From Mesorhizobium sp. SARCC-RB16n (lineage in GTDB: Bacteria > Pseudomonadota > Alphaproteobacteria > Rhizobiales > Rhizobiaceae): a stretch of 33,775 bases of DNA. Shown here one piece after another: positions 1 through 33,775 of the stretch. The notes beneath the pieces were generated by a model. That model saw nothing but the letters and a program-made list of their open reading frames with translations. It did not search any database and was not told the origin of the DNA. The position numbers and the translations under genes were made by a program. The DNA is taken from NCBI RefSeq assembly GCF_008520305.1, contig NZ_ML703288.1, forward strand, positions 29,745-63,519, given 5' to 3'. Each line of letters opens with the position of its first letter. Positions within the stretch are counted from its first letter, which is position 1.

Positions 1-27
1 ACCGAGGACACTTCCGGGCGACATGCA

Positions 28-1956
<1,929 letters not shown>

Positions 1957-2013
1957 CAATTGTCCCGTTGGCGTCCGCGAGCGGACAGCATCATGAGAGG
2001 AAACTTGGGCCTA

Positions 2014-2042
2014 ACATAGGGAGAGCGTCCCCCCTTGCCAAG
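2014..2042 (-). promoter_or_regulatory. ftsH: Candidate ftsH promoter
   Basis: On the minus strand a CTTGGC hexamer (2037-2042) and CTATGT (2014-2019) are separated by 17 bases, about 58 bases before the ftsH ATG. The spacing fits a housekeeping promoter; the CTTG and CCTAT core also resembles alphaproteobacterial RpoH promoters. ftsH is heat-inducible in many bacteria, so a heat-shock promoter is plausible but not shown. A perfect 6-bp hairpin (GTCCGC/GCGGAC, 1973-1986) lies in the resulting leader. Confidence 0.4.
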
Positions 2043-2078
2043 CAGAACAGCATGTCTGGGTTAAGCTTTCGCGCAGCA

Positions 2079-3446
2079 TCAACGGGCACTGTGGCCATGC
2101 AATGGCAAGGCGGGAAGCGGCGCCGCGCCGATCAACCCGGCGACGGCGCGCGCCGGAGCCAGATCGAAGGACGGCAGGAAGCGGGCAAAGGGGGCAACGA
2201 CCGGCGAGGCCGCAAAGCCTTGTGATGTCGGCCAATCTGGCGCCGGACCAGCCGTCTCGACGGCTTGCAGCGAGGCTGGCTCGGCCGCCAATGCCGCGCG
2301 CATCAGGCTTGGCGGGGTTTCGCCCCGGTCAACAGCCAGCCGCTTCGCCGCCGCTGCCCCGAATGGCGCGATCAACAATGCGCCGCTGGCGTCGTTCAAT
2401 GTGATTTGGCGGCGGCCGTCCCAGATGGTGGCGTCGATGGTCGCGGCGGCCGCCGGCAAGCCACGCATCTCTCGGCGCAGGAAGATGCCGGCACGCCTGA
2501 AGTCGACCACCGTCCGCGACAATGTGGCGCAAAGAAATCCGGCCTTCAGCCGGGCAAACAACGCCTCGCTGCGAGCCTGGTCCGGCAGGAAGGCAACGCC
2601 GCCTGACGTCGCCAGGAGAATGCGCAGCGCGTAGACGGCCGCCCCGTCGTCGCCGGCGCCGAGCAGGGCCGGGTCGAGCCGGATGAGGCCTGCCTCCGGC
2701 TGGCTGGCAAAGCGCTCGACCAGACGGGCGGCCTCGGCGCCAAGCCGCGTGCGGGCGCCGGCCTCCTGTGCGGCCAACGCCAGCGCGTCGTTCATGCGCT
2801 GTGCGCCGGCCTCGCCGGCAAGGGTTGCGCGCATGCGCGGTCGCTCGAAGGCTTCATCGGCATTGGTCGGATCCTCGACCCAGCCGACCTGTTGGTGCCG
2901 CAGGAAATCGCGCAGCGCATGGCGCCGCATCCCAAGAAGCGGTCGCACGATCCAGTCGCGCCAGTCATGCAAGGTAGCGGGCGCCATGCCGGCAAGGCCC
3001 CGTCCCTCGTCGCGGGCCGCATCGTGGCGATCGCGCCGCATCAGCACCGTCTCGGCCTGGTCGTCCGATGTATGTCCGGTCATGATCAGGCCGATGCCCT
3101 CCGTCCGGGCTGCGCTGGCCAGAAGCCGGTAGCGCGCCTCGCGCGCCGCCGCCGGCAGGCCGGTCGACGGTTTTTCTGCGGACCAGGCCAGGATGCGGTG
3201 GCCGATGCCGCGTTCCGCGCAAAGCTTCGCCACGGCCTGCGCCTCGGCAGCCGAACCCTGCCGCAAGCCGTGGTCGACCGTCGCGGCCAGCAACCTGGCG
3301 GACGGTGCGGTTTTGTCGAGATGCTGCTTGAGAAGGAGAAGGAGCGCGGTCGAGTCGCTGCCGCCCGATACGGCCGCAACGGCGCCGTTGGTAAAATCGA
3401 TATGCGAAAAAAGTCTCGTCGAAAGATCAGGCCCGGTGTCGAGCAT
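2079..3446 (-). CDS. tilS: tRNA(Ile)-lysidine synthetase TilS
   Basis: Adds lysine to C34 of the CAU-anticodon tRNA-Ile, switching it to isoleucine decoding of AUA; an essential cytosolic enzyme. The 455-residue product carries the N-type ATP pyrophosphatase PP-loop SGGSDS at residues 27-32, followed by the TilS substrate-binding region. The reading frame is open to 3611, but that extension runs into the end of cpoB and encodes low-complexity Arg/Ser/Pro, so the ATG at 3446 is preferred. No clear Shine-Dalgarno precedes that ATG: the bases just upstream belong to a palindromic repeat (3450-3492). Lies between cpoB and ftsH, a common alphaproteobacterial order. Confidence 0.93.
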   Translation of the reverse strand: MLDTGPDLSTRLFSHIDFTNGAVAAVSGGSDSTALLLLLKQHLDKTAPSARLLAATVDHGLRQGSAAEAQAVAKLCAERGIGHRILAWSAEKPSTGLPAAAREARYRLLASAARTEGIGLIMTGHTSDDQAETVLMRRDRHDAARDEGRGLAGMAPATLHDWRDWIVRPLLGMRRHALRDFLRHQQVGWVEDPTNADEAFERPRMRATLAGEAGAQRMNDALALAAQEAGARTRLGAEAARLVERFASQPEAGLIRLDPALLGAGDDGAAVYALRILLATSGGVAFLPDQARSEALFARLKAGFLCATLSRTVVDFRRAGIFLRREMRGLPAAAATIDATIWDGRRQITLNDASGALLIAPFGAAAAKRLAVDRGETPPSLMRAALAAEPASLQAVETAGPAPDWPTSQGFAASPVVAPFARFLPSFDLAPARAVAGLIGAAPLPALPLHGHSAR

Positions 3447-3449
3447 CAA

Positions 3450-3492
3450 TGCATGTCGCCAAAATGTGGTCCCGGGTTTGGAACTGCGACAT
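3450..3492. repeat. Palindromic intergenic repeat, copy A
   Basis: Begins TGCATGTCGCC and ends TGCGACAT, with AAAA and GGTTTGGA-like inner arms, so it can fold as an imperfect hairpin. The same pattern recurs at 11107-11151, 22641-22703 and (right half) 31393-31468. It fills almost the whole cpoB-tilS gap. It resembles the RIME-type short mosaic repeats known from rhizobial genomes; exact family assignment is inference. Confidence 0.6.
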
Positions 3493-3504
3493 CCCCGGGA
3501 AAAA

Positions 3505-4596
3505 TCAGCACGCAGCCAGGGCCTTCTCCTGCTTGACGCGTTCCTTGAGTGTGTTGGAAATATCGGGATAGCGCTTGCCGACCTCGCTGAAGGTGGCGCA
3601 GGCGACATCATGCTGCTTGAGGCCGACCAGCGACACGCCGAGCTTCAACAGCATGTCGGGTGCCTTCTTGGCCTTGGGATAGTCCTTGCTGGCGGCGAGG
3701 AAGACTTCTGCCGCATCGCGGTATTTCTGCTGGCCAAGCAGCGATTCCCCCAGCCAGTAATGCGCGTCCGCCGTCTTGGCGTCCTTGGGGAAGCGGGAGA
3801 TATGGTCGCGGAAACCCTGTTCGGCGGTGCTGTAGTCGCCCGACAGGATGAACTGATAGGAGTTGCGATAGAGTTCTTCGGGATTGTTGGTGGCGGGCAA
3901 CGCCGCGACCACCGTGCCGCCGGACTTGCCGGCCTTGGCAGCGCCGGTGGCTGGTGCCGCGTCCTGTGCCGGCGCGGTTGACTGTGTGTTGCCGCTGGCA
4001 TCGACCACATTGCCATTCTTGTCGACGGTGATGGAACCAAAGGTCTTTTCGGGCGCCCCCTTGCCGGGGATCATCTTGCCAGGGTCGCCATCGGGGGATT
4101 CGACGATGACGTCCTCGACCGTCTTGCCGCCTGTGGATTGATCGCTGCCGGGTGCGGCGCCGGCATCAGCCGGCGCCTGGGTTGCCGGGGCCGAGGCCAC
4201 GTCGGTATTGGTTCTGGTAGTGGCATCCGATTTCTTCTGCGCCGGCGGTTGTCCGCCTTGCGAGCCGCCTTCCAGCTGCTGGAAGCGGAACTCGTTGTCT
4301 TCCTGCTGTTTGCGGATCTGCTCCTGCATCTGCAGGATCTGGAAATTGAGTTCCTCGACCTTGCCGGTCAGCTGGCGCAGTTGGTCCTCGAGCCCGGTCA
4401 CGCCGGCGCCGCTCGACTGCGCGAGCTGGACTTGATCCTGCTTTTTCTTCTCACCGAAAAGGCTGGGCAACTCCAGTGTCGGCAGATGGAAGGAAAACCC
4501 GCTCTCGGTTGATTGCCCGGAACCGCTCGCCAAAGCGGTTACGCCTGATAGGAGCAGCAGCGCAAGCGTGCCGCTCAGAACCGATCTCAAATGCAT
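3505..4596 (-). CDS. cpoB: Tol-Pal system protein CpoB/YbgF
   Basis: Periplasmic TolA partner that coordinates peptidoglycan synthesis with outer-membrane constriction at division. The 363-residue product has a signal peptide (about 1-23), a coiled-coil trimerisation segment rich in Q/E/L (about 55-100), a long Ser/Thr/Ala/Pro/Asp-rich linker (about 100-235) and a C-terminal TPR-type domain with a typical NPEELYRNSYQFILSGDY opening. The ATG at 4596 is preferred to an in-frame TTG at 4614 because GAGAGG sits 4 bases before it and the signal peptide then starts correctly. Two cysteines lie near the C-terminus. The linker is longer than in the enterobacterial protein. Separated from pal by a terminator at 4723-4748. 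Confidence 0.92.
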   Translation of the reverse strand: MHLRSVLSGTLALLLLSGVTALASGSGQSTESGFSFHLPTLELPSLFGEKKKQDQVQLAQSSGAGVTGLEDQLRQLTGKVEELNFQILQMQEQIRKQQEDNEFRFQQLEGGSQGGQPPAQKKSDATTRTNTDVASAPATQAPADAGAAPGSDQSTGGKTVEDVIVESPDGDPGKMIPGKGAPEKTFGSITVDKNGNVVDASGNTQSTAPAQDAAPATGAAKAGKSGGTVVAALPATNNPEELYRNSYQFILSGDYSTAEQGFRDHISRFPKDAKTADAHYWLGESLLGQQKYRDAAEVFLAASKDYPKAKKAPDMLLKLGVSLVGLKQHDVACATFSEVGKRYPDISNTLKERVKQEKALAAC

Positions 4597-4722
4597 GTGC
4601 CTCTCGCCGTCCAATCGTTAGCTTTTTCGCGCCTTCCAATCGATGTGAGACCAGCCAAGCGCCCTCGGCTCATAGCAGGGCGCGAGACTTCGGCCAAATT
4701 TTGTTTCGGGCGTCAGGATATG

Positions 4723-4748
4723 AAAAAGGCGGCCCGGAGGCCGCCTTT
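4723..4748 (-). terminator. Intrinsic terminator after pal
   Basis: Perfect 10-bp stem AAAGGCGGCC / GGCCGCCTTT with a 4-base loop. Read on the minus strand the stem ends in a run of five T, 28 bases past the pal stop codon. Confidence 0.8.
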
Positions 4749-4775
4749 CGCAAAGAGGTGTTGTATTTTTGCCGA

Positions 4776-5282
4776 TCAGGAACCGGCGCCGCTGAGCGTA
4801 GTGACGGCGCGGCGGTTCTGCGACCAGCAGGAGATGTCATCGCATACGGCGACCGGACGTTCCTTGCCGTAGGAAATCGTCTTGAGGCGGCTGGCCGAAA
4901 CACCCTTGGAGACCAGGAAGTCGCGGGTGGCGGCGGCGCGGCGGGCACCGAGCGCCAGATTGTATTCGCGCGTGCCGCGCTCGTCGGCATGGCCTTCGAC
5001 GACAATGGCATACTGCTTGTACTTGTTGAGCCACTGCGCCTGACGCGAAAGCGTCGTCTGCGCGTCGGCCCGGATCGAAGTCGAGTCCGTATCGAAGAAG
5101 ATACGATCGCCGATGTTGACGGTGAAGTCCTGCGCCGAACCGGGTGTTGCAGCACCCGCGCCATTGAGGCCAAGGTCAGCGGCGCTGTTCGGCGTCTTCT
5201 TCGAGGCGCAACCGGCGACGGCGAGCATCGCCACCAGCGCGATCATGATCGGGTTTCTGGTAAGTGCTGCGATACGGCCCAT
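4776..5282 (-). CDS. pal: Peptidoglycan-associated lipoprotein Pal
   Basis: Outer-membrane lipoprotein that binds meso-DAP peptidoglycan through an OmpA-like domain and TolB/TolA during constriction. The 168-residue product has a lipoprotein signal peptide with lipobox LAVAGC; the acylated Cys is about residue 25. It is followed by a short linker and the OmpA domain containing FFDTDS, VEGHADERGTREYN and the ALGARRA helix. The reading frame is open upstream to 5420, but ATG 5282 has a strong AGGAGAGG site directly before it and gives the correct lipoprotein signal. Its own leader (5283-5420) is A/T-rich with several TTAA motifs and follows a hairpin after tolB, so pal may have its own promoter. 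Confidence 0.97.
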   Translation of the reverse strand: MGRIAALTRNPIMIALVAMLAVAGCASKKTPNSAADLGLNGAGAATPGSAQDFTVNIGDRIFFDTDSTSIRADAQTTLSRQAQWLNKYKQYAIVVEGHADERGTREYNLALGARRAAATRDFLVSKGVSASRLKTISYGKERPVAVCDDISCWSQNRRAVTTLSGAGS

Positions 5283-5295
5283 GCCGCCTCTCCTT

Positions 5296-5323
5296 CGTAT
5301 TCGAGTGATCGTATTCGAGTGAT
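5296..5323. repeat. 14-bp perfect tandem duplication in the pal leader
   Basis: CGTATTCGAGTGAT occurs twice head to tail (5296-5309 and 5310-5323), 14 bases upstream of the pal start codon and next to its ribosome binding site. Only two units are present. Confidence 0.85.
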
Positions 5324-5479
5324 TTCGTTGATCACCCAGTAACCACGTTTGGGTTAACCGGCATTCAAGAAACACGGTTAAAATTTGGTTTAAGCTGCCC
5401 GTCCGCAGCCGTTTTGTCATAAGCCACAGTTGGCGCGGACCCTAGGCGGAAATGCGGCCAAAACGCGACCAAGGCATGG

Positions 5480-5506
5480 AAAAGGGGCCGTTTCGGCCCC
5501 TTTTCA
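5480..5506 (-). terminator. Hairpin terminator between tolB and pal
   Basis: Perfect 12-bp stem GAAAAGGGGCCG / CGGCCCCTTTTC with a 3-base loop, 24 bases beyond the tolB stop on the minus strand. The T run forms part of the stem, so it can act in either direction; it probably attenuates rather than fully blocks tolB-pal readthrough. Confidence 0.7.
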
Positions 5507-5530
5507 GCGTGTGTGGCAATTCAGCCGAAC

Positions 5531-6841
5531 CTATTCCAGCAGCGGCGACCAGGCCGGATCCGAAGCAAAATTCGCGGTCGGGATCGGCTGCTCGTTGCGG
5601 CCGGTGAGATCGACGGAAACCAGTTTCGGGCCGCCATTGGAGTCGCGGAAGAACATCAGCACGCGGCCGTTCGGCGCCCAGGTCGGTCCTTCCTGCTGGA
5701 AGCCAGAGGACAGGATGCGCTCGCCAGAGCCGTCGGTCTTCATGACGCCGATCTGGAATTCGCCGCCGGTCTGCTTGGTGAAGGCGATGAGGTCGCCGCG
5801 CGGCGACCACACCGGCGTCGAATAGACGCCGTCGCCAAAGGAGATACGGGTCTGGCCCGAGCCGTCGGCGCCCATGACGTAGATCTGCGCGCGGCCGCCG
5901 CGGTCGGAGGTGAACACCACCTTGCTGCCATCAGGCGAATAGGAGGGCGAGGTGTCGATGGCGGTCGAGTTGGTCAGCCGCGTGGTCGAACGGCTGCGCA
6001 GGTCCATGGCGAAGATGTTCGAATTGCCGTCGTCGCGCAGCAGGCTCATGATCACCTTCTGGCCGTCGGGCGAGAAGCGCGGCGCAAACGTCATGCCTGG
6101 AAAATTGCCGACCAGTTCGCGCTGCCCGGTCTCGATCTGCAGGAGATAGACCCGGGGCTGGCCGCTCTCATAGGACATGTAGGTGATTTCCTGCCGGTTC
6201 GGCGAGAAGCGCGGCGTCAGCACGATCGACCGGCCATCCGAAAGGTAGCGGATATTGGCGCCGTCCTGGTCCATGATGGCGAGGCGCTTCTTACGCGCGT
6301 TCTTGGCGCCGGATTCGTCGATGAAGACGACGCGCGTATCGAAATAGCCCTTTTCGCCGGTCAGCCGCTCGTAGATGGCATCGGCGATGATGTGGGCGAC
6401 GCGGCGCTGGTTGGCGTCGTTGGCGAAGAACTGCTCGCCGGCCATCTGCTGGCCGGCGAAGGTGTCCCACAGCCGATACTGTGCGCGGATGCGCCCGTCT
6501 GCTTCCTTGCTGACGCTGCCGGTGACCAGCGCCTGCGCGTTGATCACCTTCCAGTCGTCGAAGCGGGGGGTTGCGTCCGGATTGGCGATCTTCTCGATGA
6601 AGGCGCTCTTGTCGATCGGCGCGAACAGGCCGGAGCGCTTTAGATCGGCGGTGACGATCTGGGAAATCTGCGCGCCAAGCGCATCGCCGCCCTGGAAATC
6701 CGTGATAGCGATCGGCAGCGGCTCGACATTGCCCTTGTTGACGTTGAGCTCGACCAACGCCCATGCAGGCATCGGAACGATGGCCGTCATGCCCAGCGCC
6801 ATGGCTGCAATCGTCAGGAGCGGCTTGAGGAAAGATCGCAT
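5531..6841 (-). CDS. tolB: Tol-Pal system translocation protein TolB
   Basis: Periplasmic beta-propeller that cycles between Pal and TolA. The 436-residue product has a Sec signal peptide (about 1-28, ending PAWA), an N-terminal alpha/beta domain, and a six-bladed propeller shown by repeated SPDG/SPNR-type blade motifs (for example [30 protein letters not shown]). The ATG at 6841 follows a GAGAAG element and gives the signal peptide; the reading frame is open further upstream into tolA, but that part is antisense-like low complexity. It follows tolA by 40 bases and is probably co-transcribed with tolQRA. Confidence 0.97.
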
Positions 6842-6881
6842 ATCTTCTCGCTTCTCTTCTTTGATTGGGTGGATGCCAGGC

Positions 6882-8039
6882 CTAAAGGCCAAGCATTTCC
6901 CTAGGGTCGAATGTGACCCGGATGTCGTTCCAGATGTCCTGCTTGCCGGCGGGAACCTGCAGGCCGGCCATGTCGCATTTCTGAACCGCGCGCACCGCAC
7001 TCTCATCGAACTGCCTGTTGCCGCTCGATGTTTCAACAGAGGGACGGCCATCGAGCTTGCCGGAGTTGTTCAGATTGAAACGGACGACGACGACGAAATT
7101 CTCCGAACCTTCAAGTCCGGCCGGCAAGGTCCAGCAACCGCCCAACTGGCTTTCCAGGGCGCCCTGCTCCGACTTCGACAGCTTCTGGCCCTGATCCTTG
7201 GTGCCGCCGAGCGACGCCTGCTGGGTCGAGCGCTTGGCGCCGCCGCCGGACGGCTTCTGCTTGTCGAGCAGGGCCGAAATCTCATTGGCGTTGAACTGCT
7301 TGTCGTCGGACTTCGGCTTGGACGAGGCTTCCTTGACCGGCTTGTCGGCATCCTTGCGGTCAGGCGCCTTGGCGCTTTCGGCCTGTGCCTGCTGCGGCTT
7401 TGGCCGGGCTTCCGGCGCGGGCGCGGAACTCGGCAACTGGGTCTCTTCGGTGGGCGGATCCTTGGCGATGGCCTCGGCGACGGCATCCGGCTTGACCTCG
7501 GGCGTCGGATCGATAGCAGCGGTCTTGTCCTGCGGTGGCGGGGTCGGCGCCGGCTTGGCCGGTGTCGGCTTGGGGTCGGTCTGCTTGACCGGCTCGGGCT
7601 TGACCTCTTGCCTGGGCGTCGGCGCTGGCGCCACTTCCGTCGCCGGAATGGGCTTGGGCTTTTCCTGCGGCTTCGGCACGTCCTCGGTCTTCGGGATTTC
7701 CTTCGGGGTCGGCGCAGGCGCCGGAGCCGAGGTCGTGTCGACGGGTTTCGGCTTGGCTTCCGGCGTTATCGGCTTGTCGGTATCGACACTGTTTTCGCCC
7801 ACCTTCTGCGCATTTGGCACGATGTCCGGACGCTGCGTCGGCAACGGCGCCGGCTTTTCATGCATTACGGCCTTCTTGTCGCCCTGCAGCGTCTGCGCAA
7901 TGGCTTCCATCGGTACGATATCAACAGCGACCGACTCGACGTCAGCCGACGGAAGCGCGGCCGGTGCCGACAGCGTGAACAGGCCGAAGGCCAGCACCGC
8001 CGTATGCAGTATCACCGATGTGGTGAGGCCGGTCCTCAT
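6882..8039 (-). CDS. tolA: Cell-envelope integrity protein TolA
   Basis: Inner-membrane protein that transmits TolQR proton-motive-force work across the periplasm to TolB/Pal. The 385-residue product has one N-terminal transmembrane helix (about 7-27), a very long Pro/Lys/Ala/Glu-rich extended domain (about 50-280) and a C-terminal globular TonB/TolA-like domain (about 285-385). The middle domain is proline-rich (PKPVD, KPEPV, PTPPPQD) rather than the Ala/Lys/Glu helix of enterobacteria, as in other rhizobia. Starts 7 bases after tolR ends, indicating coupling in one operon. Confidence 0.9.
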
Positions 8040-8046
8040 CGTGCGT

Positions 8047-8499
8047 CTATTGATCCTGTTCCTGCAGTGAAACCAGGCCGATGTTCTTGTAGCCGGCGGC
8101 CGAGATGCGAGCCATGACCTTCATGGCCGTGCCATAGTCGGTCGACTTGTCGCCACGGATGAAGATGCGCTCTTCATAACCGGTCTTCGAGATCGCCTGC
8201 AGTTTGGCCACTAATTCCTCGATCGGAATCTCGGTTTCCTGCAGGAAGATCTTGCCGGTCGCATCGATCGAGACGGTGATCGGCTGGGTGTCGGCATTCA
8301 TCGCCTTGGCCTGCGTGTCCGGCAGGTCGATCGGCACGCCGACCGTCAGCATCGGTGCCGCGACCATGAAGATGATCAGCAGCACCAACATCACGTCGAC
8401 CATCGGCGTGACGTTGATCTCCGACATCAGCGCATGGTGACGGCCGCGCCGCCGGTGGCCGCGCCCGCCGCGCCCTCCCATGCCTACGGACATGCCCAT
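8047..8499 (-). CDS. tolR: Tol-Pal proton channel subunit TolR
   Basis: ExbD/TolR-family inner-membrane subunit that forms the proton channel with TolQ. The 150-residue product begins with a Gly/Arg/His-rich cytoplasmic stretch, then one transmembrane helix (about 34-52) preceded by the family motif INVTPMVDVMLVLL; Asp35 is the conserved protonatable residue. The C-terminal periplasmic domain includes the typical IFIRGDKSTDYGTAMKVM. A GAGGAG ribosome site precedes ATG 8499; a second ATG lies 6 bases in. It is 11 bases downstream of tolQ. Confidence 0.96.
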   Translation of the reverse strand: MGMSVGMGGRGGRGHRRRGRHHALMSEINVTPMVDVMLVLLIIFMVAAPMLTVGVPIDLPDTQAKAMNADTQPITVSIDATGKIFLQETEIPIEELVAKLQAISKTGYEERIFIRGDKSTDYGTAMKVMARISAAGYKNIGLVSLQEQDQ

Positions 8500-8510
8500 C
8501 TCGTTACTCC

Positions 8511-9221
8511 TCAGGCCTTCGGCGCGACTTTTTCATCGATTTGGCGCGAGAGTATGGCGGAGAACTCATCAGAGAACCCCTCCATGCGCACCGCGATCTT
8601 GCTCGCATCCGATGACAGCTTGTTATAGGCGATGACCGCCGGAATAGCGGCCAGCAGGCCGATGGCAGTGGCCAGCAGCGCTTCGGCAATGCCGGGCGCG
8701 ACCACCGCGAGGCTGGTGTTCTTGGAGCCGGCGATGGCCTGGAACGAGGTCATGATGCCGATGACGGTTCCGAACAGGCCAATGAACGGCGCCGCCGAGC
8801 CGGTCGTGGCAAGGAAGCCGAGGCGCCCCTCCAGCTTCTCCATCTCACGGGTCAGCGCCAAGTCCATGGCCTTGTCGATGCGGGTCTGCAGGCCGAGCGG
8901 CGATTTGGCGCCTTTCTCGAAACTCTTCTTCCATTCGCGCATGGCGGCGACGAAAATGGCCCCCATGCCCGTCGTCTTGCGGTCGGCGAGCGTGCGGTAG
9001 AGCTCCTCCAGCGACTGCCCGGACCAGAAAACCTGCTCGAAGCGGTTCAGCGCCAGCCGCATGCGCCCATAGGCGACCAGCTTGTCGATAATGATCGCCC
9101 AGGTCCACACCGAGGCGCAGAGCAGCCCGATCATGACCAGCTTGACCACCCAGCTGGCCTGCATGAACAGGGCCCAAATCGACAATTGCGCGCCCGGTTC
9201 GGCGAGTGCGATATTTTCCAT
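8511..9221 (-). CDS. tolQ: Tol-Pal proton channel subunit TolQ
   Basis: MotA/TolQ/ExbB-family inner-membrane protein. The 236-residue product has three transmembrane helices (about 22-46, 136-158, 170-198), with the conserved GLFGTVIGIMTSF segment in the second and the large cytoplasmic loop between helices one and two. The ATG at 9221 is preceded by AAGGA at good distance and gives the family's usual N-terminus; a longer reading frame to 9272 lacks support. First gene of tolQRAB. A 259-base gap separates it from ybgC; that gap contains a GC hairpin (9430-9450) and probably the tol promoter. Confidence 0.97.
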   Translation of the reverse strand: MENIALAEPGAQLSIWALFMQASWVVKLVMIGLLCASVWTWAIIIDKLVAYGRMRLALNRFEQVFWSGQSLEELYRTLADRKTTGMGAIFVAAMREWKKSFEKGAKSPLGLQTRIDKAMDLALTREMEKLEGRLGFLATTGSAAPFIGLFGTVIGIMTSFQAIAGSKNTSLAVVAPGIAEALLATAIGLLAAIPAVIAYNKLSSDASKIAVRMEGFSDEFSAILSRQIDEKVAPKA

Positions 9222-9429
9222 CGTTACGTCCTTAAGATTTTCCGGGCGAAGCTGGCGGCTGGCCCATGGCATCCCTTGTGGTCGGTTCGCACATAGCTAC
9301 CGGACACCCCAAACCGTGCCGTTAGCGGCCTTTTCGGGGCAAATATTGGTGAAAGGAAGGCATTGGATAACGCCAATCTTCACCACTCTCTTCATGAACC
9401 GTTATGGTTAAGGATGGGTTAGTCCATCA

Positions 9430-9450
9430 GGCGCGGCGCATTGCCGCGCC
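9430..9450. other. GC hairpin between ybgC and tolQ
   Basis: Perfect 8-bp stem GGCGCGGC / GCCGCGCC with a 5-base loop, 30 bases past the ybgC stop on the minus strand. There is no T run on either side, so it is at best a weak or Rho-assisted terminator. Confidence 0.45.
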
Positions 9451-9480
9451 CGGGCATCTCAGGCCGGCATCACCAGAATG

Positions 9481-9951
9481 TCAGCGTGCCCGAGGCATGA
9501 AGGCGGCGACCCATTCCCTGGGGAAGCGCCTCGGCCGGCCGTTTTCGCCGATGATCGCGGCCTCGACCCTGGCCTCGACCAGCACCTCGTCGCCGCGCTT
9601 GAGCTGCTGCGCCATGAAGATGCGCGCGCCGGAAATGGTCTCGGTACGGGTGTCGACGGTCAGGATATCGTCGATGCGGGCAGGGATACGGAAGTCGATC
9701 TCCATGCGGCGCACCACCCACACGATCTTCTCGCCGTGCTTGCCGTCGGCGAGTTCGGTGTGGTGCACCCCGGTGAGTCTGAGATAGTCGGAGCGGCCGC
9801 GCTCGAGGAATTCGAGATAGCGCGCATGATAGACGACGCCTGAGAAATCGGTATCGGCATAATAGACCCGCGCCATCAGCCTGTGGCCGAACGTCGTCAA
9901 CGCGCCCGAAAGCCCAGCCAGCAGCGTCGCAGAGTCACCATGATCGCCCAT
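9481..9951 (-). CDS. ybgC: Tol-Pal-associated acyl-CoA thioesterase YbgC
   Basis: Hot-dog fold thioesterase (4-hydroxybenzoyl-CoA thioesterase family) that acts on acyl-CoA or acyl-ACP and is linked to phospholipid metabolism in tol operons. The 156-residue product carries RVYYADTDFSGVVYHARYL; Asp35 matches the catalytic Asp18 of the E. coli enzyme. An N-terminal extension of about 17 residues precedes the E. coli start. ATG 9951 follows AAGGAAG. It heads the minus-strand tol cluster. The 220 bases upstream (9952-10171) hold no gene I can support. Confidence 0.94.
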   Translation of the reverse strand: MGDHGDSATLLAGLSGALTTFGHRLMARVYYADTDFSGVVYHARYLEFLERGRSDYLRLTGVHHTELADGKHGEKIVWVVRRMEIDFRIPARIDDILTVDTRTETISGARIFMAQQLKRGDEVLVEARVEAAIIGENGRPRRFPREWVAAFMPRAR

Positions 9952-10171
9952 CGCGCTTCCTTTTCAGTCCCGACAAGGCCTCTTCCCGTGTGACTTGCCG
10001 AGCGACATGGCACCGGATGGCACTGTTGACGGCGATGATCAAGCGCAAGGCTACGCCTTATGGCCGCTGCGGAGCAGCCGTAGCACCTTCGGAATCGTCT
10101 TTGTCCTCAATGGCGACACGGTCGAGCCGGATGCGTTGGTACGCTATCAAAAGTCTGCCTTGACGCATCTA

Positions 10172-11068
10172 TCAACCGAGATCAACCGACAGGATTTCCG
10201 GACGCATTCCGAAACGGATGGGCAAATTGCTGAAGCCAAGCCCGCCCGAGACGATCAGGTTGCGGTCGTCCTCGACGACATGACCATAGGCATAGCGATT
10301 GCCGAAACGCGATGGCACGATGGGCGAATAGCCGAACAGCCGCACCTGCCCGCCATGGGTATGTCCCGATAGCGTCAACGACACACGCCCCGGCACTCTT
10401 GGAAAAATATCCGGCTCGTGCGCCAGCAGGATGACGGGTGAAGCGTCGCTGATCTTGGCCAGCGTACCATCAAGATCGTCCAGTCCTGTGGGACCGTCGC
10501 CCTCGTTTTTCGGCAACAGCGCCAGTTGGTCGGCAAGGCCGGCGATCCAGACGCCATGTCCATCCTTTTCCAGCCGCACGACGTCGTTTTCCAGAACCGG
10601 GATGCCCGCTTTCTCCAGAGCCTTGCGCGCGATCGTCGGGCCGACTTCGGCACGCTGCGCGAAGCCGTCGGCCCACCAGTCGTGATTGCCGAGGATCGAC
10701 AGCACGCCGAGCGGTGCCTTGAGGCCCGACAGGGCGCCAGCCCATTCCGGCGGCTTCACCCTTTGCGACACCAGGCGCATGCCGGCTATGTAGTCGCCGA
10801 GCAGCACGATCAGGTCCGGCTGCAGGGCATTCGCCTCTTCGGCGAGCGAAGCGATCCGCTCCGGCGTCATCCACGGCCGGCAGGCGTGGATATCGGCAAG
10901 CGCGACGACGCGCAGCTTCAACCCGGCCGGCCAATGCGGTGGCGTCAGCGCATAGCGCTTCACATGAGTCAGCAGCATCGGCTCGATGCCGACGGCGTAG
11001 GCGCTGAACGAGGCGACCGACAGGAACGATCCGCCGATGAAGCGCAGGAACCCGCGTCTGGTTATCAT
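10172..11068 (-). CDS. Tat-type calcineurin-like metallophosphoesterase
   Basis: YkuE/YaeI-like phosphoesterase, exported or anchored at the outer face of the inner membrane; in other bacteria such enzymes act on UDP-2,3-diacylglucosamine-like or other phosphoesters, and the substrate here is unknown. The 298-residue product begins with a twin-arginine-like signal (TRRGFLRF, residues 3-10) and a hydrophobic stretch to about 27. All metal ligands are visible: DIH (59-61), GDY (91-93), GNHD (127-130), His217 and GHTHGGQ (235-241). ATG 11068 is chosen because it follows GGGAG and starts the Tat signal; the frame is open to 11170, but through repeat sequence. It interrupts the usual ruvB-ybgC neighbourhood. 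Confidence 0.9.
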   Translation of the reverse strand: MITRRGFLRFIGGSFLSVASFSAYAVGIEPMLLTHVKRYALTPPHWPAGLKLRVVALADIHACRPWMTPERIASLAEEANALQPDLIVLLGDYIAGMRLVSQRVKPPEWAGALSGLKAPLGVLSILGNHDWWADGFAQRAEVGPTIARKALEKAGIPVLENDVVRLEKDGHGVWIAGLADQLALLPKNEGDGPTGLDDLDGTLAKISDASPVILLAHEPDIFPRVPGRVSLTLSGHTHGGQVRLFGYSPIVPSRFGNRYAYGHVVEDDRNLIVSGGLGFSNLPIRFGMRPEILSVDLG

Positions 11069-11106
11069 TGATTGGCTCCCGCACCTCATTTCGACATGCG
11101 CTGACG

Positions 11107-11151
11107 CCTGTCGCCCAAAAACGATCTGGTTTTGGGAGGACGACATGCATG
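11107..11151. repeat. Palindromic intergenic repeat, copy B
   Basis: TGTCGCCCAAAAAC, a 6-base loop, then GTTTTGGGAGGACGACATGCATGA. The inner arms CCCAAAAAC/GTTTTGGG and outer arms TGTCG/CGACA pair. Lies between the divergent metallophosphoesterase gene and the two-gene islet, whose reading frames start 165 bases further on. Confidence 0.7.
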
Positions 11152-11315
11152 AGGCAGCGAGCCGATACAATCCAGGAATACGCCGGCAAGCCGGCGAAGA
11201 TGAGGAGAATTTGCGCAGGCCCGTTCACTGATGCTTGATCGCCGGCCTGGAGGCCGGTCTGCACCGCATTGAAGGTAGTCGAACAGGGTGTTAATAGAAT
11301 GCTTAAGAGGTGGGC

Positions 11316-11849
11316 ATGCGAATCCGTCAAATTGGGCTTTATAGTCTAGCTCTACTTGGGTTAGCGACTGCGGTAGCTGTTGTCGCACCCACCGAACGCG
11401 CTTCCGCAAAGACCTGCAAATGCGAACAGCACCATTCCGAAGCGACCGGTGACGGCAGTTGCTCACGTTCAGAGAGTGCCAGTTATTGCACCATCACCTT
11501 CAGCGGCACAGCAGCGTCAAGCAATGGCTTTCTCGAATTTTGGAAAGCTTCCGATTCCGAAAAACAGTTTGATTTCGCTACCCCGGAATCCGCGTTCGAC
11601 AATCTCGCAGACTATGGGCTGAAGCCTATGGCTCCAGAGGCTCTAACCACCATTGCCGCAAGCTCGATCCCGCCTGAGAAAGTGAAGGACTTCGTCAAAC
11701 CTTTCGCCGAGCTCTTCGGCAGGGATAGTCCGCAGATCAAGGATTTAGTGGCACAGTTCAACGCCATCGGCTGCGTTGAGGCAAAGGCTGACAACCTCAG
11801 TATTCTGATCATCTCATCACGATCGGAGCGAAACGGCACATGCAATTAG
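11316..11849 (+). CDS. Secreted Cys-containing protein of unknown function
   Basis: Not a family I recognise. The 177-residue product has a clear Sec signal peptide (about 1-31, cleavage after ASA). The mature protein opens with KTCKCEQHH and contains seven cysteines, four near its N-terminus, then a region ending in GCVEAK and a terminal TCN, suggesting disulfides in the periplasm or outside. ATG 11316 follows AAGAGG at normal distance; a GTG at 11310 is the alternative. A TTAA-N8-TTAA motif and a GC hairpin lie upstream. It is followed after 13 bases by a membrane-protein gene on the same strand. Base composition is clearly more A/T-rich than the neighbours, suggesting acquisition. Confidence 0.75.
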   Translation: MRIRQIGLYSLALLGLATAVAVVAPTERASAKTCKCEQHHSEATGDGSCSRSESASYCTITFSGTAASSNGFLEFWKASDSEKQFDFATPESAFDNLADYGLKPMAPEALTTIAASSIPPEKVKDFVKPFAELFGRDSPQIKDLVAQFNAIGCVEAKADNLSILIISSRSERNGTCN

Positions 11850-11862
11850 GCTAAAGATAGAC

Positions 11863-12360
11863 ATGGAACTCGATTTCACACAGGTGATAATGGCGTTCGG
11901 GATTCCTGCCCTTGCGCTAATCGTGTTTTATTTTCTTATGCGACAATTTGGTTTCCAGTTTGAGCCCATCAAATCTGTTGGGGGCGTTATCGTCGCAACC
12001 CTCTTTATTCTGGTTGTCGGCGTAGTTGTCCTGTTTGCCCTCTACAAGTTCGATGTTCCCGTCCCCCCACAAGTGACGCACAGCGGGCAGCTCGGCAATC
12101 TTGTCGATCAGGTTGTCCACGATCCGAACTCCAATGTCGTGATCACGCTTGCTGGAGCCCATACGGACCAGTTGAAAAAGCTGTCGTTCCAAGACACTTC
12201 AGCGCCATCTTACATTGCCCTTATCCGGAAAATGTGTGCGGCCAAATCCTGTATCTCGTGCCAATTTAATGAACAGTCCGCTCCCGTCGCAGTTGTCGTC
12301 ATGAAGACCGGTGCAATTGCCGCGTGCGCTGGAGACAGCAAAAGCTACTGTTGTTCCTAG
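11863..12360 (+). CDS. Two-helix membrane protein of unknown function
   Basis: Not a family I recognise. The 165-residue product has two transmembrane helices (about 7-25 and 38-61), then a roughly 100-residue soluble domain with the sequence GQLGNLVDQVVHDPNSNVV and a C-terminal part with six cysteines (MCAAKSCISC, ACAGDSKSYCCS). The shared Cys content and 13-base spacing suggest it works with the secreted protein just upstream. Codons are markedly A/T-rich (many TTT, ATT and CTT), unlike the core genes around it. The ribosome site is weak (AGATAG). Ends 21 bases before the convergent ruvB stop. Confidence 0.72.
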   Translation: MELDFTQVIMAFGIPALALIVFYFLMRQFGFQFEPIKSVGGVIVATLFILVVGVVVLFALYKFDVPVPPQVTHSGQLGNLVDQVVHDPNSNVVITLAGAHTDQLKKLSFQDTSAPSYIALIRKMCAAKSCISCQFNEQSAPVAVVVMKTGAIAACAGDSKSYCCS

Positions 12361-12381
12361 GCTGGATTGCCACCTGCCGAA

Positions 12382-13419
12382 CTACTCTTCCTGGAACAGG
12401 TTGATCTGCTGCTGTGCCAGATCCTTCGGCGCGTCGAGACCGAGATGACGCCAGGCATTGGCGGTCAGCATGCGGCCGCGCGGCGTGCGCTGGATGAAGC
12501 CCTGCTGGATCAGATAGGGTTCGATGATGTCCTCGATGGCATCGCGCGGCTCGGACAGGCCCGCCGCGATCGTCTCGATGCCCACCGGCCCGCCGCCGAA
12601 ATTGCGCGCGATCATGCTGAGATAGCGGCGGTCGAGCGCGTCCAGGCCGAGTGCGTCGACTTCGAGCCGGATCAAGGCCTCGTCGGCGATCAGGCGGTCG
12701 ACATGGCCGTCGCCGCCGACCGAGGCGAAATCGCGCACGCGCCGCAAAAGCCGTCCGGCGATGCGTGGCGTGCCGCGCGCGCGCCGCGCGATCTCGAGCG
12801 CGCCGTCATTGCCGAGCGGCATCTGCAGGATGCGCGCCCCGCGCCGCACGATCTGCTCCAACTCCTCGACCGTGTAGAAATTGAGCCGCACCGGAATGCC
12901 GAACCGGTCGCGCAGCGGATTGGTGAGCAGGCCGAGCCGCGTGGTGGCGGCGACCAGGGTGAACCGCGCGAGGTCGATCTTGACCGAGCGCGCCGCCGGT
13001 CCCTCGCCGATGATCAGGTCGAGCTGGAAATCCTCCATCGCCGGATAGAGGATCTCCTCCACCGCCGGGTTGAGCCTGTGGATCTCGTCGATGAACAGCA
13101 CATCGCCTTCTTCGAGATTGGTCAGCAGTGCCGCGAGATCGCCGGCCTTGGCGATGACCGGGCCGGAGGTCGAGCGGAAATTGACGCCGAGTTCGCGCGC
13201 CATGATCTGCGCCAGCGTCGTCTTGCCCAGCCCCGGCGGCCCGACGAACAGCACATGGTCGAGCGCTTCCTTGCGGCCCTTGGCGGCCTCGATGAACACT
13301 TTGAGATTGGCCCGCACCGCCGCCTGACCGACGAAATCGTCGAGCGTCTGCGGCCGCAAGGTCTGCTCGGCGTCCTCGCCGCGCTTTTCCGGAGCAATGA
13401 GACGGGGGGAAAGGGTCAT
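12382..13419 (-). CDS. ruvB: Holliday junction branch-migration helicase RuvB
   Basis: Hexameric AAA+ motor of the RuvABC resolvasome. The 345-residue product has Walker A GPPGLGKT (60-67), Walker B with DEIH (about 108-114), the [13 protein letters not shown]-terminal motif, sensor residues in [10 protein letters not shown], and the C-terminal winged-helix with [24 protein letters not shown]. Length is typical. It is the last gene of ruvC-ruvA-ruvB, 43 bases after ruvA. Confidence 0.98.
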
Positions 13420-13462
13420 GGGACCTTCCTTGCACAGGGTAGCGCCCCGGACAAGCGATGGC

Positions 13463-14083
13463 TCACCGCGCCAGTTCCTTCAGTCCGAAGCGGATCAGCT
13501 TCGAGGCATCTGCATCCTCACCCGCCGTCTTCAGGGCCGCCGCCACTGCATTTGCGGCGGTGTCGCGGGAATAGCCGAGATTGACCAAGGCCGAGACAGC
13601 GTCGGTGATGGGCGCCGGCGCTACGCCTTCACCGAGTTCCTGCTTGAGCCCAATGGTGCCGGAGGCAGAGCCTGCATAGGCCGGCGCCTTGTTCTTCAAT
13701 TCGGTGACGATGCGCTCGGCCACCTTCTTGCCGACGCCAGGCGCGCGCGACACCATGGCGATGTCGCGCAGTGCAATGGCATTGGCGAGGTCAGCCGGCG
13801 CCAGCGTCGACAGGATGGCCAGCGCCACCTTGGCGCCGACACCCGGCACATTGTTCATCAGCAACCGAAACCATTCGCGCTCGAGCTGCGACTGGAAACC
13901 ATAGAGCCGGATCATGTCCTCGCGCACATAGGTCTCGATGAACAGCACCACCGCTTCGCCGGGCGAAGGCAGCGCGGCAAGCGTGCGGGTCGAACAATAG
14001 GCGACATAGCCGACGCCGTGGATATCGACGAGACAATGGTCTTCGTCGACCTCGTCGAGCGCTCCCCTGAGCTTGCCGATCAT
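13463..14083 (-). CDS. ruvA: Holliday junction DNA-binding protein RuvA
   Basis: Tetrameric junction-binding subunit that loads RuvB. The 206-residue product has the N-terminal OB fold ([26 protein letters not shown] region), the tandem helix-hairpin-helix domain ([12 protein letters not shown] and [17 protein letters not shown]) and the C-terminal RuvB-binding domain ([16 protein letters not shown]), joined by an Ala/Gly-rich linker. ATG 14083 gives the conserved N-terminus; the open frame to 14131 overlaps ruvC and is rejected. It begins 13 bases after ruvC ends. Confidence 0.97.
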
Positions 14084-14096
14084 CCCCAACAGCCTT

Positions 14097-14609
14097 TCAT
14101 GATGCCAACGCCGCCAGCCGATAGGCAGCACTCTGCCGGTGATGCGCGTGGCAAATCGCGATGGCCAGCGCGTCGGCGGCGTGTTCGGTGTCGAAGATGG
14201 CTTTCGGCAACAGCACCTTCACCATCATGTGGATCTGCTTCTTGTCGCCGTGGCCGACGCCGATCACAGCCTTCTTCACCGCATTGGGCGCATATTCGGC
14301 GACGACGAGGCCCGCCCGCGCAGGCACCAGCATGGCGATGCCGCGCGCCTGGCCGAGCTTCAGAGTCGCAACGGCGTCCTTGTTGACGAAGGTCTGTTCG
14401 ACCGCGGCCTCATGCGGCATGGCCTGATGCAGGATTTCGGCGAGCCCGTCATGCAGTTGGCACAGCCGCGTCGCCAGCGCCGCCTTGTCCTCGGAGCGCA
14501 CGGTGCCCGAAGCGATAAAACGCAAGGAATTGCCGAGGCTCTCGACGATGCCCCAGCCGGTGCGCCTGAGCCCCGGATCGATACCAATGATGCGAATCGC
14601 GTCCCCCAT
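14097..14609 (-). CDS. ruvC: Crossover junction endodeoxyribonuclease RuvC
   Basis: Dimeric resolvase with an RNase H-like fold. The 170-residue product shows the acidic catalytic residues at Asp11 ([12 protein letters not shown]), Glu71 (AAVEQTF) and Asp146 with His143 (TEHAADALA), matching the family's D-E-H/D-D set. Length is typical. First gene of the ruv operon, 96 bases downstream of rcdA, with which it may be co-transcribed. Confidence 0.97.
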
Positions 14610-14705
14610 CCGGCCACTCTACCTCCCGTCGGCAGCGATGCCAGCGAAATGTGAACAAACCGGAAACGAGAGCCTTGCCAGGCCGGGAGAATATCTTGAG
14701 ATCGC

Positions 14706-15239
14706 TTAATTGCGGGCGAACGCCGTGTTGAGCAGACTGATCTGGTCCGAGACCGGATTGGGTCGGCGAGCGACCGGCTGCATGTCGACCACCGCGCCGG
14801 CGCCATAGATCTCTTCGTCCATGCGGCGCACCAATGCCTGCAGGCGCAACGACCGGTTGACGAGGTCGAGGAAATCGGTCGGCAGTTCGGCCCAGCCGGC
14901 CGCCTCGTCATGAGCGGAAGCGGTGTCGAGGCGTACCTTGGACTTTTCCGAAGCGACCTGGTCGCGGGTCATCTCGCCGGAATTCGCCGCGCGCTGCAAA
15001 AGCAGCCACGAGGCGACCTGCATCAGCCTGGTGGTCAGCCGCATCGATTCGGCCGCGTAGAGCGTGGCCGCCAGCCGCGACAATTTCTTGGCCTCGGCCC
15101 GGCCCTTGCCGTCGAGATACTCCGCCGCTTGTTCGACCAGTCCCATGCCTTCCTGGTAAAGCGGTTTGAAGGAATGCGAAAAAACCCGACGCTCCGCCAA
15201 CTTGACGGTTTTCGCAATGCCCTTCGACGGCTCGTTCAT
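14706..15239 (-). CDS. rcdA: RcdA-family (DUF1465) regulator of CtrA degradation
   Basis: The 177-residue product is an all-helical DUF1465 protein; the Caulobacter member RcdA bridges CpdR-primed ClpXP to substrates such as CtrA and TacA, so this gene likely controls cell-cycle proteolysis. Recognisable features are the segment VFSHSFKPLYQEGMGLVEQA, the AAESMRLTTRLMQVASWLLL helix and DFLDLVNRSLRLQALVRRMD. Length is close to the Caulobacter protein. ATG 15239 follows AGGGG. The position just before ruvC is seen in other alphaproteobacteria. A perfect CtrA box (15355-15369) lies 116 bases upstream, consistent with feedback by the protein whose degradation it promotes. The family call is strong; function is by homology. 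Confidence 0.9.
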   Translation of the reverse strand: MNEPSKGIAKTVKLAERRVFSHSFKPLYQEGMGLVEQAAEYLDGKGRAEAKKLSRLAATLYAAESMRLTTRLMQVASWLLLQRAANSGEMTRDQVASEKSKVRLDTASAHDEAAGWAELPTDFLDLVNRSLRLQALVRRMDEEIYGAGAVVDMQPVARRPNPVSDQISLLNTAFARN

Positions 15240-15354
15240 TGATAACGCCCCTGCACTCGCAACCGGCCGATTCGGCTCTCTGCCGATACACCCGGGACTC
15301 TATATAACTGAAGCTTGAAAATGCGCTTCGTCCGGGGTGAAGGCAAGCACATGT

Positions 15355-15369
15355 TTAACAGAAGGTTAA
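15355..15369. promoter_or_regulatory. Perfect CtrA box upstream of rcdA
   Basis: TTAA-CAGAAGG-TTAA, an exact match to the full CtrA consensus TTAA-N7-TTAA, 116 bases upstream of the rcdA ATG. The best -10 I see for rcdA (TATATA at about 15300) is some 50 bases closer to the gene, so activation from a distal site, a missed promoter, or repression are all possible. Confidence 0.65.
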
Positions 15370-15407
15370 CGGCGATCGGCTGCGCGGGATACCGCCTGAA
15401 TGCAGAC

Positions 15408-15506
15408 AAAAAAAGAGCCGCGGATAAGGCGGCTCTCAGGAGTTTAACAGGGAGGCGTCAAACAAAGTGGCTCCAACCACTCGGTAAGAATCCAGATCAC
15501 TGGATG
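15408..15506 (-). ncRNA. Candidate CtrA-controlled trans-acting small RNA
   Basis: Predicted minus-strand transcript of about 100 nt. From 5' to 3' it has a 6-bp hairpin ATCCAG/CTGGAT (15490-15505), a second 5-bp hairpin AGTGG/CCACT (15466-15481), an unpaired stretch with GCCUCCCUG (around 15449-15457) that is complementary to ribosome binding sites, and an intrinsic terminator GAGCCGC-7-GCGGCTC followed by seven T (15408-15436). A -10-like TACTAT (15510-15515) is preceded at 14 bases by a CtrA box. This architecture matches alphaproteobacterial trans-acting sRNAs of the suhB/mmgR or EcpR1 type; I cannot verify which, if either. No open reading frame in it looks coding. Confidence 0.6.
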
Positions 15507-15529
15507 GACATAGTAAACGCCTGTAAAGC

Positions 15530-15544
15530 TTAATGAACCCTTAA
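15530..15544 (-). promoter_or_regulatory. Perfect CtrA box overlapping the -35 of the sRNA promoter
   Basis: On the minus strand TTAA-GGGTTCA-TTAA, an exact CtrA full site, then 14 bases to TACTAT. This spacing is what is seen at CtrA-activated promoters, where the box covers the -35 element. It is the second perfect site within 190 bases. Confidence 0.65.
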
Positions 15545-15570
15545 CATTCCTGATATTTTTTGACCCAAGA

Positions 15571-15605
15571 CCGTGCTTCTGTGCCGTAACAGCACAGAAG
15601 CACGG
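15571..15605. other. Strong 14-bp perfect hairpin
   Basis: CCGTGCTTCTGTGC / GCACAGAAGCACGG with a 7-base loop, 19 bases past the stop of the membrane-protein gene at 15625 on the minus strand. No T run follows on the minus strand, so it may be a 3'-end stabiliser, a Rho-assisted terminator, or insulation of the downstream small-RNA promoter. Confidence 0.6.
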
Positions 15606-15624
15606 GCCAGGTTTCGGCCTTCAC

Positions 15625-16005
15625 TCAGGCCTTTTTCCACACCACCGGCAAGGCAATGAAGGCGAACAGCAACATGCCTGCGTAGAAGCCGATCGACGAT
15701 ATCCCCAGCAACGGCTCGATCCCCGGATTTCCGGCAAGCAATATATAAAGGCCGATCATGAGCCCGATGCCGCTGATTGCCGTCAGCCAGAAATGGACGA
15801 GGGCCAGCGTCTTTTGCCCGGCAGCCGGAAACAGGTGGTAAAAGAACGCGAAGACCGCCGACATCAGCCAGCCAGCCACCATCGTGTGGGCGTGGGTCGG
15901 CATCTGGCCGTGGTCTTCGCTGATGGCCATGTGGATGCCGAGCGCCATGCCGCACAGCGCGTAGATGATCGCCAGCGTGAAGAAATTCCGTGCTACCCCT
16001 TGCAT
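15625..16005 (-). CDS. Small His-rich four-helix membrane protein (heme-copper oxidase subunit I-like)
   Basis: The 126-residue product has four predicted transmembrane helices (about 8-28, 42-60, 68-91, 101-122). Histidines sit in or next to helices at 25, 32, 38, 40, 57 and 71, and the segment MPTHAHTMVAGW resembles heme-ligand helices of cytochrome oxidase/nitric oxide reductase subunit I. It is far too short to be a full oxidase subunit. Such proteins are often annotated as oxidase-like or hypothetical. ATG 16005 follows GGGGGA. A 40-residue ORF lies 47 bases upstream on the same strand. A heme-binding or sensing role is inference. Confidence 0.75.
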   Translation of the reverse strand: MQGVARNFFTLAIIYALCGMALGIHMAISEDHGQMPTHAHTMVAGWLMSAVFAFFYHLFPAAGQKTLALVHFWLTAISGIGLMIGLYILLAGNPGIEPLLGISSIGFYAGMLLFAFIALPVVWKKA

Positions 16006-16052
16006 ATTAGTCCCCCGAATTGCCTTTTCCCAAGCTGGGAATGAGTTGATCG

Positions 16053-16175
16053 TCAGGCGAGCGCTGTCGCCGCCGGACTTCCGGCGTCGGCACTAGCATC
16101 GGCATTGTTTCCGGACGATGTCGCGTCCCCCCGACACTGCCGACATAGCAGAAAACCGGGCGGTGCGTTCATCAT
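16053..16175 (-). CDS. Small CxxC protein, 40 residues, hypothetical
   Basis: Begins with two ATG codons (16175 and 16172) after an excellent AAAGGAG ribosome site 8 bases away, and encodes MMNAPPGFLLCRQCRGDATS followed by a Ser/Asn/Ala/Asp-rich tail. The CRQC motif could bind metal or form a disulfide. The ribosome site and ACTAATATG start context closely mirror those of the membrane protein just downstream on the same strand, so the two are likely one operon. Too short for confident coding prediction from composition alone. Confidence 0.5.
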   Translation of the reverse strand: MMNAPPGFLLCRQCRGDATSSGNNADASADAGSPAATALA

Positions 16176-16333
16176 ATTAGTTGCTCCTTTCGTTATCCGG
16201 CAGTCTGAAACAAAGCCGGTCTCTCCACGACATCGTTCCGAAACAGCCGCGGGGCTAAACGCTGCGGCGGCGAAGCGGCGGACCGGCAATGGCCGCCCTC
16301 GCCAGCAACCATTTGGGCATCGGGGAGAAAGCC

Positions 16334-16885
16334 ATGGATTGGTATTCCATCGTCAAATTGCTGCACATCCTTTCGGCGACGCTTTGGGTCGGCGGCGGCT
16401 TCACGCTGATGGTGCTGGCGACGCTGGCGGATCGTGCCGGCAACATCCAGGGAACGTTGCAGGCGATGCGCGCCACCGGCGAGCTGGGCAACCGCTTCTT
16501 CGCGCCGATGTCGATGCTGACATTGGCGTTCGGATTGATCATGTCCTCATTCTGGGTCGGCTTCTCCGATCTGTGGATCCTGATCGGCCTTGCCGGCTAC
16601 GCCACGACTTTCTGCATCGGCATGTTCGTTTTCAAGCCGACCGCCGACCGCATGGCCGCAATGATCGCCCGGGACGGCGTGACGCCAGCGGCACTCGCCT
16701 ATGGCCAGCGCATCCTGCGGGCGGCGCGCTTCGATTATGCGGTCATGCTCGTCATCATCACCGACATGGTTCTGAAGCCGACCCTGCACGATGTCGTCAT
16801 TCTCGCCGGCATGGTGGTGGTTCTTGCCGCCGGTGCCGCAATGGCGCTTAGCCGGCCAAGACGCATGGTACCCAGCGCCGCCTGA
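16334..16885 (+). CDS. DUF2269-family integral membrane protein
   Basis: The 183-residue product has four to five hydrophobic helices and the DUF2269-type opening MDWYSIVKLLHILSATLWVG, with the conserved KxxHI and GGGFTLM near the first helix, then FFAPMSMLTLAFGLIM. Function of the family is unknown; some members are called CopD- or heme-associated. ATG 16334 follows GGGGAGA. Divergent from the small CxxC ORF and its membrane partner (158-base shared promoter region), and convergent with the permease gene at 16901. Confidence 0.75.
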   Translation: MDWYSIVKLLHILSATLWVGGGFTLMVLATLADRAGNIQGTLQAMRATGELGNRFFAPMSMLTLAFGLIMSSFWVGFSDLWILIGLAGYATTFCIGMFVFKPTADRMAAMIARDGVTPAALAYGQRILRAARFDYAVMLVIITDMVLKPTLHDVVILAGMVVVLAAGAAMALSRPRRMVPSAA

Positions 16886-16900
16886 TGCGGGCCGGAAGCG

Positions 16901-17671
16901 CTACATGATACCAGCGATCCCGTCCCACAGAAGCTTCACCGCCACGACCGTCACGGTCGCATAAGTGAAGGGATAAAAAACCTCCGGCCGCATTCGCCGC
17001 ACCAGCCATGCACCGGCAATGGTCGACAGCGGCGCCAGCGGCGTCAGCACCGCCGATGCCGTCAGATTGGCTGTGTCGAACTGGCCGAGCGCGAAATAGG
17101 GGATGAGCTTCAGCGCGTTGGTGGCGGCAAAGAAGATCGCTGCCGTGCCCGACAGCACCTTGGGGTCGAGCCGGATCGGCAAGGCATAGACCTGGAAGGG
17201 CGGGCCGCCGACATGGGCGACGAAGCTGGTGAAGCCGGCGACCGTGCCCCATATGGCCGCGGCCACGCGATTGGGTGCGGCCGCATGGTCGGAACCATGA
17301 CGAAGCTGCAGGTAAAGCCAGCGCAGCACGAAGATGATCGCAACGGCGCCGACGATGAGCCGCACCGCTTCCTCGGTGACCAGTGCCGCCGTCAGCCAGC
17401 CAAGCCCGATGCCGATGATGGCGCCCGGCATCATGTCGACCAACATCTTTCTGTTATAGACACCCCACCATGTCCACACCGAAACGATATCCATCAGGCA
17501 CAGGATAGGCAGCAGAATGGCGGCCGCCTGCACCGGCGGCATGGTCAGCGCCATCAGCGGCACGCCGACAAAGCCGACGGCGCCGCCAAAGCCGCCCTTG
17601 GACAGGCCGACCAGAATGACCGCCGGGACGGCGGCCGCGTAGAACCACGGATCGAGAAGCAGGCCTGACAT
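16901..17671 (-). CDS. TSUP-family (TauE/SafE) anion permease
   Basis: The 256-residue polytopic protein has about eight transmembrane segments and the family's internal duplication, with VGLSKGGFGGAVGFVGVPL near the N-terminus and FTSFVAHVGGPPFQVY at the start of the second half. TSUP proteins export sulfite, sulfoacetate or related organosulfur anions; the substrate here is not known. No purine-rich ribosome site precedes ATG 17671, so initiation may be leaderless or inefficient. Convergent with the DUF2269 gene, only 15 bases apart. Confidence 0.92.
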   Translation of the reverse strand: MSGLLLDPWFYAAAVPAVILVGLSKGGFGGAVGFVGVPLMALTMPPVQAAAILLPILCLMDIVSVWTWWGVYNRKMLVDMMPGAIIGIGLGWLTAALVTEEAVRLIVGAVAIIFVLRWLYLQLRHGSDHAAAPNRVAAAIWGTVAGFTSFVAHVGGPPFQVYALPIRLDPKVLSGTAAIFFAATNALKLIPYFALGQFDTANLTASAVLTPLAPLSTIAGAWLVRRMRPEVFYPFTYATVTVVAVKLLWDGIAGIM

Positions 17672-17788
17672 GGAGGGGGACTGGTCTGGAGGGAAAGCGG
17701 ATCAACGCCTGAATAACCCAGAATCGCGTGCCCGGCGACCGCAAATATGGCCTGGCCGTGACGGGCCTGACCGACGGGGTTTGAACAC

Positions 17789-18517
17789 CTATCGGCGCGC
17801 CGAAACCAGCAGGAACATTGGCCGCTCGAGTTCTTCCGCAAGATCCGGCATGGCCGCGATCTGAGCGTCCGTCGGACGGAATTCCTCGACATGCTCGATT
17901 GTGAAACCCGTGCGGATCAGCGTGTTGAGCGTGGTGCCGATGGTACGGTGGTGTTTCACCACGCCCTTGGCCAGCCAGTCGGTCATGCGCGGCCCTTCCG
18001 CCAGATACCGGTCGACAGGCCAGGTCTTTTTCCCTTCGTTATCGATCGACCAGCCCGGATTGGTCGGCGCCATGTAGATCGGATGCTCCGTCGAGAACAC
18101 GAAATGGCCGCCGGGCGACAGAGCTTGATGTACGGTGCCGAACAGGCGCTCAACATCCTCAACATAGTGCAAGGCGAGCGAGCTGTAGGCGAGATCGAAG
18201 CCGCCTTGCGGCAGGCTGAGCTGGTCGAGGTCGGCTCTCTCATAGGTGATGCCGGTGTCCGGGCCGGCGGCCCTCGCCCGGGCCAGCATCTTCTCCGACA
18301 GGTCCAGCCCAAGAACGTCACGCGCGCCCTGCCCATGCGCCCAGCGGCAGAACCAGCCGAAGCCGCAGCCGAGGTCGACGATCCTTAGGCTTGCGACATC
18401 AGGCAGCATCGCGCGAAGCGCCGGCCATTCGGCAGCGCCGTCCAGGCCTTCGACCGAGCGGCCAAGCTGGCTGTAGCCCGCGAAGAAATTCGGTTGATCG
18501 TAAATGTTCTGCGCCAT
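17789..18517 (-). CDS. Class I SAM-dependent methyltransferase
   Basis: The 242-residue cytosolic product has the Rossmann methyltransferase motif I VDLGCGFGWFCRWAHGQGA, followed by the acidic LGLDLSEKML strand, and motif II-like FDLAYSSLALHYVED with PGGHFVFSTEHP. It belongs to the UbiE/COQ5-like or methyltransf_11 group; the substrate is unknown. The frame is open to 18766, but ATG 18517 gives the family's usual N-terminus (NIYDQPNFFAGYSQL). It lies 91 bases downstream of the Lrp/AsnC gene on the same strand, so a shared transcript is possible. Confidence 0.88.
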   Translation of the reverse strand: MAQNIYDQPNFFAGYSQLGRSVEGLDGAAEWPALRAMLPDVASLRIVDLGCGFGWFCRWAHGQGARDVLGLDLSEKMLARARAAGPDTGITYERADLDQLSLPQGGFDLAYSSLALHYVEDVERLFGTVHQALSPGGHFVFSTEHPIYMAPTNPGWSIDNEGKKTWPVDRYLAEGPRMTDWLAKGVVKHHRTIGTTLNTLIRTGFTIEHVEEFRPTDAQIAAMPDLAEELERPMFLLVSARR

Positions 18518-18608
18518 GTTTTTCTCGCTCTTCAGACCGTCATCTGGCGGAAGACTGACAATTGGTGGACTGGCCGCGCCCTTCCACCATGGGGATGCGG
18601 TGTCAAGC

Positions 18609-19061
18609 CTATAAGGCTGACGGCAACCCCAGTGGCGGCGGTCGCCGCCGGATCGGCTGTGCCTTGATGATGGCGGTGCTGGTCTCGGCCTTGTCGGCGA
18701 TCCGGTCGAGAATGCCGTCGAGGTCGCCGATCGAGCGCACGAACAGCCGGGCGATGAAACAGTCATCGCCGGTCACCTTGTCGCATTCGCCGAACTCGGC
18801 AATGTCCTCGATCAGCTTCTGGACAATGTGCAGCTTGCCCGGCAAAGGCTTGATCCGCACGATCGCCTGCAGCGTATAGCCGAGCGCCAGCGGATCGATC
18901 TCGACGGTGAACGCCCGGATGACGCCTCGTTCCTCGAGCCGCCGCAGCCGTTCCGAGACACTCGGCGACGACAGCCCGACCTGGGCCGCCAAATCCTTCA
19001 GCGAGGTCCGCGCATCCCTGACCAGGATTTCCAGCAGATTTCGGTCGAGATCGTCCAGCAT
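18609..19061 (-). CDS. Lrp/AsnC-family transcriptional regulator
   Basis: The 150-residue product has an N-terminal winged HTH (about 4-60: LDRNLLEILVRDARTSLKDL, then VSERLRRLEERGVIRAF) and a C-terminal RAM ligand-binding domain (about 65-140, with GDDCFIARLFV). Such proteins sense amino acids and often control a divergent exporter, which fits the EamA-family gene that starts at 19192. Two palindromes in the shared 130-base region are likely operators. The ribosome site is weak. Confidence 0.95.
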   Translation of the reverse strand: MLDDLDRNLLEILVRDARTSLKDLAAQVGLSSPSVSERLRRLEERGVIRAFTVEIDPLALGYTLQAIVRIKPLPGKLHIVQKLIEDIAEFGECDKVTGDDCFIARLFVRSIGDLDGILDRIADKAETSTAIIKAQPIRRRPPPLGLPSAL

Positions 19062-19089
19062 TTATTTTTCTCAGATTCCGAGGTAACCG

Positions 19090-19119
19090 CCTAATATAAT
19101 TAGGTATATAGTCTATACC
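19090..19119. promoter_or_regulatory. Two overlapping palindromes, candidate Lrp/AsnC operators
   Basis: CCTAAT-ATA-ATTAGG (19090-19104) and GGTATA-TAGTC-TATACC (19103-19119) overlap by two bases in the A/T-rich gap between the Lrp gene and the EamA transporter. Arms are perfect in both. Position and symmetry suit a regulator that controls its own gene and the exporter. Confidence 0.6.
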
Positions 19120-19191
19120 CCCTTTTCAAAGAGATGGAAAGCTCTCACATCGCATGAGATTATGCCGCCTCAACGGGTTCAGAGGCTCATC

Positions 19192-20097
19192 ATGAACGAT
19201 ACTGTACGTGGCACGGTCGAGATGTCGGCCGCAATGGCGATTCTGGGAACGATCGGATGGTTCGTCATCATGTCCGGCCGGCCGATCATGGATGTGGTGT
19301 TCTGGCGCTGCGCGTTCGGCGCGCTGACGCTGCTCATCATCTGCGCTTCGCTTGGATTGTTGCGCAACAGGCTGTCGTTGCGCGTCATCGGTCTCGCAGC
19401 ACTTGGGGGTGCGGCGATCGTCATCAACTGGCTGCTGCTGTTCAGCGCATTCTCGCGCGCCTCCATCTCGATCGCAACCGCGGTCTACAACACGCAACCC
19501 TTCATGCTCGTCGGCTTCGGAGCTCTCTTGTTCGCCGAGCGGCTGACACTGACCAAGCTGACCTGGCTGGCAATCGCCTTCGCCGGCATGGTGCTGATCG
19601 TCGGGGCCGCCCCCGACGCCGGCGATGTCGGCACGAACTATTTCGCCGGCATCCTGATGGCCCTGGCCGCAGCCTTTTTCTGGGCCGTCGCGGCCATCGT
19701 CACCAAGAAGCTCAAGGGCACGCCGCCGCATCTGATCGCACTCATCCAGGTCTGCGTCGGCGTCGTCATGCTGGCGCCATTCGCCAATCTCACGCATCTT
19801 CCCGCCGATCCATGGAGCTGGGCCATGCTGGCAACGCTCGGCATCGTCCACACCGGCCTGATGTACATCCTGATGTACGGCGCCATCCAGAAGCTGCCGA
19901 CGCATCTGCAGGGGTCGCTGTCCTTCATCTATCCGGTCGTTGCCATCCTGGTCGATGTCACCGCTTTCGGCCATCGGCTGCATCTCAGCCAGGTCGTCGG
20001 CGCCGCCGCCATCCTGATCGCTGCCGCCGGCATGAACCTCGGCTGGACATTGTGGAAATCGAGACCGTCCGCCACGAGCCCCGAGCCGATCAAGTAA
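19192..20097 (+). CDS. EamA/DMT-superfamily exporter
   Basis: The 301-residue inner-membrane protein has about ten helices in two EamA repeats, each ending with the typical signature (YNTQPFMLVGFGALLFAERL in the first; LSFIYPVVAILVDVTAFGH in the second). Drug/metabolite transporters of this type export amino acids or small metabolites. ATG 19192 has AGAGG in front; the upstream ATG at 19162 has none. Divergent from the Lrp/AsnC regulator, which is the likely controller. A terminator follows at 20130-20158. Confidence 0.92.
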   Translation: MNDTVRGTVEMSAAMAILGTIGWFVIMSGRPIMDVVFWRCAFGALTLLIICASLGLLRNRLSLRVIGLAALGGAAIVINWLLLFSAFSRASISIATAVYNTQPFMLVGFGALLFAERLTLTKLTWLAIAFAGMVLIVGAAPDAGDVGTNYFAGILMALAAAFFWAVAAIVTKKLKGTPPHLIALIQVCVGVVMLAPFANLTHLPADPWSWAMLATLGIVHTGLMYILMYGAIQKLPTHLQGSLSFIYPVVAILVDVTAFGHRLHLSQVVGAAAILIAAAGMNLGWTLWKSRPSATSPEPIK

Positions 20098-20129
20098 GGC
20101 GTCGCGCCGGTCAAAAATCCCGATCCTGG

Positions 20130-20158
20130 CTGCCCGCCTGTTCAAAGCGGGCAGTTTG
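20130..20158 (+). terminator. Intrinsic terminator after the EamA exporter
   Basis: Perfect 8-bp stem CTGCCCGC / GCGGGCAG with a 9-base loop, followed by TTTGCT, 33 bases past the stop codon. Confidence 0.7.
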
Positions 20159-20218
20159 CTCTATGCCGCAATCCAACCATCTTCGCCCGGCATAGGCGAA
20201 ACCCGGGATCGAAGAACC

Positions 20219-20866
20219 ATGAATGACGCAACGCCTCCCAATCGCTGCCGCATCGTACTGATCGCGCCACCCGGCGTGCCGGCCGCCCGCATCGCGGCCG
20301 CGTTCGACGGCGGCGACATCGCCTCGCTGGTCCTGCCCGAGAGCGGCATGGACGAGGCCTCCTTCCAGGCCTTTGCCGAACAGATCGTGCCGGCCGCGCA
20401 GGCCGCGGGCGTGGCCGTCATCATCGCCGGCGACACTCGCATCGCGGGCCGGGTCCAGGCCGATGGCATCCATGTCGAGGTCTCCAAGGCCGAACTCGCC
20501 GAAACGATCGAGCATTTCCAGGCGAAAATGATGGTCGGAGCCGGCGGCGCCAAGACGCGCGACGATGCGCTGGAACTCGGCGAAGCCAGGCCCGATTACA
20601 TTTTCTTCGGCCGCTTCGGCTACGACAACAAGCCCGTGCCGCATCCACGCAACCTGTCATTGGGGCAATGGTGGGCGCAGATGATCCAGATCCCTTGCAT
20701 CGTCGAGGCCGGTTCCGATCTTGCCTCCGTCGAGACGGTGGCCGCCACCGGCGCCGAATTCGTCGCGCTGTCGAGCGCCGTGTTCGCCGACGGCGTGGAT
20801 CCGAAGGCGGCGATCGCCCGGGCCAATGCGCTGCTCGACGAAACAGCGCCCCGCTTCGAGGATTGA
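20219..20866 (+). CDS. Divergent thiamine-phosphate synthase-like protein
   Basis: The 215-residue product has a TIM-barrel layout like ThiE: QADGIHVEVSKAEL corresponds to the phosphate/HMP-PP region, RPDYIFFGRFG to the D-Y-[IV]-x-x-G-P strand, and GAEFVALSSAVF to the C-terminal phosphate loop. The usual GP...T.TK signature is missing, and an extended VPHPRNLSLGQWW takes its place, so catalysis of HMP-PP plus thiazole-P coupling is doubtful. The gene is therefore not named thiE. The start ATG 20219 has a weak GAAGAA site. It is followed after one base by the GTG of the Sel1 protein, indicating translational coupling. Confidence 0.75.
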   Translation: MNDATPPNRCRIVLIAPPGVPAARIAAAFDGGDIASLVLPESGMDEASFQAFAEQIVPAAQAAGVAVIIAGDTRIAGRVQADGIHVEVSKAELAETIEHFQAKMMVGAGGAKTRDDALELGEARPDYIFFGRFGYDNKPVPHPRNLSLGQWWAQMIQIPCIVEAGSDLASVETVAATGAEFVALSSAVFADGVDPKAAIARANALLDETAPRFED

Positions 20867-20867
20867 C

Positions 20868-21908
20868 GTGTCCCTGGCAAGGCTTTCCCTTCAGGCCCTG
20901 CTTGCTGCGGTGATGATCCAGGCCGCCGCCGCCGAAACTATACCCTTGCCGCAGACCAGGCCGGAAACAGGCGTGCACACCGACAAGCCGATCGAAAACC
21001 AGCTGCCGCAGCCCGCCACCACCGCCGACCCCGCGCCGCTGCCATCGGCCGACACCGTCAATCCCGACCGCTTCGGTGCCAAGCCCGCGGACGCTGCCTA
21101 TGGCGCGTTCCAGCGCGGGCTTTACAAGACCGCCTATAATCTGGCGCTGGTCCGTGCGCAGAACGGCGACCCGGCGGCGCAGACGCTGGTGGCCGAGATC
21201 CTGTCGCGTGGGTTGGGTGTGCCGTTGAACACGGCCGAGGCCGCCAAATGGTACGCGCTTGCCGCCGAGCAGGGCGTGCCGGAAGCGCAGTTCCAATATG
21301 CGCTGATGCTGCTCGACGGCCGCTACGTCAAGAAGGACGCGAAGGGGGCCTATGCCCTGATGCAGGCCGCTGCCGAAGCCGGCAACCAGCTGGCGCAATT
21401 CAATTTCGCGCAGATGCTGGTCCAGCAGGATCCCGGCGATGCGGGCCTGGCCAAGGCGGTTTCCTACTATGAGCGCGCTGCCGCGACCGGCCTTGCTGAC
21501 GCGCAGTACGCCATGTCGCAGATCTATGCCAACGGCGTCGGCGGTAAGCCGCGCGACGATGCACAGGCACGGCGGCTGCTGGCGCAGGCCGCCCGTCAGA
21601 ACTACGACACCGCGCAGATCGATCTCGCCGCCTGGATGATCGAGGGCCGCGGCGGCTCGCGCGACCTGAAATCGGCTTTCGGCTGGACGAAGCAGGCCGC
21701 CGAAGGCGGCAATGTCGCGGCCCAGAACCGCCTGGCAAAACTCTATATGCAAGGCATCGGCACCGATCCGGACCTCGTGCTCGCCGGCGCCTGGTACATC
21801 GTCGCCCGCCGCGCCGGCCTCATCGATCAGGAAATGGACGATTTCCTGCAAGGTCTGAGCGACGACCAGACCAAGCAGGCCCTGCAGAAGGCGAACCGCC
21901 TGCCCTGA
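20868..21908 (+). CDS. Secreted Sel1-repeat (SLR) protein
   Basis: The 346-residue product starts with GTG, one base past the previous stop, preceded by GAGG. A signal peptide (about 1-22) is followed by a Pro/Thr-rich spacer and about six Sel1-like repeats of about 36 residues, visible as A-x-x-WY-x-x-AAEQG-x-x-x-AQF-x-x-A patterns (for example AAKWYALAAEQGVPEAQFQY and YERAAATGLADAQYAMSQIY). SLR proteins scaffold envelope or signalling complexes. The frame is open further upstream but lies inside the preceding gene. Partner and role are unknown. Confidence 0.9.
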   Translation: MSLARLSLQALLAAVMIQAAAAETIPLPQTRPETGVHTDKPIENQLPQPATTADPAPLPSADTVNPDRFGAKPADAAYGAFQRGLYKTAYNLALVRAQNGDPAAQTLVAEILSRGLGVPLNTAEAAKWYALAAEQGVPEAQFQYALMLLDGRYVKKDAKGAYALMQAAAEAGNQLAQFNFAQMLVQQDPGDAGLAKAVSYYERAAATGLADAQYAMSQIYANGVGGKPRDDAQARRLLAQAARQNYDTAQIDLAAWMIEGRGGSRDLKSAFGWTKQAAEGGNVAAQNRLAKLYMQGIGTDPDLVLAGAWYIVARRAGLIDQEMDDFLQGLSDDQTKQALQKANRLP

Positions 21909-22071
21909 TGGCGGCTGGCGAAATCGGCCGGGCCAGCCCCGTTGCTCAGCCCCAACCTGCCCGGTCCCTTGCCTCTTCGGGTGATTTGTGGTCTTGGGAG
22001 CCCGAAATCGCTTTCCAGCGAACATCCCATACCAACGGCTGGCCGTTGGCAGCATCCCGGATCCCATCATC

Positions 22072-22638
22072 ATGGCCAAGATCAATGGCAACGAAATCCG
22101 TCCCGGCTACGTCATCGAACACGATGGCGGCCTCTGGGTGGCGGTCAGGACCAACACCGTCAAGCCCGGCAAGGGCGGCGCCTACAACCAGGTCGAACTG
22201 AAGAACCTCATCAACGGCACCAAGCTCAACGAGCGCTTCCGCTCGGCGGAGACGGTCGAGCAGATTCGGCTCGACCTGAAGGATTTCTCCTTCCTCTACG
22301 AGCAGGAAGACGCGCTGGTGTTCATGGACACGCAGAGCTACGAGCAGCTCGAACTGAACAAGGATTTCGTCGGCGACCGCGCCGCATTCCTGCAGGACGG
22401 CATGATGGTGACCGTTCAGCTCTACGAGGAGCGGCCGATCGGCATTTCGCTGCCCGACTACGTGACGCTGACCATCACCGAGGCGGATCCCGTGGTGAAG
22501 GGCCAGACGGCGGCGTCCTCTTATAAGCCGGCGGTGCTGGAAAACGGCATTCGCGTGCTGGTGCCGCCCTTCATCGGCGCCGGCGAACGCATCATCGTCG
22601 ACACCAACGAAATCACTTACGTGCGCCGCGCCGACTGA
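22072..22638 (+). CDS. efp: Elongation factor P
   Basis: Three-domain translation factor that rescues ribosomes stalled at polyproline. The 188-residue product has Lys34 in [15 protein letters not shown], the position that is beta-lysylated in many proteobacteria; modification genes (epmA/epmB) are not in this window. Domain II contains [12 protein letters not shown] and the end is typical ([18 protein letters not shown]). ATG 22072 matches the family start; the frame opens further upstream at 21988 but without homology. No strong ribosome site is seen. Proline-rich TolA is a plausible client. Confidence 0.98.
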
Positions 22639-22640
22639 TC

Positions 22641-22703
22641 CATGTCGCCCAGAAGTGGCCCCGGTTTGGGTCACTGGCATGCATCGAGACAGAGTTTAAA
22701 GCG
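22641..22703. repeat. Palindromic intergenic repeat, copy C
   Basis: CATGTCGCCCAGAAGTGGCC, then CCGGTTTGGG, then GGCATGCA and a GAGACAGAGTTTAAAGCGC tail. Located in the 85-base efp-suhB gap, starting 2 bases after the efp stop and ending 21 bases before the suhB start. Confidence 0.7.
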
Positions 22704-22723
22704 CCGCACCAGGAAGAAGCACT

Positions 22724-23524
22724 ATGGCACGCTCCGCCCTCCTCAACGTCATGGTCCAGGCCGCAATGAAGGCCGGCCGCTCGCTGTCGCGCGACTTCGG
22801 CGAGGTCCAGAACCTGCAAGTCTCGATGAAGGGCCCCGGCGACTATGTCAGCCAGGCCGACCGCAAGGCCGAGGACATCGTGTTTGCCGAGCTGTCGAAG
22901 GCGCGCCCGGGCTATGGCTTCCTGATGGAAGAGCGCGGCACCGTCGTCGGTGATGACAGCCAGCACCGCTGGATCGTCGATCCGCTAGACGGCACCACCA
23001 ATTTCCTGCACGGCATTCCGCTTTTCGCCGTCTCGATCGCGCTCGAGCGTCAGGGGCAGATCGTTGCCGGCGTCATCTACAATCCGGCCATGGACGAGCT
23101 CTATACGACCGAGCGCGGCGGCGGCGCCTTCCTCAACGACCGCCGCCTGCGCGTCGCCGGCCGCACCAAGCTCGTCGACACCGTCATCGGCTGCGGCGTG
23201 CCGCATCTCGGGCGGGGCCAGCACGGCAATTTCCTGATCGAACTGCGCCATGTCATGGCCGAGGTCTCCGGCGTCCGTCGCCTGGGATCGGCCTCGCTCG
23301 ATCTGGCCTATGTCGCCGCCGGGCGCATGGACGGGTTCTGGGAAGTCGGCCTGTCGGCCTGGGACATCGCCGCCGGCCTGCTCTTGATCCGCGAAGCGGG
23401 CGGCTTCGTCTCGGATATGGATGGCGGACAGGACATGCTGGACAACGGCTCGGTGGTCGCCGGCAACGAGATCATCCAGCGCGCGCTCCTGAAGACGGTG
23501 AAAAAGCCGCTCCCGCCGCGCTGA
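22724..23524 (+). CDS. suhB: Inositol monophosphatase family protein (SuhB)
   Basis: Mg-dependent phosphatase of the IMPase/FIG superfamily, hydrolysing inositol-1-phosphate in vitro; SuhB homologues also bind RNA polymerase/Nus factors. The 266-residue product contains Glu70 (MEERG), the metal-binding DPLDGT (86-91) and the second signature WDIAAGLLLIREAGG with Asp214. ATG 22724 follows GGAAG. Length is typical. Repeat copy C lies in its leader. The gene order efp-suhB is common in rhizobia. Confidence 0.95.
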   Translation: MARSALLNVMVQAAMKAGRSLSRDFGEVQNLQVSMKGPGDYVSQADRKAEDIVFAELSKARPGYGFLMEERGTVVGDDSQHRWIVDPLDGTTNFLHGIPLFAVSIALERQGQIVAGVIYNPAMDELYTTERGGGAFLNDRRLRVAGRTKLVDTVIGCGVPHLGRGQHGNFLIELRHVMAEVSGVRRLGSASLDLAYVAAGRMDGFWEVGLSAWDIAAGLLLIREAGGFVSDMDGGQDMLDNGSVVAGNEIIQRALLKTVKKPLPPR

Positions 23525-23606
23525 ACCGCCGCAGTCGCAAAACCGCAACTAAAGCTTGAAATACTGTCCGGCGGTTGCCCAGATTAGGGGTGATGCAGGA
23601 CGATCG

Positions 23607-24293
23607 ATGATCAACACGCCGCCACAGATCGAGATTCCGTTCATCGGACGCTGGCATTATTCGCGTGCCGAGATGATCGTTGACGGCATCGTCCATGCGG
23701 TGGGCATCGTGCTGGCGATCGCGGCGGGTTCGGCGCTGCTGGCGCTCGCCGCCTTCCGGGTCGGGCCAGGCGAATACATCGCCGCGGTCTTCTATGTCGT
23801 CTCGCTGCTCACCGTCCTGTCGATCTCGCTGACCTACAATCTGTGGCCGGTGACCTCACCCGCGAAATGGATCTTGCGGCGTTTCGATCATGCCGCGATC
23901 TACCTCTTGATCGCGGCCACCTACACACCTTTTCTCGCCCAGTTGGGAAACTCGCCGCTGGCGCGCTGGATGATCGTTCTGGTCTGGGCCGCGGCCGCAA
24001 CGGGCATTGCCATCAAGGTGTTTTTCCCCGGCCGCTTCGACAGGCTGGCGATCGTCTTCTACCTTGCCATCGGCTGGAGCGGCATCATCCTTGTCAAACC
24101 GCTCGTCGAGACGCTGCCGACCACGTCGATCGCGCTCATCGTCGCTGGTGGCGTTGTCTATTCCTGCGGCGTGATTTTCTTCGCCTGGAAGGCGCTGCGC
24201 TTCCACAACGCACTCTGGCACGGCTTCGTCGTCACCGGCGCCGGCCTGCATTTGGCGGCCATGGTCGACTGCCTGGTCATCAACCGCCTTTGA
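23607..24293 (+). CDS. Hemolysin III (PAQR/YqfA-family) membrane protein
   Basis: The 228-residue protein has seven predicted helices and the family's conserved features: an N-terminal segment with VDGIVHAVGIVLAI, SLTYNLWP, the RFDHAAIYLLIAATYTPF stretch with His and Asp, and a C-terminal H-x-x-V-x-x-GAGLHLAAM. PAQR proteins are putative metal-dependent hydrolases; the bacterial role is unclear despite the name. ATG 23607 follows AGGA. The frame is open back to 23556. Confidence 0.9.
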   Translation: MINTPPQIEIPFIGRWHYSRAEMIVDGIVHAVGIVLAIAAGSALLALAAFRVGPGEYIAAVFYVVSLLTVLSISLTYNLWPVTSPAKWILRRFDHAAIYLLIAATYTPFLAQLGNSPLARWMIVLVWAAAATGIAIKVFFPGRFDRLAIVFYLAIGWSGIILVKPLVETLPTTSIALIVAGGVVYSCGVIFFAWKALRFHNALWHGFVVTGAGLHLAAMVDCLVINRL

Positions 24294-24317
24294 AGCGCCG
24301 GGTCCAAAGACCACCTG

Positions 24318-24331
24318 TGGCAATATTGCCA
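24318..24331. promoter_or_regulatory. Perfect 14-bp palindrome, candidate operator
   Basis: TGGCAATATTGCCA, 83 bases before the start of the MotA/TolQ-like gene and 24 bases past the hemolysin-III stop. The symmetry suggests a dimeric regulator's binding site for the stator pair. Confidence 0.45.
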
Positions 24332-24413
24332 AGCACCATTCAATTTGGTCACAATTCCGTTTAGAGTCGCCAGCAACGTGATCGGCGGCAGCGGCATCGG
24401 AAACGGGGCACGG

Positions 24414-25439
24414 ATGGCTTTTCTCAGATCCTTCGGCATGGGCAGGCGCTCCGACGTCCTGGTTTACGATCCGCACAAATTGTCGAGTCCGCAGGTCTTC
24501 CTGCTGACCATGGTCATCTTCCTGGCCATCGTCGCCTTCATCGCCGCCATCCTGACCCGCCAGGTCACCACCGCTTTCGTCACCAATCCCGGCCTCAATG
24601 GCCTGATCGTCGGCGTGCTCGTCGTCGGCATCCTGCTGGCCTTCACGCAGGTCGGGCGGCTGTTTCGCGAGGTGCGTTGGGTCAACTCCTTCCGCGCCGG
24701 CTCGGAGACCACGGAACCGGTGCTGCTGGCGCCGATGAAGGCGATGATCGGCCGCTCTTCGTCCATGGCCTTTTCGACCTCATCGATGCGCACAATGCTG
24801 GATTCCATCGCCACGCGCCTCGACGAAAGCCGCGACACCTCGCGCTACCTGGTGGGCCTGCTGGTGTTCCTCGGCCTGCTTGGCACCTTCTGGGGCCTGT
24901 TGAATACGATCGGCTCTATCCGCGAGACCATCGAATCGCTCGATCCCGGCACGGGTGATGCGGCGGCGGTGCTCGATTCGCTGAAGCAGGGCCTGTCGGC
25001 GCCGCTGGCCGGCATGGGCACCGCCTTTTCGTCCTCGCTGTTTGGTCTCTCCGGCTCGCTCGTGCTCGGCTTCCTCGACCTGCAGGCCGGCCGCGCCCAG
25101 ACCCGCTTCTACACCGAGCTCGAGAACTGGCTGTCCTCGGTCACCGATCTGTCGTCCGACATCGTCGTTTCCGATCCGGCCAAGGCCGAACCCTCCGACG
25201 AAATCCGTCTGTTGTCGGAGCGGCTGCGCAGCATGCAGGAAAATGGCGGCGGCTCGAACCCACGCGTCGCCACCGCCATGGCCAATCTCGCCGACGGCAT
25301 TTCCGGCCTGGTCAAGAACATGCGTTCCGAGCAGCAGATCATGCGCGATTGGGTCGAGGCCCAATCCGACGAGCAGAAGGCGATGCGCAACACGCTGGAA
25401 AAGATCGCCGACGCCCTGAAGAAGCCCGGGGTGCACTAG
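24414..25439 (+). CDS. MotA/TolQ/ExbB-type proton channel protein
   Basis: The 341-residue inner-membrane protein has four helices (about 28-46, 62-79, 145-165, 198-220). The last two carry family features: LVGLLVFLGLLGTFWGLLNT and APLAGMGTAFSSSLFGLSG. A cytoplasmic C-terminal tail of about 110 residues follows (DLSSDI... EKIADALKKPGVH). This four-helix form resembles MotA more than three-helix TolQ. The stop is one base before the next gene's ATG, so it is almost certainly co-translated with the OmpA/MotB-like partner. Together they would form a stator powered by proton or sodium flow. No flagellar genes are nearby. Function is unknown. Confidence 0.85.
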   Translation: MAFLRSFGMGRRSDVLVYDPHKLSSPQVFLLTMVIFLAIVAFIAAILTRQVTTAFVTNPGLNGLIVGVLVVGILLAFTQVGRLFREVRWVNSFRAGSETTEPVLLAPMKAMIGRSSSMAFSTSSMRTMLDSIATRLDESRDTSRYLVGLLVFLGLLGTFWGLLNTIGSIRETIESLDPGTGDAAAVLDSLKQGLSAPLAGMGTAFSSSLFGLSGSLVLGFLDLQAGRAQTRFYTELENWLSSVTDLSSDIVVSDPAKAEPSDEIRLLSERLRSMQENGGGSNPRVATAMANLADGISGLVKNMRSEQQIMRDWVEAQSDEQKAMRNTLEKIADALKKPGVH

Positions 25440-25440
25440 C

Positions 25441-26472
25441 ATGGCGCTTGCCAGGGGCCGGCGTACCGATCGCCGCATCGACTATTGGCCGGGCTTTGTC
25501 GACGCCCTGTCGACGCTGTTGCTCGCCATCATGTTCCTGCTCACCGTTTTCGTGCTGGCGCAGTTCCTGCTCGGCCGCGAAATCTCCGGCAAGGACACGG
25601 CCCTGTCGCGCCTCAATTCGCAGATCAATGAACTGACCCAACTTCTGGCGCTGGAGCGCTCGACGGCGCAGGACAAGGAGGATTCGCTGGCCAATCTGCA
25701 GGCCTCGCTGTCGGCGGCCCAGGCGGAAAAGAGCCGGCTCGAACAGTTGCTGGCACAAGGTGCAGGTGCCGGCGACGCCGCCAACCAGCGTGCCGCCGAG
25801 CTGGGCGGCGAACTGGACAGCCAGCGCCAGATCAGCCAGCAGGCGCTGAGCCAGGTCGAGATCCTCAATCAGCAGATCGCAGCCTTGCGCAAGCAGATCG
25901 GCGCGCTCGAGGATGCCCTCAACGTCTCCGAAACGCGCGATCGTGATTCCAACACCAAGATCGCCGATCTCGGCCGTCGCCTGAACGTGGCGCTGGCGCA
26001 GCGTGTGCAGGAATTGAACCGCTACCGCTCCGATTTCTTCGGGCGGCTGCGCGAAATCCTCGCCGACCGCGAGAACATCCGCATCGTCGGCGACCGCTTC
26101 GTGTTCCAGTCGGAAGTGCTGTTCCCGACCGGCTCCGAAGTGATCAACGATGCCGGCAAGGTCGAAATGAAGAAACTCGCCGACGCCATCATCGAATTGC
26201 AGAAAGAGATCCCGCCGGAGATCAACTGGGTGCTGCGCGTCGACGGTCATACCGACAACAAGCCGCTGTCCGGCAATGGCCGCTACCGCGACAATTGGGA
26301 ACTGTCGACGGCGCGCTCGACCTCGGTGGTCAAGTTCCTGATCGAGAACGGCGTGCCGGCCAACCGGCTGGTCGCCGCCGGTTTCGGCGAATTCCAGCCG
26401 CTCGATCCCGCCGACACCGATGAGGCGCGCAACAAGAACCGCCGCATTGAACTGAAGCTCACCGAACGTTGA
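25441..26472 (+). CDS. MotB/OmpA-like peptidoglycan-binding stator partner
   Basis: The 343-residue protein has one transmembrane helix (about 21-44), with Asp21 at its start in WPGFVDALSTLLLAIMFLL (the place of the MotB ion-binding Asp). A long periplasmic coiled coil (about 52-185, Gln/Ala/Leu/Glu-rich) follows, then an OmpA/MotB peptidoglycan-binding domain (about 205-340) with VDGHTDNKPLSGNGRYRDNW and AGFGEFQPL. Paired with the MotA-like gene one base upstream. The coiled coil sets it apart from typical MotB and could span the periplasm. Resembles Zorya ZorB in layout, but no ZorC/D/E genes are present. Confidence 0.88.
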   Translation: MALARGRRTDRRIDYWPGFVDALSTLLLAIMFLLTVFVLAQFLLGREISGKDTALSRLNSQINELTQLLALERSTAQDKEDSLANLQASLSAAQAEKSRLEQLLAQGAGAGDAANQRAAELGGELDSQRQISQQALSQVEILNQQIAALRKQIGALEDALNVSETRDRDSNTKIADLGRRLNVALAQRVQELNRYRSDFFGRLREILADRENIRIVGDRFVFQSEVLFPTGSEVINDAGKVEMKKLADAIIELQKEIPPEINWVLRVDGHTDNKPLSGNGRYRDNWELSTARSTSVVKFLIENGVPANRLVAAGFGEFQPLDPADTDEARNKNRRIELKLTER

Positions 26473-26650
26473 TCCATCATCACGCGAACTCACGCGAAAT
26501 TGTTCGCCGGCTCAACTCTAGGGCGCAGAGAGCGGCCGGCAAGCTCTGAAAAGATTATTTTTTCTTAATTACACTTCGCGCCGGAGCGCTCTTAGCCTGC
26601 TCCAGGGCCGAGAACCGCCGGCGATGCCTCTCCATCGCGACGCGACGGAA

Positions 26651-26693
26651 CCGGACGGCCCACGTCCGGAACGCGGAGCGGTAAGACCGCTCC
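26651..26693 (+). promoter_or_regulatory. Two adjacent hairpins in the leader of the 26720 gene
   Basis: CCGGAC-7-GTCCGG (26651-26669) and GGAGCGGT-3-ACCGCTCC (26675-26693) are both perfect stems just before the AAAAAGGAGG ribosome site. They may form an mRNA leader that controls translation or stability. The rest of the 247-base gap (26473-26650) is A/T-rich near 26555 (probable promoter) and holds no gene I can support. Confidence 0.45.
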
Positions 26694-26719
26694 CTTCCCT
26701 GCAAAAAGGAGGCGCCGTC

Positions 26720-27145
26720 ATGCGCTCTTCAGCATCTCTCAAGACTGCAACCCTTGCCGCAATTCTGATCGCGGCCCCACTTGCCGGCGCCTATGCCGCG
26801 GGCCATCACAAGGGCGCTCTCGACGCGACCGATCCGACCGACATGACAGGCCCGCGTGTCGAGGCGCTCGTTGAGCAAGTCCAAGGTATCCATCAGGGCA
26901 TCGTCGACGCCAGGCAAGCCAACAACATCACCCCGGCCGTCGCGGAGCGCCTGGAAATGCGAACGGCCCGCATCGGTCAGGCCGCCGAGAAGATAGCCGC
27001 GTCGGATCACGGCAGGATACCGGCCGCGCAATACCATGACCTGCTTCGCCGGCTCGACAATGTCGATCAGCGTCTGATGCTCGACACCGGCAGCGGTTTC
27101 CTGATTGGCGATGGCGCCGACGGCGGAACCTATCCGAACGGTTGA
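26720..27145 (+). CDS. Small periplasmic protein of unknown function
   Basis: The 141-residue product has a Sec signal peptide (about 1-27, ending AYAAG). The mature part is mostly helical with VEALVEQVQGIHQGIVDARQ, RLEMRTARIGQAAEKIAAS and YHDLLRRLDNVDQRLMLDTG. I do not recognise a named family; similar short helical proteins occur in rhizobia. A strong AAAAAGGAGG ribosome site precedes ATG 26720, and two perfect hairpins sit just upstream of it. Convergent with the DUF1304 gene (98 bases between). Confidence 0.8.
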   Translation: MRSSASLKTATLAAILIAAPLAGAYAAGHHKGALDATDPTDMTGPRVEALVEQVQGIHQGIVDARQANNITPAVAERLEMRTARIGQAAEKIAASDHGRIPAAQYHDLLRRLDNVDQRLMLDTGSGFLIGDGADGGTYPNG

Positions 27146-27243
27146 GGCCATCCTGCCTGGAAAGGTCCAAGAGGAAGGGACCAACTGGCGCCTTCGGGAC
27201 TCCAATCCCGCGGGCGTCCTTTCTCCTCACCAGCCCAACTTGC

Positions 27244-27597
27244 CTACCAACCGAGCCAGATCGCGATCAGGGCGACCACCGCCGGCACGGCCTGGATGTA
27301 CAGGATCTTGCGGCCGACCGTCGCTGCGCCATAGAGACCCGCAATGGCCACGCACAACAGGAAGAAGACTTTAACCTGGAAACCGGCGGCGCCGAGATAA
27401 AGCCCCCATATCAGGCCGGCGGCGAGAAATCCGTTGTAGAGGCCCTGATTGGCGGCGAGCACTTTCGAGGCGCTGGCGAATTCCGGCGTCAGACGGAATG
27501 TCTTGTGTCCGCGCGGCGTGTTCCAAAGAACCATCTCGAGATAGACGACGTAGACGTGGATCAAGGCCACCAGCCCGACCAGGATGTTGCCGATCAT
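27244..27597 (-). CDS. DUF1304-family membrane protein
   Basis: The 117-residue protein has four predicted helices and the DUF1304 pattern: HVYVVYLEMVLWNTPRGHKT, then ANQGLYNGFLAAGLIWG and AGLYGAATVGRKILYIQAVPA. Function is unknown. A GGGGGC ribosome site precedes ATG 27597. Divergent from the M32 carboxypeptidase (143-base shared region containing a terminator-like hairpin). Confidence 0.9.
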   Translation of the reverse strand: MIGNILVGLVALIHVYVVYLEMVLWNTPRGHKTFRLTPEFASASKVLAANQGLYNGFLAAGLIWGLYLGAAGFQVKVFFLLCVAIAGLYGAATVGRKILYIQAVPAVVALIAIWLGW

Positions 27598-27685
27598 TCT
27601 GCGCCCCCTTCATGCGTCGCCGGCAGCATTTCATGCTCTACCTCGCCTGCGCAAGCTGCATCTGCCGGATGGCATCCGAGGGTTG

Positions 27686-27712
27686 CCAACGCTTTTGCGT
27701 TGGTGTCTTTTT
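27686..27712 (+). terminator. Intrinsic terminator upstream of the M32 carboxypeptidase
   Basis: Perfect 7-bp stem CCAACGC-4-GCGTTGG followed by TGTCTTTTT on the plus strand, ending 28 bases before the carboxypeptidase ATG and inside the intergenic region of two divergent genes. No plus-strand gene ends nearby, so it may act as an attenuator or mark the end of an unannotated short transcript. Confidence 0.6.
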
Positions 27713-27740
27713 CGCGCCGTCCTCAATCACGGAAGCCGCC

Positions 27741-29225
27741 ATGTCCTTTCACAAACTCGACGACCTCGGCCACAAGCTCGAAGCGCTTGACCATGCGCTG
27801 GCCATCCTCGGCGCCGATGAAGCAACGCACATGGCGGTGGGCGGCGGCGAGAAGCGTGCCGAGGCGATGGCGGCACTGGCCGGCATGTATCACACCAGGG
27901 CGACCGCACCGGAAATATCGGACTGGATCGCCGCAGCTGAAACCGAGGCATTGGACGACGAGCAGCGCGCCGCCTTGACCGAACTGCGGCGGCAATACAC
28001 CAACCTGACCTGCCTGCCGGTCGAATTCGTCGAACGCCAGACGACGGCACGCATGCGTTGCGAGCAGCTATGGCGCGACCTGCGCGCCAAGAACGACTGG
28101 GGAGGCTTCCAGCCGGCGCTCGAGGGCGTGGTGGCGCTGGTGCGCGAAGAGGCGGCCCTGCGTTCCGACGTGCTCGGTCTTGCCCCCTATGATGCGCTGA
28201 TGGAGCAATTCGACCCCGGCAACCGCACGGCGGACATCACGCCCGTCTTCGCCGACCTGAAGGCCTTCCTCAAAGGCTTCGTGCCGGAGGCGTTGACGAT
28301 CCAGGAAGCACGGCTGCGCAAGCATCCGCTGAAGCCGCTTTCGGGAACCTATGCCATCGACCGCCAGCGCGAACTCGGCCTCGCCATGATGGCGGCGGTC
28401 GGCTTCGACCTGACGCACGGCTCGCTGTCGGTGTCGCACCATCCGTTCTGCGGCGGCGTGCCGAGCGACGTGCGCATCACCACCCGCTACAAGACGTCGG
28501 ATTTCCTGTCGGCGCTGATGGGCGTGCTGCACGAGACCGGCCATGCGCTCTATGAACAGAACCTGCCCAAGGCGTGGTCGCACTGGCCGCTCGGCAAGGC
28601 CCGCGGCATGGCCGTGCATGAAAGCCAGAGCCTGTTCGTCGAAAAGCAGATCGGCCGCAATCCTGCTTTCTGGCGCTGGGCACTGCCGGTGGTCGAAAAG
28701 CATCTCGGCGAAGCCTGGTCGCTCGATGATCTCCTGCCGCACGTGCATCGTGTCGAACGCGGCCTGATCCGCGTGGACGCCGACGAAGTGACCTATCCGC
28801 TGCATGTCATCCTGCGCTACGAACTGGAGCAGGAGCTCGTCTCGGGCCGGCTGGAGGTGGCTGATCTGCCCGAAGCCTGGGATGCCAAGATGCGCGACTA
28901 TCTCGGCCTCTCCACCATCGATAACCCTGCCGACGGACCAATGCAGGACGTGCACTGGCCGGGTGCCGCGTTCGGCTATTTCCCCTCCTATACGCTGGGC
29001 GCGATGATGGCAGCGCAGCAATGGGCCGCGCTGGTGCGCGAGCATCCTTCAGCCGACGACGACCTTGCGAAAGGGAATTTCGCTGCCATCAACGACTGGC
29101 GCCGCAGGAAGATATGGTCGCAGGGGTCGCGCTGGTCGACGCCGGACCTGCTCGAACGCGCTACCGGCGAAAAACTCAACGCCATTTATTTCGTCAATCA
29201 CCTGAAGCAGCGCTACGGCGGATGA
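27741..29225 (+). CDS. Carboxypeptidase Taq (peptidase family M32)
   Basis: Zinc metallocarboxypeptidase that releases C-terminal residues, cytosolic. The 494-residue product is a normal length and has HETGH (264-268) with the third ligand Glu294 in HESQSLFVEKQIG, as in TaqCP. Other family motifs are HPLKPLSGTYAIDRQRELG and CGGVPSDVRITTRY. ATG 27741 follows GGAAG and starts the usual MSFHKLDDLG-type N-terminus. The frame is open upstream to 27498, but that part crosses the DUF1304 promoter and a terminator-like hairpin and shows no homology. The 176-base gap after it (29226-29401) holds nothing I can support. Confidence 0.96.
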   Translation: MSFHKLDDLGHKLEALDHALAILGADEATHMAVGGGEKRAEAMAALAGMYHTRATAPEISDWIAAAETEALDDEQRAALTELRRQYTNLTCLPVEFVERQTTARMRCEQLWRDLRAKNDWGGFQPALEGVVALVREEAALRSDVLGLAPYDALMEQFDPGNRTADITPVFADLKAFLKGFVPEALTIQEARLRKHPLKPLSGTYAIDRQRELGLAMMAAVGFDLTHGSLSVSHHPFCGGVPSDVRITTRYKTSDFLSALMGVLHETGHALYEQNLPKAWSHWPLGKARGMAVHESQSLFVEKQIGRNPAFWRWALPVVEKHLGEAWSLDDLLPHVHRVERGLIRVDADEVTYPLHVILRYELEQELVSGRLEVADLPEAWDAKMRDYLGLSTIDNPADGPMQDVHWPGAAFGYFPSYTLGAMMAAQQWAALVREHPSADDDLAKGNFAAINDWRRRKIWSQGSRWSTPDLLERATGEKLNAIYFVNHLKQRYGG

Positions 29226-29401
29226 GACCGACCGTCGTGCCGTCCTGATCTCTGGGCGGCCGGCAGCTTCCGGCAGACCCGGATGCGGCTGGGCCTATCG
29301 CACGGCGGCGATCTTGCGGGCTTGCCTCCATTTTTCTATCACTGGTGGTATCCGACGGTACTTGGCAAGACGTGCGGATCATACGGGCGGGGTGCTTTCC
29401 G

Positions 29402-31372
29402 GTGACATCTTCTGCGATCACACGGCTTTTCTTCCTGATTGCCTTCGCGATGTTCTGCGCGCCAGCCATGGCGGACGCCGAAATCCACAAAGGCGCCGCC
29501 GGCGGTTGGATCGACCGGATCGAGCTTCCCAAGCCCGACCCGCGCTTCGACAGCCAGATCAAGAGCGGCATCTCCAACCTTGTCTCGGAATATCAGATCC
29601 GCCAACGGCCTGATGGTGTCGAGGCGTTCGACCACTATGCCTACAGAATAGTCGACCGCACTGGGCTCGAGCGCGGCGCCGCCATCAATTTCGAATTCGA
29701 CCCGGCGACGTCGCAAGTCACGATGAACTGGCTGAACATCATCCGAGACGGCGTGGTGATCGAGCGGCTGCCAGGGGCCAGTTTCGACGTGTTCCGGCGC
29801 GAGAAGGACGCGGAGAAAGGCCTGTTCGACGGCTGGCTCACCGCTTATGTCAATGTCGACGATGTCCGTGTCGGCGACATCATCGACTACGGCAAGACCA
29901 CCGTCAGGACACCAATCGTCGGCGCGGATCTGTTTTTCCGCTCGGTCGCCGTGGCCTGGGGCGAGCCCATCGCGCTGATCCGCGAAAAGATCACCTGGCC
30001 GGCAAACCAGCCCTTGAACATTCGCCAGGTCCGCACCGACATCCAGCCGGATATCAGGACCGAAGGTGCGTCGAAAACCTACACCTGGCAAAGCATCAAT
30101 CCCGCTCCGGTCAAGGCCGAAGAGAACCTGCCGGCGGATTTCCTGACCTATCCGACGGTGCAAGTTTCCTCGACCAACAAATGGCAGGACGTCGTCGATG
30201 CGATGTTGCCCTACTACCGGCTCGACCAGGAATTGCCGCCCGCCTTCGCCTCCAAGCTCGATGACATCGCCGCCAGATACGCCAAGCCCGAAGACCGGAT
30301 GATCGAGGCGATGCGGCTGGTCCAGGACACCATCCGTTATGTGAGCTTGTCGATGGGCCGCGGCTCCTACATTCCCCGCAGCCCGAGCACCGTGATCGCC
30401 AGTGGCTTCGGCGACTGCAAGGACAAGGCCCTGCTTCTTGCCTCCAGTCTGCGCCGGCTCGGTGTCCAGGCCGATCCGGCCCTGACGGATCTCGATGACG
30501 GACTGGCACTTGGCGACATGCTGCCGACAATCCGCGCTTTCGACCATGTCATCGTCAAGGCGTCGATCGGAAGCCAGGCCTACTGGATCGACGCGACCAA
30601 TTACCTGCAGGGCGGCAGGGCCGAGAATCTTGTTCCGCCCGACTACGGCTTTGCCTTGCCGATTGTCGCCGGGGCCGCGCGGATGGAACGGATCGAACGC
30701 AGGGAGCTTTTCCAGCCGACGACCTTCGTCAGCGAGGCGTTCGACTTCCCAAAAAGCAAGGGCGAGCCGCTGAAGCTGACGGTCAGCACGACCTATCGGG
30801 ACGCCGATGCCGACAGCATGCGCTACAGGCTGGTTTCGCAATCGGCCACCAAGCTCGCCGACGACTATCTCCAGTACTACAACCGCCAGTATCCCGGCAT
30901 GGCTAGCCTGGCACCGCTGTCGACACGCGACGATCGCGACGGCAACGTCGTCACGACGGTCGAAGCCTACGAACTGCCGGCGGATGCGCTCGACGAGGAT
31001 GATCTCGCCAAGAATTTTCCGCTGAAGGCGGATGTCGGCATCAGCAATTTGCCGGAACCGGACATGGTTGGCAGGATAGGGCCGGTCTGGCTCGGCACCC
31101 CGATGTTCAAGCGCCATCAATGCATTGTCAGGAACCTGAAAGCGGAGTTTGTCGGACCCGAGAAGTCCGACGACGTGATCACGCCCTATGTTGCCTTCAA
31201 GGCGCGTTGGTCGAGCGCGCCGACCGAGTTTCAGGTCGACTGGTTTCTGAAGACCATCGGCGATCGGGTCCCGGCCAAGGACATCGGTTCCTATCTGAAG
31301 TCCCGCAGGAAAATGGTCGACAACTCGTCCTGGAGTTACAATTTCGCCTATGCCGAGGCCGAGGCGAATTGA
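29402..31372 (+). CDS. DUF3857/transglutaminase-domain secreted protein
   Basis: The 656-residue product has a signal peptide (about 1-26, ending APAMA), an N-terminal DUF3857 domain (about 35-230) and a transglutaminase-like core (about 270-420) with the triad Cys339 (GFGDCKDKA), His382 (FDHVIVKA) and Asp397 (YWIDATN). A C-terminal beta-rich part follows. Such proteins may crosslink or cleave peptides in the periplasm; substrates are unknown. A GTG at 29402 with GGGG upstream gives the best signal peptide; another GTG at 29345 has no ribosome site. It is convergent with the ABC exporter; repeat copy D lies between. Confidence 0.88.
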   Translation: MTSSAITRLFFLIAFAMFCAPAMADAEIHKGAAGGWIDRIELPKPDPRFDSQIKSGISNLVSEYQIRQRPDGVEAFDHYAYRIVDRTGLERGAAINFEFDPATSQVTMNWLNIIRDGVVIERLPGASFDVFRREKDAEKGLFDGWLTAYVNVDDVRVGDIIDYGKTTVRTPIVGADLFFRSVAVAWGEPIALIREKITWPANQPLNIRQVRTDIQPDIRTEGASKTYTWQSINPAPVKAEENLPADFLTYPTVQVSSTNKWQDVVDAMLPYYRLDQELPPAFASKLDDIAARYAKPEDRMIEAMRLVQDTIRYVSLSMGRGSYIPRSPSTVIASGFGDCKDKALLLASSLRRLGVQADPALTDLDDGLALGDMLPTIRAFDHVIVKASIGSQAYWIDATNYLQGGRAENLVPPDYGFALPIVAGAARMERIERRELFQPTTFVSEAFDFPKSKGEPLKLTVSTTYRDADADSMRYRLVSQSATKLADDYLQYYNRQYPGMASLAPLSTRDDRDGNVVTTVEAYELPADALDEDDLAKNFPLKADVGISNLPEPDMVGRIGPVWLGTPMFKRHQCIVRNLKAEFVGPEKSDDVITPYVAFKARWSSAPTEFQVDWFLKTIGDRVPAKDIGSYLKSRRKMVDNSSWSYNFAYAEAEAN

Positions 31373-31392
31373 TGAATGCCGTCCGGAATTGA

Positions 31393-31468
31393 CCTCGGTT
31401 TTGGGAGAACGAGACGCACGGACAAAAAGATACAGCGGTTCAACGTTCCCGTGAAACTGTGAACCGCT
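31393..31468. repeat. Palindromic intergenic repeat, copy D (right half and hairpin)
   Basis: CCTCGGTTTTGGGAGAACGA matches the right half of copies A-C. It continues into a GACAAAAAGATACAG tail and a 9-bp perfect hairpin AGCGGTTCA / TGAACCGCT (31434-31468). The hairpin ends 9 bases before the ABC-exporter stop codon and could help terminate both convergent genes. Confidence 0.6.
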
Positions 31469-31477
31469 CTGAGCCTG

Positions 31478-33277
31478 CTACTCCGCCGCACCCCTGAAGG
31501 CGCTGGCGCCGGTCTCGAACTGCAGCTTGGCCAGCCGCGCATAGATGCCACCCTTGGCGACCAGGCTTTGATGCGTGCCTTCCTCGACGATGCGGCCGCC
31601 ATCCATGACCAGGATCCTGTCGGCCTTCAGCACCGTCGCCAGCCGGTGGGCGATGACGATGGTGGTGCGCCCCTGCATCAGCCGCTCGAGTGCCGTCTGC
31701 ACCAGCGTCTCGCTTTCGGCGTCGAGGGCGGAGGTCGCCTCGTCGAGCAGCAGGATCGGCGCATCGCGCAGGATGGCGCGGGCGATCGCCACCCGCTGGC
31801 GCTGGCCGCCCGACAGCGTCACGCCGCGCTCGCCGACCTGGCTGTCATAGCCTTTCTCTAGCTTGAGGATGAATTCGTCGGCCAGCGCATCCTTCGCCGC
31901 CGCCTCGATCTCGGCCTCGCTGGCGCCTGGGCGGCCAAAGCCGATATTGTCACGCGCGCTCGCCGCGAAGATGGTGACATCCTGCGGCACGATGGCGATG
32001 CGCTGCCTGACCGCGACGGGGTCAGCCTCGCGCACATCGACGCCGTCGATCAGGATCTTGCCGGTTTCTGGGTCGTAGAAGCGCAGGATCAGCGAAAAGA
32101 CGGTGCTCTTGCCGGCACCGGAGGGACCGACGATGGCCACCGTCTCGCCGGGCTTGACCGAAAAACTCAAGCCATGGACGGCGGCTCGGTCGGGCCTCGC
32201 CGGATAGGAGAAGGAGACGTCCTCGAAGACGATCGCGCCTTGGGCGGCCGCCGGCATCGGCTTCGGATCGGCCGGCGCCTGGATCACCGGCGTCTCCGCT
32301 AGGATCTCGGTCAGCCGTTCGGCGGCACCGGCTGCCTGCGCGAGTTCGCCCCAGACTTCCGACAGCGCGCCGAGCGCGCCTGCGGCAAACACCGAATAGA
32401 GCAGGAATTGACCCAGCGTGCCTGGCGACAGATTGCCGTCGAGCACGTCGCGCGAGCCGAACCACAGCACCGCCACGACGGACGAGAAGATGGTGAAAAT
32501 GGCAAAGAAAGTGAGGAAGGAACGCGCGAAGATCGAGGCGCGCGCCGCGTCGAAGGCGGCTTCCACCGCGCCCGAAAAGCGACCGGTGACCAGTTTCTCA
32601 TTGGTGAAGGCCTGCAGCGTGCGCACCGCGCCGATCTGCTCGCTGGCATAGGCTGTCGCCTCGGCGAGCGTGTCCTGCGCCTGCCTTGACCTGCGTCGCA
32701 CCGAGCGGCCGAAGGCGACCAGCGGCAGCACGATGATTGGAATGGCCGCAATGACCAGGCCGGACAGTTTCGGACTGGTGACAACCATCATTCCGAGAGC
32801 GCCGAGGCCGAGGATGACGTTGCGCAGAGCGACCGAGGCCGTGGCGCCTACCGCCGACTTGACCTGCGTGGTGTCGGCGGCGAGCCGCGACACGATCTCG
32901 CCCGACTGGGCAGTATCGAAGAAAGCCGGCGACAGCGTCGTCACATGGGCGAAAACGTCGCGCCTGATATCGGCGACGACGCGCTCGCCGAGCGTGATGA
33001 CGAAATAGTAGCGGCTGGCCGAGGCGGCCGCCAGCACGGCGGCCATCGCCACCAGCGCTACAAAGTACTCGGCGATGAAGGTGGTGCTGGACGACGAGAA
33101 ACCGTGGTCGATCATGCGTCGTACGGCCAGCGGCAATGTCAATGTCGTTGCCGCCGCGATGACCAGCGAGATGATGGCGCCGACGACCAGCGTGCGATAG
33201 TGCGCGATATAAGGGAACAGGCGCCGGAGCGGCTTGAGCGAGCGGCGGCGCTCGTCTGCGCTGCTGGATTGCGCCAT
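31478..33277 (-). CDS. MsbA-like ABC exporter (type IV, ABCB group)
   Basis: The 599-residue half-transporter fuses a six-helix membrane domain (about 25-310) to an ATPase domain (about 345-590) with Walker A GPSGAGKST (384-392), signature LSGGQ (488-492), Walker B ILLLDE (508-513) and H-loop VIAHRLATV. The order TMD-NBD, the intracellular-loop segment ETVAIVGPSGAG and the overall layout match lipid/multidrug flippases. It works as a homodimer; the substrate is unknown. ATG 33277 follows AGAGGAA. Divergent from rpmE. Confidence 0.95.
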   Translation of the reverse strand: MAQSSSADERRRSLKPLRRLFPYIAHYRTLVVGAIISLVIAAATTLTLPLAVRRMIDHGFSSSSTTFIAEYFVALVAMAAVLAAASASRYYFVITLGERVVADIRRDVFAHVTTLSPAFFDTAQSGEIVSRLAADTTQVKSAVGATASVALRNVILGLGALGMMVVTSPKLSGLVIAAIPIIVLPLVAFGRSVRRRSRQAQDTLAEATAYASEQIGAVRTLQAFTNEKLVTGRFSGAVEAAFDAARASIFARSFLTFFAIFTIFSSVVAVLWFGSRDVLDGNLSPGTLGQFLLYSVFAAGALGALSEVWGELAQAAGAAERLTEILAETPVIQAPADPKPMPAAAQGAIVFEDVSFSYPARPDRAAVHGLSFSVKPGETVAIVGPSGAGKSTVFSLILRFYDPETGKILIDGVDVREADPVAVRQRIAIVPQDVTIFAASARDNIGFGRPGASEAEIEAAAKDALADEFILKLEKGYDSQVGERGVTLSGGQRQRVAIARAILRDAPILLLDEATSALDAESETLVQTALERLMQGRTTIVIAHRLATVLKADRILVMDGGRIVEEGTHQSLVAKGGIYARLAKLQFETGASAFRGAAE

Positions 33278-33385
33278 CCTTGTCTTTCCTCTTGGCCGCC
33301 TTACGGGTACGCGCCTTTAATATATGCGCTCGCTGCGGCCTTGTGATTCAATTTCGGCTGATGTATAGCCACGCCGACCGTTTTA

Positions 33386-33416
33386 GAAGCCGTGGCTCCT
33401 CAATAGCTGCGGCTTC
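33386..33416 (+). promoter_or_regulatory. Hairpin in the rpmE leader
   Basis: GAAGCCG / CGGCTTC (7-bp stem, 17-base loop), flanked by TTTTA on the left and TTTTAAAA on the right, about 72 bases before the L31 start. Ribosomal-protein leaders of rpmE are known in other phyla; this is only a candidate. The 210-base gap also carries the divergent ABC-exporter promoter. Confidence 0.35.
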
Positions 33417-33487
33417 GAGTTTTAAAAAGGGGCGCATCGACGCAGGCTTATGCCAGTCAGCCGCGCCAGCAAGCCAGGAACCGAGCC

Positions 33488-33709
33488 ATGAAGAGCGCTA
33501 TTCATCCCGACTACCACACCATCAAGGTCGTCATGACCGACGGCACCGAATACACGACCCGTTCGACCTGGGGCAAGGAAGGCGATACGATGAACCTTGA
33601 CATCGATCCGACCACCCACCCGGCCTGGACCGGCGGCCAGCAGACCCTGCTCGACCGCGGCGGTCGCCTGTCGAAGTTCAAGAAGCGCTTCGAAGGCTTC
33701 GGCCTCTAA
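33488..33709 (+). CDS. rpmE: 50S ribosomal protein L31
   Basis: The 73-residue protein starts [20 protein letters not shown] and contains [19 protein letters not shown] and [12 protein letters not shown]. It has no CxxC zinc motif, so it is the zinc-free (C-minus) form common in alphaproteobacteria. A CAGGA site precedes ATG 33488. An IS-like terminus begins 39 bases after its stop codon. Confidence 0.97.
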
Positions 33710-33748
33710 GCCACATCGGGCTTTCGCAGAACAAAAACCCCCCTTCGA

Positions 33749-33775
33749 TGAACTGACCCCCGAAAGTTGGACACA
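33749..33775 (+). mobile_element. Terminal inverted repeat of an IS3-family-like element (partial)
   Basis: TGAACTGACCCCCGAAAGTT plus GGACA at the window edge. The TGxACTGxxCCC...TTGGACA pattern is typical of IS3-family (IS150-group) ends. Only 27 bases are visible, so no transposase can be checked, and the orientation is unknown. Confidence 0.6.

Follow-up and report, generated by a model that had tools for sequence, protein, structure and literature searches.

Two predicted CtrA boxes frame a BjrC1505-family small RNA gene upstream of rcdA in Mesorhizobium and related Rhizobiaceae

Two tandem promoters on the minus strand, each with a predicted CtrA binding site, probably control a small RNA (sRNA) of the BjrC1505 family (RF02356) and the neighboring rcdA homologue in the window, i.e., the whole analysed stretch of 33,775 nucleotides. 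According to this model, in which we place considerable though not full confidence, CtrA~P bound to box 2 in the -35 position would activate an sRNA of approximately 100 nt, which would end at a strong terminator and may act in trans through an exposed CCUCCC loop. CtrA would also bind box 1, which immediately precedes the separate sigma-70-type promoter of rcdA, and would probably modulate this gene. The model is built on the boxes, their conservation, their almost constant distances from the sRNA hairpin and the rcdA -35 element, the RNA structure, and the presence of a CtrA orthologue in relatives; from these sequence features we infer CtrA binding in the Mesorhizobium source organism and activation from box 2. 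CtrA control of the sRNA thus appears well supported, whereas CtrA feedback via rcdA is plausible and the weaker arm. With this model, an orphan sRNA family of wide conservation would gain a candidate regulator and a place in the CtrA cell-cycle circuit.

The minus-strand order is box 2, sRNA, terminator, box 1, and rcdA, with the following features:

15530..15544, minus strand: predicted CtrA box 2, palindromic, reading TTAAGGGTTCATTAA on the minus strand; -35 position of the sRNA promoter
15510..15515, minus strand: likely -10 element of the sRNA promoter, TACTAT; the TTAcT columns are conserved in the alignment
15408..15505, minus strand: BjrC1505-family sRNA of about 98-100 nt, from the hairpin ATCCAG-TGAT-CTGGAT (presumed 5' end) to the T-run of the terminator
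15450..15455, minus strand: exposed CCUCCC loop of stem-loop 3, an anti-Shine-Dalgarno-like candidate seed in conserved columns
15413..15437, minus strand: intrinsic terminator stem-loop of the sRNA, from a terminator scan; T-run at 15408-15414
15355..15369, minus strand: predicted CtrA box 1, reading TTAACCTTCTGTTAA on the minus strand; immediately 5' of the rcdA -35 element
15342..15347, minus strand: rcdA -35 element CTTGCC, 7 nt after box 1
15318..15323, minus strand: putative rcdA -10 element CATTTT, 18 nt after CTTGCC
14706..15239, minus strand: rcdA homologue (DUF1465/PF07323; Pfam E 3.6e-53), a CtrA proteolysis adaptor by homology

Exact TTAA-N7-TTAA matches occur in the window only at 15355-15369 (TTAACAGAAGGTTAA) and at 15530-15544 (TTAATGAACCCTTAA), which confirms both positions given in a preliminary description of this DNA, and its statement that such a pair is unlikely by chance agrees with 0 occurrences in 100 dinucleotide shuffles. 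Allowing one mismatch, six matches (two of them overlapping) were counted versus 0.84 expected. The assignment of the box at 15530-15544 to the -35 region of a small-RNA promoter was likewise borne out, as a known sRNA family with a likely promoter is located there. Both boxes had been placed in the gap between rcdA and the sRNA, which has to be corrected: the sRNA (approximately 15505 to 15408, minus, same strand as rcdA) sits between the boxes, so that the box at 15530-15544 precedes the sRNA and the one at 15355-15369 falls between the sRNA and rcdA, two genes separated by the terminator. A simple scan of 15200-15700 did not yield a consensus sigma-70 promoter. Upstream of the sRNA and on the same strand, a 126-aa ORF (window 15625-16005, minus) resembles COX1 weakly, with a score below the Pfam cut-off; this ORF was detected at only 22 of the first 59 loci.

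RF02356 is the sole Rfam RNA in the window (15551 to 15408, minus; 67.5 bits versus a threshold of 50). The region 15408-15508 folds into three stem-loops and the terminator with a z-score of -5.27 and exposes the CCUCCC loop, and in an alignment of 129 sequences standard pairs account for 97%, 89%, and 88% of hairpin 1, hairpin 2, and the terminator, respectively. For the pairs that the model draws in positions 1-46, standard pairing drops to 50% of the cells of this alignment, and 9 of these 12 pairs show some changes on both sides, as expected from loose columns. Due to the presence of box 2 and the -10-like TACTAT in this stretch (window 15506-15551, minus), the 5' third of RF02356 is read here as promoter DNA with a CtrA box, which suggests that it does not belong to the RNA. 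The RNA itself would comprise about 98-100 nt with a start near 15505. In the Rhizobium/Agrobacterium clade the sRNA (L142, L193, and L212) occurs with a different middle, GGTCTGATTTTTCTCCCTGTTTTACC, and several genomes are missed by RF02356. Two or three RF02356 matches per genome were observed in G060, G054, G014, G258, and G467, the second copy of G060 scoring above the threshold. A GANTC site 20-60 nt after box 2, just past hairpin 1, is present at 16 of 17 loci of the same genus, 56 of 91 loci of other genera of the family, and 3 of 21 loci of other families; this conservation may only reflect the hairpin sequence.

Non-conservation in close relatives had been named in advance as evidence against the boxes; both boxes turned out to be conserved. 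RF02356 matches were obtained in 58 of 61 relatives, 156 of 199 genomes of the family, and 30 of 289 genomes of the class. The sRNA-selected set consists of 129 loci taken from the searches of relatives and family (130 with the window), a part of all matches. Among these 130 loci, box 2 is exact in 96, has one mismatch in 32, and is worse in two, one of which (L128) ends at a contig edge. Exact copies are found at 16/17 loci of the same genus, 70/91 other loci of the family, and 9/21 loci of other families, and the half-site columns are 90-97% conserved, compared to 34-68% for the spacer columns. Since the RF02356 model includes the box 2 columns, sRNA-selected sets lean towards boxes. Free of this selection bias is a second set found by an RcdA alignment search of named genomes, composed of the best 80 of at least 585 confirmed relatives; these loci stay near its first entry, a Rhizobium (Rhizobium, Neorhizobium, Agrobacterium, Ciceribacter, and kin), and are closely related among themselves. 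Of these 80 loci (best 80 of at least 585), 61 carry an exact box 2 and 19 a box 2 with one mismatch. In their upstream regions, with the same restriction to the best 80 of at least 585, spacer 7 occurs 141 times versus at most 25 times for each of the other spacer lengths between 0 and 20, and the corresponding counts for 128 sRNA-selected loci are 174 versus at most 14.

The distance from the end of box 2 to the 5' hairpin is 24 nt in 90 and 23-25 nt in 115 of the 130 loci; the remainder consists of two loci with 28 nt, 11 without a hairpin call, and two without box 2. In the window, box 2 starts 39 nt upstream of the 5' hairpin. With the box ending about 24 nt before the hairpin, its 5' base would be situated near -39 of the sRNA, provided that the RNA starts at this hairpin. 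For Caulobacter, Zhou et al. associated full CtrA motifs near -35 with activation and located the motif of ctrA P2 at -39 (PMC4287350).

An additional search covered 25 genomes and yielded an rcdA locus in 22. Of the 25, two have very weak RF02356 matches and 23 have none; the latter comprise three genomes of the order and 20 of the family, in which 43 genomes lack a match. The ten closest of the 22 loci (L213-L222 of the Rhizobium clade, eight from genomes without an RF02356 match and two with a very weak one) all contain an exact box 1 and the sRNA core, and box 2 is exact in seven and has one mismatch in one; in L219 and L222, no box 2 with up to one mismatch was found. As shown by the sRNA core in all ten, Rfam misses divergent members in the Rhizobium clade. 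The other 12 rcdA loci come from other genera, other families, and genomes of 1-2 Mb: L223, L224, L226, and L231 carry one exact box each, seven loci have no exact box, and L234 gave no alignment. In the small genomes of L226 and L231 (1.5 and 1.2 Mb, respectively), one exact CtrA-type box lies upstream of rcdA although a search for the sRNA core string gave no match.

Box 1 is exact in all 80 RcdA-selected loci (best 80 of at least 585). In the sRNA-selected set it is exact at 17/17 loci of the same genus, at 66/91 loci of other genera of the family, three of which had no rcdA to test, and at 0/21 loci of other families, 17 of them with rcdA to test. A TTGC follows at a fixed distance in 84 of 84 loci in which an exact box 1 follows the sRNA, and in these 84 loci the -10-like CATTTT has A at position 2 and T at position 6 in 98% of cases each. 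The spacer of box 1 is partly conserved (TTAACC), unlike the freely varying spacer of box 2. Measured from the presumed rcdA start, box 1 would begin near -58 and not at -35. Considering the exact match in 80 of 80 loci, the fixed distance to the -35 element, and its persistence at rcdA genes whose sRNA is located elsewhere (see below), box 1 looks selected at rcdA.

An earlier prediction had placed a CtrA motif upstream of rcdA (PMC3616915). In S. meliloti, CtrA was reported to bind the rcdA promoter by ChIP-seq, and rcdA mRNA to be unchanged upon CtrA depletion; RcdA promotes the loss of CtrA in this species, with CtrA levels rising upon RcdA depletion and falling upon overexpression (PMC4433202). 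In H. neptunium, rcdA is reported not to be CtrA-regulated (PMC7200025). The strongest competitor of our model follows from these data, namely that CtrA binds both boxes, box 1 being without regulatory effect on rcdA, and that the CtrA peak assigned to rcdA matters for the sRNA only. We give this reading somewhat less than an even chance. It is in good agreement with the unchanged rcdA mRNA in S. meliloti and with the wider extension of box 2 than of box 1 across the class, but it leaves the strict conservation of box 1, its fixed distance to the -35 element, and its retention at distant rcdA genes unexplained. Of the CtrA feedback module proposed in the preliminary description, the sRNA half is thus well supported by sequence, while the rcdA half is merely plausible and partly contradicted in S. 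meliloti, where CtrA binds the rcdA promoter, yet its depletion leaves the mRNA unaltered. The tandem arrangement offers a testable reason for precisely this combination.

With respect to targets of the sRNA, ctrA mRNA was rejected, since the duplex energies of the sRNA core beat those of shuffled leaders at the 5% level in only one of ten genomes (10 of 24 ctrA loci used). In case of rcdA, window 15239-15269 and the rcdA leaders of relatives were inspected for CAGGG, which is complementary to the conserved CCCUG of the sRNA. This motif occurs in the rcdA start region of 45/105 loci of the family and 58/80 named loci (best 80 of at least 585) versus 1.2-1.5% of background genes, and at 0/17 loci of other families. 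By duplex energy, rcdA ranks 38 of 334 and 2 of 343 in two genomes. As the loci are related and the start codons uncertain, these observations are kept as a hint only. It is tempting to speculate that RF02356 represents an ancient sRNA of the CtrA regulon, older than its link to rcdA, which in the Rhizobiaceae became paired with rcdA and represses its translation via the C-rich loop, so that CtrA would protect itself through the sRNA while also touching rcdA transcription; we consider this extension unlikely as a whole.

A CtrA orthologue was found in 24 of 25 genomes searched. Exact TTAA-N7-TTAA sites occur 23-36 times per genome in six relatives (five of the nearest genus and one of another genus of the family), and since the reversed control pattern is about equally frequent in the same genomes (24-46), the motif is not over-represented genome-wide. 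Exact pairs with starts 157-187 bp apart were observed once per genome in all six relatives, always at the sRNA-rcdA locus; by our own arithmetic, approximately 0.003 such pairs per genome are expected by chance. Close pairs at other spacings, among the sites listed, comprise one of 195 bp in G010 and one of 26 bp in G118. Within 400 kb of G022, a genome of the same genus, spacer 7 gave four exact sites, all intergenic according to simple gene calls, versus three for 20 other spacers together; the respective counts in 400 kb of G118 are three versus seven. One of the four G022 sites is situated between dnaG and rpoD, and rpoD is reported to be bound by CtrA in Brucella (PMC3616915).

Because MucR1/2 and SciP were found at many CtrA promoters in Caulobacter (PMC4287350), the sites could instead be bound by MucR, SciP, or another protein of the OmpR family that shares CtrA promoters. 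The exact CtrA palindrome, the strict spacer of seven, the placement near -39, and the ChIP signal of CtrA itself at the S. meliloti rcdA promoter (PMC4433202) make this improbable.

An rcdA match is located on 122 of the 129 fetched sRNA loci. This frequent linkage, the common strand and order, and the terminator between both genes would also fit a cis-acting leader or attenuator of rcdA in place of an independent sRNA, with both boxes serving rcdA alone, an interpretation that we judge slightly less credible still than binding by another regulator. It is countered by the conserved -35 and -10 elements that rcdA possesses past the terminator and by genomes of the family in which sRNA, box, and terminator persist away from rcdA, at a distance of about 338 kb in G089, on different contigs in G187, and 4.6 kb apart in G076. 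In these three genomes both boxes remain exact, box 2 at the sRNA (L043, L048, and L067) and box 1 at the distant rcdA (L281-L283). In other families, G044 shows an exact box at the sRNA and rcdA on another contig without an exact box, G054 an exact box at the sRNA and no detectable rcdA, and G046 and G053 one-mismatch sRNA boxes and rcdA without a box on other contigs of fragmentary assemblies; an exact box is absent from the distant rcdA copies in other families (L286-L288).

Class-wide, 29 of the 32 matches listed were analysed (27 outside and two inside the order, 16 of the 29 below the Rfam threshold), and the box was taken as the best-matching site in the interval from 45 bases before to 30 bases after the model start. 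The best box is exact in 11, has one mismatch in 16, and is worse in two of these loci, i.e., 27/29 have at most one mismatch. A same-strand rcdA model match was obtained in 14 of the 29 loci; of the 15 without, a few being shortened by contig ends, 14 keep a box with at most one mismatch. Also at variance with a leader is the S. meliloti homologue, assigned by synteny, for which a Northern band of approximately 80 nt and, from RNA-seq, a transcript of 100 nt were reported (PMC2573895, PMC2873474). Hence, the box travels with the sRNA, the link to rcdA appearing secondary, and as the layout is common across the family and the sRNA's own box is found more widely, the sRNA would seem to be a so far overlooked branch of the CtrA circuit. 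Chance matches in AT-rich sequence are practically negligible as an explanation, since conservation, spacing, and pairing counts contradict them even though exact sites are genome-wide no commoner than the reversed control.

Among open-licence papers no link between this sRNA and CtrA was found. The sRNA of the window resembles BjrC1505 (RF02356) in that it scores above the threshold of this family. The presumed S. meliloti counterpart, Sm84/SmelC671, is encoded between SMc03988 and SMc03989, has been annotated with a sigma-70 promoter (PMC2573895), has relatives across several Rhizobiales families including ReC71 of R. etli (PMC3927594), and is listed for nodule zone II (PMC7143759). It lies about 14.3 kb from the 6S RNA gene on the opposite strand, and in six genomes of the Rhizobium clade the rcdA-linked sRNA occurs approximately 10-15 kb from 6S in the same arrangement and orientation. 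Sm84/SmelC671 is therefore probably the rcdA-linked sRNA, an identity based on synteny and not on sequence. The accounts of Sm84/SmelC671 and ReC71 considered here name no regulator or target.

EcpR1 and GspR are S. meliloti sRNAs likewise tied to the cell cycle (PMC4414408, PMC5928217). EcpR1 is located downstream of divK-pleD and GspR between SMc03844 and SMc03845, and the identity of the rcdA-linked sRNA with either was rejected due to these other loci. The 16-base EcpR1 promoter string gave one-mismatch matches only, in 3 of 24 genomes. CcnA of Caulobacter crescentus differs by its gene position at the replication origin and not beside rcdA and by its length of 182 nt; pairing with the ctrA leader is unconvincing for the rcdA-linked sRNA. 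Concerning C. crescentus rcdA, box 1 differs by its presumed position near -58 instead of -35, and the accounts considered mention no sRNA beside Caulobacter rcdA; common to both systems are the CtrA motif at rcdA, which in Caulobacter lies under a ChIP peak, and, provided that the sRNA starts at its 5' hairpin, a full motif placed like the activating one at -39 of ctrA P2 (PMC4287350).
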